A stretch of DNA of 45,637 bases from a virus: positions 1-45,637 of the IMG/VR virus record IMGVR_UViG_3300005663_000080; one strand, 5' to 3'. The notes beneath the pieces were generated by a model. The model was not told the DNA's origin and did no database searches. It saw nothing but the letters and a program-made list of their open reading frames with translations. The position numbers were made by a program, and so were the translations under genes. Numbering within the stretch: the first letter of the stretch is position 1; every line of letters starts with the position of its first letter. Below, in pieces: positions 1 through 45,637 of the stretch.

Positions 1-1
1 G

Positions 2-217
2 GGAAAGTATGGGAAGCCCAACAAGATTTCAGAGTGGGAACTGTGTGAACTTACTGACGAAGAGTTGCGAGCGTACTTAGACTATCGGAACTCAGTTCTG
101 TCTATCACCGATCTCACCACGCACGAAAATGACTTGTATATTTTGAATGAATACATTGAATTAGACAAGCATAAAATGTCGCAGATGTGTTGTAGATTTC
201 AGCGGACATTTGAATAA
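2..217 (+). CDS. Hypothetical protein, 5' end outside the window
   Basis: The frame is open from the first bases to a TAA at 215-217, giving 71 residues with the start missing. The visible part is acidic and probably helical, with a run of Glu/Leu-rich sequence (ELCELTDEELRAYLDYRN) and a Cys pair near the C-terminus. I do not recognise a family. It lies in the same direction as nearly everything else in the window, so it is probably the end of an ordinary early phage gene. Confidence 0.6.
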   Translation, partial: GKYGKPNKISEWELCELTDEELRAYLDYRNSVLSITDLTTHENDLYILNEYIELDKHKMSQMCCRFQRTFE

Positions 218-511
218 CTACAGTGAGTCGCTAATCAACGCAGAATCGAGCGTCTGTGTCGCCGCTGGGCACGCAAACGCAAAGAATACGACCGATTATA
301 CACATAGCAGCGAGAAGACGCGACACGGGCGATATTTGACCACGATTCGATGGAAACAATTGTATTATTGGACCTTGTGAAACGCACGCAGTAGCCGGGA
401 AATTATCAAGAAATTATCAATTATTTTTGTATTTCGTTTGCATCCTGCTCAGAATAGTGTATACTTTGTATGAAGAGACAAGTAAAGAAACACAAAATCA
501 GGAGCAGAACG
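218..511 (+). other. Gene-poor stretch with a possible gene remnant
   Basis: No complete gene is seen. The frame of the upstream gene, read past its TAA, is broken by TGA (224) and TAG but stays protein-like from 227 to about 392 (basic helix with RRIERLCRRWARKRKEYDR, then ATRAIFDHDSMETIVLLDL). This could be a decayed gene end or chance. The right end holds a promoter-like sequence at 438-465. Confidence 0.3.
438..465 (+). promoter_or_regulatory. Sigma-70-like promoter
   Basis: TTGCAT (438-443) and TATACT (460-465) are separated by 16 bp in an AT-rich stretch, 47 bp before the ATG at 512. The boxes are close to the bacterial housekeeping consensus, so it probably drives the small-gene run that starts at 512. 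Confidence 0.5.
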
Positions 512-685
512 ATGACAATTAAAAAAATCACACTCAAAGGCGAAAAGAACAACAGTGATGTTAGGATCAAAATACCAATGAAACCAAGTACTAAGCATTT
601 GCCTTGTTGTTTTTGTGGCAAACAAGTTGATCATAATGAAGACGAACTGTGTTCGACTTGTAACGCAGTACACAATAACGTATGA
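512..685 (+). CDS. Small zinc-ribbon protein
   Basis: 57 residues. The C-terminal half carries CCFCGKQ then CSTC, two CxxC knuckles about 14 residues apart, as in small treble-clef or zinc-ribbon proteins. The N-terminal half is basic (KKITLKGEKNN), which would suit nucleic-acid binding. I chose the ATG at 512 because AGGAG lies at 500-504 with good spacing; an upstream in-frame ATG at 470 overlaps the promoter-like -10 box region and lacks a ribosome site. Function unknown. Confidence 0.65.
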   Translation: MTIKKITLKGEKNNSDVRIKIPMKPSTKHLPCCFCGKQVDHNEDELCSTCNAVHNNV

Positions 686-697
686 CATCAAACTCCT

Positions 698-713
698 GAT
701 ACTGAACAGTATC
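698..713 (+). repeat. Short perfect hairpin
   Basis: GATACT-GAAC-AGTATC forms a 6-bp stem with a tetraloop between two small genes. No U tract follows, so it is more likely an mRNA processing or stability element than an intrinsic terminator. Confidence 0.3.
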
Positions 714-791
714 ATCGGCTAAGACAAAGACCCGCTCTCATACTGTTCAGACTCAGACGTTTGACGAATGACACTTACCAGGAGACGAACG

Positions 792-1058
792 ATGAGTGAT
801 GAAAGAGATACGCCCCGCGACGACAAACAAGATGCATTGCAAGAGATACACGATACGCTTCGGTCGAGACGCGACGCACAGCGAGCGGAGCAAGACGCGA
901 AACGCGACCTGCTCGACTTCGACGAACAAAGTGCGTACGAGATGAATGAAATAAGAAACGAGATGAGAAATGAGATGGGAAACGTAGTAAACCCGTTTCT
1001 CATATTTGCCAGATTGCACATGATACAAGAAACAAAACAAGAAACGATTAGTAACTAG
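792..1058 (+). CDS. Small charged coiled-coil protein
   Basis: 88 residues, very rich in Arg, Asp, Glu and Gln (RDDKQDALQEIHDTLRSRRD), with heptad-like spacing that predicts a long helix or coiled coil. The ATG at 792 is preceded by AGGAGACGAACG, a leader that recurs before several genes in this window. The last 25 residues are more hydrophobic (VVNPFLIFARLHMIQ) and may anchor the helix to a partner or membrane. No family recognised. Confidence 0.6.
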   Translation: MSDERDTPRDDKQDALQEIHDTLRSRRDAQRAEQDAKRDLLDFDEQSAYEMNEIRNEMRNEMGNVVNPFLIFARLHMIQETKQETISN

Positions 1059-1202
1059 CTCCCGATACCGGGCAACGCTGGGGCTATTAGCAGACTTACA
1101 ACGGACTAAACATAGGGTCTACACAAAAGAATTGTGTGCGCCGTACGCCGTGCGTTGCTCGGACTCAGACGCTAACGAATTTGGATATTTATTGGGGGAC
1201 GA

Positions 1203-1505
1203 ATGATGAAAGACAAAATGTCAAACGCAGCAGAATACGTACGAAGCTTCGGTGACGCAGCGCAGAACTTGATCAACGCAGTTCCAGACATCTTTGACAA
1301 AACAAACGACACTGCCGCCAACAGCCAGAAACCAGAACCGGATTTTCTGTGCGCGTGTAACGGCAAGGCGTGCGACGGAGTTTGCCGTGCGGAAAGCGGG
1401 CACTTTCGGGGTGGCGGCGGTCAGACACAGGGCGGTCAGACACAGGGCGGATGTACCGCTGCGTATCGTCCGCCGAAGCCCAAAGCCGTTCGGCATATAC
1501 GTTGA
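1203..1505 (+). CDS. Hypothetical protein with cysteine cluster and GGQTQ repeats
   Basis: 100 residues from the first of two adjacent ATGs (1203 and 1206), behind GGGGGACGA. The N-terminal 45 residues look helical. The middle has a dense Cys cluster (CACNGKACDGVC) that could bind metal. It is followed by a Gly/Gln run created by a 15-bp tandem repeat, and a basic Pro-rich tail. Function unknown. Confidence 0.5.
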   Translation: MMKDKMSNAAEYVRSFGDAAQNLINAVPDIFDKTNDTAANSQKPEPDFLCACNGKACDGVCRAESGHFRGGGGQTQGGQTQGGCTAAYRPPKPKAVRHIR

Positions 1506-1537
1506 TAATGCAATCTAACATCCAACGTAGGGTGTTT

Positions 1538-1551
1538 CAATAACGTTATTG
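1538..1551. promoter_or_regulatory. 14-bp perfect palindrome, possible operator
   Basis: CAATAACGTTATTG is perfectly self-complementary and lies 29 bp before the ATG at 1580. Its place in the leader of a well-expressed-looking gene suggests a repressor site, but no promoter can be assigned with confidence. Confidence 0.3.
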
Positions 1552-1579
1552 TTAACCAATATTTTGTAGGAGCAAAGAA

Positions 1580-2248
1580 ATGGCAGACGAAGTAGAAAAA
1601 GTTGGTGTGGATAATGGCGACGGCGGCGGCGCGAATCAGCCGGATATACAAGATGTGACGCATGATGGTGCGGAACAAGATACGACGCATGATGGTGCGG
1701 AACAGGGTGGCGCAAGTACCAACTCGAACGCCGAATCGACGGGTGGCGCAGAAGCAAACAGCGATGCGACAGGCGACGCACGCAAGAAAAAGGACAACGG
1801 CAAGATTAAGTTTCCCATTGCTGACGCATTGTACAGAAACAAAGATGGAGACGTTGTAACTGCTGCTGTGAAAGTTGATGACGCAATAAAGCTGGTTGCG
1901 GTGCCTAAACCTGTTTTTGACGGCGACAAAGTGAATGAGCATGGAAATAGAATCGTACTTTATACTGGTTGGAATCATCGCAAACATGATCCGCTGAAGA
2001 AGGACGATTTTGTTGATGAAGTAGACTATGTACTCTATCAAGCGTTCACATTTCGTATACGAGCCGCCGTTCTCATCGAGAAAGCAACGACGAGCGAGAA
2101 GCGTGCTAGACACCTCAAAAAGTTTGGCAACGACAAGCAGCGTAAAGAAGCAAATCGACTTCTTAAGATGCGTGAAACCTTGCGACTCTACGAAAAGACA
2201 CTCAGGGATCAGGGTATCGACATCGACGGACTGGACGACGCAGATTAA
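1580..2248 (+). CDS. Hypothetical acidic protein with disordered N-terminus
   Basis: 222 residues behind TAGGAGCAAAGAA. Residues 1-75 are low complexity (Asp, Gly, Ala, Glu, Asn), including THDGAEQ repeated through an in-frame tandem duplication. The rest is folded-looking: a beta-rich segment (KIKFPIADALYRNKDGDV) then basic helices (TSEKRARHLKKFGNDKQRKE). The layout of an acidic disordered arm plus a basic helical domain resembles phage DNA-associated or scaffold-type proteins, but I recognise no family. Confidence 0.7.
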   Translation: MADEVEKVGVDNGDGGGANQPDIQDVTHDGAEQDTTHDGAEQGGASTNSNAESTGGAEANSDATGDARKKKDNGKIKFPIADALYRNKDGDVVTAAVKVDDAIKLVAVPKPVFDGDKVNEHGNRIVLYTGWNHRKHDPLKKDDFVDEVDYVLYQAFTFRIRAAVLIEKATTSEKRARHLKKFGNDKQRKEANRLLKMRETLRLYEKTLRDQGIDIDGLDDAD

Positions 2249-2256
2249 CAAAGTCA

Positions 2257-2281
2257 GTACACACGTATGCACAGTGTGTAC
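2257..2281 (+). terminator. Hairpin after the gene ending at 2248
   Basis: GTACACAC and GTGTGTAC form a perfect 8-bp stem with a 9-nt loop, 8 bp after the stop codon. It lacks a U tract, so termination is only possible; it could equally protect the mRNA 3' end or be a protein-binding inverted repeat. Confidence 0.35.
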
Positions 2282-2313
2282 GCGCGTACAACAGAAGTGG
2301 TTGTATAGCTATT

Positions 2314-2389
2314 AATCTGAAACTTTGCTAAAATTATTACTAGTTGAATCTAGTCAGGTTGCGAGCCCTAGCAAATCCGAAACTCTGCT
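2314..2389 (+). repeat. Imperfect direct repeat pair in an intergenic region
   Basis: AATCTGAAACTTTGCT (2314-2329) returns as AATCCGAAACTCTGCT (2374-2389) with two changes, and CCCTAGCA occurs at 2367 and again at 2409. The 60-bp spacing points to an old tandem duplication of the leader region upstream of the gene at 2498. Confidence 0.4.
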
Positions 2390-2497
2390 TGAAACAATAA
2401 TTACGGGTCGAAGTTCCCTAGCAGAGTCCGCGACGAACGGCGAACGTCGTGCTGATGAGGAACGCCATAATAATTAACACAATTCGGGAGATGAAAG

Positions 2498-2665
2498 ATG
2501 AGTGACACACTTATGATAAAGACAGTCTGCATATTTTTTTGGCTTGCAATAACGCCCGCATTCGTATACCGAATCGCTATCGGCGAGTTAAAAGAAATGA
2601 TGCTACCCAGTTTGGCGTTGTCATTATTCGCGACGACATTTATAGCATTGCAGTGGTTAATTTGA
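2498..2665 (+). CDS. Small two-helix membrane protein
   Basis: 55 residues behind GGGAGATGAAAG. Two hydrophobic segments (residues about 7-26 and 36-54) flank a short charged turn (GELKEM), giving a helical hairpin topology. The position among small early genes does not identify a function; inner-membrane hairpins of this size in phages include holin-like and superinfection-exclusion proteins. Confidence 0.55.
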   Translation: MSDTLMIKTVCIFFWLAITPAFVYRIAIGELKEMMLPSLALSLFATTFIALQWLI

Positions 2666-2692
2666 CGCACGAATCTATTCAGGAGATGAGAA

Positions 2693-3145
2693 ATGGGCGG
2701 ACAACAAGGGTCATTTGAAAATCGTGAGCGGTTAAAAGACTTGAGCGAAATGGTTAAAATATGCACAAGTCAAATTCGACGGTACAAACACGTTGAAGAG
2801 CATTGCGTCGCAATTATGGCGTCATACGATGTAGACATTAAAGCAATTAAAATCAAGAAATCAGAAGTTGCTATTGAATACGCAGATGCGCCACAGAAAT
2901 TAAAAGGCCTGCGCCGTCAGTTGGACAAGCTTCGAGCAGAACAAGACAAAATTACGGGGCACGTTTCAGGGAGAACGAAGCTCGTTGAAAAATACAAGAA
3001 AGCCAAAGCAGAACTTGAAGCGCTTGAGGCAAAGTTGTCCGACGCGGGTCTCGACGTCGAAAATATTCGGCTGCCTGACGACGACGAAACCAGCGAAACC
3101 AGCGAAACCAGCGAAACCAGCGAAACAGAAGAGGCTAGCGATTAA
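2693..3145 (+). CDS. Coiled-coil protein with TSE repeat tail
   Basis: 150 residues behind CAGGAGATGAGAA. Most of the chain is helical with heptad-like patterns, especially residues 60-115 (LRRQLDKLRAEQDKI and KKAKAELEALEAKL). The C-terminus is acidic and contains Ser/Glu/Thr triplets encoded by a 9-bp unit repeated four times (3086-3121). The stop codon overlaps the next start (TAATG), so the two are translationally coupled. Function unknown. Confidence 0.7.
   Translation: MGGQQGSFENRERLKDLSEMVKICTSQIRRYKHVEEHCVAIMASYDVDIKAIKIKKSEVAIEYADAPQKLKGLRRQLDKLRAEQDKITGHVSGRTKLVEKYKKAKAELEALEAKLSDAGLDVENIRLPDDDETSETSETSETSETEEASD
3086..3121 (+). repeat. Four copies of a 9-bp in-frame tandem repeat
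   Basis: GAAACCAGC is repeated four times without change at the 3' end of the coiled-coil gene and encodes ETS units. Copy-number change would keep the frame. Confidence 0.85.
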
Positions 3146-3501
3146 TGGCAAACAAACGACCAATACACATATTTCTTGACGACGAACGTCGTGCGCCGTA
3201 TGGTGTTATCCAAACAAACACTGTCGAGGATACGATTGAACTTCTCAAAGCGTTTCATTCACAAAATATTTGTGTTGCTTCGTTGTCGCTCGACCACGAT
3301 CTAGGGTATCATGATGATGACGGGCGCGAGATGACAGGATACGAAGTAATGATTTGGATTGAGCGCGCAGTATTCAACCGTCAGTACCTGCCGCCAAAAG
3401 AAATATTCTGCCACTCAGCCAATTACCCAGGTCGAATTAGAATTGAAGCAGTGATTGCTGTAGTCAAGTTATATGTCGGGGCAGACAGCACTAAACCATA
3501 A
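3145..3501 (+). CDS. Cyclic-phosphate-processing receiver-like domain protein
   Basis: 118 residues. The start IHIFLDDERRAPYG carries the paired acidic residues of receiver folds, and LSLDHDLG followed by GYEVMIWIE matches the family annotated as cyclic-phosphate processing receiver domain (cREC/cpRED). That family is proposed from comparative genomics to act on cyclic phosphate ends of RNA or nucleotides; this is not shown here. Conserved His (HDLG, CHSAN) and Asp residues are retained and the length is typical of the stand-alone form. It starts inside the previous stop (TAATG). Confidence 0.75.
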   Translation: MANKRPIHIFLDDERRAPYGVIQTNTVEDTIELLKAFHSQNICVASLSLDHDLGYHDDDGREMTGYEVMIWIERAVFNRQYLPPKEIFCHSANYPGRIRIEAVIAVVKLYVGADSTKP

Positions 3502-3978
3502 ACATTTCATTACATCTCTCAGCGGGCTGACGCCGTGTTGGCCCGCACGGTATTATTGTTGGTGTATTACGTATGCGTCCGCTTAATAGCGCGAGTACTC
3601 GTACATCAGAATGGTTGATTCTGCACACTAGCATATTTTCGGCAGTAACACGCACCGCGCGACGCTCGGCACCGACTGGCGACAATCGTCCAGAAGCCGC
3701 GCGGCGAATATTGCTGTGCGTGACTAGATACTCTTTCGCATTATATAAATGTCTCTTGTTGACTCTGGCGTGGAGCAGCGGATTGCTGTGTAGAAGCGAC
3801 AGACGAGAGGGTTAGGGCTGACAAAACGTTATGAGCTACCACTTAATAGCGAAGTGCTGTTAATACAATAGCAGCAACAAATCAGCCGCGTTGGTAGACG
3901 AAATCGGAGTTCTACGTGACTTCGGGTGCGATTGAGTTTTATTTGATTCAGTTAAACACGTTGTATTACAGGCGAACG
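3502..3978 (+). other. Long non-coding stretch with predicted RNA structure
   Basis: No convincing gene lies here; an open frame at 3573-3815 has no ribosome site and non-protein-like composition. GCGGGC (3522-3527) pairs with GCCCGC (3541-3546) just after the upstream gene and may be a terminator or processing hairpin. A multi-stem element at 3816-3887 is listed separately. Confidence 0.5.
3816..3887 (+). ncRNA. Candidate structured RNA element
   Basis: An outer stem GGCTGA/TCAGCC encloses two local hairpins, ACTT/AAGT and GCTGTTA/TAGCAGC (one G-U), arranged like a multi-branch junction. It ends about 90 bp before the small gene at 3979. This could be a leader element or small RNA; I match it to no known riboswitch, and stems this short can arise by chance. 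Confidence 0.25.
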
Positions 3979-4080
3979 ATGAGCAGACAAAAGAACAAAA
4001 AGAAGCGTTGGGAACGAATGCTAGGCACGATGTTCACTGCATACGTTGTATCGCGCTACATACGGATTTTATTGCGGTGA
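3979..4080 (+). CDS. Tiny basic protein
   Basis: 33 residues starting with MSRQKNKKKRWERM and ending in a short amphipathic or membrane-associated stretch (FTAYVVSRYIRILL). The ATG follows ACAGGCGAACG, a weak version of the leader seen elsewhere in this window. It is too short for family assignment, but start context and composition fit a real phage small protein. Confidence 0.4.
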   Translation: MSRQKNKKKRWERMLGTMFTAYVVSRYIRILLR

Positions 4081-4090
4081 CAGTACAGAT

Positions 4091-4225
4091 ATGCAAGTGC
4101 TAGTCAATCGCGGATTGATGAGATTTGCAGGTACTAAATCATTTGTTGATGGCGACAATTATTATAAACTAACTAATTTAGGTCGTCAAATGCTCGTGGT
4201 AAATACGCAAGACAATCAGGAATAA
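4091..4225 (+). CDS. Small hypothetical protein
   Basis: 44 residues from the ATG at 4091, 10 bp after the previous gene. YYKLTNLGRQMLV resembles the last helix and wing of a winged-helix fold, but the chain is too short to be a full domain. No clear ribosome site, so the start could be later (4118). Confidence 0.4.
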   Translation: MQVLVNRGLMRFAGTKSFVDGDNYYKLTNLGRQMLVVNTQDNQE

Positions 4226-4249
4226 GTCAAGACAATCAGGAGACATAAG

Positions 4250-5116
4250 ATGAACAAAATTCCGTTTCCAAAATTCAAAGACTACGCCGGTCAACCCGTG
4301 CGTTACATACAGTCGAAGTTTGACGGCCATTTGGTTAAAGTGTACAAAAGAGCGTACGAACCGAAAGGCAGATGGGATGGCAGAATCATCGCATTGTCAA
4401 AAAACGACAAGGACATGACAGACAAACTTTGCGCAATCAATCATATACATAAAGAGTTACTTGGTCTGCCCAGTGACTCACAGATTTTCGCGGAGCTGCA
4501 TTGTCCGGGGCGATTCTCGACGGACGTCAAGACGATGCTCAACGCTGCTGATAGTGACTTGCGTCTTACTGCGTTCGCCGCGCCAACAATCAGAGGGAAA
4601 AATTGGTCATTTATGCCGCTACCTGTAGTAATGGAACAACTCAGAGCGCATGGCATTGAATCTACAAAGACAGTAATCAGACAGATGGAATCAATTAGTA
4701 AAATAGCACAGCAAGCAATGCTCGCTGACGCAATCGAACAAAAACTCGAAGGCTGGGTGCTGAAAGAATCACACATGGATGGTTGGTACAAGTTGAAACC
4801 CACGAAGACCGTCGATTGCTTTGTAACAGGCACGACAATGTCAACGTCTGCATCACACTACGGCGGGTTGAAGAGTATCGACGTCGCTGTTCGTGCGCCA
4901 GGAAATGCAATAATGACTCTCGGCACTGTCGGCGGAGGATTCAAAGCTGATTTTCGCATGGAGCATAATACAAAGGAAAAACGTAAGACGCTCGTCGGGC
5001 GAGTTTGCGAAGTTGAATATGATTCGCTCGCCGCTGGCGGAAAGCTGCGGTTCCCCCGAGTTTTAAGGTGGCGTGAGGATAAGAACAAAGAAGACTGTAC
5101 AAGCAACCAGTTGTGA
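4250..5116 (+). CDS. ATP-dependent DNA ligase
   Basis: 288 residues. It seals nicks in duplex DNA with ATP as cofactor, for replication and repair. The nucleotidyltransferase motifs are in order: motif I SKFDGH with the AMP-accepting Lys23, motif III FAELHCPG (Glu82), motif IV EGWVLK (168-173), motif V WYKLKP (179-184). An OB-fold domain follows, ending in motif VI RFPRVLRWREDK (267-278). The length is that of small phage ligases with only the catalytic core. The start at 4250 has AGGAGACATAAG in front. It stands before a tRNA-like gene. Confidence 0.93.
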   Translation: MNKIPFPKFKDYAGQPVRYIQSKFDGHLVKVYKRAYEPKGRWDGRIIALSKNDKDMTDKLCAINHIHKELLGLPSDSQIFAELHCPGRFSTDVKTMLNAADSDLRLTAFAAPTIRGKNWSFMPLPVVMEQLRAHGIESTKTVIRQMESISKIAQQAMLADAIEQKLEGWVLKESHMDGWYKLKPTKTVDCFVTGTTMSTSASHYGGLKSIDVAVRAPGNAIMTLGTVGGGFKADFRMEHNTKEKRKTLVGRVCEVEYDSLAAGGKLRFPRVLRWREDKNKEDCTSNQL

Positions 5117-5139
5117 TAGCGGACACGCAAAGAAAGATT

Positions 5140-5260
5140 GGCGTTGTAGTTCAATGGGCAGAAACGCGGGTAATAATGGTTGTGGCCAGAACGGAACCCG
5201 AGTAATAATGGTTGTGGCCAGAACGGAACCCGAGACGCAGGTTCGAACCCTACCGACGCC
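5140..5260 (+). tRNA. tRNA-like gene with a tandem duplication in its middle
   Basis: GGCGTTG (5140-5146) pairs along 7 bp with CGACGCC (5254-5260), and a T arm with loop TTCGAAC (5242-5248) and stem GCAGG/CCTAC (one mismatch) is in the right place. TAGTTCAATGGGCAGAA resembles a D arm. Between them lie two identical 32-bp units (5171-5202 and 5203-5234). CGGGT pairs with ACCCG and would make an anticodon stem, but the loop is far longer than 7 nt. An anticodon cannot be assigned; an intron-bearing, expanded or dead tRNA are all possible. Confidence 0.5.
5171..5234 (+). repeat. Two perfect copies of a 32-bp tandem repeat
   Basis: Both copies begin TAATAATGGTTGTGGCC and end GGAACCCGAG, with no difference. 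They fill the anticodon-arm region of the tRNA-like gene. With a single copy the gene would be 89 nt, within the range of long-variable-arm tRNAs. Confidence 0.95.
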
Positions 5261-5270
5261 GTTTGAAGAC

Positions 5271-5290
5271 ACTGGCGTTTAGTCGCCAGT
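5271..5290 (+). terminator. Hairpin after the tRNA-like gene
   Basis: ACTGGCG and CGCCAGT form a perfect 7-bp GC-rich stem with a TTTAGT loop, 10 bp after the acceptor stem. Only a short U-poor tail follows (CTTAAAT), so it may be a processing or weak termination signal. Confidence 0.45.
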
Positions 5291-5561
5291 CTTAAATACG
5301 AAAGGACGGGCAGCAGACATGGGCACTTGAACGCGGAAACGCGATAGCTAAACTAATTGAATTGAATTTAGAGTACTTAATTGTGAAAATGATATTGATA
5401 ATTGTTGCATGGCAACGCACGCGCCACGTACACAAAACAAATTGCAGAAGCCGCTCTAGTGCAGGGGGCGAGATTCTATTGCAACAACGGCGTGTAATGA
5501 ATCCCGAGGGCGTGGGTAGGGATTGAATTATAATAATTAGAGGTTGAACGGCGAGGACCAA
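5291..5561 (+). other. Intergenic region without a clear gene
   Basis: No supported gene. AATCCC (5500-5505) pairs with GGGATT (5519-5524) and is followed by TTATAAT, which may be the -10 part of a promoter for the gene at 5562, though no matching -35 box is visible. The rest is AT-rich and unremarkable. Confidence 0.35.
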
Positions 5562-5759
5562 ATGCACTGGGTAGACGTAAGTAATAGACTGCCAGAATTC
5601 GTAAGTGTGCAAGAAGCACAGGTATTGCTGGTCTGGATACCCGAAAACAAAATACCGATAGCACTTGCGTATTATCATGAACAAAAAGGATTTCAATGCT
5701 ATCCACAAGGCGGCGTTGTGGCACATTGGATGAATATTCGAGAACCAGGAGTTGAATGA
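5562..5759 (+). CDS. DUF551-like protein
   Basis: 65 residues. It opens WVDVSNRLPE, continues VLLVWIPENKIPIALAYYHE and ends VAHWMNIREPG. This order of a Trp-x-x-x-x-RLP start, a central VLV strand, an AYY segment and a terminal HWM-P motif is the signature of the DUF551 family, common in phages and of unknown function. The ATG at 5562 is preceded by GCGAGGACCA. The stop overlaps the next start (ATGA). Confidence 0.7.
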   Translation: MHWVDVSNRLPEFVSVQEAQVLLVWIPENKIPIALAYYHEQKGFQCYPQGGVVAHWMNIREPGVE

Positions 5760-6133
5760 TGAACGACAAACAAAGAAGAATCTATGACTTGAAAGACGAG
5801 TATCTTAATAGGCTTGCTGAAGGTCACGATAAAGAAGAATTTACAGCGTTCGACCTCGAAGTTCTAAACGCACTGGACAAGTTGTTCGACGCTTATCGTG
5901 ACGTCACCGTGCCGCCGGAATGTGCGTCGCTGGGTTTTGTGCTGCGGTCAGAAGCACCAGGACTTATTAGTTGTAAGACTGTGCCGTGTACTCCGGGCTG
6001 CAAGATGCCCTACGAAATGACTTTAGTTCCGTGCGCGTTAATACAAACTATGTGCGGTAAGAGTCCGATGCAGGTGGTGCAAGACGACAAAGTCGAAGAT
6101 GACGAACAGGAGACGAACGATGATCTTAGTTGA
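5756..6133 (+). CDS. Hypothetical protein
   Basis: 125 residues; a second ATG at 5759 is equally possible. Helical acidic N-terminal half, then a Cys-containing segment (SCKTVPCTPGCK) that could bind a metal, and an acidic Gln-rich tail. The first residues MMNDK and the upstream GGAGTTGA match those of the gene at 19051, but the rest is not obviously related. Overlaps both neighbours. Confidence 0.6.
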   Translation: MMNDKQRRIYDLKDEYLNRLAEGHDKEEFTAFDLEVLNALDKLFDAYRDVTVPPECASLGFVLRSEAPGLISCKTVPCTPGCKMPYEMTLVPCALIQTMCGKSPMQVVQDDKVEDDEQETNDDLS

Positions 6134-7154
6134 CGCAATGACGCTGCTATATCGAGCAAATTGGAAGTTGCAAGATTTGCAAACGTGCGACGGACGACTA
6201 ACGGGCATGGAATTTGGTTTCTTAAAGGGCGTCGAAGCATTGCGGCGACATTTCAAAGACGAAGTAATTTTATGTTGGGAAGGACGACGAAATTTCCGGT
6301 ACGAAATAGACTCTGAGTACAAAGCCAACCGGCGAAAGAAACGAACTGATAATACTAACAGACATTTGAATTTTGATAGGGTCAAAGAGTTTCAGGACTT
6401 TCTTTTAATGATCGCAGAAAGTGCGACGGAACCCGAACTAGAAGCAGACGATATAATCGCGTCACTCGCCGAGCGCTATTGCAAAACAGAGCCTGTCGTT
6501 ATATTCTCCAGCGATAAGGATTTGCACCAGCTACTTCGAGACGCGAGTCCTCGTCGTTTTGTTGCAGCAGCGGCAGACGGCTCTAAAATCACAGAGTGGG
6601 CGGACCCAGACGCAGACAATCACTTCGCGGTGTCACAACTAAAAGACTTCCAACACAGGGATAAACTTTGGACGCCACGGCGTGTTGAAGAGAAATATTA
6701 CGGCTTAACACCACAACAATTTAAGGTATTTCAAGCATGGGCGGGTGACACGATAGACAATATTCCGGGTTGTACAAGGGTTCGCAAAAGTCTTATCGCT
6801 GCTGCAATCCAAAAGGGGCTTAAACCCTACAGTATGTCTGATTTTATATTGTTTTCTGATACAGAGGCTCAAAGAATCGACGCGCATGTTGAACCAAGCG
6901 TGTCTGATGGTAGGCCAGACGGTGGGTTAGGTGATAGCATTAATAGCAGGCAAGTTTCAGTACCGGGTCTGAGCAGATACGAGAAAAACTTGCGACTCGT
7001 AACGCTCATTGTGAAACCGGATATTGAAGTCGTACAACGAAACTGGGATAAAGAAAAAATCAGTAAGTGGCTTTATAATATGCAATTTCGTTCGCTTAAA
7101 CTTTGCCGCGAATGCGGGCTGGGCGTAACGATTAATTCAGACGAAGAATTTTAA
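6120..7154 (+). CDS. 5'-3' exonuclease (FEN / PolA N-terminal type)
   Basis: 344 residues. Removes RNA primers and 5' flaps from DNA during replication. It starts MILVDAMTLLYR, with the first metal-binding Asp5, and has a basic helical-arch segment (EYKANRRKKR), EADDII (108-113) and SSDKDLHQLL (130-139), which supply further acidic metal ligands. GDTIDNIPG (near residue 210) is the helix-3-turn-helix DNA-binding element of the family. A non-conserved acidic insert lies around residues 260-285. The ATG at 6120 has AGGAGACGAACG directly upstream. Confidence 0.9.
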   Translation: MILVDAMTLLYRANWKLQDLQTCDGRLTGMEFGFLKGVEALRRHFKDEVILCWEGRRNFRYEIDSEYKANRRKKRTDNTNRHLNFDRVKEFQDFLLMIAESATEPELEADDIIASLAERYCKTEPVVIFSSDKDLHQLLRDASPRRFVAAAADGSKITEWADPDADNHFAVSQLKDFQHRDKLWTPRRVEEKYYGLTPQQFKVFQAWAGDTIDNIPGCTRVRKSLIAAAIQKGLKPYSMSDFILFSDTEAQRIDAHVEPSVSDGRPDGGLGDSINSRQVSVPGLSRYEKNLRLVTLIVKPDIEVVQRNWDKEKISKWLYNMQFRSLKLCRECGLGVTINSDEEF

Positions 7155-7166
7155 CCGAGGCATGAT

Positions 7167-7562
7167 ATGCTTGGTAAATTTAATTCAGATGGTGCAAACC
7201 AAAACGATGGCGCAAACCAAGACGGCAGCGCAAATAAACCAAAACCCACACGGCTTGAGATTATTGGCGTACTCAACGCTATTATTGACTTATGGTCTGA
7301 TGCACCAAAGATGCCAAAAACAAATGATTCGTGGCAAGCATTTCAGTCTGCAACACCACCCATAGTTTTAAGCGTACCAAGAGTGCCAAGAATACCAGAC
7401 AAATTAATTCTGCCGGAAGACAAACGACGCGGCGACGCAGTACTTGATGTACTTGACACACTGCGAACGTACGTGAAATATAGCTTGTTTGAACGCGACG
7501 CCCTTCGTCGCGAGGTAGCGTTCTTGAAACAAATGGTTAATGATTTAGGCGGTAAGATATGA
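7167..7562 (+). CDS. Hypothetical protein with DGANQ repeats
   Basis: 131 residues. Residues 5-22 are low complexity with repeated DGANQ units. The rest contains a helix (LEIIGVLNAIIDLW), a Pro-rich linker (VPRVPRIPDKLILP) and a C-terminal helix (LRREVAFLKQMVNDL). The previous gene ends 12 bp upstream and the next overlaps by four bases. No family recognised. Confidence 0.65.
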   Translation: MLGKFNSDGANQNDGANQDGSANKPKPTRLEIIGVLNAIIDLWSDAPKMPKTNDSWQAFQSATPPIVLSVPRVPRIPDKLILPEDKRRGDAVLDVLDTLRTYVKYSLFERDALRREVAFLKQMVNDLGGKI

Positions 7563-8449
7563 GCAGTGGAATACACAATTTAGACCCCGACGACCTAGAC
7601 AATTATCGCTGTGACCCTGACGAAGTACAGCGTTTTGAACGTGATGCCATTCGTCGTGAAACGGATAAAGTTTGCGCACAATGCAAGCATTTCTACGTTC
7701 CTATTGACGATGCGAACCAACAAGAGCATTACCGGCGACTTATTAAGGCGAACGACAACGACAATAGCATAGACGAACGAAGTAGAGAAGAGATACGGCT
7801 GTGCTACGAATTTCATTGGTGTAACGCTGCGTCGCCCGCTTGTGACAATGATTTCGAGCAGATAACAGATATTGAGTATGGCGAGTCTTTAACTAAACAG
7901 GGTGTTGACGGCTTGTTGGACGATGATTTTGAGCAGATGCTTGATGAAGACAAACCAGAAATCAAATGGGTACCAGAAACAGAAGGTATTAATAGACCAA
8001 CCAGTGTTCACAAACCAATGCCGCAAAAAGAAATTCAATACGTGTATATCGGGTTGCTACAAGAAAATCCTGATGCTGTACAAGGTACGCTGGAAGAAGT
8101 TCCAACAGAAATAGACGGCGTGGCGACGAACTACCGTCGTGTTGAGATGGGACCACTTGATTGGGATTTATTGTTTATGAACAACAGCGATGTAAACGTA
8201 GACATAAATTATGCGTTGCGCAACTTGAACACAGCGACGAACGCAGTTGACATAGACTTTCCAGTAGCACAAACAGATTGGTGCGGTTTGACACATTTTG
8301 GTTTGTATAATTCGCCAGTCGGTGGCACACTAATTTGTATTAGTGAATTTATAGTTTGTATGGATATTCTAGCGGGCAATTGTGCTGCTATAACTGAGGG
8401 CATTGCAGAGATACCCTTAGAATACTTGACAGATGAACAGCAACAATAA
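7559..8449 (+). CDS. Zinc-knuckle protein with phage structural-type C-terminal domain
   Basis: 296 residues. The N-terminal 110 residues contain VCAQCKHFYV and later Cys residues (LCYEFHWC), probably a zinc site. The C-terminal region has DFPVAQTDWCGLTHFGLY then GGTLICIS, close to the F-P-A-x-x-x-x-W-G-x-x-x-H-x-G-x-F-D and GG-x-L motif of small beta-rich phage structural or tail-associated proteins. The middle is acidic and repetitive (DDDFEQMLDEDK). Encoding this domain among replication genes is unusual; the assignment rests on motif resemblance only. Confidence 0.6.
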   Translation: MSSGIHNLDPDDLDNYRCDPDEVQRFERDAIRRETDKVCAQCKHFYVPIDDANQQEHYRRLIKANDNDNSIDERSREEIRLCYEFHWCNAASPACDNDFEQITDIEYGESLTKQGVDGLLDDDFEQMLDEDKPEIKWVPETEGINRPTSVHKPMPQKEIQYVYIGLLQENPDAVQGTLEEVPTEIDGVATNYRRVEMGPLDWDLLFMNNSDVNVDINYALRNLNTATNAVDIDFPVAQTDWCGLTHFGLYNSPVGGTLICISEFIVCMDILAGNCAAITEGIAEIPLEYLTDEQQQ

Positions 8450-8466
8450 GAAAGGCGGTGATTGAC

Positions 8467-8721
8467 GTGCCGACGTACGCTTATAAATGTGAAAACGAAA
8501 AGTGCAAACATAGCATAGAAAATAATCCAGTTGATATTTTTCATTCAATCATAGACAAGCCGAAAAAGAAATGCCCTGCGTGTGGCAAGCAGACGCTTGT
8601 TCGGTTGATTTCGGGCGGTGGCGGGATTATCTTCAAGGGTGACGATTGGTCGCACAAAGGCGCGCAGTATATTACAGACAGAGCCCGCGACAATCCGTCG
8701 GGCGAAGTGGGGATTAACTGA
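8467..8721 (+). CDS. FmdB-like zinc-ribbon protein
   Basis: 84 residues. PTYAYKCENEKC, then KPKKKCPACGKQTLVRLISGGGGIIFKG match the FmdB regulatory zinc-ribbon family: a CxxxxC and CxxC pair followed by the Ser-Gly-rich segment. Members occur in bacteria and phages; a role in transcription or nucleic-acid binding is assumed, not proven. The GTG at 8467 fits the family's usual start and has AAGGCGGTG 6 nt upstream. Confidence 0.8.
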   Translation: MPTYAYKCENEKCKHSIENNPVDIFHSIIDKPKKKCPACGKQTLVRLISGGGGIIFKGDDWSHKGAQYITDRARDNPSGEVGIN

Positions 8722-8867
8722 TGAAAAGTCTGGGCATAGAGCCAGCGATTAGTATATCCAAGCGAGACAAACAATCGACTTGGCACGAGCTATCTGGCAA
8801 ATTTAGCGTCAAAACGTGGGCTCAAGAGGCCCGCGACGCACGGTTGCCGTCTGGGCGGCGAGAGTAG
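8721..8867 (+). CDS. Small hypothetical protein
   Basis: 48 residues, starting on the last base of the previous stop (TGATG), so translation is probably coupled. Composition is basic and Ser/Trp-containing with no recognisable motif. Its last 78 bases overlap a minus-strand frame that also looks coding. Confidence 0.45.
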   Translation: MKSLGIEPAISISKRDKQSTWHELSGKFSVKTWAQEARDARLPSGRRE

Positions 8868-9092
8868 TCCTTCAAGCAACGAATCGGTGAATGGGTTGTA
8901 ATCATACGCATCAAGCCAGTAATCGCCGTGACGGGCGTCGTGAGACGTTATTATTGCTTCAACTGCCCGCTGGCTTAGTTTGTCAGTCGTTTGGTGGCGA
9001 TTTGTTGTCAAATTTATATTCATGTAACGTGTATCGGTTGTATTTGAATGAGACTTTAGAAGAAACTTAAATTGATTGGAATCAAATGGCAA
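8790..9092 (-). CDS. Possible minus-strand gene or inverted remnant
   Basis: An open minus-strand frame; ATG at 9023 or TTG at 9092. The residues from RAVEAIITSHDARHGDYW through LDAYDYNPFTDSLLEG look like a folded protein, while the + strand has many stops between 8868 and 9085. The + strand here is pyrimidine-rich, opposite to the purine-rich sense strand of the neighbouring genes, which supports coding on the other strand. No ribosome site is obvious and I recognise no family. Confidence 0.35.
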   Translation of the reverse strand: MPFDSNQFKFLLKSHSNTTDTRYMNINLTTNRHQTTDKLSQRAVEAIITSHDARHGDYWLDAYDYNPFTDSLLEGLLSPPRRQPCVAGLLSPRFDAKFAR

Positions 9093-9396
9093 GTAAGAAA
9101 GAACTTGAGAAAAAGTAAAGCGTCTTGAGTTGCTCGCGGAATTTTCGGAGAAGGCTATTATTGCGGGCGATAAAGATTACAGAAAGCTCCGAGATCAGAT
9201 TGAATGCGGGCTTGATTTGCACTTGTGTATATCAACCGGCAAGCACAATCAAGGCCACCTATTTCAATTTGTCCGCAAACTGTTTCAGGATAACAAAGCT
9301 GGCCATTTCAAATGTAAATTTTGTAGCATTACGACAACACGATTAATGACAGCAGATGAGCTGAAAGCTGCTGATAAGTTAGCACTCGGAAACTAA
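9086..9396 (+). CDS. Hypothetical protein read through a -1 frameshift
   Basis: ATG at 9086 gives MASKKELEKK and then TAA. A -1 shift on the codons AAA AAG (9110-9115) joins it to the open frame VKRLELLAEFSEKAI, for 103 residues in all. The joined protein has a continuous charged helix across the shift and a later zinc-like pair (CKFC). The downstream frame has no good start of its own. Either programmed frameshifting or a lost A in a run of As would explain this. Function unknown. Confidence 0.5.
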
Positions 9397-9433
9397 GCTC
9401 ACTCAGCCACGTTAACCCTCTATAAGGAATCAA

Positions 9434-10870
9434 ATGAAAAACTACACCAAAGAAGAAAAGAGTAAGATCAAGAAACAAATTCGCAAAGCAATGAAAGCGG
9501 GCACGTTTACACTCGCCGGGTTTGCGCGTGAGTATGGTTGCAACGTTAAGACTATTCGGGGAATTATTCAATCAAGCTCAAAACTCACCAACGAATACAA
9601 CAAGTACCAAGAGACGCAAGACGCAAGTCGGAAGGCCAACGCCCAGAGTCACGCGTCGGGGAAAGTTGGGTCGAAGCAGGCCAAAGACGCACCGTTTGTT
9701 AAAGAGATAGAGAGGGATGAAGATAAGTCAAAGGGCACCGTTGTTATTACGACACGGAGCCTAGACATAAAAACCATAGAAGATGCGCTGCGTATCGCTG
9801 AAGTTGACCTGGATGTGTGGAAAGTAGACCGGGCTAAAGTGAATTCGTGGGAAGTCACAATGGGCGTCAAATCTATTGTGGGCAAGCTTACCGAGACACA
9901 CGCGGAAACGTATACCAACTTTCAAGTGACGCTTTGGCTAGTTCGTAAAGCGCCGGAAGTTCTCGCGTTTGAAGATTTGGTGAAACGGCTCGAATCTGCG
10001 TCGCCCGTCGTTCCGATTATTGCGTTCCATGAGTACACTAAAGTAGTGCCCGACGAGCATCAAAGAGAACTTGAGATTTCACTTGCGGATATTCATCTTG
10101 GGCTGCGGTGTCTTGCACCATGTTCAGATATTGACTGGTCGCCAGACATTGCTGATAAGATGGTGATGAGCGTCATTGATGGCTTGATAGAGTCCGCGAA
10201 AAGTTTCGGGCCGTTTGAACGAATCATCTTTCCGTTTGGTAATGACTTTATGCACACGGACAACGTGTTTAATACGACGACCGCTGGAACGTTTCAACCC
10301 GAGGGCGACGCATGGAAAAGTACAATGTTGCACGGCGAGGTACTCGCAATGGCAATGATTGACCGGATGGAACAAGAAGCCCCCGTAAAAGTCATTGTCG
10401 TGCCTGGTAACCACGCAATGCAGACCGAAATTTCAATGGGCAGAACACTGCTCGCGTATTATCATAACGACGAGAACGTGCAAGTTGACGCGAATATGTC
10501 GTCGTACAAGTTCCATAAGTACGGCGTGAACCTTCTGGGATTCGAACATGGTCACTCAATACGTCAGACGCTGCGGTTAAGTGGGCTGATGGCAAACGAA
10601 TGCCCGGAGTGGTGGGCAGAAACCAAATACAGAGAGTGGCATTGTGGAGATCAGCATAGGAAAGGTTCTGGTCGCCCATCTGTAATGGCTGAACAGGGAG
10701 TAGGCGTCGAATTTCTCCCATCGTTAGTTCCAGCCAACGAGTGGCATAAGGTCCATGCGTTCTCATGGCAGAAACGAATCGGTATGGCTTTTGTGTGGGA
10801 CAAAACAGCTGGGCCCGTCGCCCGTCTCCAGACGAACATTGACTCGTACACAAATGAAATTATGCGTTGA
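9434..10870 (+). CDS. Calcineurin-like metallophosphoesterase with N-terminal helical domain
   Basis: 478 residues. A two-metal phosphoesterase; phage members are thought to act on nucleic acids or nucleotides, the substrate here is unknown. Motifs in order: SLADIHLG (Asp219, His221), FGNDF (269-272), VPGNHA (324-328), EHGH (371-374), HCGDQH (403-408). Residues 1-50 form a basic helix-turn-helix-like domain (FAREYGCNVKTIRGII) that may bind DNA. A charged linker follows. Start chosen at 9434 behind AAGGAATCAA. Next to the dNMP kinase. Confidence 0.85.
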   Translation: MKNYTKEEKSKIKKQIRKAMKAGTFTLAGFAREYGCNVKTIRGIIQSSSKLTNEYNKYQETQDASRKANAQSHASGKVGSKQAKDAPFVKEIERDEDKSKGTVVITTRSLDIKTIEDALRIAEVDLDVWKVDRAKVNSWEVTMGVKSIVGKLTETHAETYTNFQVTLWLVRKAPEVLAFEDLVKRLESASPVVPIIAFHEYTKVVPDEHQRELEISLADIHLGLRCLAPCSDIDWSPDIADKMVMSVIDGLIESAKSFGPFERIIFPFGNDFMHTDNVFNTTTAGTFQPEGDAWKSTMLHGEVLAMAMIDRMEQEAPVKVIVVPGNHAMQTEISMGRTLLAYYHNDENVQVDANMSSYKFHKYGVNLLGFEHGHSIRQTLRLSGLMANECPEWWAETKYREWHCGDQHRKGSGRPSVMAEQGVGVEFLPSLVPANEWHKVHAFSWQKRIGMAFVWDKTAGPVARLQTNIDSYTNEIMR

Positions 10871-10902
10871 TTCGCTTGGCGGCGATGCGCGGAGGTTGAA
10901 CG

Positions 10903-11649
10903 ATGAAAATAATAGGGATCAGCGGCAAGAAACAGAGTGGCAAAAGTTTCTTGGCGAAAAACTTGTGCGAAATCATTGGCAACGGTAGTCAACGAGACGG
11001 GCTTGCTCGTGGCTGTAATTACGATATCATCTGCATGGCTGACGCATTAAAGCAAATCGTAATTGATTGTTTTGTGCCACCACAATTTGATGCAGATATG
11101 TCACCACTTACGTTGAACTCAGACGCGTCTAAAAATCTTGAACTTCCTTGTGGTCATACAATCAGATATTTGTTACAACAAATAGGCACTGAAATGTTCC
11201 GAGGACTTTGGTCTGACGTGTGGCTCAATGCGTGGAAACGCAAAGTTAGTGACGCTAAGTGCAATAACAGTGTAAGCGGTCGCCCTGTTAAAGTTATTAT
11301 CTGCCCGGACGTGCGGTTCCCAAACGAGTTGAAAGCGATTCACGACTTGGGCGGCGTGGTGATACGCTTGACTCGTGCGCCGTTCGCCGACGTCGATCAA
11401 CACGAGTCCGAGACTGCGCTGGATGGTGTCAAACTAAAGCAGAAATGCATTAGGTGTAACGGCGAAGGCTATTGTGAAAGATACGATAGAGGCGCGCCGT
11501 TTGATGGGCCTTGTAATATTTGCAATGGTGATAAGATAGTTAACAAAGGTGGATTCGATTTTGTAATGAACAATGAGAATTTCTCGATGGACGACGCACG
11601 TTGTTGGGCGAAAGACTTTGTGGCTGAAAATTATCCTGATTATGTTTGA
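10903..11649 (+). CDS. Deoxynucleoside monophosphate kinase-like protein with zinc insert
   Basis: 248 residues. Probably phosphorylates dNMPs for phage DNA synthesis. The P-loop GISGKKQSGKS (5-15), the central IRYLLQQIGTEMFR segment, the strand ICPDVRFPNE and the VVIRLTR strand match the phage dNMP kinase (T4 gp1-like) fold. HESETALD follows as in relatives. The odd part is residues 182-207: CIRCNGEG and PCNICNG form two CxxCxG knuckles like those of DnaJ zinc fingers, inserted before the C-terminal helix. It follows the phosphoesterase by 32 bp. Confidence 0.82.
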   Translation: MKIIGISGKKQSGKSFLAKNLCEIIGNGSQRDGLARGCNYDIICMADALKQIVIDCFVPPQFDADMSPLTLNSDASKNLELPCGHTIRYLLQQIGTEMFRGLWSDVWLNAWKRKVSDAKCNNSVSGRPVKVIICPDVRFPNELKAIHDLGGVVIRLTRAPFADVDQHESETALDGVKLKQKCIRCNGEGYCERYDRGAPFDGPCNICNGDKIVNKGGFDFVMNNENFSMDDARCWAKDFVAENYPDYV

Positions 11650-11668
11650 CAATTATATTTGAGAACGA

Positions 11669-12586
11669 ATGATGTTAGAAAAACTTCAGTGTAAAAATTG
11701 TAACGACGGTTGGCTGATTTGGGATATAGACAAAACAATATACCACTGCGCGCACTGCGGCAGTGACTATACAAATACAGAAATTAATTTCGTTGCAGAA
11801 TTACAGCCAGAACACGAACAGCAGCCGCACGAGCGGCCAATAGCATATATAGCAGGAGCATTGAACGCACTCAGTATCGAGTACCTACAAAATGTGCGGC
11901 GGATGATTTTGTGGTCAAACAAAATACGAGCGCTGGATTACGCTGTTTTTGTGCCCGGCATTGATCTGCTTCACGGTATTGCATCAAATGATTGGGATTA
12001 CAATGCAGCGTTTGACAACTCGCAGCCGTTCCTTGCAAAGTCTGACATCGTGTTCGTATGTCCTGGGTGGGAGAGCAGTAAAGGCACAGCACGCGAGATT
12101 GAACTTGCTGAGTCTCTTGATGTTCCGGTTTATTATGGTGATGAGGGCTACGAACTGCTGAGAATAAAAAAGGCTGCAAAAGAAAACGTCTCTACACCGT
12201 TCAAAGAGTGTAGCGACCCAGCCAAAGAGTTAAATGATGAGGCACTTGCAGAACTGAAAAAACGAATTGCTGAGTCACCGTTTCGCAATATGCGCGACTC
12301 CGAACTAAAACTAATACCGCTAACGAGCGACGGCGAGTTGATCGTACCTGATAGTAACAAGCGTAGTACTAATATTCAGCAAGATCAGTTCATCGAAGAG
12401 TCAAACAACCATAACATAATAGGCTATCTTAAACGTAGCCCGCATCCTGATTATCGTATAGTGTCTGTAATTCCACACTTAAAGCGTATGCTGAAAGAAT
12501 GGTTTCATAGAAACTGGGCCGCTGCGACACTCATCGCTGTGTTTGTGACATGGTGCGTTGCAGTACATTCGAGGATGAGTTTATGA
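11669..12586 (+). CDS. Nucleoside 2-deoxyribosyltransferase-like protein with zinc ribbon and membrane anchor
   Basis: 305 residues. The N-terminal CKNCNDGW and HCAHCGSDY form a zinc ribbon (residues about 8-35). Residues 57-155 (RPIAYIAGALN, LAKSDIVFVCPGWESSKG, TAREIELAESLDVPVYY) match the nucleoside 2-deoxyribosyltransferase / DUF4406 fold used in nucleotide salvage. The catalytic Glu of the family would be in GTAREIELA. A hydrophobic segment (AATLIAVFVTWCVAVHS) near the C-terminus is probably a membrane anchor. This three-part arrangement is unusual. Two start ATGs (11669, 11672) are possible. Confidence 0.7.
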   Translation: MMLEKLQCKNCNDGWLIWDIDKTIYHCAHCGSDYTNTEINFVAELQPEHEQQPHERPIAYIAGALNALSIEYLQNVRRMILWSNKIRALDYAVFVPGIDLLHGIASNDWDYNAAFDNSQPFLAKSDIVFVCPGWESSKGTAREIELAESLDVPVYYGDEGYELLRIKKAAKENVSTPFKECSDPAKELNDEALAELKKRIAESPFRNMRDSELKLIPLTSDGELIVPDSNKRSTNIQQDQFIEESNNHNIIGYLKRSPHPDYRIVSVIPHLKRMLKEWFHRNWAAATLIAVFVTWCVAVHSRMSL

Positions 12587-12717
12587 GCGTATCTGAAAAA
12601 CTTCTAACGTTGACGATGACGGACAGAATTTTAATGTGTGTATTAGTTCCTGCATCATATTTGCTCCATTTATACTCGGCATGGTCGTTCGATTCTTGCG
12701 AAGTACTTGGAGTTTGA
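12583..12717 (+). CDS. Small membrane protein
   Basis: 44 residues with one hydrophobic stretch (RILMCVLVPASYLLHLY). Starts within the previous stop codon (ATGA), which suggests coupled translation. Function unknown. Confidence 0.5.
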   Translation: MSVSEKLLTLTMTDRILMCVLVPASYLLHLYSAWSFDSCEVLGV

Positions 12718-12827
12718 CGAATAACTTTTATCTTGGTAGCTGGGAAGATTGCTTAGATACGTGGTGTACTGGATTTAACACACTATTTCTCACGTCATAC
12801 GCATGGATATTCATACTATTGGCGTGA
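12714..12827 (+). CDS. Small membrane protein, uncertain start
   Basis: 37 residues from a TTG that overlaps the previous stop (TTGA); an ATG at 12681 would add 11 residues. The C-terminal NTLFLTSYAWIFILLA is a likely membrane helix. The pair of small membrane genes may act together. Confidence 0.4.
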   Translation: MTNNFYLGSWEDCLDTWCTGFNTLFLTSYAWIFILLA

Positions 12828-12842
12828 ATGAAAGGAAGACTA

Positions 12843-13499
12843 ATGAAAAAGAAAAGACCACTGGCGTTTGTTTGGCCGACTTGGATCACAAAATTAATCA
12901 CAGGCGAGGATAACTGCTTTTTCAAAAGCTGGCTAAAAAGTCACTACCAGAACTATGACAAGACTCCTAGCGACTTTAACTCGGCGATGTGGAACATTGC
13001 GCACACAAAGATTCTACGCAGCCGAGTAGACATGTTGACTGACAAGGGCTATCGTGTACTAATCGAAGATCAGAACTCGTTCAAGCTTGACTACTGTAGC
13101 AACGCTGGCGACAGTTGTGTCATCTCTGCTAAACCGGATATCCTTGCGCTCGGGCAGTGTGGCGATGGCACTGAGTTTGCGGAAATCTCGGATGCCAAGT
13201 CAGGTAAGCAAAAATCGAGTGACCAATTACAGGTCATGCTCTACCAAATTTTGTTGCCACTGGCTGTGTCAGATTACGCCGCGACGAAGTTTAGCGGTTG
13301 TGTGGTATACAAAGAAGGTGTGCCGAACGTCGATATACCAAACACGATAGCGGACGACAAAGGGCTGCGAGAGCAAATCTTTTCGACGATCGACAAGATC
13401 ATCGGACCGGAAGTCGCGTGTCGTAAGACGCCCAGCAAAATGGAGTGCCGCTTTTGTGACATTGCGCGAAGTGAGTGTTCTGCGAAGTTTAAGGAGTGA
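12843..13499 (+). CDS. Cas4/RecB-like PD-(D/E)XK nuclease with iron-sulfur cysteines
   Basis: 218 residues. A DNA nuclease fold: SAKPDILAL (Asp99), EFAEISDAKSGK (Asp117, Lys119) and QLQVMLYQ (Gln128, Tyr134) are the motif II, III and QxxxY elements of Cas4/RecB nucleases. C-terminal cysteines CRFC and SEC (202, 205, 212), with Cys193 or Cys25 as a fourth ligand, fit a 4Fe-4S cluster site. Stand-alone phage members are linked to recombination and replication; there is no CRISPR array or Cas1 here. ATG 12843 is preferred over 12828 because AAAGGAAG precedes it. Confidence 0.8.
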   Translation: MKKKRPLAFVWPTWITKLITGEDNCFFKSWLKSHYQNYDKTPSDFNSAMWNIAHTKILRSRVDMLTDKGYRVLIEDQNSFKLDYCSNAGDSCVISAKPDILALGQCGDGTEFAEISDAKSGKQKSSDQLQVMLYQILLPLAVSDYAATKFSGCVVYKEGVPNVDIPNTIADDKGLREQIFSTIDKIIGPEVACRKTPSKMECRFCDIARSECSAKFKE

Positions 13500-13501
13500 C
13501 G

Positions 13502-13804
13502 ATGAACATCGCAAGATACTTGAAAAAGCTAGACGAATACGAAGAACGAGCGATTAAACTTGAAACGAAACGTATGAAACGTAAACAAAACATCTGCGTG
13601 TGGTGCGGCAAACGACTTTGGTGGTGGCAGAAACGACGATGTAACAGTACGCCGGACGGCCATAGAATTTGGTGCCAAACGTGTAGTGACTTGCAACGTC
13701 CGCTGAAGACGTGGCAACGTGATTGGTTTAATGCAGCTATTGCGTGCTCAATCATGTGCATTGTGCTTGTACTGATTGTACTCGCGATTAAACATTTTGG
13801 ATAA
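13502..13804 (+). CDS. Zinc-binding membrane protein
   Basis: 100 residues behind AAGGAGTGACG. A basic helical N-terminus is followed by CVWCGKRLWWW and WCQTCSD, two CxxC knuckles forming a zinc ribbon, and a C-terminal membrane helix (IACSIMCIVLVLIVLAI). The zinc part would face the cytoplasm if inserted as a tail anchor. No family name can be given. Confidence 0.65.
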   Translation: MNIARYLKKLDEYEERAIKLETKRMKRKQNICVWCGKRLWWWQKRRCNSTPDGHRIWCQTCSDLQRPLKTWQRDWFNAAIACSIMCIVLVLIVLAIKHFG

Positions 13805-13820
13805 GACGAATGAGATAATT

Positions 13821-14510
13821 ATGAACAACGAACGAAACGAAAACAACGAAAACAACGACGAAAAAATACTCGTGACAGTACAGTGGTACAAGTCGAACGT
13901 CGTGCGGCTAATATTCAACAGCAGGGTGATTTGGGAAACCAAAGAGATTGCGTTGAACGACGTCTTAAACCCCGATACTGCGTTTAGCGAAACAACATTA
14001 CAACTGGACTTGTTAGAGTCAATCAACTACTCCAAAATATTGTTGCAAGGCCTTCAGGTCAATCGACTTGAACAGATAAACTTGCTCGTTCAATTACGAG
14101 TGGAACAATGGCAAATGAAAGTAATATTGTTTGAGCAGCAGTTAAAGCAGCGCATAGTCGATATGGGATTAGCAAAGCTGCTTGATAACATTAACCCAGA
14201 CGATCCTGGCAGCTATACTTTGGACGATGGTGAATCGTTCGACGAGCAACGCTGCGAGTGCAATGGTGGTTGTGACGAGTGTTCCGGCGAATACTGTGAA
14301 AGCCTCGGCATTAATGACATTGAATCTGATGATAATACTCTTAAGCTGTGCAAAGGCTGCTCTGGCGAGCGGGACAGTTGCGCAGATTGTGAAGACGCAG
14401 ACCCGAACGACGCAGATAATTTAGACACTGACATTCGACGCAAAAGCGACAGTAAAAAATCGGATAACGAGAACCGAATCTGTGACGATAATGACATTTT
14501 TCAAAGATAG
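13821..14510 (+). CDS. Hypothetical protein with cysteine-rich acidic tail
   Basis: 229 residues. An Asn/Glu-rich start (NERNENNENND) leads into a beta-rich segment (ILVTVQWYKSNVVRLIFN) and a long helix rich in Leu and Gln. The C-terminal third is acidic with many Cys in CxC and CxxC spacing (CECNGGCDECSGEYC, CKGCSGERDSCADC), which could bind several metals. Ends in TAG. No family recognised. Confidence 0.65.
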   Translation: MNNERNENNENNDEKILVTVQWYKSNVVRLIFNSRVIWETKEIALNDVLNPDTAFSETTLQLDLLESINYSKILLQGLQVNRLEQINLLVQLRVEQWQMKVILFEQQLKQRIVDMGLAKLLDNINPDDPGSYTLDDGESFDEQRCECNGGCDECSGEYCESLGINDIESDDNTLKLCKGCSGERDSCADCEDADPNDADNLDTDIRRKSDSKKSDNENRICDDNDIFQR

Positions 14511-14524
14511 GGATGAAAATATAA

Positions 14525-14857
14525 GTGCAAACTAAACAGTGGATTAAACGCGGACTTAAACGCTGGGTACAAAAGCGCGTTGGCTGGGACAACCTGGAGT
14601 TTGACAGCACAGACTGGGCGCATCCTGCATGGCACCGTGGGACGTTGCATGGACTGCACGGTGCTATACGCCTTGTTGACGATGTTATCAGTGGCAAGAA
14701 CGATGGCACAAGTGGTATGTATGAAGACGCTGATAAACTTCGTCAAATGGTTCTTGAGTTGAAACGCGAACGTGACTCGTTGCATTGTGAATGCGAACAA
14801 CTAAGACTTGAAGTGTTACGTCAAAGTGCAATTAACAAGAGAGATGATTGTGGCTAA
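14525..14857 (+). CDS. Hypothetical protein, GTG start
   Basis: 110 residues. N-terminus basic and Trp-rich (WIKRGLKRWVQKRVGW), C-terminus a probable coiled coil (LRQMVLELKRERDSLHCE). The GTG at 14525 is the first start in the frame after the previous stop; the ribosome site is weak. Overlaps the start of the next gene by 14 bp. Confidence 0.55.
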   Translation: MQTKQWIKRGLKRWVQKRVGWDNLEFDSTDWAHPAWHRGTLHGLHGAIRLVDDVISGKNDGTSGMYEDADKLRQMVLELKRERDSLHCECEQLRLEVLRQSAINKRDDCG

Positions 14858-15254
14858 GAAAATTACAATCAAAAGAAAATCACTTAAAAGAAAATCGCTT
14901 AAGATAAGCAACGAGTATTTCGAAAAGTTCAAAGAAACGTTTCTGTATTGGCAGAAAGAGCTTGGGTTAATGCAGTACCAGATTCAATTTGAACACAAAG
15001 ACATTGATGGCGCTTATGCAAAGATTTGCGTTCACGAAGACGATAAATTAGCGCACGTGATTTGTAACAATAAATACTCGTCGCAACAAGACGCAAACAC
15101 AGACAAAGGCCCAGAATCGCACGCTAAACATGAGGCGTGTCACTTGTTAATTTCTCGACTTGAGTGGTTGGGAAATCAGAGATGTATTAGGAACGACGAA
15201 ATATATGACGAGGATGAAGCGATTGTCGTTCGACTTGCGAGGGTTTTGAAATGA
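14844..15254 (+). CDS. Putative HExxH zinc metallopeptidase
   Basis: 136 residues. KHEACH (95-100) is an HExxH zinc-binding helix in a helical context (HLLISRLEWLG) with a downstream acidic segment (DEIYDEDEAIVVRLARVL). This arrangement resembles small SprT/WSS1-like phage metallopeptidases. The N-terminus is highly basic because of a 15-bp tandem repeat (KRKSLKRKSLK) and may bind DNA. A substrate cannot be named. ATG 14844 or GTG 14850 are both possible starts. Confidence 0.6.
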   Translation: MIVAKKITIKRKSLKRKSLKISNEYFEKFKETFLYWQKELGLMQYQIQFEHKDIDGAYAKICVHEDDKLAHVICNNKYSSQQDANTDKGPESHAKHEACHLLISRLEWLGNQRCIRNDEIYDEDEAIVVRLARVLK

Positions 15255-15577
15255 CTAACATGATCATACTTAGCGTTACTATAATTCTCTTTATAATCAT
15301 CTTAGTTGTAAGTTCTATCAGAATAGACAAACAGCGAACAAAACTATACAAGCAAGTAAGATTCTGGGAAGAAGTTGGCCGAGTTGAGAAAGAGATAGAC
15401 TTACTATGCGCGTTGTCCGAATATCTTCTGCCACTCAAAAAGGACATGGATCGACTAAATGCGAACGTCGAGGGTCGTCATGCTGTTGTGAAAATTAGTG
15501 GCTGGCCGGAACAACATGCGCTCGGGATCATACGCTGTTGCGGGTTTGAACTGGACTGGAAAGAGAGTAACGAATAA
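15251..15577 (+). CDS. Membrane-anchored coiled-coil protein
   Basis: 108 residues. Residues 4-23 are a membrane helix (MIILSVTIILFIIILVVSS) followed by a charged helical stretch and a small C-terminal domain (GIIRCCGFELDW). The ATGA overlap with the metallopeptidase suggests coupled translation. Function unknown. Confidence 0.6.
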   Translation: MTNMIILSVTIILFIIILVVSSIRIDKQRTKLYKQVRFWEEVGRVEKEIDLLCALSEYLLPLKKDMDRLNANVEGRHAVVKISGWPEQHALGIIRCCGFELDWKESNE

Positions 15578-15795
15578 TGCTTAAAAGTCATCAATGGGCC
15601 CATATAATCGAAGCGAGATGCCCATATTGTCACAAGTATGACGTCGTGAGATCGACGAGTGACGATTCTGAAGGTTGCTTTGTAAAATGTAATCACTGTC
15701 GCCAGTTATTCATACTGAGCAAGAGAACCATCAAAGACATCATAAAAAATGTTCGCAGAGTGCGCAAAAGTGGGGCGAATGGTGAAAGAGAATAA
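15577..15795 (+). CDS. Small zinc-ribbon protein
   Basis: 72 residues starting within the previous stop (TAATG). RCPYCHKYDVV and KCNHCRQLF form a classic two-knuckle zinc ribbon of the kind found in transcription-related phage proteins. The C-terminus is basic (RTIKDIIKNVRRVRK). It overlaps the nuclease gene downstream by 17 bp. Confidence 0.65.
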   Translation: MLKSHQWAHIIEARCPYCHKYDVVRSTSDDSEGCFVKCNHCRQLFILSKRTIKDIIKNVRRVRKSGANGERE

Positions 15796-16180
15796 ATTCC
15801 AAACGAAACTGAAAAAGATTCTGGAGTCGCAGTGCGCGTTTATAATCAATCAACATGGCCACATGATGCAGCGCAGCGGTATTCCTGATTTGCAGATTAT
15901 CCATAGGCGTTGGCATGGGTTTCTTGAACTCAAAGTTGGCAAGAATAAGCCAAGCGATATACAGAAGTCCGTCGCAGCGGCTATCGAGTTACGAGGCGTG
16001 CCGGTCTACGTTCTACGTTGCGTTGAGCGGCCAATAGACTCTGGCTTATGCGGATATAATCTTACGCTCGAAGACTTCGAAGGTAAAGTTATACGTAGGT
16101 GTTTTAGATTGGACAGTCTGTTGAATATTCTGGCTGGTCTTAGTCCGCAGTTGGTAGGCGGGTTTGATAATGTTGATTAA
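15779..16180 (+). CDS. VRR-NUC-type nuclease
   Basis: 133 residues. RSGIPDLQII (Asp37), FLELKVGKNKPSD (Glu50, Lys52) and IQKSVAAAIELRG (Gln62) reproduce the G-x-PD, ExK and Q motifs of VRR-NUC nucleases, a PD-(D/E)XK subgroup that cuts branched or flap DNA and is common in phage replication clusters. The core is the usual size of the stand-alone family. The ATG at 15779 is preceded by GTGGGGCGA. Confidence 0.82.
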   Translation: MVKENKFQTKLKKILESQCAFIINQHGHMMQRSGIPDLQIIHRRWHGFLELKVGKNKPSDIQKSVAAAIELRGVPVYVLRCVERPIDSGLCGYNLTLEDFEGKVIRRCFRLDSLLNILAGLSPQLVGGFDNVD

Positions 16181-16199
16181 TTAATTAAGGAGACGAACA

Positions 16200-16433
16200 A
16201 TGAGCGACAAACTAATAAAATTTGGCAACGGAATGGTTCCAATACCAGAAGATCGTATTGGGAATCATTATAACGGCGGAACAACAGAGCCATGCGACAT
16301 GTATATTGGCCCTTGCTCATGCGGTGCGTGGCACCACGTACGCGATTGGGCAGATGAACTTCGGGATGAGTTGCTGACGAGTTGCTGTTGTGAAGATGAT
16401 TTAGAGAGGTATCCGCTCATAGCTGAAAGGTGA
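16200..16433 (+). CDS. Hypothetical cysteine-rich protein
   Basis: 77 residues behind AGGAGACGAACA. Contains CSCGAWHHVRDW and a CCCEDD cluster that may form a metal site together with an upstream Cys. No family recognised. Three bases lie between its stop and the ATG of the radical-SAM-like gene. Confidence 0.6.
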   Translation: MSDKLIKFGNGMVPIPEDRIGNHYNGGTTEPCDMYIGPCSCGAWHHVRDWADELRDELLTSCCCEDDLERYPLIAER

Positions 16434-16435
16434 TT

Positions 16436-17239
16436 ATGAACTACAAAGAAAATCCAAAAACAAAGGGTAGCGGAATTCTGTGCGCTATTTCCCAAACGGA
16501 AACATGCCCAAACAAGTGCGACGATTGTTTCTTTCAAAGTGGGAGAAGTTACCTCGAACCGCTCGACGAGAATCTCCCGAATATGCCCGTTTGTCAGAGT
16601 GCGTACGACGGTGGTTCTATTGTTCGCGTTAACGATGGCAATGATTCCAACGTTGACAAGAAACATGTCGAGAATATGGCTAGTGGCTACCAATACAAGT
16701 TTTACAATACAGCGATTCCGAAGTTGGATTTCGATTCACCAGTGGTGTTGACAGTTAATCCAGGTAAAATGACTGACACAGAGTTTCATGACATCGATCG
16801 CCCGCCAAAGAATCTCATGTTTGTACGGTTTAGAGTAAACACTTGGAACGTCAAAGGTGCTGCGGCGTGCACTGATTTCTATACCCGCAGGGACGTCGCT
16901 GTTGTGTTGACGTTCATAGCGTATCACGACGCGAGTAGCATACCAGAAAGCCACCGAGTCTTTTATCCTGAACGCAAACGCACGTTGAATTCGTATTTTG
17001 CGATTACGACGTCTGCGTGGCGAGATGTGATGAAGACGACTGACGTCACGCCAAAGAAGGTATACTGTATGGGCTGTCAGCACTACACGTTGCGGCGTCA
17101 AGAATGCACGGCTAAGAGTAACTGCAAAGGCAATTGGAAGTGCGAGTATACAAACCCGGTTGAAAAACCTAATGAGAAGAACGCGAACAATGACTGTGAA
17201 GATTATCTTTACGGTGGTGTCGGAAGCCGAATGATTTGA
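16436..17239 (+). CDS. Radical-SAM-like iron-sulfur protein
   Basis: 267 residues. CPNKCDDC (Cys24, 28, 31) has the CX3CX2C spacing of the 4Fe-4S cluster that binds S-adenosylmethionine, and is placed near the N-terminus as in that superfamily. Later strands (PVVLTVNP, LMFVRFRVNTWN, VAVVLTFIAYHD) fit a partial TIM barrel. The C-terminus has more Cys (CMGCQHY, CTAKSNCKGNWKC), perhaps a second cluster. The substrate is unknown. It lies between a small Cys protein and a BCS1-like ATPase. Start at 16436 behind GAAAGGTGATT. Confidence 0.6.
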   Translation: MNYKENPKTKGSGILCAISQTETCPNKCDDCFFQSGRSYLEPLDENLPNMPVCQSAYDGGSIVRVNDGNDSNVDKKHVENMASGYQYKFYNTAIPKLDFDSPVVLTVNPGKMTDTEFHDIDRPPKNLMFVRFRVNTWNVKGAAACTDFYTRRDVAVVLTFIAYHDASSIPESHRVFYPERKRTLNSYFAITTSAWRDVMKTTDVTPKKVYCMGCQHYTLRRQECTAKSNCKGNWKCEYTNPVEKPNEKNANNDCEDYLYGGVGSRMI

Positions 17240-17273
17240 CGGTAACAATGGTTGAGTGACCAGAAGACGAGCG

Positions 17274-18554
17274 ATGATTGAAAAATTGCTGACAACAGTA
17301 TTAGAATGGATATCCGGCGTATCTGGCGGGAATCAGTTCATGGCCGCTGCGATTTCCGCTTGGGTACTTGGAGTCGCTACATATCTCCTGAGAAAAGTCC
17401 CGACGGACATCGGACGTTTCACGAAAAAGCATCTGACAACATCAATCACAATTACGTCTTATCACAAATCGTTCTACCATTTGATGCAGTGGCTAGAGGC
17501 TAACGGTTACAGCAAGAAATTCAGACGCCTGAAAATTACAAACGGAAACTATGGTGAAGATGCGCCTATCAAAACCGTAGGCTATGGGCGACACTTGATG
17601 TGGTATTGTAAAACGCCCTTGCTGATTGAACTCACTCGCGTTGATACTCGTACGAATAGCGACAAGGAAGAAGTTGTATTGTCGAAACTAGGGCGCGGTC
17701 ATGCTCTTTTTGACAAACTTTTGGCTGAAGTAAAGAGATGCGACGATGAAGACTCCAACACAATGACAATGATTCGTAAGTACAACAAAAACGAATGCTG
17801 GTCTACTTCCAAACAACCAAGACGAAATTTTAACTCAATATTCTTGCCCATAGACTTGCGTCGTCAGTTGCTTGACGCAATCAAGAAATTCAAAGATAGC
17901 GAGCAGTGGTATATCGAACATGGTATACCCTATCAACTTGGGATTTTATTGTATGGCCCACCAGGAACCGGAAAGACATCATTAATCCGAGCAATCGCGG
18001 CGCACATGAATACAGGTCTGGCTGTGCTTAACTCGCAGCAACTCGCTGCTGTGTCAGATTTTGAAAATGATAAAGACATTATTGTCGTTGAGGACATTGA
18101 TTCTAATCTTGCAACTGCTAAACGAAGAACTGAAAACGACTGCGAGGTTGGCGACAATAGCAAGGGTGTGAACAGTGATGCGCATGTAGCTGACGCTGTT
18201 AAAGCTGAAAATGAACTGCGGACGATTTTTGGTGGCGGGATTTCAGGAATACTAAACGCGCTGGACGGGATATCAATTAGTCACGGCAGAGTTATTGTGA
18301 TGACGACGAACCATATTAAAAAACTTGACTCTGCGTTGCTTCGTCCGGGGCGTATCGACGTGAAACTAGAGTTGGGCTATGTTACGGGCGAAGTCTTTGA
18401 TGAATTTGCACTCGCGTTTTTCGGCGTAGGCACTGCGCCAAAGTTGGGCGACCCTTGTAGAAACGTGGTCATCGCTGATCTTCAAAACAAAGTGGTTATG
18501 GGTGATTCGCTTAATGAGATTATTAAGTTTTGTTATAATACTAAAATAAACTAA
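17274..18554 (+). CDS. BCS1-like AAA ATPase
   Basis: 426 residues. An N-terminal membrane segment (AAAISAWVLGVATYLL) is followed by a beta-rich region like the BCS1 N-terminal domain, then an AAA module: Walker A GPPGTGKT (228-235), Walker B IIVVEDID (around 273), and the ILNALDGISISHGRVIVMTT and LDSALLRPGRID elements typical of BCS1. Mitochondrial BCS1 translocates a folded iron-sulfur protein; bacterial and phage relatives have unknown clients. The upstream neighbour is an iron-sulfur-type protein, which is suggestive only. Start at ATG 17274. Confidence 0.85.
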   Translation: MIEKLLTTVLEWISGVSGGNQFMAAAISAWVLGVATYLLRKVPTDIGRFTKKHLTTSITITSYHKSFYHLMQWLEANGYSKKFRRLKITNGNYGEDAPIKTVGYGRHLMWYCKTPLLIELTRVDTRTNSDKEEVVLSKLGRGHALFDKLLAEVKRCDDEDSNTMTMIRKYNKNECWSTSKQPRRNFNSIFLPIDLRRQLLDAIKKFKDSEQWYIEHGIPYQLGILLYGPPGTGKTSLIRAIAAHMNTGLAVLNSQQLAAVSDFENDKDIIVVEDIDSNLATAKRRTENDCEVGDNSKGVNSDAHVADAVKAENELRTIFGGGISGILNALDGISISHGRVIVMTTNHIKKLDSALLRPGRIDVKLELGYVTGEVFDEFALAFFGVGTAPKLGDPCRNVVIADLQNKVVMGDSLNEIIKFCYNTKIN

Positions 18555-18563
18555 AGGTGCGCG

Positions 18564-19043
18564 ATGGACAAGAAACTATTTAACGACTTGTGCAAAAGTA
18601 TTAAAGAGGCTGGTACGATGAACGAAAGTAAACTAGAAATATTCATTGCGAAGATGAAAGTCGCCGCGTCGAACGGATCAAGTGGCCCAGAGAATACGAC
18701 AAACGATGGGCGCGATCCCATGATGCAACGGTGGCTGTACTTTACTGAAGAACAACTCGCGGAACAGGACGAGCGAATAATTCGCCTTTGCTTATATCCT
18801 AAAATGATTCCTGACGAAATTCTTGTGGCCTATGCAGACGTTCTACTCGTGTCGCTGAGTCGTTTGAGAAGAAACGGTCGTCTCTATAGTTTTGTTGGTA
18901 GACTTATTGACGGCAACCTCCGTGACCATGTGATGAATATCACTAAGATGCTAAATATTCGGGGTGACTGCGTACTTGCAGCCAAGATTGAGCATGAAAT
19001 GGGACCGAACCCTGATGGCACCGAGATAAGACTTGAACGATAG
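18564..19043 (+). CDS. Hypothetical helical protein
   Basis: 159 residues behind AAAGGTGCGCG, 9 bp after the BCS1-like gene. Mostly helical, with LEIFIAKMKVAASNG near the start and a Leu-rich C-terminal half (LSRLRRNGRLYSFVGRLI). No motif recognised. Ends TAG. Confidence 0.65.
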   Translation: MDKKLFNDLCKSIKEAGTMNESKLEIFIAKMKVAASNGSSGPENTTNDGRDPMMQRWLYFTEEQLAEQDERIIRLCLYPKMIPDEILVAYADVLLVSLSRLRRNGRLYSFVGRLIDGNLRDHVMNITKMLNIRGDCVLAAKIEHEMGPNPDGTEIRLER

Positions 19044-19050
19044 GAGTTGA

Positions 19051-19617
19051 ATGATGAACGACAAGAGTAAAAAGTTGGCAAGATACAGAAAACTATTAAA
19101 CGAAGAAGCAGGTACGCCATTTGAAATCAGAGAGATGTGGGTTGCTGCGTTTGAAAAAATGCTAAAAATTATCGACCTTCATCCTCAAGACGATGCTCGT
19201 GATCAGCTTAAAAACGTTCGTCGTGCGATTCTCGATGAGCTTGGTGTTTCGGGTGACGCAAAGGTACAAGCCGCTGAGCAGTGCAAGCATACACGACAGA
19301 TACTGGGCAAGTGTCCAGATGGTGAAATACTGATGCGCAAAGATTGCGGCGAGCCTGTTTTAGACTTTAGTGACGATCGTTGTGATTGCAAGTATGACTC
19401 GGATTGCGGCGAGATGAAAAGACGGTGCAAAAGCACGCCAAACTTAGAACGCATTAAACGACTAAAGGCTCACGACAAAGTTCTGGCAGAAGCAAGAAAG
19501 AAAGCAGCGGACTACGCTGCGTTGCCACAAGCAGCACGAAAGTTTTATGGCGTGGCTATCCATGACGAACGTGTTAGATTTGAAAAGAAACGAGGTACTA
19601 AATGCCCGGAAAAATAA
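19051..19617 (+). CDS. Hypothetical protein with central cysteine cluster
   Basis: 188 residues. N-terminal helical part, then a Cys-rich centre (RCDCKYDSDCGEMKRRC) that could bind metal, then a basic helical C-terminus (LAEARKKAADYAALPQAARK). The GGAGTTGA plus MMNDK start is shared with the gene at 5756. Its last 16 bases overlap the next gene. Confidence 0.65.
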   Translation: MMNDKSKKLARYRKLLNEEAGTPFEIREMWVAAFEKMLKIIDLHPQDDARDQLKNVRRAILDELGVSGDAKVQAAEQCKHTRQILGKCPDGEILMRKDCGEPVLDFSDDRCDCKYDSDCGEMKRRCKSTPNLERIKRLKAHDKVLAEARKKAADYAALPQAARKFYGVAIHDERVRFEKKRGTKCPEK

Positions 19618-20347
19618 TAGACGAAACAGGCCACAAATACGATCGGCTAACTATTATTCGATACGCGGGCAGAAACGCATACAGAGAAGCCTTGTGGTTG
19701 TGCTTTTGTGACTGTGGTGGAGAAATTGTAACTCGTGGTAGCAGCCTACGCTTAGGTGATACTAAAAGTTGCGGCTGCTTGCGTAAAGACAAGAAAATTA
19801 ATGAGATCGGAAACAAATATGGTCGCTTAACGGTTATTAATGACGGGCACCAAAACGCTAGAGGTGCATTTCACTGGTTATGTCTTTGTGATTGTGGTGC
19901 CAAAGTTACAATTAAAGGCGGTCACTTGCGTAGTGGTGCCACTAAAAGTTGTGGTTGTTTACATAAAGAAATAGTATCCGCTGCTTGTGCTAATCAATCA
20001 GGCAAGAATAATCCGAACTATACTAATGGAAACTTTACTGGGTTCTGCACAAAGAGCAAGAAGAATTTCACGAGTCTATCCGTAAACGTGACAACTACAC
20101 TTGTCAAGAATGTAACAAGACGCAAGAAGAACAGTTACAGAAATTAAACGAAAAACTTTCTGTTCATCACAAGGACGAAAATCATTTCAACAACACAGAT
20201 GAAAACGCAATAACACTTTGCAGGTCTTGCCACATGAAACTATCACCAGCATTTAAGAAAGTTTCAGCAAGACGAGACCAAGAGGCGTTAGACGCAGTAT
20301 ACAAAGTGTGTGAATATTATGATAACAAGAATAAAGACCATGAATGA
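19602..20347 (+). pseudogene. HNH endonuclease with paired zinc-ribbon repeats, frame-broken
   Basis: The first frame encodes two related modules (GHKYDRLTII...CFCDCGG...SCGCL and GNKYGRLTVI...CLCDCGA...SCGCL), a DNA-binding repeat common in phage homing endonucleases. The nuclease part lies in the -1 frame: RKRDNYTCQECN and SVHHKDENHFNNTDEN, with CRSCHMK, a full HNH site. A switch after ACA AAG (20049-20054) would restore 248 residues reading KEQEEFHESIRKRD; loss of one G there is the simplest cause. The element probably entered as a mobile gene between 19051 and 20340. Confidence 0.75.
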
Positions 20348-21137
20348 TTGCGAATTAAAACCCACAAATAATCCGATTTTGGCGAACATCTTGAAACGAT
20401 ACGTCAGCGCGAATAGCGTCGGCTACAATTTAGATGATACGAAACAATTATGCACTGGTGCAAGTTGTATAGAAAGTGTTGAATGCACACTAAGCTATAC
20501 AGGTCGAAAATACTGTACTCACCAAAAGTCGAGCGAACCAGTAACAGATGGTGGTGACGATACAGACTGGTACAACATGACGTGCCCTCGATGCCCGTGG
20601 TTCGTTGATGGCGTTAAAACAGGCGTTAAAACAGGCGAGTACACAGTCGTAAACAACGATATGGCGAGCAAAAGCAGTAATGCGCCTGATAACGCGCCGG
20701 TAGCGAGAAAAGACGCTGACGGCGATTCTGGGCGTCCTACTGGCGATTCTGGGTGCGTTGTGGGCGACGATACACCGTGGGATGAAGAGTGGGATGACCT
20801 TCTTGAGGGTGTAGACGCAAAATGTGGTAGTAACGATGCTATTATAGGACGCGGTTCACAGCGAGTGCTGACAGTGCGATGCATTCGGCCTGAATCGGTT
20901 GAATGTTTGAACGAGTCGATTTGTGTACAGTTGCTCGTTGCGAGTGATTTGATTCGGCAGCAAGCGGCGATAGAGGAGACGCGCAATAAATATCTTCTTG
21001 AAATTGCGCCGTTCGTCGTGGGTACTGATGAGAATCGAAAACGAACGATGGATAACGTCAAGAAGAACGTTAGAAATAAATCGAAATTAAAACGCAGTCG
21101 TAAGTTGCGCAAAGCTGCTCGAAAACGAGGACGATGA
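20340..21137 (+). CDS. Hypothetical protein with zinc-like cysteines and basic tail
   Basis: 265 residues from ATG 20340. Early Cys pairs (CTGASCIESVEC, CTHQ, MTCPRCPW) suggest a metal site. A low-complexity acidic middle follows with VKTGVKTGE and GDSG repeats from short tandem duplications. A helical segment with a very basic C-terminus (KSKLKRSRKLRKAARKR) ends the chain. No family recognised. Confidence 0.6.
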   Translation: MNDCELKPTNNPILANILKRYVSANSVGYNLDDTKQLCTGASCIESVECTLSYTGRKYCTHQKSSEPVTDGGDDTDWYNMTCPRCPWFVDGVKTGVKTGEYTVVNNDMASKSSNAPDNAPVARKDADGDSGRPTGDSGCVVGDDTPWDEEWDDLLEGVDAKCGSNDAIIGRGSQRVLTVRCIRPESVECLNESICVQLLVASDLIRQQAAIEETRNKYLLEIAPFVVGTDENRKRTMDNVKKNVRNKSKLKRSRKLRKAARKRGR

Positions 21138-21138
21138 C

Positions 21139-21498
21139 ATGAGTTGTAAAGATTGTGATAATACTAGTTGCGTGGGCGATTACTTATGTCCAGATGAGGT
21201 GAAAAGACTCCAACAAGCAGAGCTAAAACTTAATAAAATTAATGGCTTAGTTGCTAAAGAGTTTCAGCGAGCGACAGAAAAGTTTGATGCGTTTCATAAT
21301 ACGCATGAAGGTTACGCAATATTGCTCGAAGAAGTTGACGAGTTGTGGGACGATATTAAGGCGAATGATCTCTACTCGTCGTGCGACGAAGCGATTCAAG
21401 TCGCTGCGATGGCGATGCGATATTTGTTCGACTTGATGCCCGATGACTTTGATAGAGACATGCACCGTGCGTTGACCGGGAAGGACAGAGACAAATGA
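21139..21498 (+). CDS. MazG-like nucleotide pyrophosphohydrolase
   Basis: 119 residues. HEGYAILLEEVDELWDDIK followed by EAIQVAAMAMRYLFDL is the all-alpha NTP pyrophosphohydrolase pattern of phage MazG-like proteins, with EExxE metal ligands and the second acidic helix. It would hydrolyse nucleoside triphosphates, possibly unusual dNTPs or alarmone-related nucleotides. The N-terminus has an extra Cys cluster (CKDCDNTSC). The stop overlaps the next start by four bases. Confidence 0.75.
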   Translation: MSCKDCDNTSCVGDYLCPDEVKRLQQAELKLNKINGLVAKEFQRATEKFDAFHNTHEGYAILLEEVDELWDDIKANDLYSSCDEAIQVAAMAMRYLFDLMPDDFDRDMHRALTGKDRDK

Positions 21499-21833
21499 AA
21501 CAATGCGAGAAATGTAAAGAATGGTTATTTAATTGTGACGCAAAAGCTGGCAGAGTACACAGATGCCCGCCGTTATGGCTTGTAACATGCCCTGAATACG
21601 ATGATGAATGGCAAGAAATTTATGAATCAGAAGAATCATCAGCAGCAGAGAAATTCGCTGAAGAGTACGATGCAGATAGTCATGACATGATGGATGGAAA
21701 TACTATCGTAGTTAGTGTTAAACCACACGAAGATAACAAACACTATAATCTGTGTGCTGATAATATCAAAACGTTTGTGTGCAGCGGAAAAGTTATTCCG
21801 ACGTACTATGCGAGTGAGATTAAACGAGATTAA
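21495..21833 (+). CDS. Hypothetical protein with N-terminal zinc knuckle
   Basis: 112 residues. CEKCKEWLFNC and RCPPLWLVTC give four Cys near the N-terminus, likely a zinc site. An acidic middle and a C-terminal strand region (TIVVSVKPH, TFVCSGKVIPTYY) follow. ATGA overlap with the MazG-like gene. Function unknown. Confidence 0.65.
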   Translation: MKQCEKCKEWLFNCDAKAGRVHRCPPLWLVTCPEYDDEWQEIYESEESSAAEKFAEEYDADSHDMMDGNTIVVSVKPHEDNKHYNLCADNIKTFVCSGKVIPTYYASEIKRD

Positions 21834-21868
21834 TGATAAGACCAACAAGGATGATATTGAGGTGACTA

Positions 21869-22084
21869 ATGAAAACTAAAGAGATTCAAAATATCTCAGC
21901 CGCCATAAACTGCACAAACCACTTCTTAGAGTTTAGCCCGTGCAACATGACAATACTCTATGGACTTTCAGAGATAATGACATCAGACGACACAATGATG
22001 AAAGAAATTAAAGACGTTTTTGAGCGTCAGAAAAGTAAGTTGGAAAGACAACTAGCACAACTGCTTGGAGATTTTGATGACTGA
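21869..22084 (+). CDS. Small helical protein
   Basis: 71 residues behind TTGAGGTGACTA. Helical throughout, ending in a coiled-coil-like stretch (VFERQKSKLERQLAQLLG). No family recognised. The same frame continues after its TGA as protein-like sequence to about 22188 (MHDSFEKVTNGQVDFWL), which may be a lost C-terminus or chance. Confidence 0.55.
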   Translation: MKTKEIQNISAAINCTNHFLEFSPCNMTILYGLSEIMTSDDTMMKEIKDVFERQKSKLERQLAQLLGDFDD

Positions 22085-22198
22085 CGACGAGGGGCAATCG
22101 GAGCAAACGCGAAACGTGAGATGCACGATTCGTTTGAGAAAGTTACGAATGGCCAAGTTGACTTTTGGTTGTTGGACGAGAATGTTTGAGGTTGCACG

Positions 22199-22383
22199 AT
22201 GGGAATGGGAATAATTACAACTGAGCATACTGTTTGGTGTGGATCGTGCGAATTGTGGGTACAAATATGCGAGAAAACCGTAAGCCGAACTAAAAAGTAG
22301 TTAGGCGAGATGGCTGGCGACTAAGAGACAAGTTATGGACATGCACAGAATGTTTGAGGAATCGAAATGGCAGAACTAAATAA
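22199..22383 (+). CDS. Small zinc-ribbon protein read through a -1 frameshift
   Basis: ATG 22199 reads TTEHTVWCGSCELW and stops at TAG right after AAA AAG (22292-22297). A -1 shift there continues VVRRDGWRLRDKLWTCTEC to TAA at 22383, for 61 residues. The joined chain has the CxxC-W ... GWR-L-x-x-x-W-x-C-x-x-C layout of small phage zinc-ribbon proteins, so the two halves belong together. The site matches that of the gene at 9086. Programmed shift, or loss of one A, are both possible. Confidence 0.6.
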
Positions 22384-22540
22384 ACCCAACAAAGAAGAAT
22401 TTGAACGATTTGTAGACTATACGTTCCCAAGCGAAATCACGCCAAAAGAAAAACACTATTGTGAGCTTGCATATATGTGGGCATTAAAGCCGCCTGTAAT
22501 TCCGCAAGTATCAGGGTGGCCCTGGAATAAACAAGATTGA
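22367..22540 (+). CDS. Small hypothetical protein
   Basis: 57 residues behind GAGGAATCGAA. Starts MAELNKPNKEEFERFVDYTF and ends in a Pro/Trp-rich segment (QVSGWPWNKQD). Its start overlaps the end of the frameshifted zinc-ribbon gene. No family recognised. Confidence 0.55.
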   Translation: MAELNKPNKEEFERFVDYTFPSEITPKEKHYCELAYMWALKPPVIPQVSGWPWNKQD

Positions 22541-22587
22541 AGTTGGGCGGGTCGGTGCCGCGATTCATCGGCCTGCTTAACATTTTC

Positions 22588-22725
22588 TAATCGCACTGTT
22601 TAATCGCACTGTTTAATCGCACTGTTTAATCGCACTGTTTAATCGCACTGTTTAATCGCGACAAGTTTAATCGCACTGTTTAATCGCAACAAGTTTAATC
22701 GCAACAAGGTTAATCGCAACAAGTC
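22588..22725 (+). repeat. Ten direct iterons upstream of the primase-helicase gene, candidate origin
   Basis: Ten consecutive copies of a TAATCGC unit in the same orientation without gaps. Copies 1-5 and 7 are TAATCGCACTGTT (13 bp); copies 6 and 8-10 are 15-bp variants of the form TAATCGCAACAAGTT. The array ends 26 bp before the primase-helicase ATG at 22752. Direct iterons beside a replication gene are typical initiator-binding sites of phage and plasmid origins; that role is inferred. Confidence 0.85.
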
Positions 22726-22751
22726 TGGAGTTGGTAGGAGTACAGCGGTCG

Positions 22752-25253
22752 ATGAAGCAAGAAAATATAAAACGCTTTGAGATGTTTATCTCGAAACTTC
22801 AAGGAGTGCAGAAGCAAAATGAATATCGGTGCATGTCCCTTTGTCCGTCGCACGGAGATGCGAATAATTCTCTGTGGACAACGCTCAATGAGAATGGTAA
22901 AATAGGAGTGGCATGTCACGGCGGTTGCAAAGTCATAGAAATAGTATCCGCAATGGGATTTCAAGGTCTAGGAGTTTTATACGGCGCGCCACAAATCGTT
23001 GCGGTGTATGACTTTATAACAGCAGAAGGTGAATTTTTATATCAAGAAGTCAAGTATGATAAAGATTCGTCGCTGAGTCGTTTCGCCGTCCGCAGGTTAA
23101 ACCCAAAGTACAGCAAAACGATAAAAAACGTTGATGGTGAGGGCGTAAGTACTAACGCTCACGTAGACAGCAAAGGTAAAAAAATTGATAAATGGATTTA
23201 TGGCTTGCCAAAAGACAACGCGGGTGGTGCAGGCGGCGCGGGTCAGCGAATATTGTTTAACTTACATGAAGTTATAGTATCAAAAAAAAGCGAGAATGAC
23301 GAAGGCGAAGAGCGCGGCGATTGTAATATTGTATTTATGAACGAGGGCGCTAAAGACGCGGAGACATTACGCAAACTTGGGCTAACGTCCACCGCGGCGC
23401 TAATTAATGACTGGGAAAAAACAGACACCTCGCCGCTCGACGGCAGGAATGTTGTTATTCTCGTTGACTATGACGAAGATAGCACGAATGGGATGAACGC
23501 AGGCGAAATAAAGGCTCTCAAGGCAGCGCATAATAGATATGGTAAGAGTAGTAGTGTTAAATTGCTTCGACTGCCCGGCCTAAAAGAAATTGGCAATCAT
23601 AGCGATGTTACTGACTGGCTGAACGCGGGCATTAATGGTACTGTTCCGGGGAACGCACGAGACAAGCTACTTGAACTCGCGTTGAGCGACGATCTGAAAG
23701 AATGGCAGCCATGTGAGTCGATACGCGAACGGATTGAAAATGGGAAGATGACTGGATTAATATTTGAGAAAGGGTTTCCCGGGCCAATTTGGGAGACTTG
23801 GTATGGTGTCTACCACTCGTTAACAAACGGACTGTTATTATCTTATGACAAAGATTGGTTAAAAGGTTGCATAAAGTCGTTGCTGTATAACGAAACAGAA
23901 CCCGATACACAATTAAAGACAATCCAAAGAATGCTGAAGTACTGTGGCGACGCTAAGTCTAAAGATTCAAACGCTGTTTTCAAAGGAACACCCCGGGACT
24001 TTGAAGAAATACTGCGCGCATGCCAAATAGAAGTTGGAATTGACGCGCACAAGTATGCTACGATGCCAATATTTAGAAGCTCATTTATGCCTGATCATGA
24101 GCGAGAATGGCGTTCAAGCGATATTGTGATAATGAAAAGCAGTAATTTCTATATACCCTCTAAACGTGCATATCCGAGAAACATGCAGTCGTGCATCGCC
24201 CGCCATGCGTTGCCATTTGATTATGACGCGGATGCGAAATGCCCTATGATTGAAGAGTCATTACGAACACAATGGAGCGACGACCAAGAGTCGATAGACT
24301 TGTTTTTGCAGTATATTTTTTATTGTATGATATCGGCACCGGGGAAATACAAGAGCATTCTTAGCATGATAGGCGCGCCAAATACGGGCAAGTCGAAATA
24401 TTTGCAATTAATTGTTGCGTTTATTGGTAATAAAAGTTGCGAAGCGATAAGCCTTAGTAAACTTGGGCTCCAATTTGAATTATTTAGAACAATATTCTCA
24501 AAGGTTTTGATTTGTGACGACGAAAATGTAACAAAAAAAGAAAATTTACTTAGTATACCCGCTGGTCAACCTATTCGAGTCGAACGCAAAGGCGGCGACA
24601 TCGAAACGCGCATAATTCCCGCACAAATTATCATTGCAGGAAACAAGCCTATACGAATGCACTCAAATTCTAGCGGACTATCTGAACGGCTTAAATTTCT
24701 CGTCTTTCGCCATGTGTATAAAAGGGGTGACGATATGGACGAAAATATAATGGATACATGGCGTCATGAATTGCCCGGCTTAATGAATTTAGTTTTAGGC
24801 GCGGGCGAGAAATTAGTTGCTGCACGGGGATTTGTCGAACCTAAATCGTCGATAGACGCGAGAGAGCAGTTTGAAAGTGGCGCGAATCCTGTCTTACGGT
24901 TTATTCGTGAGTACTTCGAGCAGAATGATATTGATTGCTTGGGAAATTTGGGAAGCTCCGAAGTGTGCGTCGTTGCGCCATGGGTCGTGACACTTGAGAA
25001 TATGAAGGTTTATTACGGACTGTATTGTGAAGAGTTTGAAGTGCGAAATAAACTAACTGTTCACCAATTCAATGAGGCAATGGAATCTGTTCCGGGCATT
25101 AGTAGGAAAAGAATCAACGTAAAGAAAACAGACGCTAAGACCAACCAAAAAGAGTGGAAACAAGTTCGATGTTGGATTGGTTTGAGAAGAAATGGAACTG
25201 ATGGAACTCTTGATGATCGCCGTGCGTCGAATGGTGTGGGGAATGATTTTTGA
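22752..25253 (+). CDS. Primase-helicase: CHC2 zinc finger, TOPRIM and D5-type SF3 helicase
   Basis: 833 residues. Makes primers and unwinds DNA at the phage fork. N-terminal zinc finger CPSH ... ACHGGC (Cys31, His34, Cys55, Cys59). TOPRIM domain with FMNEGAKDAE (Glu near 198) and VDYDED (near 239). A D5-type ATPase follows: Walker A GAPNTGKS (541-548), Walker B VLICDDEN, sensor AGNKPIRMHSNSSGLSERL. The C-terminal domain (VRFIREYFE-like start, ending QVRCWIGLR) resembles the winged helix of D5 proteins. Ten iterons lie directly upstream. The chosen ATG has TAGGAG 11 bp in front. Confidence 0.9.
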   Translation: MKQENIKRFEMFISKLQGVQKQNEYRCMSLCPSHGDANNSLWTTLNENGKIGVACHGGCKVIEIVSAMGFQGLGVLYGAPQIVAVYDFITAEGEFLYQEVKYDKDSSLSRFAVRRLNPKYSKTIKNVDGEGVSTNAHVDSKGKKIDKWIYGLPKDNAGGAGGAGQRILFNLHEVIVSKKSENDEGEERGDCNIVFMNEGAKDAETLRKLGLTSTAALINDWEKTDTSPLDGRNVVILVDYDEDSTNGMNAGEIKALKAAHNRYGKSSSVKLLRLPGLKEIGNHSDVTDWLNAGINGTVPGNARDKLLELALSDDLKEWQPCESIRERIENGKMTGLIFEKGFPGPIWETWYGVYHSLTNGLLLSYDKDWLKGCIKSLLYNETEPDTQLKTIQRMLKYCGDAKSKDSNAVFKGTPRDFEEILRACQIEVGIDAHKYATMPIFRSSFMPDHEREWRSSDIVIMKSSNFYIPSKRAYPRNMQSCIARHALPFDYDADAKCPMIEESLRTQWSDDQESIDLFLQYIFYCMISAPGKYKSILSMIGAPNTGKSKYLQLIVAFIGNKSCEAISLSKLGLQFELFRTIFSKVLICDDENVTKKENLLSIPAGQPIRVERKGGDIETRIIPAQIIIAGNKPIRMHSNSSGLSERLKFLVFRHVYKRGDDMDENIMDTWRHELPGLMNLVLGAGEKLVAARGFVEPKSSIDAREQFESGANPVLRFIREYFEQNDIDCLGNLGSSEVCVVAPWVVTLENMKVYYGLYCEEFEVRNKLTVHQFNEAMESVPGISRKRINVKKTDAKTNQKEWKQVRCWIGLRRNGTDGTLDDRRASNGVGNDF

Positions 25254-25269
25254 AATTGATTGGAATATA

Positions 25270-25647
25270 ATGGATAGAAAGAGAAAGAGAAAGAGAAAGA
25301 GAAAGAGAAAGAGAAAGAGAATAAGGTGGGACTTAAAACCTGCAAGCACAAAATCGTTTATTTACGACTTTGTAAATCGTAAAGTCAACATAAATGATAA
25401 TAAAGATGTAATTAAATGGGCAACGCCCGTAAAAGACATGCGAGACGCCTATAAAGCATATTTCAAAAATTTTAGCGTGTTGTGCCCAGATATTAGATTT
25501 GTAAGAATCGCAGGATTTAATGCATTACTAAAAGAGCTAGGAATTAAACAATCAACAAAATATCTTACGATTTTTAACAAAGAGTTCAAAAAATATTCAA
25601 CTAAACAATACCGTTGTTGGATTGGGTGCAGACTTGTGAAAACATAA
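25270..25647 (+). CDS. Stand-alone copy of the D5 helicase C-terminal domain with an Arg-Lys repeat
   Basis: 125 residues. After a start of Asp plus seven Arg-Lys pairs, the chain ASTKSFIYDFVNRKV ... WATPVKDMRDAYKAYFKNF ... FNALLKELGI ... KQYRCWIGCR follows the same layout as the last 130 residues of the primase-helicase, including the final RCWIG motif. It is therefore probably a duplicated C-terminal domain, perhaps with DNA-binding strengthened by the basic arm. ATG 25270 has a weak ribosome site; 25192, inside the helicase gene, is an alternative. Confidence 0.65.
   Translation: MDRKRKRKRKRKRKRKRIRWDLKPASTKSFIYDFVNRKVNINDNKDVIKWATPVKDMRDAYKAYFKNFSVLCPDIRFVRIAGFNALLKELGIKQSTKYLTIFNKEFKKYSTKQYRCWIGCRLVKT
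25276..25320 (+). repeat. AGAAAG hexanucleotide microsatellite
   Basis: Seven AGAAAG units plus AGA encode alternating Arg-Lys at the N-terminus of the gene at 25270. The unit is a multiple of three, so copy-number change alters the length of the basic arm without breaking the frame. Confidence 0.9.
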
Positions 25648-25690
25648 ATCTTATTCGCGAGACTTGTGAAAACATAAATCTTATTCGCGA
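25631..25690 (+). repeat. Two perfect copies of a 30-bp tandem repeat
   Basis: The unit starts GACTTGTGAAAACATAAATC and ends TTCGCGA. It spans the last codons and stop of the gene at 25270, so the duplication left the protein end unchanged. Confidence 0.95.
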
Positions 25691-25775
25691 GACGCTGTGT
25701 TTTGGGACGTTTTAGTAGCAGCCAAAATTGCCCTATTTGTAATGGAAACGTTCGTTGTGCGTTGTTCTACGTGGG

Positions 25776-26155
25776 TTTATGACAAAATATGCCGATTTAT
25801 GACAAGTAGTATGACGGCTTTATGACAGTTCTATAACAATAGTAATTTAACGTAACCAGTTATTAGTAATATACTTATGATTGCTGAGAATTGATTTATG
25901 ACATTTATGACAACTTCTGCTCAGCACTGCCCTTACGCGAGGGTATATTTGTGTGTCTGTATAGTTATAGAATGTTGCTGGTATTAGCCTTGTGCATGCG
26001 CGTGTAGCCGTAGATATATTGTCATAAATGTCATAAACGTCTAATAGTTGATCATAAGTGATTATAGTATATAGAGTTATATCAATTTTATTTTGTTCCA
26101 AAGCAGTCATAAGTTTGTCATACGTAGGTCATAAACCAAGTATTTTTGTCATAAA
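25776..26155. repeat. Mirror-symmetric array of TTTATGACA motifs, candidate origin or partition site
   Basis: The left arm has TTTATGACA at 25776, 25796, 25819 and a double copy at 25895-25912. The right arm has TGTCATAAA, its complement, as a double copy at 26020-26037, then AGTCATAAG (26105), TGTCATACG (26116), GGTCATAAA (26127) and TGTCATAAA (26147). Positions mirror about 25966 almost to the base, and both 143-bp arms still show similarity between motifs. The 107-bp centre has no copy. There is no gene here. It looks like an inverted duplication of an iteron cluster downstream of the primase-helicase. Confidence 0.85.
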
Positions 26156-26323
26156 TATATAATAGTTTGACGTAGTAACCACGCGAATAAGAATTACAGT
26201 TAAATACTGTTTTGAAATAAATTTTCAAACTTTGCAACGAAATCCGCGTGCGCGTGCGAAAATTCAAACATTGCTCGTAATAAGTTGTAAATAAACTGAA
26301 TTAAACAAAGCTGGAGACGAACA

Positions 26324-26452
26324 ATGAAAAACTTTGAAGACAAATTTAAGCGATTCAATTGTAAGCTTAAAGTTGATGCGTTAAAATTTGCAGAGAATCA
26401 ATTCGTGAAAAATCCGCATTTGAAGCAGAAGAATCAACTAACAAGGAACTAA
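26324..26452 (+). CDS. Small basic helical protein
   Basis: 42 residues starting MKNFEDKFKRFNCKLK behind TGGAGACGAACA, an excellent start context. Lys-rich and helical. It is the first gene after the iteron array. Function unknown. Confidence 0.5.
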   Translation: MKNFEDKFKRFNCKLKVDALKFAENQFVKNPHLKQKNQLTRN

Positions 26453-26469
26453 GAGAATAAGGAACCAGA

Positions 26470-26868
26470 ATGATAACACTAAAACAATTACCAACAAGCG
26501 TAAAACTTTTCGTCGAACGTTGCGACGCATTCATCGTCGGCAGCGCAGCGAACCCACACGCAACACTTAACGACAACGTACCGTTCGCAAGTAATATTAG
26601 AGACATCGACGTAGTAATACCGTTCAATAAGTGGGACGTTGCGTGCATTATTATTCAAAATGCAATCGAGGAGTGTGTAACAAGCGTATCTTTGAACACG
26701 TATGGTGGAATGAAGTTTATGGACGACACAAGTGATAGCTTGATAACAATAGACGTATGGCCCAGCGACTTAAACAAGTATCTACTCTCGTCGCTCGTCG
26801 AATACGTTTGGAATCCAAAATTTAATTTGCGTTACGTGAAGTGTGTTAATATAGGAGACAAGCAATGA
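26470..26868 (+). CDS. Possible nucleotidyltransferase-fold protein
   Basis: 132 residues. FIVGSAANPHAT and NIRDIDVVIPFNKWD resemble the G-S and DxD elements of minimal nucleotidyltransferases, where two Asp bind metal and NTP. A third acidic strand could be ITIDVWPSD. The match is by pattern only and the loop between G-S and DxD is atypical. Start behind AAGGAACCAGA. The stop overlaps the next start. Confidence 0.45.
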   Translation: MITLKQLPTSVKLFVERCDAFIVGSAANPHATLNDNVPFASNIRDIDVVIPFNKWDVACIIIQNAIEECVTSVSLNTYGGMKFMDDTSDSLITIDVWPSDLNKYLLSSLVEYVWNPKFNLRYVKCVNIGDKQ

Positions 26869-26939
26869 TGCTATTTATAGCGGGGTACGCTGTTGGTATG
26901 CTTGTAGGCATAGTTATGTCAGTTATTGTATTACGCTAA
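26865..26939 (+). CDS. Single-helix membrane peptide
   Basis: 24 residues, nearly all hydrophobic with Gly and Met (LFIAGYAVGMLVGIVMSVIV), behind AGGAGACAAGCA and overlapping the previous stop. Good start context makes a real small membrane peptide likely. Confidence 0.45.
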   Translation: MMLFIAGYAVGMLVGIVMSVIVLR

Positions 26940-26954
26940 TACAGGAGAATCAAA

Positions 26955-27147
26955 ATGAAAACATTTGAAAATACATCAACAAGGAACAAGAGCATCATTT
27001 TCATATAGCCAAGAAGTAGCAGCAGAGGCAGCGTATCGTTTTGCACTTCAAACAATTAGAAATGAAATCAAACGACTGCACGCAACACGGCGGCGCATAA
27101 GTATTCATGAACTTGCTGAGTTCATCGACAAGGAGTTGAACGAATGA
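26955..27147 (+). CDS. Small helical protein with a start in another frame (+1 break)
   Basis: The well-placed ATG at 26955 (CAGGAGAATCAAA upstream) gives only 17 codons. The protein-like frame, ASFSYSQEVAAEAAYRF to KRLHATRRRISIHELAEFI, is offset by +1 and has only a TTG (26965) near the ribosome site. Removing one A from AAAA at 26958 joins them. A 1-bp insertion, a +1 shift or the TTG start are alternatives. No family recognised. Confidence 0.45.
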
Positions 27148-27335
27148 ATCAAGAAACGAAGTCGCGCATAGTATTGTATTGTTTTAATTGTGAGGCTACA
27201 TTTGTGCGTGAAATCTTTGAATCAGGTATTATGCCGTGTGACTGCGGGACGTTTGACTGTGAGCCAGCAGCTTTTCAGGTGGACAAGCTATCAGTACGTG
27301 TATTTATGCGTAATAATCCAAATGTGAGATTATAA
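27144..27335 (+). CDS. Small zinc-binding protein
   Basis: 63 residues. CFNCEATF and MPCDCGTFDC supply four or more Cys for a zinc site at either end of a short beta hairpin. ATGA overlap with the previous gene. Function unknown. Confidence 0.55.
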   Translation: MNQETKSRIVLYCFNCEATFVREIFESGIMPCDCGTFDCEPAAFQVDKLSVRVFMRNNPNVRL

Positions 27336-27355
27336 TTGTTATTGGAGTTGAGCGA

Positions 27356-27478
27356 ATGAAATTCATAACAGGTTTTCTAACAGGCGCAGTCGTCGCAACG
27401 TCGTTCATCGTCGGGCCGTACAACGTAGCGTCGAGCGTCGCGGCGTTTATTGACTTTGTTCGTGGACTGGCCAGCTAA
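27356..27478 (+). CDS. Small membrane protein
   Basis: 40 residues behind TTGGAGTTGAGCGA. The segment FITGFLTGAVVATSFIVG looks like a membrane helix or cleavable export signal, followed by Ala/Val-rich sequence. A holin-like or export role cannot be decided. It ends a run of small genes before a non-coding gap. Confidence 0.5.
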   Translation: MKFITGFLTGAVVATSFIVGPYNVASSVAAFIDFVRGLAS

Positions 27479-27769
27479 ACGCCCAGAATCGCCTGTGGGC
27501 GTCGATCAGACCAGAAACGTATAATCACGCGAGTCAGCCGCCTTCGACGCGCCACGAGCAGTACCGTGCGTTCTGGGCCGGTTTGACGCTGCTCGCCGTG
27601 CGTATCTGGTCAATCTGCCGCGTTTCCAACCGTCAAACGATTCTCAACGTCCCGATATTGTATATTATGTTTCATTCGGCTTTGTATAAATTGTGCAGTA
27701 TTATGCGTTATTAGACTGAAAACGCAGGTTTTGAGTAAAACTGGCTGAAAAGTGATAACAAAACAGGTA

Positions 27770-27815
27770 TTTGCTTGACAATGAGCGACGAACGACAGGT
27801 GTGTTGTCAAGCAAA
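27770..27815. repeat. 12-bp inverted repeat, possible operator
   Basis: TTTGCTTGACAA (27770-27781) and TTGTCAAGCAAA (27804-27815) are exact complements separated by 22 bp. TTGACA inside each arm resembles a -35 box on one strand. It lies upstream of the terminator and promoter that precede the packaging genes, so a transcription switch site is plausible. Confidence 0.5.
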
Positions 27816-27839
27816 ATTATCTGCGTTTAATGTACCAAT

Positions 27840-27861
27840 AATAGCGATTTGGCTATTTTTT
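27840..27861 (+). terminator. Weak intrinsic terminator
   Basis: AATAGC and GCTATT form a 6-bp stem around GATTTG, with the stem running into a TTTTTT tract. It would end the early transcript before the packaging operon. Confidence 0.45.
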
Positions 27862-27869
27862 GAAAATAG

Positions 27870-27897
27870 TTGTTTACTTTAGTTAAAAGTTTATGCT
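27870..27897 (+). promoter_or_regulatory. Sigma-70-like promoter for the packaging genes
   Basis: TTGTTT (27870-27875) and TATGCT (27892-27897) with a 16-bp spacer, 25 bp before the ATG at 27923. The boxes depart modestly from consensus, which suits a regulated late promoter. Confidence 0.45.
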
Positions 27898-27922
27898 TTA
27901 CTAATAGTATAGGAAGAGCGAT

Positions 27923-28318
27923 ATGAGAACGGGCAGAAAACCGGGATGCAGAGTGACGGACGTAGACGCAAATGACTACAGCAGCAGCGTAATCTCGGAG
28001 TATTATCTTTCGCCGGGAAGCCCAGAGAAACTTAGTAGTTGGCTGAAACAGTGGCTCAAGACGAACGACGTGATTTTGCGAAAACGTAATCGACTCGATA
28101 AGTCTTGTGACCGTCTTCGAGCAGCAATCGACGCTCGTCGAGATATGCGCGACGTTGACAAGCAAGAGAAACTTGATCGACGCGACACAGTGATAGAGGC
28201 CGGTGATTGTTCAGCAAATTACACTGGAACGTCAAAAGACATGTGTAGGGGGGTGGGAATTAGCGGAGAATGTTTTCATTGCTCCGGACAAATTGTTAGA
28301 ATTGAAACAATAAGCTAA
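27923..28318 (+). CDS. Hypothetical protein with cysteine-containing C-terminus
   Basis: 131 residues behind AGGAAGAGCGAT. A short N-terminal segment (MRTGRKPGC) resembles start regions of phage small terminases, but the middle is a very basic helix (RKRNRLDKSCDRLRAAIDARRD) and the end has CRGVGISGECFHCSG, a probable metal site. It is the first gene behind the promoter before the terminase. Function unknown. Confidence 0.6.
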   Translation: MRTGRKPGCRVTDVDANDYSSSVISEYYLSPGSPEKLSSWLKQWLKTNDVILRKRNRLDKSCDRLRAAIDARRDMRDVDKQEKLDRRDTVIEAGDCSANYTGTSKDMCRGVGISGECFHCSGQIVRIETIS

Positions 28319-28365
28319 TTAGTACCAACGAGCGTAAACAAGACGAACAACAAAGACGAACAACA

Positions 28366-28899
28366 ATGTCAGACTTTCAACGAGAATATAGACAAGACAA
28401 TGATTTGATTGACCAAGTTTGCGATTGGATTGCGCAGAAATGGTCGTTAAGTATGATTAAGTTTAAGTTACGTGAGACACTCGACAAAGAAATTAAAGAT
28501 ACGACAGTTAAGTACTTAATCAAAATCGCCAAAAATCGTATCGTCAAAAGATATCATATTCCCATTGAAGAATTCAAAGGCGAACATATTGCGTGGCTCG
28601 AAGCGGTTATGCGAGGCAGATCATATTCCAAAGAAGGTCTTCCAGCTAAAATGTGTGACAGACTTCGAGCAGCGGAAAATCTTTGTGCACTTCTTAACTT
28701 AGAAAACGTAACGAACGATGATCCAGCAGAACAAGCCAAGAAAATTCATGCGTTCCTACGCGCCGCCGAGGCAACGGTTGGCCAGGAAAATAAAAACGAT
28801 GGGCAAGGCGATGAGCAAGAACGAGAGTCGGGACAAGAACCTGGAGACAACCAAGGGAAAGACGATCAACATGCAAGGCACGGCGAAGATGGGAGTTAG
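28366..28899 (+). CDS. Possible small terminase subunit
   Basis: 177 residues. The N-terminal DLIDQVCDWIAQKWSLSMI through KDTTVKYLIKIAKNRIVKR is a helical, helix-turn-helix-like DNA-binding region, the middle is helical (PAKMCDRLRAAENLCALL) and the tail is acidic and Gly/Gln-rich. This order, plus position just upstream of the large terminase, fits a small terminase that recognises the packaging site. No sequence family is recognised, so the call is by context. Confidence 0.5.
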   Translation: MSDFQREYRQDNDLIDQVCDWIAQKWSLSMIKFKLRETLDKEIKDTTVKYLIKIAKNRIVKRYHIPIEEFKGEHIAWLEAVMRGRSYSKEGLPAKMCDRLRAAENLCALLNLENVTNDDPAEQAKKIHAFLRAAEATVGQENKNDGQGDEQERESGQEPGDNQGKDDQHARHGEDGS

Positions 28900-29185
28900 T
28901 GTGTCTCAGTATGGTCGAGACTTCGCGGAACAGCAGTGCATTAAAGTTATTAACACAGGGGATGACAACCAAGTAAAATCGCATTTGTCGCTGGACACAG
29001 AATCCGTTTGCTGGAAGCCTATGTTGAAAGACGCTTGTCGCATCCAACCTCTACCCGACGACATGCGGCGTGATACTCTCAAGCCAGAATACCAAACACG
29101 AACAGCAAGAGTAGTTGCAGCAATACGTCATACGGCGAACAACGCTTGGACTTGCTTAGTAAACATTTGGCGCTGGAACGGATAA
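28889..29185 (+). CDS. Hypothetical protein upstream of terminase
   Basis: 98 residues from ATG 28889 (an in-frame ATG at 28871 is possible). Contains YGRDFAEQQCIKVINTGDD and a Trp-rich C-terminus (NAWTCLVNIWRWNG). It overlaps the previous gene by 11 bp and ends 3 bp before the terminase, so it belongs to the packaging operon. Function unknown. Confidence 0.55.
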   Translation: MGVSVSQYGRDFAEQQCIKVINTGDDNQVKSHLSLDTESVCWKPMLKDACRIQPLPDDMRRDTLKPEYQTRTARVVAAIRHTANNAWTCLVNIWRWNG

Positions 29186-29188
29186 GTA

Positions 29189-30550
29189 ATGCTAAACAGC
29201 ATACAAACATTAACACCACGATGGACAAAGCTTCATTATCATCCAGAACAGCATCGCTATTTTACAAGTAAAAAGAGATTCAACATTGCGCATGCTGGAC
29301 GACGAAGCGGCAAGACAGAAATAGCCAAGCGCCGTCAGATTTTGCGGGCAATGCGTTTCGACAAGCCGCAAGGTCGGTTTGTGTTCGCTGCGCCGACTCA
29401 TCGCCAAGCAATAAAAATCTACTGGGATGATCTCGTTGCGATGGTCCCCCGTTGGGCGTTGTATAATGACCGTAAAAGTATTAGTCTATCATATCGTACT
29501 ATAAAACTATGGAATGGTGCTGTACTTGAAGTATGTGGACTTGATGTTCCTGAACGCATAGAAGGTCCACCACTTGACGGATTTGTTGGTGACGAGTTTG
29601 GAAACATGAAGTCAACAATCTGGGAGTTGAATATTCGTCCTGCGTTGTCAACAATTGGCAGACCGGGCGAAGCGATCCTTTTAGGTGTGCCAGAAGGAAG
29701 AAATCATTATTTTGATTTAACAGAGAATGCTAAAGACGACGATGAGTGGGACATTTTTACTTGGCCGTTAAGCGAGATAAATCCTGACGAAGCAGAGAAA
29801 GCAAGAAGCAGCGTCGCAAGTCTCGCGTATTCCCAAGAGTACGACGGCGAGTTTGTGTCGTTCGAGGGTAAATGTTATTACGCATTTGATTCTGAATTAA
29901 ACGTAGCGCCAGACGGCGAACGAATCTTGTATGATCCGGAGTACGACTTATGCTTTTCATGGGACTTTAACAGAACGCCTGGTAATTGTGTTATTTCACA
30001 GGAGCAACCCGCGTCGAAGTTTCCTTGGTTAATTAAACGCAATCAAGGAAAAGACAGAGGACTTGTTACGTGTTGTATTGATGAAGTATTTTTGCGGCAA
30101 GCAAGTAATACTGAGAAGATTTGTGATATTTTAGTCGAACGATGGGCGCATATTCACAAAGGAACGTTAAAGCTTTATGGTGACGCAACGGGCGGTGCGA
30201 AAAAAACATCAAGCGTTGCAGGATCAGATTGGGATATTATAGACGCGAAGCTCAGTGGGCCATTTAATACAGACGAGTGCGTTCCGAAGTCTAATCCGCC
30301 TGTTCGTGTTAGAATTAATACAGTCAACGCGAGACTGGTTTCTACCGATGGACAAATTGGGACAATCGTTGATAAGAAGTGCAAGTTTCTAATACGTGAC
30401 TTCGAATCTGTGTCGTGTGACAATGAAGGCGCGATACTCAAAGCGGACGCCAAGTCACTCTTGACTCATATCAGTGATGGATTTGGATATTTTGTATGTC
30501 AAGAGTATCCGCTGGGCGGCGGAGAAGCGTGGAGTAATCGAGGATTTTAA
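29189..30550 (+). CDS. Terminase large subunit
   Basis: 453 residues. The DNA-packaging motor: ATPase plus headful or end-cutting nuclease. Walker A AGRRSGKT (36-43), Walker B VGDE (133-136) in DGFVGDEFG, a coupling-type LGVPEGRNH strand, and RNase-H-fold nuclease acids in FSWDFNRTPG (Asp259), LYGDATGG (Asp332) and HISDGFGYF (Asp430). The length is typical. It sits 3 bp after a small gene and is followed by small basic and zinc proteins instead of the portal, which lies 13 kb downstream. Confidence 0.93.
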   Translation: MLNSIQTLTPRWTKLHYHPEQHRYFTSKKRFNIAHAGRRSGKTEIAKRRQILRAMRFDKPQGRFVFAAPTHRQAIKIYWDDLVAMVPRWALYNDRKSISLSYRTIKLWNGAVLEVCGLDVPERIEGPPLDGFVGDEFGNMKSTIWELNIRPALSTIGRPGEAILLGVPEGRNHYFDLTENAKDDDEWDIFTWPLSEINPDEAEKARSSVASLAYSQEYDGEFVSFEGKCYYAFDSELNVAPDGERILYDPEYDLCFSWDFNRTPGNCVISQEQPASKFPWLIKRNQGKDRGLVTCCIDEVFLRQASNTEKICDILVERWAHIHKGTLKLYGDATGGAKKTSSVAGSDWDIIDAKLSGPFNTDECVPKSNPPVRVRINTVNARLVSTDGQIGTIVDKKCKFLIRDFESVSCDNEGAILKADAKSLLTHISDGFGYFVCQEYPLGGGEAWSNRGF

Positions 30551-30551
30551 C

Positions 30552-30674
30552 GTGAGCGACAAAAAGAAACAATCAGCTAGTGAGCGCCGTGCAAAGAAGG
30601 CACGGTGGATTACCAGAAATGTAAAAGAATCAACATCTGGAACGTTGAGAAAAGTACGGAGCGGCGAGAATTAA
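30552..30674 (+). CDS. Tiny basic protein
   Basis: 40 residues from GTG 30552, two bases after the terminase stop. Lys/Arg/Ser-rich (SDKKKQSASERRAKKARW) with no motif. Position and composition suggest a nucleic-acid-binding accessory of the packaging genes, which is inference. Confidence 0.4.
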   Translation: MSDKKKQSASERRAKKARWITRNVKESTSGTLRKVRSGEN

Positions 30675-30675
30675 A

Positions 30676-30993
30676 ATGAAAGCTAAACAATCTAAACAAT
30701 TAACACCTGAAGAATTGCAAAAGCAACTCAAAGATGTAATGGATAAATTAAATCTGGGCAGAAAGTTTCCAGCGCCGCGTCCGGCTATTCAACCGTTTGA
30801 CACGCACCCAGACAAACAAGCGCAGCCACACGTCTGTCCAAACTGCGGACATTGCCCAACGTGCGGCAGACGTGACATAATGCCAAGACGCCCATTGCCG
30901 TGGGAGTATCGTCCTGATCCATACTTTGAAAGATACACATCAGCACCATTTTATAAATGGCAACGGCCAGACATAGTTATGTGCGTAGGTTAA
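30676..30993 (+). CDS. Hypothetical protein with double zinc knuckle
   Basis: 105 residues. A helical N-terminus (LTPEELQKQLKDVMDKL) and a Pro-rich linker lead to CPNCGHCPTCGRRD, two adjacent CxxC units, and a Tyr/Pro/Arg-rich C-terminus. Start one base after the previous stop. No family recognised. Confidence 0.6.
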   Translation: MKAKQSKQLTPEELQKQLKDVMDKLNLGRKFPAPRPAIQPFDTHPDKQAQPHVCPNCGHCPTCGRRDIMPRRPLPWEYRPDPYFERYTSAPFYKWQRPDIVMCVG

Positions 30994-30995
30994 TC

Positions 30996-31259
30996 ATGAG
31001 CAGATCATTTCGACACAATCCAAGTAAGCATGTAGATAAGTATAAAGACGGCAACAGGTATAAAGACAGCGACCCGATATTCGAAGAGTATCCCGGCGTC
31101 TTATTCGACGACACGCAACTTTCAACAACCAACTTAGTATTAGCAAACAGCGCAGCGACGGGCAGCTTATCAGTCACGAAGGCTCTTTCGTCAAAAGCAC
31201 GCAAGAGGGCGGACAAGCAGTTTCGCAAACAGCGTCGCCACGATGATCGTCTTGCGTGA
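30996..31259 (+). CDS. Hypothetical protein
   Basis: 87 residues from ATG 30996, two bases after the previous stop. Tyr/Lys/Asp-rich N-terminus (KHVDKYKDGNRYKDSD), a Ser/Thr/Ala middle and a basic C-terminus (KARKRADKQFRKQRRHDDR). No family recognised. Confidence 0.5.
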   Translation: MSRSFRHNPSKHVDKYKDGNRYKDSDPIFEEYPGVLFDDTQLSTTNLVLANSAATGSLSVTKALSSKARKRADKQFRKQRRHDDRLA

Positions 31260-31299
31260 TACAATCAACAAGCACAAACGAGGAAACGAGGAAACGGCA

Positions 31300-31512
31300 A
31301 TGAAAATCACACTAGACATTAAAGATGGTCTTGCAGCAACTATAAACGTAAATCCAGGAACACGCGTTGAAAGAAGAATTGATTTGCAAGACGGAATGCT
31401 CCTGAAAGTAGAATCGGTAGGCCAAGTCGCTCTCAATATTACAGCCATAGAGCCAAAGTCAATGCAAGCAAGTTCGGAATCCGGCGCAAGTGGATCGTTG
31501 TCCTTTGCGTGA
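31300..31512 (+). CDS. Small beta-rich protein
   Basis: 70 residues starting MKITLDIKDGLAATINV. Alternating hydrophobic residues predict beta strands; the C-terminus is Ser/Gly/Ala-rich and probably flexible. Start behind GAGGAAACGGCA. A small virion or decoration role is possible but unproven. Confidence 0.5.
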   Translation: MKITLDIKDGLAATINVNPGTRVERRIDLQDGMLLKVESVGQVALNITAIEPKSMQASSESGASGSLSFA

Positions 31513-31513
31513 C

Positions 31514-31570
31514 GCACGACAAACGACGAACAGCACGACAAACGACGAACAGCACGACAAACGACGAACA
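31514..31570 (+). repeat. Three copies of a 19-bp tandem repeat
   Basis: GCACGACAAACGACGAACA occurs three times in a row, with a degraded fourth copy to 31586. It fills the gap between two small genes, and the last copy leads into the AGGAGACA ribosome site of the next gene. Confidence 0.9.
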
Positions 31571-31603
31571 GCACGGCGAACAACAATAAACGAGGAGACA
31601 ATA

Positions 31604-31792
31604 ATGTGGCAGAGAATTTTGACTTGGTTAAAGAATACTAAAACGTTCCATCATAGGTTAATGATGCGGTACCTACGGAATAGGGATTGGGTGGTGTTTT
31701 ATCTCGAACCAAGAAGCAGAGATTGCAGAGATTGCAAAGATGGCACTTGCTGGATGAAACTATACGAGTCGCAAGAAGGAGTTCGAGGCTAA
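31604..31792 (+). CDS. Small hypothetical protein
   Basis: 62 residues behind AGGAGACAATA. Basic aromatic N-terminus (WQRILTWLKNTKTFHHRLMM) and a CRDCKDGTCW motif that may bind metal. The stop overlaps the next start (TAATG). Function unknown. Confidence 0.5.
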   Translation: MWQRILTWLKNTKTFHHRLMMRYLRNRDWVVFYLEPRSRDCRDCKDGTCWMKLYESQEGVRG

Positions 31793-32016
31793 TGGTTGGC
31801 ATACAAAAAGAAATAATAGATTTGTTGAACGAGGCGTGCAGTCAAGAACCAGATCAAAGTATTTTGCAAGTTATTAGTAGTTGCTTTGCAGAGGGTGATA
31901 TATCTCATATTGATGATTATGAATTGCGAGATAATTTAGCTGTGTTAATTCAGGTTAATAAGGAACGCATTCATGATTATCAGCTCAGTAAGAAACGACG
32001 AACAAGCAGCAAGTAA
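31792..32016 (+). CDS. Small acidic helical protein
   Basis: 74 residues, starting in the previous stop codon. Helical and acidic (KEIIDLLNEACSQEPDQ) with a basic end (SKKRRTSSK). No family recognised. Confidence 0.5.
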   Translation: MVGIQKEIIDLLNEACSQEPDQSILQVISSCFAEGDISHIDDYELRDNLAVLIQVNKERIHDYQLSKKRRTSSK

Positions 32017-32037
32017 CAATCTAAACAGGAATAAACC

Positions 32038-32304
32038 ATGCCACACATAAGTGAACCATTATCAGACGAACAATGGGCGGCGCAACGAGACGCAGAGACA
32101 CTTGCAGAAGCACGGGCTATTATGCAAGACGTCAGTCGTCTTAATGCAGCTAAAACAGCAGCGGAGAATCTTGCAGTTGAAAAACTAAACTCCGTCAAAG
32201 ATTTGTTGGCAGCAGCAGGCGTTTCGTTTAGCAATGTAGTCAAGGGGCTTGGAATTAAAGAGTCACCAACTCAATTTAATCCTAATTCTCAACGTGACTT
32301 ATAG
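32038..32304 (+). CDS. Small helical protein
   Basis: 88 residues behind CAGGAATAAACC. Ala/Glu-rich helices (AAQRDAETLAEARAIMQDV) followed by a Gly/Val segment (AAGVSFSNVVKGLGI). The pattern resembles a coiled-coil dimer with a small tail. Function unknown. Confidence 0.5.
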   Translation: MPHISEPLSDEQWAAQRDAETLAEARAIMQDVSRLNAAKTAAENLAVEKLNSVKDLLAAAGVSFSNVVKGLGIKESPTQFNPNSQRDL

Positions 32305-32310
32305 CAGACG

Positions 32311-32442
32311 ATGCAATTCTGGCGAATTATCTTTGCACTGATTGTTATTCCAATTATCATCTATAGAATTTATACACGCATTATGTTTATACGAGAGTAT
32401 TACAAGAGCGATACAGGTAAGGAAACGAATGACGATGGCTAA
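32311..32442 (+). CDS. Small membrane protein
   Basis: 43 residues: one N-terminal membrane helix (WRIIFALIVIPIIIYRIY) and a short basic then polar tail. It overlaps the start of the lipoprotein gene by 14 bp in another frame. Such nested pairs of a membrane protein and a lipoprotein occur in phage spanin (Rz/Rz1) units, but the size and order here do not match well enough for that call. Confidence 0.45.
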   Translation: MQFWRIIFALIVIPIIIYRIYTRIMFIREYYKSDTGKETNDDG

Positions 32443-32974
32443 ACTACTTTCAAGAACAGCAGGCAAATTAATAGTCCCATTCTTAGCACTAGTTCTTATC
32501 GCAATGTTCAGTGCGGGATGTTTCCAGGAACTACTGGCTCCAGCATATATAGAACCAGATGCAATTAAGTATGCAGGCGAAGAAGAGACTGGCGGGAAGT
32601 CGTTAAATCCGTTCTGGACTACGTTGTGGGACTCGAAACGAATAGCGCGACAGATGGAGTATCAGCATGGACTGGTAATCAAAGGACTCGTCCGACAAAT
32701 TGAAGACGACGCAGACGCTTACAATTATATACTGAGCCAGCATGTTTTGAATATTCAGTCAGCAGAAGATTTCAAAAGCATACTCTTCTCTCCGACTGGG
32801 CCAATCGGCTTGCTTGTTCCGACGCTCGCTGCATTTGGAATCGGCGCGATGGGCGTCACTCGACCAAAAGACAAGAGAAAATTAAAAGACCGCGACAAGA
32901 CAATCGTTGGCCTAGAAAAGACTGCCGTCGCCGTTACGAACAACGCAGTCACTGAGACAACTACTGTAAGTTAA
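32429..32974 (+). CDS. Putative lipoprotein with second membrane segment
   Basis: 181 residues from ATG 32429 (32435 also possible) behind AAGGAAACGA. A basic start and hydrophobic stretch end in LVLIAMFSAGC, a lipobox-like sequence with Cys31 as the probable lipid-bearing residue, although Ser at -3 is atypical. A second hydrophobic segment (IGLLVPTLAAFGIGAMG) lies near the C-terminus. AYNYILSQHVLNIQSAED in the middle matches the C-terminus of the membrane protein at 43255. A role in the cell envelope is inferred. Confidence 0.55.
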   Translation: MTMAKLLSRTAGKLIVPFLALVLIAMFSAGCFQELLAPAYIEPDAIKYAGEEETGGKSLNPFWTTLWDSKRIARQMEYQHGLVIKGLVRQIEDDADAYNYILSQHVLNIQSAEDFKSILFSPTGPIGLLVPTLAAFGIGAMGVTRPKDKRKLKDRDKTIVGLEKTAVAVTNNAVTETTTVS

Positions 32975-33126
32975 ACATATCACGACGATAAGTTATTCGA
33001 CTGGGTTAGTCCATAGAAAATGCTTATCATAAGCGTGGAACGCGGCACGTTGGACTTTCGAGGTTAGCGTGACGCCAAGGATGGCACAATGAATAATAAA
33101 ATAATCAAATAAATTAGGGTGCTGAA

Positions 33127-33366
33127 ATGAGATTGCCAAATAAAGATGAAGATTTAATTGGAAAGATATGTGTTTGCTCGGTTGGCAGAGTTGCGGTTGT
33201 TGTTGGTCGTAAAGAATACGATTGGGGAGTCGCTTGGACTGGATTAGGACTCGACGGAAAGGGAAACTGGGCAAGTAGTTCTCCCTGCGTAGTTGCTAAG
33301 TCAGGGAATGAATTTCATAACAAACTGTCTGAGCGGTTTGGTGGCAAGATGTCGTTCAACGGATAA
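33127..33366 (+). CDS. Small hypothetical protein
   Basis: 79 residues behind TAGGGTGCTGAA. Beta-rich (KICVCSVGRVAVVVGRKEYD) with GVAWTGLGLDGKGNWASSSP in the middle, a pattern of alternating strands and Gly turns seen in small SH3-like phage proteins. No family can be named. Confidence 0.5.
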   Translation: MRLPNKDEDLIGKICVCSVGRVAVVVGRKEYDWGVAWTGLGLDGKGNWASSSPCVVAKSGNEFHNKLSERFGGKMSFNG

Positions 33367-33404
33367 GTACATAAATACATTTGGATTATGGCGTTTATAA
33401 ATAT

Positions 33405-33461
33405 GCTGTGAACGACTCAACGCCTAATTCGGCATTAAATATAAAGCGAGTTGTTCACAGC
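33405..33461. repeat. Long hairpin-forming inverted repeat
   Basis: GCTGTGAACGACTC (33405-33418) pairs with GAGTTGTTCACAGC (33448-33461) over 14 bp with one G-U pair. The 29-base loop holds a small GCC/GGC stem. It stands between two genes, before the promoter and tRNA-Thr. It could be a transcription attenuator, an RNA processing site or a site-specific recombination half-site; nothing distinguishes these. Confidence 0.5.
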
Positions 33462-33492
33462 AGGTATTATAGTTTAATATTATGTATATGTT

Positions 33493-33520
33493 TTGCAATT
33501 GCCATTCAATGCGTTATAAT
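33493..33520 (+). promoter_or_regulatory. Sigma-70-like promoter for tRNA-Thr and the glycosyltransferase island
   Basis: TTGCAA (33493-33498) and TATAAT (33515-33520), a perfect -10 box, with a 16-bp spacer. It starts transcription about 85 bp before the tRNA and is the strongest promoter-like sequence I see in the window. Confidence 0.65.
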
Positions 33521-33612
33521 GGACGAACGTAGTAATGGTAGCGTGACGATCGACGCAGGATATATGAGAAAACCGCCTAGCAAAGTTGTTTTGTTGTATA
33601 TCTTATTGCTAC

Positions 33613-33684
33613 GCCAACGTAGCTCAGCGGTAGAGCTCTGGTTTTGTAAACCAGTGGTCATTGGTTCGAATCCAATTGTTGGCT
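33613..33684 (+). tRNA. tRNA-Thr (anticodon TGT)
   Basis: All arms form: acceptor GCCAACG/TGTTGGC, D stem GCTC/GAGC, anticodon stem CTGGT/ACCAG with loop TTTGTAA (anticodon TGT, reading ACA), and T stem ATTGG/CCAAT with loop TTCGAAT. It is 72 nt including the discriminator base; CCA is not encoded. The gene precedes the accessory island, where a tRNA may also serve as an integration landmark. Confidence 0.95.
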
Positions 33685-33808
33685 TGATAAGTCGTAGCGT
33701 ACAACCCGCAGGTGGGTGGAGTTTGTGGAAGCGGGTCAAACTAAACAGTTTACAATTAAATAATTAAACTAAGTAGGCAAACAAACAAATACTTCGAGGA
33801 GTTTGGCG

Positions 33809-35359
33809 ATGAATCGAAACACAATAGACAGTGCAAAAAATGTAGTACAAGAAAAGATTACAGTGCTAATCGCGTCGGTTGTTGAACGCGAAGCGCAGTT
33901 AAAAGTCGTGTTGAATAGGCTTATTGACCAGCACGATTTGTTAGAAATACATGTCGTGCTAAACTGGTATATAGGAGTGCCAGAATGGATTAAGGGACTC
34001 GCGTGGAAAGTCACGCCGCACCTTAATCCAACAAATAAGCACGCACATGATAGCATCTGGCAGCTTATGCCGGGCAATGGATACGTCATCATTTGTGATG
34101 ATGATTTAATGTATCCGTTGGACTTCTTTGACAATTTAATAGCCGCCATAGAGCGGCACGAACGGCGGGTAGTGGTCACTGCTCACGGAAGTAATATTGT
34201 ACTGCCCGCCGGAGATTATATGGACGCACGACGAACGTATGGATTCTCAGACCGCCAAGAGCGTGACATTTTCAACGATCTTTGCGGCGTTGGGTGCTGT
34301 GCGTTTCATATAGATGCATTCGGCGACAAACAACCAAGTCTTCAGAACTTTCCAATCCCGTTTATGCGCGATTTGTATTTCTCGTTGCATTGTGCAAAGA
34401 ACAACGTACCAATAGTCAACGTCAAGCGGCCCTCGAGTTGGATTTTACCGCTGCAAACACTAGGATCAACAGTGTACGAAGAAACGCTGAACAACGCGAG
34501 TCTAAGGGCATTAAAAAATCGCGTGATGAAAGAACAGCTACTTCCTGCACTCTATTGTAAAAACCACGACGGTTCAGGCCAGTATGTGCTGATTACAGAC
34601 TATGGTTTCGACAGGCGTCTCATGGACAAGACTCTTCAGACACTCGACGAAGTCAGTGACGAACAGACAAATATCATTGTATTCAGTGACGAGCTAAAAG
34701 ACTATAGTTTTAATTCACAAGGTGTTGAAGCGATTTATGATAATGTTAAACGACCAGTGTTGACACAATTTGTCACGCCCGACGAGCGTGCGATTGGGCG
34801 CATGGGCTCGAAGGTGTTGACTTGTTATAGGTTTGTATGTGGTTTGCCAAATGGTTCAAAAGTTCTAATGAGTGACGCGGATATGTACTTTATGCGTGAT
34901 CCTATGAAAGCTTTTAATGCAGATTTTGACTTAGGTGTGACAACTCGACCCGAGCCGTATTACTACCCGTTAAATGCAGGAATTATTTTCATGCGAGTCA
35001 CTGACCAGTTGAAAGACTATCTGCGATTCGTTATCGAGAATATTTATACAGCTAGTTGGCCAGAGTTGGTGTCATATCAAAAGCGTTTTGGGCATGATCC
35101 CGGTGACAAAGATTGGAATTTTGATCAAGATGCTTTGTGCGTAACTTACTTATTTGCTGATCAGATGAAAGAACGATTCGGGATCAACGTTGTTGATGTA
35201 GGGCCAAAATATAACTGGTGTCCGCACAGTGATGGAACGTGGGAGCAAATTGCAAGTGGAAAAGCTAAGCTTCTTAGAGCGTATCACGACGAAAGTGTTG
35301 TGGTTCTTCATTTGAAATCAAAGTTACGTGAGTTGGTCTTTGAGGGACTTTTACCATGA
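33809..35359 (+). CDS. Two-domain glycosyltransferase
   Basis: 516 residues. The N-terminal domain starts TVLIASVVEREAQLK and has GYVIICDDDLMYP (Asp97-99), a GT-A type nucleotide-sugar site. The second domain has VLMSDADMYFMRDP (Asp356-Ala-Asp358) and LNAGIIFMR, the DxD and NAG motifs of GT8/GT77-like enzymes. Two distinct catalytic sites in one chain suggest transfer of two sugars in sequence. Acceptor unknown: modified DNA base, virion protein or host glycan. AGGAG lies 7 bp before the ATG. It overlaps the next gene (ATGA). Confidence 0.8.
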   Translation: MNRNTIDSAKNVVQEKITVLIASVVEREAQLKVVLNRLIDQHDLLEIHVVLNWYIGVPEWIKGLAWKVTPHLNPTNKHAHDSIWQLMPGNGYVIICDDDLMYPLDFFDNLIAAIERHERRVVVTAHGSNIVLPAGDYMDARRTYGFSDRQERDIFNDLCGVGCCAFHIDAFGDKQPSLQNFPIPFMRDLYFSLHCAKNNVPIVNVKRPSSWILPLQTLGSTVYEETLNNASLRALKNRVMKEQLLPALYCKNHDGSGQYVLITDYGFDRRLMDKTLQTLDEVSDEQTNIIVFSDELKDYSFNSQGVEAIYDNVKRPVLTQFVTPDERAIGRMGSKVLTCYRFVCGLPNGSKVLMSDADMYFMRDPMKAFNADFDLGVTTRPEPYYYPLNAGIIFMRVTDQLKDYLRFVIENIYTASWPELVSYQKRFGHDPGDKDWNFDQDALCVTYLFADQMKERFGINVVDVGPKYNWCPHSDGTWEQIASGKAKLLRAYHDESVVVLHLKSKLRELVFEGLLP

Positions 35360-36174
35360 GCGATAAAAAGAAAAGGCTCGTCGTTGTTGCTGCGTTCGGC
35401 GACCGTGAGACTCAAATTCAAAGACTCATTAAGAATTTTCGACGATTTCTCGACTATGAAACCATTGACTATGAAATCATTATTCTTACAACAAAAGATT
35501 CGAACATAGGAGACACAACGAATTTTAGCGATGTCACTATAGAATACGTCGAACGGCTCTGGCCAGCAGGATCATACCGCAGTGGAGTTCGTAATAGCAA
35601 CTATCTCAAAATCGCAAAAGCAGTAGACGAGTCACTCAAGCGGACGTATAATCAGTATGATTCACTTTGCCTTTTAGATGATGATTGTTTTATTGTTCAT
35701 CGTGGATTTATAGACGGTTTTTTGATAGCTGAACGTATGGGCGCGGCCGTTCCCGTTAATCCAAGGGTGCATGTTAAGTTCAATGCAATGGGTGCTGACG
35801 TTCGACAAAAAGACATTGATGATTTACAGAGATTGGGCGTGCCAGAATATATGCCTGCCGTAAATTTTTCGCCGTTCTTTGTGTCACCAAAACACGTACA
35901 AGCCCGCAATTTTTTGTTAACGTTACAGTCAGAGTTGCGTGACAATACTTGCAGAGGCACACTGGCACTAAATAAAGCAGCGTGGGCGACGAGATTTAAT
36001 CCCGTACTGCTATCTGAATTTTGGTGTGTGTGCGGCGCAGAAGCACAGAGTATAAAAGATTATACGCAGCAACTTCAAGGTCAGCAATGCAGCATCGACC
36101 CAATAATGTTACACTTAGGCCATCAACAAACAGCAGACGTTTTCAAAGACGAAATTGAACGGTTGACAAACTAA
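35356..36174 (+). CDS. GT-A glycosyltransferase
   Basis: 272 residues. LVVVAAFGDRETQIQRLI starts a Rossmann-like GT-A fold, and SLCLLDDDCFIVHRGF (Asp108-110) is the metal and sugar-nucleotide site. The length suits a single-domain GT2-like or related enzyme. It starts in the stop of the two-domain glycosyltransferase, so both are made together and may act on the same acceptor. Confidence 0.75.
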   Translation: MSDKKKRLVVVAAFGDRETQIQRLIKNFRRFLDYETIDYEIIILTTKDSNIGDTTNFSDVTIEYVERLWPAGSYRSGVRNSNYLKIAKAVDESLKRTYNQYDSLCLLDDDCFIVHRGFIDGFLIAERMGAAVPVNPRVHVKFNAMGADVRQKDIDDLQRLGVPEYMPAVNFSPFFVSPKHVQARNFLLTLQSELRDNTCRGTLALNKAAWATRFNPVLLSEFWCVCGAEAQSIKDYTQQLQGQQCSIDPIMLHLGHQQTADVFKDEIERLTN

Positions 36175-36181
36175 TAGGCTA

Positions 36182-37756
36182 ATGCTAAACCCCAGCGAGA
36201 TAAAACTAAACAGAGTCCTGCACGGCAAGAATCAAGACGTTTTGAAAGATTTTCCGCCAAATTATTTTTCAAGCGTGATAACTGATCCACCTTATGAATT
36301 AGGATTCATGGGCCGCAAGTGGGACTCATCAGGCGTTGCGTATGACGTCACAATGTGGAAAGAAATTTTACGAGTCGCGAAGCCCGGCGCAACGTTGTTC
36401 TGCTTTGGTGGGACACGGACGTATCATCGCGTGGCCTGTGCAATTGAAGACGCGGGTTGGCAGTTGAAAGACTCACTGATGTGGATTTATGGGTCGGGAT
36501 TTCCGAAAAGCACAGACATCAGTAAGGCGTTGGACAAAGAAGCAGGCGCAAAACGAGAGAATATTGGCGAGAGTCGTGGTAGTTATGGGTATCAAAAGAG
36601 TGGCAATAGATGGGCTAAAGAAAGTTTTGAGACAGAACCAGCGACGGACATCGCAAAACAATGGAACGGATACGGAACAGCGCTCAAGCCGAGCTATGAG
36701 CCAATAATACTTGCACAAAAACCGTTGGAAAAGGGATTAACCTACGCCCAAAACGCCCGCAAGTGGGGCGTCGCCGGTTTGAACATCGACGCCGGTCGTA
36801 TCAAGTGTAGTGATAAAATATGTACCCCACAAAGCGATCCGAGTAATCGAATTGGTACTGTAGGCCAAGACCTAAGCATATCTAGGGCAGATAAAGATAA
36901 ATTTCAAAAGGCGCAGCGTGAGAGTATAGATCGAACAATGACTAAAGGACGTTGGCCCGCAAACGTAATCCTAAGTCACTCGCCGAACTGCGTTCATGTT
37001 GGCACGCAAGACTCAGGACAAGAGACGAACGCTGAAAGCGTCAGCACCGAAGATGCAATCGAAGGTGCATCATACACATACGCCTGCGTCCCCAATTGCC
37101 CGATCCGCATCATGGATACGCAGAGCGGTGTATCTAAATCTGTAGGAGGTAAGATAGGTGGTGGCGTAGCATTTGGTAAGGAGAAGCAAACAGGTATAAA
37201 GGGTAACCCAGGGTTTGGAGACACTGGAGGAGCATCAAGATTCTTTTACACAGCAAAAGCAAGTCGAAGCGAACGCGAGTCGGGCTTAAAAGATTTTGTA
37301 CCTTGTTCACAATGCAATGAGATAAGGACTAGCACGCACGCAGCAGACGCAGAAGCTGGCAGAGTAGCAGGAAATTGCATCCGAAATTCACACCCAACTG
37401 TAAAACCCGTATCAATTATGAAATATTTGTGCGAATTAATTCGTATGCCTGTGCAACTCGACGCTGACGGCAATCCTGATGCAAGCAAGCCACAAGTAAT
37501 CCTAGACCCATTCTGCGGAAGCGGATCAACACTACTCGCGGCGAACGAAGTTGGTCTCAAGTATATCGGCATAGACATGGGCATGGACAACGTAATAATC
37601 GCATCGTGTCGTAGCATCGACACGCCGCCCGACAAGTTGTCGGGCAAGTCAGTGTCACGAATCGAACGACAAGAATTACAAAACATAAATCCAGCAACGC
37701 TTGCGTCAAACGCACAACAGCTTTCGCATGACGATTTCAAAGACTTAATCGTTTGA
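36182..37756 (+). CDS. Beta-class DNA methyltransferase with shared C-terminal tail
   Basis: 524 residues. Transfers a methyl group from S-adenosylmethionine to an exocyclic amino group of adenine or cytosine in DNA. The catalytic DPPY (35-38) is N-terminal and the SAM motif DPFCGSGST (from about 442) is C-terminal, the order of the beta class. A large middle region (residues 150-400) probably holds target recognition. The chain ends NAQQLSHDDFKDLIV, shared with three other enzymes here. No restriction endonuclease is adjacent. Confidence 0.9.
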   Translation: MLNPSEIKLNRVLHGKNQDVLKDFPPNYFSSVITDPPYELGFMGRKWDSSGVAYDVTMWKEILRVAKPGATLFCFGGTRTYHRVACAIEDAGWQLKDSLMWIYGSGFPKSTDISKALDKEAGAKRENIGESRGSYGYQKSGNRWAKESFETEPATDIAKQWNGYGTALKPSYEPIILAQKPLEKGLTYAQNARKWGVAGLNIDAGRIKCSDKICTPQSDPSNRIGTVGQDLSISRADKDKFQKAQRESIDRTMTKGRWPANVILSHSPNCVHVGTQDSGQETNAESVSTEDAIEGASYTYACVPNCPIRIMDTQSGVSKSVGGKIGGGVAFGKEKQTGIKGNPGFGDTGGASRFFYTAKASRSERESGLKDFVPCSQCNEIRTSTHAADAEAGRVAGNCIRNSHPTVKPVSIMKYLCELIRMPVQLDADGNPDASKPQVILDPFCGSGSTLLAANEVGLKYIGIDMGMDNVIIASCRSIDTPPDKLSGKSVSRIERQELQNINPATLASNAQQLSHDDFKDLIV

Positions 37757-37794
37757 TGTGAATTATTCAATACAGATTGTTATAAAATCAAATT

Positions 37795-38604
37795 ATGAAA
37801 GCGTATGCTGTAAAACTAATTGATAAGAGAATAGCAAAAGAACTGATAGTAGAAAACCATTACTCGCATAAATGGTCTTCTTGCAGGTATGCATTAGGCT
37901 TATTTGAGATTAGTGGCGCACGGCAGAGTCAGCTAAATCTCGTAGGCGTTGCAGTATATGGGTTTCCAGTCGGCAGGCAAGTAGTTAAAAGCATCACAGC
38001 AGACATGGAAAATTGTGATGTATTAGAATTAACGCGGCTTTGGTTGCGAGATGAAGAACCAAAAAACTCAGAGAGTTATTTTCTTGGTCAGACATTTCAA
38101 TGGTTAAGAAATAATACAATTGTAAAAGTATTAATTAGTTATTCAGACCCAATGTATGGGCATACGGGAGTAATTTATCAAGCAACTAATTGGATGTATC
38201 AGGGCAATAACACCATGCTTATTAGGGGACATTTGCATGTGATACATGGTGAAACGATGCACCCTCGGAGTGTCGTCGCAAAGTACGGTACAGTAAGAAC
38301 ATCAGAATTAAAGAAGATTGATCCAGATTATTATCGTATTGAATTAAAGAAAAAGCACAGGTACCTATACGTATTGCGCAGAAAAGATAGAAAATCAATC
38401 TTATCTAAACTGAAACATGCTGTTGTAGAGTATCCTAAAGATAATTCAAATTGTAGTTGGGGGCGCAAGCAGGAAATTTGTATAATAATACCAGCAGTAC
38501 AAGATACAGCAATACAAGATACAATAGCAGTACAAGACATAGCAACGCTTGCATCAAACGCACAACAGCTTTCGCATGACGATTTCAAGGATTTGATTAT
38601 ATGA
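37795..38604 (+). CDS. Mom-like DNA modification protein with shared C-terminal tail
   Basis: 269 residues. NHYSHKWSSCRYALGLFE, LVGVAVYGFP, ELTRLWL (78-84) and ISYSDPMYGHTGVIYQATN (114-132) match the Mom family, GNAT-fold enzymes; Mu Mom converts DNA adenine to a carbamoylmethyl-type base that blocks restriction enzymes. After the fold comes a linker with repeated AVQDT/AIQDT units, then the tail NAQQLSHDDFKDLII. The tail DNA is nearly identical to that of the preceding methyltransferase. No com-like regulator is evident next to it. Confidence 0.82.
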   Translation: MKAYAVKLIDKRIAKELIVENHYSHKWSSCRYALGLFEISGARQSQLNLVGVAVYGFPVGRQVVKSITADMENCDVLELTRLWLRDEEPKNSESYFLGQTFQWLRNNTIVKVLISYSDPMYGHTGVIYQATNWMYQGNNTMLIRGHLHVIHGETMHPRSVVAKYGTVRTSELKKIDPDYYRIELKKKHRYLYVLRRKDRKSILSKLKHAVVEYPKDNSNCSWGRKQEICIIIPAVQDTAIQDTIAVQDIATLASNAQQLSHDDFKDLII

Positions 38605-38631
38605 ATCAAAACCAGAATCAAGACCAAAATC

Positions 38632-39306
38632 ATGACTAGTCAAAATCCAAAACCTTGGACAAAAGAACACGAGCTTGCATACTGGAACGCTGAGTCGGAC
38701 GACTACTATCTCGCCAACATCCGCCAAAAGTACAAGTTATTCAACGTCGATCGAGTGACTAAAGATTGGTCTGGTATGCCAGATGATTGTATGACGCACT
38801 TGAAAACTGCAATTGACATCGGCGGTGGAGCATACGGCGGCGCGTTGTACTATTTTGGCAACAATTCCGATAAAGCAATGATCAAAGTGCAACACAGAAT
38901 TTTAATAGACGCACTAACGCCAGAGTTTCGAGCGATGGGCAAGGTACCAGCATACATTGATTCAATAACAGCAGACTTCGACAACATCCCATTGAAAGAC
39001 GAAGTAGCGGACCTGCTCTTTGCGTGGAACGTCTTCGATCACGCGACGAGCAATGAACATTTTATCTTAGGCATGTTCGAAGTAAAACGCTTGCTAAAAC
39101 CCGGCGGACTCTTCTTCGGTTCGTTTCCACTACGCGAGCAACCCAGCAACGGGCACCCAGTGACACTTACTGAGCAACTTGTGATGCGCCAATTGACTCG
39201 TCGTAAACACAAGCAGCATCATGAATTCAAAATACTAAAAACATTCAAAGTTCATGAGCCAACGTATCGCGATGAAACGTTGTTCGTCGTTGCTGAAAAG
39301 CATTAG
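38632..39306 (+). CDS. Class I SAM-dependent methyltransferase
   Basis: 224 residues. AIDIGGGAYGGALYYF is the SAM-binding glycine loop, LLFAWNVFDHATSNEHF the motif III-V region, and LKPGGLFFGSFPL the typical post-motif strand of Methyltransf_11-like enzymes. These usually methylate small molecules or sugars, not DNA. It lacks the shared tail. Its place between DNA-modifying enzymes and downstream of glycosyltransferases suggests it acts on a sugar or hypermodified base; this is inference. Confidence 0.8.
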   Translation: MTSQNPKPWTKEHELAYWNAESDDYYLANIRQKYKLFNVDRVTKDWSGMPDDCMTHLKTAIDIGGGAYGGALYYFGNNSDKAMIKVQHRILIDALTPEFRAMGKVPAYIDSITADFDNIPLKDEVADLLFAWNVFDHATSNEHFILGMFEVKRLLKPGGLFFGSFPLREQPSNGHPVTLTEQLVMRQLTRRKHKQHHEFKILKTFKVHEPTYRDETLFVVAEKH

Positions 39307-39367
39307 TTACTATCCAGCCGTCTTTCAAGTTGAAGAATTAAACATTGGTAAACGACAAATAATAACT

Positions 39368-40303
39368 ATGAAACCACTAAACGTGCTATCCCTATTCGAC
39401 GGAATTTCTTGTGCGCAAATAGCGTTAGAACGCGCAGGGTTTGAAGTCGCTAATTATTTTGCGTCAGAAATTGAAAAAGCGTCGATCAAGATAACGCAGC
39501 ACAATTATCCCAACACGATACAGCTTGGCAACGTTACAAAGATCAAAGCAATAGATTTACCACCAATAGATTTGCTCATCGGCGGGTCACCTTGCCAGGG
39601 ATTTTCGTCTGAAGGCAAAAAATTAAACTTTAATGATCCGAGAAGTAAACTCTTCTTTGAGTATGTTAGGTTGTTAAAAGAATGCAAGCCCAAATGGTTT
39701 CTTCTTGAAAACGTTGGTAGTATGGAACAGCAGCACCAAGATATTATTTCAGAGCAATTTGGTGTTCAGCCTGTTGCAATAAATTCACGGATGTTTTCAG
39801 CGCAGGTCAGAAATAGAGTATATTGGACAAATCTTGATCTTGAAAAGCCAGAAAAAGAAGCAAGTATAGTTATATTTGATATAGTTGAAAAAAATGGCAA
39901 GTTTAATGTTTTAGACGACTGCAAGTCAGTATCAAGAAAGTACATGCGGCGTAAAGTATATTTTGATTGGAGAATTCCTGGTGTCTTTGGTCAGTATAAA
40001 GAAGCTAATTATTTATACGCTAAACATAGCCCCATAACGTGTGCTGGGACTGCGTATATTTTATGCGCTAATGGCCAAATACGAAAAACCTCGCTGTTAG
40101 AACAAGAGCGATTGCAAACAGTTCCAGATGGGTACACCGATGTTGGTATTTGTAAAACGTCAAGAAGTAAGTCAATCGGCAATGGGTTTACTGTAGATGT
40201 TATAGTCTACATATTGAATCATATCATAACAAGCAGAAACGTTGAGCTTGTGTTACAAGCACAGCAAATCAAGTTAAGTGACTTCGAGGACTTAATAATA
40301 TGA
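39368..40303 (+). CDS. C5-cytosine DNA methyltransferase with shared C-terminal tail
   Basis: 311 residues. LSLFDGISCAQIALERAG (motif I), IGGSPCQGFSS with catalytic Cys76 (IV), LLENVGS (VI), AQVRNRVYW (VIII) and SKSIGNGFTVDVI (X) identify a 5-methylcytosine methyltransferase, perhaps with a short target domain. The end LQAQQIKLSDFEDLII is the third copy of the tail found on neighbouring enzymes. ATG 39368 is chosen because the motif I strand follows at once. Its stop overlaps the radical SAM start (ATGA). Confidence 0.9.
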   Translation: MKPLNVLSLFDGISCAQIALERAGFEVANYFASEIEKASIKITQHNYPNTIQLGNVTKIKAIDLPPIDLLIGGSPCQGFSSEGKKLNFNDPRSKLFFEYVRLLKECKPKWFLLENVGSMEQQHQDIISEQFGVQPVAINSRMFSAQVRNRVYWTNLDLEKPEKEASIVIFDIVEKNGKFNVLDDCKSVSRKYMRRKVYFDWRIPGVFGQYKEANYLYAKHSPITCAGTAYILCANGQIRKTSLLEQERLQTVPDGYTDVGICKTSRSKSIGNGFTVDVIVYILNHIITSRNVELVLQAQQIKLSDFEDLII

Positions 40304-41727
40304 GTCAAAAACCAAAAACAAGTCCCCGAGACCTGAAAAACAAGCCAAAAGTTCTACTAATCTACCCAAATCAGGTAAGAGAGTCGTTCGTAGAACTTTA
40401 TCAAAAGCACCGTTTCCCGAACATTGGCCCGCGATCAAATCCGATGATAAATTTAGGGATGCTTTACATTGTCGCGGCAATTCGAGACATCTGTGATTGT
40501 CAGTATATCGACAACAACACCGAGAAACTCTCAACGCACGACTTAACACAATACATCTTAAAACAAAAGCCGGACATCGTTGGGTTTGGCGGTACGCTTA
40601 CCGAGTGGCCACAGGCATCGCAAGTTGCCGCGTCGCTCAAAGAACAAGCACCAGACATCACAACATGCTATGGTGGACCCAACGCGAGCGCAAACCCAAC
40701 GAAACACGTCAAGTATTTCGACTTTGTGTTTCGTGGCTGGGCAGAACAATCGTTTCGTGAGTTTGTTTTGCGAATGTCTAAGTCGCCTAATGCTTTTTCA
40801 ATCGAAGGTATACCAGGCCTTTGCTGGCGCGATCAAACGACTGAAGACCCAATCGGTGGCAACGAAGGTTGCATAGTACCGCCAGCACTAAACATAAATC
40901 TCGACGACGTTAAATACCCGGCTCGCGATGTAATTGACATCGAGAATTACAAGCGAGTGCAGTTTCCAACACACGCAACTCAATGCTGTGATGGCAAAGG
41001 CGTATGCCAATCACCAGTAGACGTCGTTGTAGCGTCGCGAGGTTGCCCACACGCTTGCTCGTTCTGTTCAAGCAAGTCTATCTGGCAACAGCGGCATAAA
41101 ACACGCCCAGCGGCGTTTGTGGCGGACGAAATCCGCATGATGCAGCGTTTGTATAGCACTAAGACGATTCATTTCAGGGGCGACAACACAACGGCGAACG
41201 CAACGTATCTTGAATCGCTCTGCAAAGAACTTAAGACGCTCCACAATGAGACGGGATTAACCTGGATTTGCCAGTCGAGAATAAATGTTCTCAGCAGGCC
41301 GACGATACGTATGATGAAGAAAGCCGGTTGTCGCGTGATTTGTGCAGGCTTTGAATCAGCGAACGACGAGACGCTTCAAGCTATCGACAAAGGTTTCTTG
41401 TTCAAAGATGTTGTACACGCAATCGAGAATCTCGAACGCGAAGAAATGTTTTATTCAGGTGGATTTATTGTGGGCGCACCGAACGAAGGCGAGAAAGAAA
41501 TTGAGCGAACGCTCTTATTCACACGCAACGTCTCGCGGCTACCGCATTCGTTTATACCGCGAGGAGCAGGGCGGCTAGTAGGCTGGCCCGTCTCAGAAAT
41601 GTATAATGAAATGCTCGCGAATCCAGAACTCATTGCATTTAATTGGCAATGCGGCGAGCAAATAATTTCGAATACTCGCAAACTTTCAGCAGCACAAGTT
41701 GAGTCATGTATCGCCCGTCATTGGTGA
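40300..41727 (+). CDS. Cobalamin-type radical SAM enzyme
   Basis: 475 residues. An N-terminal B12-binding-like domain (VLLIYPNQ, PMINLGMLYIVAAIRD, DIVGFGGTLTEW, CYGGPNAS) precedes the radical SAM core with SRGCPHACSFCSS (Cys249, 253, 256). The order is that of BchE-like class B methylases and related enzymes. The DxHxxG cobalamin ligand motif is not obvious, so base-off or no B12 binding must be considered. Family members alkylate unreactive carbons. It is translationally coupled to the cytosine methyltransferase, which makes a DNA-base or glycan substrate worth testing. Confidence 0.85.
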   Translation: MSQKPKTSPRDLKNKPKVLLIYPNQVRESFVELYQKHRFPNIGPRSNPMINLGMLYIVAAIRDICDCQYIDNNTEKLSTHDLTQYILKQKPDIVGFGGTLTEWPQASQVAASLKEQAPDITTCYGGPNASANPTKHVKYFDFVFRGWAEQSFREFVLRMSKSPNAFSIEGIPGLCWRDQTTEDPIGGNEGCIVPPALNINLDDVKYPARDVIDIENYKRVQFPTHATQCCDGKGVCQSPVDVVVASRGCPHACSFCSSKSIWQQRHKTRPAAFVADEIRMMQRLYSTKTIHFRGDNTTANATYLESLCKELKTLHNETGLTWICQSRINVLSRPTIRMMKKAGCRVICAGFESANDETLQAIDKGFLFKDVVHAIENLEREEMFYSGGFIVGAPNEGEKEIERTLLFTRNVSRLPHSFIPRGAGRLVGWPVSEMYNEMLANPELIAFNWQCGEQIISNTRKLSAAQVESCIARHW

Positions 41728-41746
41728 AATATTAAACGCAAATGCA

Positions 41747-42574
41747 ATGCTACCAACAAACAAAATAATTTGTGGCAATAACGTCGATGTTCTCGCAACG
41801 TTTCCTGATGGTTGTATTGACTTAACAGTCACGTCGCCGCCTTACGATAATCTCAGAACGTACAAAGGGTTTAACTTTGACTTCGAGGGTGTTGCACAGC
41901 AGCTATATCGTGTAACGAAAACGGGTGGCGTTGTGGTGTGGGTGATCGGCGACGCAACGATAAACGGATCAGAAACATGTACGTCTTTTAAGCAAGCTCT
42001 TCAGTTTGTAGGATTAGGGTTCAATCTTCATGATACGATGATCTACCAGAAATTTGGTTGCCAATTCCCCGAGGTTAATAGATATTATCAGCAGTTTGAG
42101 TATATGTTCGTGCTTTCTAAGGGCAAGCCAAGAACAACTAACTTAATAAGAAAAGAAAATAAGTTGGCAGGTAAACGGTTTAACAGCGCGGGCAATCGCC
42201 AAGCTAATGGTGTTATTAATCCTATGTCGTTTCATAATACCGGGCGAGAACCTGTAATAAAAGAATTTGGAGTTATGTGGAATGTATGGCGAATTTCTGC
42301 CCAGCGTCAAGCAGGGCACCCCGCACCGTTTCCTGAAAAACTAGCACACGACCACATAATAAGCTGGAGCAACGAAGGCGACATTGTGTTAGACCCATTT
42401 AGTGGATCGGGCACAACAGCCAAGATGGCAAAAGAAACAAAGAGAAAGTTTATTGGTATCGACTGTTCAGAAGAATACTGCGAAATAGCTCGCAAGCGTT
42501 TGAGTTATGACACGGACATCGCAGTACAAGCTGCGCAATTATCACCCGACGACTTCAACGACATAATTATTTAG
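41747..42574 (+). CDS. Second beta-class DNA methyltransferase with shared C-terminal tail
   Basis: 275 residues from ATG 41747 (TTG 41699 also open). IICGNNVDVLATFPDG leads to TSPPYDNLRTY (SPPY 30-33) and the SAM motif DPFSGSGTTAKMAKETKRKF (from 216). The SPPY form is typical of N4-cytosine methyltransferases, while N6-adenine remains possible. The chain ends VQAAQLSPDDFNDIII, the fourth copy of the shared tail. The gene follows the radical SAM enzyme at once. Confidence 0.9.
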   Translation: MLPTNKIICGNNVDVLATFPDGCIDLTVTSPPYDNLRTYKGFNFDFEGVAQQLYRVTKTGGVVVWVIGDATINGSETCTSFKQALQFVGLGFNLHDTMIYQKFGCQFPEVNRYYQQFEYMFVLSKGKPRTTNLIRKENKLAGKRFNSAGNRQANGVINPMSFHNTGREPVIKEFGVMWNVWRISAQRQAGHPAPFPEKLAHDHIISWSNEGDIVLDPFSGSGTTAKMAKETKRKFIGIDCSEEYCEIARKRLSYDTDIAVQAAQLSPDDFNDIII

Positions 42575-42582
42575 GCCTAAGC

Positions 42583-43239
42583 ATGAACAAACCAAAAATC
42601 CTAGCAATTCTGTGTCATCCAGACGATGAAGTCTTAGCCGCGTGGCCCGTCTTTCAAACAGACACGTTTGAGAAACATCTCATAATAACGTGTTCAGACG
42701 TAATACGCAAAGGTGAACGCCGCGTAAATGCGCTTCTTGAAGTTTGTAACCAGGAAGAAATTTGGTTGGAGTCATGTCTAAGTATTGATAACAATTTCTG
42801 CGCACTGCCAACACGACGAGCGCCGTATACTTTAGCAAATGCAGTAAACGAGATTGAAAATGAATTAAGCAGAATAATTCAGAAGATTAAACCTGACTTT
42901 CTCTTCACCCATGCACCGACAGGAGAATATGGTCACGGAAGTCACCGCCTGCTTTTTGAAATCGTAAGTCAGCACCCCCAAGCAAAGAACGTTGTATTTA
43001 CAGACATGTGCCAACGAAGCAACCATAGATCGCATGACGAAATACCTCGAAGCGTTCGTGACGCATACTATCGCAAGCCATTTTATATGCTACCAGAATT
43101 TGAAATATTTCATGATCACAAACTTGATATGGATTTCTACAACCGAACAAAAGCAATCTACGACAAGACACAAAGTTGGACATGGGACTTCCAGCCAATA
43201 GCAGAGGCAAACTTATTTATTATCAACGAAGATAATTAA
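42583..43239 (+). CDS. PIG-L family deacetylase
   Basis: 218 residues. ILAILCHPDDEVLAA (His12, Asp14, Asp15) and THAPTGEYGHGSH (His119, His121 region) are the zinc-binding motifs of PIG-L/LmbE N-acetylglucosaminyl deacetylases. These remove an N-acetyl group from a sugar or a sugar-containing cofactor. With two glycosyltransferases and a small-molecule-type methyltransferase in the same island, a sugar made by the phage is the likely substrate. It lies 8 bp after the methyltransferase. Confidence 0.85.
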   Translation: MNKPKILAILCHPDDEVLAAWPVFQTDTFEKHLIITCSDVIRKGERRVNALLEVCNQEEIWLESCLSIDNNFCALPTRRAPYTLANAVNEIENELSRIIQKIKPDFLFTHAPTGEYGHGSHRLLFEIVSQHPQAKNVVFTDMCQRSNHRSHDEIPRSVRDAYYRKPFYMLPEFEIFHDHKLDMDFYNRTKAIYDKTQSWTWDFQPIAEANLFIINEDN

Positions 43240-43254
43240 ACAGAAAGAACAGAT

Positions 43255-43605
43255 ATGAACCCAGCAACCCGCAAAGTGACAAGGATAAGAAAGCTGAGAG
43301 CAAAACTAAATAAGCATGCAGCCGCAGTAACGCAGATTTTAGTTTTTGTATTGTTTGCAGTACTCGCTGTATATTCTCTGCGCGGAATTTCTGTTATCAA
43401 TAAGAAATACAGCAAAATTAACAGCCGTGTTAGCATGCTTAATAAGTGTATTGACGAAGCTCATAATCGTACCGACAAATTCAACGTTGTACTAGATAGC
43501 AATACGAAAGTCTTGTTGCAAAGAGATGAGTACCTGAACTCTCGACTTGAAGAGTTGTATAACTATGTACTAAGCCAGCATCAACTAATGGCTCAGAGCA
43601 AATAG
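43255..43605 (+). CDS. Membrane protein with C-terminal coiled coil
   Basis: 116 residues. A basic N-terminus (RKVTRIRKLRAKLNK), one membrane helix (TQILVFVLFAVLAVYSLRG, residues 26-44) and a helical outer or periplasmic part ending LYNYVLSQHQLMAQS. That ending matches a segment of the lipoprotein at 32429. The positive-inside rule places the C-terminus outside the cytoplasm. Located just before the portal, it may act in lysis or the virion; unproven. Confidence 0.6.
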   Translation: MNPATRKVTRIRKLRAKLNKHAAAVTQILVFVLFAVLAVYSLRGISVINKKYSKINSRVSMLNKCIDEAHNRTDKFNVVLDSNTKVLLQRDEYLNSRLEELYNYVLSQHQLMAQSK

Positions 43606-43702
43606 TTAAACACAAAGCAGCAAATAACTAAGATAACCATCTGAATCACAACAACACAGCAAGAAAATCATCTTGAGAACGTAATACACCCTGAGACCAT
43701 AA

Positions 43703-45298
43703 ATGTCAGATCACGGAAACGTAAATACAAAAAGTGGTGACGAAGTTTCACCCGTTGCGGTACCTGGTACAGGCTATTCGCAGATGGCTGGAGCATGGGA
43801 ATTAATTCTTGATTTGCTCGGCGGGACTCGAACGATGCGAGAAGTTGCGCAGAAGTGGCTCCCACAAGAAGCTCAAGAGTTAGACGACTCTTACGTTTCG
43901 CGTTTACACAGGTCTATATTGTACAATGCGTTGAAAGACACAATAAGCAAGCTACGCAATCGTCCGTTCAAAGTTCCTGTTGTTGTTACTGATTTGCCGG
44001 ATAGTTTGTCGTATCTCGAAGAAGATGTGGACGGCATGGGAACTACTCTTAGTGATTTCGCCAAGGGCATTATCGAAAACCTGATAAAGTTTGGCATCGC
44101 GCACATCTACATTGACCACAGCAATATGGCGCCGGGCGACGATGGAAGCGAGTCTACTGCGCGCAATCGTCAGGACTCGAACCAACAGAAGTCCAACGAG
44201 GACAAGGCAGAAGACGCATCAAATATAACAATTCAAGGCGAGAAGGATGCTGGTGCAAGAGTATTTTTCTGGGATATATCCCCAGTAGATTTGATCGGCT
44301 GGCAAACGGAAGTATTGAACAATGTTACGAACCTAACACAAATTCGTGTCCAAGAGACAGACATTGAGCCAGTTGACGATTATGATGATGTTGAAGTTAA
44401 GTATATCAACGTATTCAATAAAGATAGCTGGGAGATTCATCAACAGAATCCAGACAAGCCCGAAGAATATAACGTAGTAGCCGCAGGCCCCTCGACGCTC
44501 GGCAAGATACCATTGATTACAATCTATGCAGACAAGACGGGATTTTTGACCGCTGATCCGCCAATGGAAGATTTGGCGTGGCTCAACTTAGCACATTGGC
44601 AGAGTTATTCAGATCAGCGCAACATCTTAAAATATTCTCGCTTCGGTCTTTTGTTTGGCAAAGGGTTCCCCCAGAAACAGGTAGACGCCAAAGACGGTGT
44701 CGTTGTTGGCCCGCAACGTATGATTCTTACGAGTACAATAGAAGCAGAGTTGAAATACGTTGAACCAACTGGCAAGGGCATCGAAGCGGGCGCTGCTGAT
44801 CTGGAAGACATTGAGCAAAAGATGCGCGTCCTCGGCAACCAGCCGATGGTTAAAAACGTAGCAGTCACAGCGACGACCGATCGAATTGACGAGAGTCGGA
44901 CGGTGAGCCAACTACAGGCGTGGGTCGTTGCAGCAGAACGCGGAATACTCGCGGCGTTGGTGCTCGCGTCGAAGTGGCGTAAAATAGACGCCCCCGATAC
45001 AATGCAAGTTGATATTTTCCACGACTTCGAAGCGACTGTCTTGGGCGGTGGTGACAAAGACCTGCTCCTCAAGATGCGCGAAGCCAATCAAATCACCGGC
45101 GAAACGCTGCTCCGTGAAGAACAACGACGCGGCGTATTCTCGGAGGACATGGACCCAAAAGAAGAGGCCAAAGCCGCCGCCGACGAAGACATCGCAAATC
45201 TCGAAGCCGCTGCTGCTCTAATCGACGACGATGAACCGGAAGATGAACCGGAAGAAGAACCTGAAGAAGAGCCAGGCGGCGACAATAATCAGGAGTAA
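43703..45298 (+). CDS. Portal protein (DUF4055 type)
   Basis: 531 residues. Forms the dodecameric channel for DNA entry at the capsid vertex. WLPQEAQELDDSYVSRLHRS, then LKDTISKLRNRPFKVP, and LEEDVDGMGTTLSDFAKGI with IENLIKFGIAHIYIDH match the DUF4055 portal family. The middle has SYSDQRNILKYSRFGLLF and IEAGAADLEDIEQ as in relatives. The end is an acidic, Glu/Pro-rich repeat tail (PEDEPEEEPEEEPGG). Its stop lies a few bases from the end of a minus-strand HNH gene. Confidence 0.88.
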   Translation: MSDHGNVNTKSGDEVSPVAVPGTGYSQMAGAWELILDLLGGTRTMREVAQKWLPQEAQELDDSYVSRLHRSILYNALKDTISKLRNRPFKVPVVVTDLPDSLSYLEEDVDGMGTTLSDFAKGIIENLIKFGIAHIYIDHSNMAPGDDGSESTARNRQDSNQQKSNEDKAEDASNITIQGEKDAGARVFFWDISPVDLIGWQTEVLNNVTNLTQIRVQETDIEPVDDYDDVEVKYINVFNKDSWEIHQQNPDKPEEYNVVAAGPSTLGKIPLITIYADKTGFLTADPPMEDLAWLNLAHWQSYSDQRNILKYSRFGLLFGKGFPQKQVDAKDGVVVGPQRMILTSTIEAELKYVEPTGKGIEAGAADLEDIEQKMRVLGNQPMVKNVAVTATTDRIDESRTVSQLQAWVVAAERGILAALVLASKWRKIDAPDTMQVDIFHDFEATVLGGGDKDLLLKMREANQITGETLLREEQRRGVFSEDMDPKEEAKAAADEDIANLEAAAALIDDDEPEDEPEEEPEEEPGGDNNQE

Positions 45299-45636
45299 AT
45301 CTTAGACACTATCTTGTTGCAACGTTTGATTTGTTCTGGCCGGTTGGCATTGAGACTGCTGTTGCAGGACACACAAACAGTAAGAAAGTCTTTCTGATTT
45401 GTGCAATCATTGTTCTTGTCATAGTTAATGTGGTGGATTGCCAAGTTGTCTTTCGTCTTGCAAATTTGGCATGTAGAGCTGTCACGCTTTTTGATTTTGG
45501 TCTTGAATGCAGAGTTGAACGCAGGGTGGTACGTTTCAGGTATTGACCAGTTACAGGAATCGCAAATAATAGTACTGCGAGATAATAGTTGCTGCTCATA
45601 GAAGGTGGTCTCGTAGTCACATGTGGGGCACGGAGA
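45289..45636 (-). CDS. HNH endonuclease, 5' end outside the window
   Basis: 115 residues are visible, running leftwards to a TGA at 45289-45291. CPTCDYETTF and CDSCNW make a zinc ribbon, then KIKKRDSSTCQICKTKDN, LAIHHINYDKNN and TVCVSCNSSLNANRP give the two CxxC pairs and His-His-Asn of an HNH nuclease. Such genes are usually homing endonucleases inserted between structural genes. It is the only clear minus-strand gene and overlaps the 3' end of the portal gene by 10 bp. Confidence 0.85.
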   Translation of the reverse strand, partial: SPCPTCDYETTFYEQQLLSRSTIICDSCNWSIPETYHPAFNSAFKTKIKKRDSSTCQICKTKDNLAIHHINYDKNNDCTNQKDFLTVCVSCNSSLNANRPEQIKRCNKIVSKIYS

Positions 45637-45637
45637 G

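Follow-up and report, generated by a model that had tools for sequence, protein, structure and literature searches.

A mirror-symmetric, two-tier iteron array located 3' of an SF3 primase-helicase gene is a probable bidirectional replication origin in a clade of phages

The replication origins of SaPI satellites are found immediately downstream of the helicase gene, and their recognition is via the C-terminal domain of the helicase (PMC7581432). The repeats in these origins are found in opposite orientations and direct two helicases that are placed head-to-head, and the SF3 helicase T-antigen likewise loads as two opposed hexamers (PMC9894130). PICI origins always include two iteron sets around an AT-rich region, a plan that was stated to be shared by no other bacterial replicon (PMC6092414). 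A 302-bp region of phage Sfi21 was described as an independent replication origin, and Sfi21-type origins present in many copies act as phage-inhibiting sequences (PMC6356513).

The window analysed here, an IMG/VR virus record of 45,637 bases, has linear ends and is probably a fragment, as are all of the contigs compared with it. Like the SaPI and PICI origins, it includes an array 3' of an SF3 primase-helicase gene, though with a small ORF between them, and the array consists of two iteron sets in opposite orientation that are separated by an easily melted region. Unlike these satellites, the window has terL and portal (DUF4055) genes of its own on the 45.6-kb contig. A further difference is that arrays in the window clade have 12-16 sites arranged in two tiers (an 11-bp outer cluster and a 9-bp inner doublet) within a fixed frame, and that five different words are used among close kin. 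Based on position and layout, the array is very likely a bidirectional replication origin at which two SF3 primase-helicase hexamers would load head-to-head. The features of the locus are collected in Table 1.

Table 1. Features of the window and iteron sites of the related contig L023. Roles given are proposals.
Feature	Position or spacing	Strand	Basis
Mirror site pairs, window	25776/26147, 25796/26127, 25808/26116, 25819/26105, 25830/26094, 25874/26050, 25895/26029, 25904/26020	left/right	<=3-mismatch scan
Left arm, strict iterons TTTATGACA	25776, 25796, 25819, 25895, 25904 (arm 25776..25912)	+	site scan
Left arm, degenerate iterons	25808, 25830, 25874	+	site scan
Left arm, spacing	outer cluster pitch ~11 bp; 76 bp to inner doublet; doublet pitch 9 bp	+	site scan
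Right arm, mirror copies TGTCATAAA	26020, 26029, 26147 (arm 26020..26155)	-	site scan
Right arm, one-mismatch copy	26127	-	site scan
Right arm, degenerate iterons	26050, 26094, 26105, 26116	-	site scan
Central 107 bp separating the inner doublets (dyad near 25966); putative site of first melting	25913..26019		30-nt stability
Primase-helicase, TOPRIM-like primase part and SF3 helicase (DUF5906); proposed initiator and helicase	22752..25253	+	profiles
C-terminal domain of primase-helicase, residues ~708-816; proposed iteron-binding domain	24864..25190	+	predicted 2 helices and beta-hairpin wing
Stand-alone ORF, 3' part a paralogue of the primase-helicase C-terminal domain	25192..25647	+	profile E=1.1e-6 at 25357-25635
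Non-coding gap housing the array, small ORF to next conserved gene start (ATG 26324 = L023 8699)	25648..26323		synteny with L023
30-bp tandem repeat AGACTTGTGAAAACATAAATCTTATTCGCG, two copies, on the upstream side of the array	25630..25689	+	repeat search
Core of the 30-bp repeat in inverted form, CGCGAATAAGAATTA, right flank	26182..26196	-	repeat search
L023 array TAATACAA, forward sites	7481, 7492, 7503, 7514, 7590, 7599	+	syntenic gap
L023 array TAATACAA, reverse sites	7704, 7713, 7767, 7778, 7789, 7800	-	syntenic gap

Eight exact copies of TTTATGACA were found in the contig, all within positions 25776-26155, five on the + strand in the left arm and three on the - strand in the right arm. 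When up to 3 mismatches were allowed, 8 sites were found in each arm, and the inner six of the resulting mirror pairs are in exact register, while the outer two are 1 bp off. The mirror-symmetric 380-bp array proposed in a sequence-only reading of this DNA is thus confirmed, with all eight pairs within 1 bp. The pairing of the weaker copies listed in that reading also holds, except that a site placed at 25807 fits best at 25808, and the inner doubled copies, described as exact 18-bp complements, lie in a perfect inverted repeat that extends to 19 bp (25895-25913 and 26019-26037). The alignment of one arm with the other scored 149, as compared with a mean of 87 (sd 7.1, maximum 119) for 1000 shuffles, and in a mirror scan of the whole contig the array topped the list at 151, with the runner-up at 104. 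The suggestion that the arms align beyond the motifs was not borne out. Site columns are 85-100% alike between the arms, whereas identity in the spacers is 35% and near random (~30% expected), and the apparent extension is accounted for by two further degenerate site pairs. The array is non-coding and downstream of the primase-helicase gene, as had been stated, but the small ORF stands between the two.

As judged by 30-nt stability, the dyad belongs to the easiest-melting 1.1% of the contig (percentile 98.9). A nucleotide-skew check for an origin, which the same reading had recommended, was carried out and is uninformative, with no sign change of GC skew at the array and all genes on one strand. 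A single strand of the array forms a much more stable fold than shuffled sequences do (z=-5.3); however, a structure-based function was not accepted on this ground, since any long imperfect palindrome would fold in this way. An exact 18-mer search of viral contigs returned 8 matches, and the one beside a primase gene in contig L007 was set aside as a chance match because it falls inside a coding region. Only weak, short matches were obtained when the array region was compared with phages using blastn.

Four related contigs with an array were identified. L023, found by a search of viral contigs with the helicase domain alone (the whole primase retrieved nothing), encodes a primase 74-78% identical to that of the window. 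L033 and L038, found via a terminase alignment, encode primases that are 44-46% identical to it, and L011, found by its terminase, begins at the array and hence lacks the primase gene. No TerL relatives were detected among the genome contigs, and no stretch of an alignment of distant primases was usable as a search query. The L011 array is built from the word CATTCCCA, with all six site pairs summing to exactly 377, and those of L033 and L038 from TTAGGTAAA and TTATTAC, respectively. Hence, the five arrays use five words (TTTATGACA, TAATACAA, CATTCCCA, TTAGGTAAA and TTATTAC), and counts of each word in each array fill the diagonal only. A lone GTTATGACG, near the window's iteron, occurs at 7539-7547 of L023, within an array of another word, and is possibly a relic or due to chance.

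Each of the four contigs with this primase gene (35-46 kb) has its strongest mirror feature directly 3' of the gene. No such array was found in G002, G008, G009 and G010, terminase relatives that lack the primase, and none comparable in L012/L031, L032, L034, L035 and L039, for which no primase was found in the records searched. In a random-placement test of the strict sites, for which the iteron words were picked after inspection of the arrays, the window and L011 were clear, L023 was moderate, and L033 and L038 were weak or not convincing. The stability percentile of the dyad is 100 in L023 and L038 and 98.6 in L033, but only 87.5 in L011, and the dyad region of the window is less AT-rich than those of L023 or L038. 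Absence of conservation of the arms in close relatives had been named as an observation that would count against a functional array; the architecture was found to be conserved in four relatives, though the word is not.

The common plan, seen in all five arrays, comprises an outer cluster with a pitch of ~11 bp, an inner doublet with a pitch of 8-9 bp and a centre of ~100 bp. Outer clusters are spaced at ~11 or 22 bp. The spacing between the last outer site and the inner doublet, on the left and right, respectively, is 76 and 76 in the window, 76 and 54 in L023, 75 and 75 in L011, 73 and 73 in L033, and 84 and 75 in L038, and the two outlying values depart from the others by close to whole helical turns (54 by -22 and 84 by +9). 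The doublet pitch is 8 in L011 and 9 in the other four, and the start-to-start distance of the inner sites across the centre is 116 in the window, 105 in L023, 102 in L011, 93 in L033 and 112 in L038. In L011, L033 and L038, one reverse-oriented site lies 23-25 bp inside the outer cluster. What is new is this strict two-tier frame with five words in one clade, together with a free-standing copy of the proposed binding domain.

The ORF of the window primase-helicase opens at a TTG at 22731, and its homologues begin at the position of the ATG at 22752. The match to the DUF5906 SF3-like helicase family (31.5 bits) is above the Pfam gathering score of 27.6, and the protein also matches several phage primase families. 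The cut-off of the P4-family primase model TIGR01613 (108.7 bits) is not reached by the primases of the window (87.4), L023 (65.9), L033 (104.2) or L038 (100.3), and in a Pfam search Pox_D5 (PF03288) was not detected in these four but was found in those of Sfi21 and P4. In hhalign comparisons over the helicase part, E was 2.3e-8 between the window primase and P4 alpha and 3e-12 between it and the Sfi21 primase. The window primase is regarded as a distant relative of the P4 family and is not filed as a member. The L023 primase has a weak match to a Papillomavirus helicase model (E=5.7e-4). When the family profile was compared with PDB sequences, the sole match was 7ola/7om0, a 797-residue 'DNA primase' in 12 chains, which we take to be a staphylococcal island primase-helicase.

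Divergence between the primases is concentrated near the C-terminus. The last ~100 amino acids before the tail are 46% identical between the window and L023 proteins, as compared with 81-88% elsewhere, and for L038 and L033 the C-terminal ~100 amino acids are 45% identical, as compared with 67-78% elsewhere. This divergence tracks the change of word among the relatives. In the predicted second helix of the domain, residues that appear to be buried are kept and others are changed. An AlphaFold model of the domain (pLDDT 82-90) includes two helices followed by a beta-hairpin, and is winged-helix-like with a helix-helix-hairpin order. Foldseek searches of the PDB gave no significant match for this model, and nothing significant for a model of the small ORF (best 8zjr, an RFX5 complex, E=0.08). 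When the C-terminal domain alone was aligned using hhalign, the match to P4 alpha was not convincing and that to the C-terminus of the Sfi21 primase was weak. We infer from the sequence comparisons, and by analogy, that the C-terminal domain would read the iteron words, an assignment made more likely by the role reported for the C-terminal domains of SaPI Rep and Cch2 (PMC7581432).

The arrangement suggests how initiation might proceed. Sites at ~9, 11, 21 and 44 bp would have their binding faces turned to the same side of the helix, and the mirror arms, with their sites on one helical face, would thereby place two SF3 hexamers head-to-head across the 107-bp centre. Given double-hexamer loading by SF3 helicases and the SaPI precedent (PMC9894130), the likeliest order is that the winged-helix-like C-terminal domains of the primase-helicase would fill the 9-bp iterons in both arms, that two hexamers would assemble on the inner doublets and melt the easily opened centre, and that, once the primase has primed, two diverging forks would leave. 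Binding of the iterons by the domain, loading of two hexamers and the start of replication at the array are accordingly inferred steps of one scheme. We give about equal weight for and against a further proposal, that the frame is mechanically fixed and the words exchangeable, such that a dozen or more iterons would be replaced along with the recognition face of the initiator C-terminal domain while the pitch and the tier distances stay. If this is true, the clade would fall into groups of compatible origins, divided by their words.

An annotated counterpart in a phage is found in the record of Streptococcus thermophilus phage Sfi21, where a 302-bp non-coding region 3' of the primase gene is annotated as 'origin of replication'. 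It occupies the same place as the window array, 3' of a homologous primase gene (E=9e-15), and includes mirrored inner doublets, TTAGTTAC-TTAGTTAC and GTAACTAA-GTAACTAA, around an AT-rich centre; its mirror score of 128 is the local maximum, with the next at 99. However, the centre is shorter (~57 bp), the word is another one, there is no clear 11-bp outer cluster, and the two primases share only ~25% identity. In P4, the primase-helicase is homologous over the helicase part, and crr is located immediately 3' of the alpha gene. Type-1 repeats are found there in both orientations, in part at a 9-bp pitch. P4 differs in that two separate regions (ori and crr) are needed and in that crr consists of two 120-bp direct repeats, as compared with the single dyad in the window. 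SV40 T-antigen and papillomavirus E1 are likewise SF3 helicases, and their opposed hexamers on inverted sites offer a possible analogy, but in these the N-terminal domain binds the origin, and the host and gene context are unrelated.

Among 20 distant phages and satellites that were not sampled at random, the top local mirror feature fell in the gap 3' of the primase gene for 9 of the 12 with a gap of >200 bp, and for none of the 8 without one. In Salinibacter phage M8CR30-2, the 667-bp gap that follows the primase gene has no comparable array. In Manatee Spring phage ctPCi537 (MW202577; L015), inverted TGACGGATA iterons are found at 7023-7420, right after an SF3 helicase gene, and give the highest mirror score (142) of the 13-kb stretch examined.

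The small ORF overlaps the 3' end of the primase-helicase gene in another frame, and includes a GAAAGA-type microsatellite (25275-25320) that encodes a KRKRKR run. It is a possible regulator or competitor, and in the window phage this free-standing copy of the C-terminal domain may possibly tune or block initiation. A comparable 30-bp tandem array of ~4 copies is found in L023 at 7212-7326, in the same place as that of the window, and the window segment 26165-26233, which includes the inverted repeat core, is 77% identical to the L023 flank. In L023, four repeats of 22 bp are found in addition at 7360-7469. The tandem repeats, the flank copy and these 22-bp repeats may possibly belong to a second origin element.

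The paralogy of the small ORF, which ends beside the array, bears on a different reading, in which the iterons would be operators for the stand-alone domain, or for another regulator of the downstream operon, in transcriptional or copy-number control. Iteron origins often serve as control sites too. However, no counterpart of the ORF was seen in L023, L033 or L038, where the arrays persist, and the neighbouring genes are co-directional, leaving a divergent promoter switch without an obvious target, and this reading is considered unlikely. An attP, with inverted arm-type sites for a tyrosine integrase flanking a central core as in P4, would be of similar size with similar inverted arm sites, and the arm repeats of the P4 attP are ~12 bp. 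This is very unlikely, as no phage integrase domain was found in the window or in eight relatives (all fragments) using a search that was positive in 14 of 14 control genomes. In addition, the position of the array 3' of the primase gene is conserved with no adjoining integrase gene, and the arrays vanish where the primase is absent.

Some plasmid centromeres have inverted iteron arrays, and a partition site, bound by ParB or a similar adaptor, had been among the options raised by the sequence-only reading. This was not supported, with no ParB_N domain found in the window or in the three kin contigs with the primase gene when the ParB family was searched and the array linked to the primase-helicase instead, and we regard it as highly improbable. 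The packaging-related site raised alongside it was not supported either, as relatives that bear terL but lack this primase have no array. The shape also resembles inverted terminal repeats, as would be expected if the region had recently been duplicated in inverted form, or were a miniature transposable element, and had no function of its own. However, the sites and spacings of the window array have been kept and the rest has drifted to near-random spacers, so that the array is not a recent inverted duplication, and the same frame with unrelated words recurs at the syntenic place in the relatives; this explanation has hardly any likelihood. Support for the remaining option of that reading, a bidirectional origin with two inverted arms that bind the initiator, comes from synteny, from the persistence of the layout in four relatives, from the divergence of the primase C-terminal domain, and from the plan shared with Sfi21 and with SaPI and PICI.

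An origin of this kind would mean that the plan of the SaPI and PICI satellites is carried over to phage genomes, contrary to the published statement (PMC6092414). The five natural word and domain versions in one frame, four with the matching protein, would form a set for decoding how an SF3 C-terminal domain reads DNA, and would also serve to work out the placement of the two hexamers. The mirror score could be used as a simple origin finder for uncultured phages.

Elsewhere in the window, four ORFs (36182-37756, 37795-38604, 39254-40303 and 41699-42574) have similar C-terminal tails, for example LASNAQQLSHDDFKDLIV, LVLQAQQIKLSDFEDLII and VQAAQLSPDDFNDIII, and three of the four look like DNA methyltransferases. 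A tRNA-Thr (tgt) gene is located at 33613-33684.
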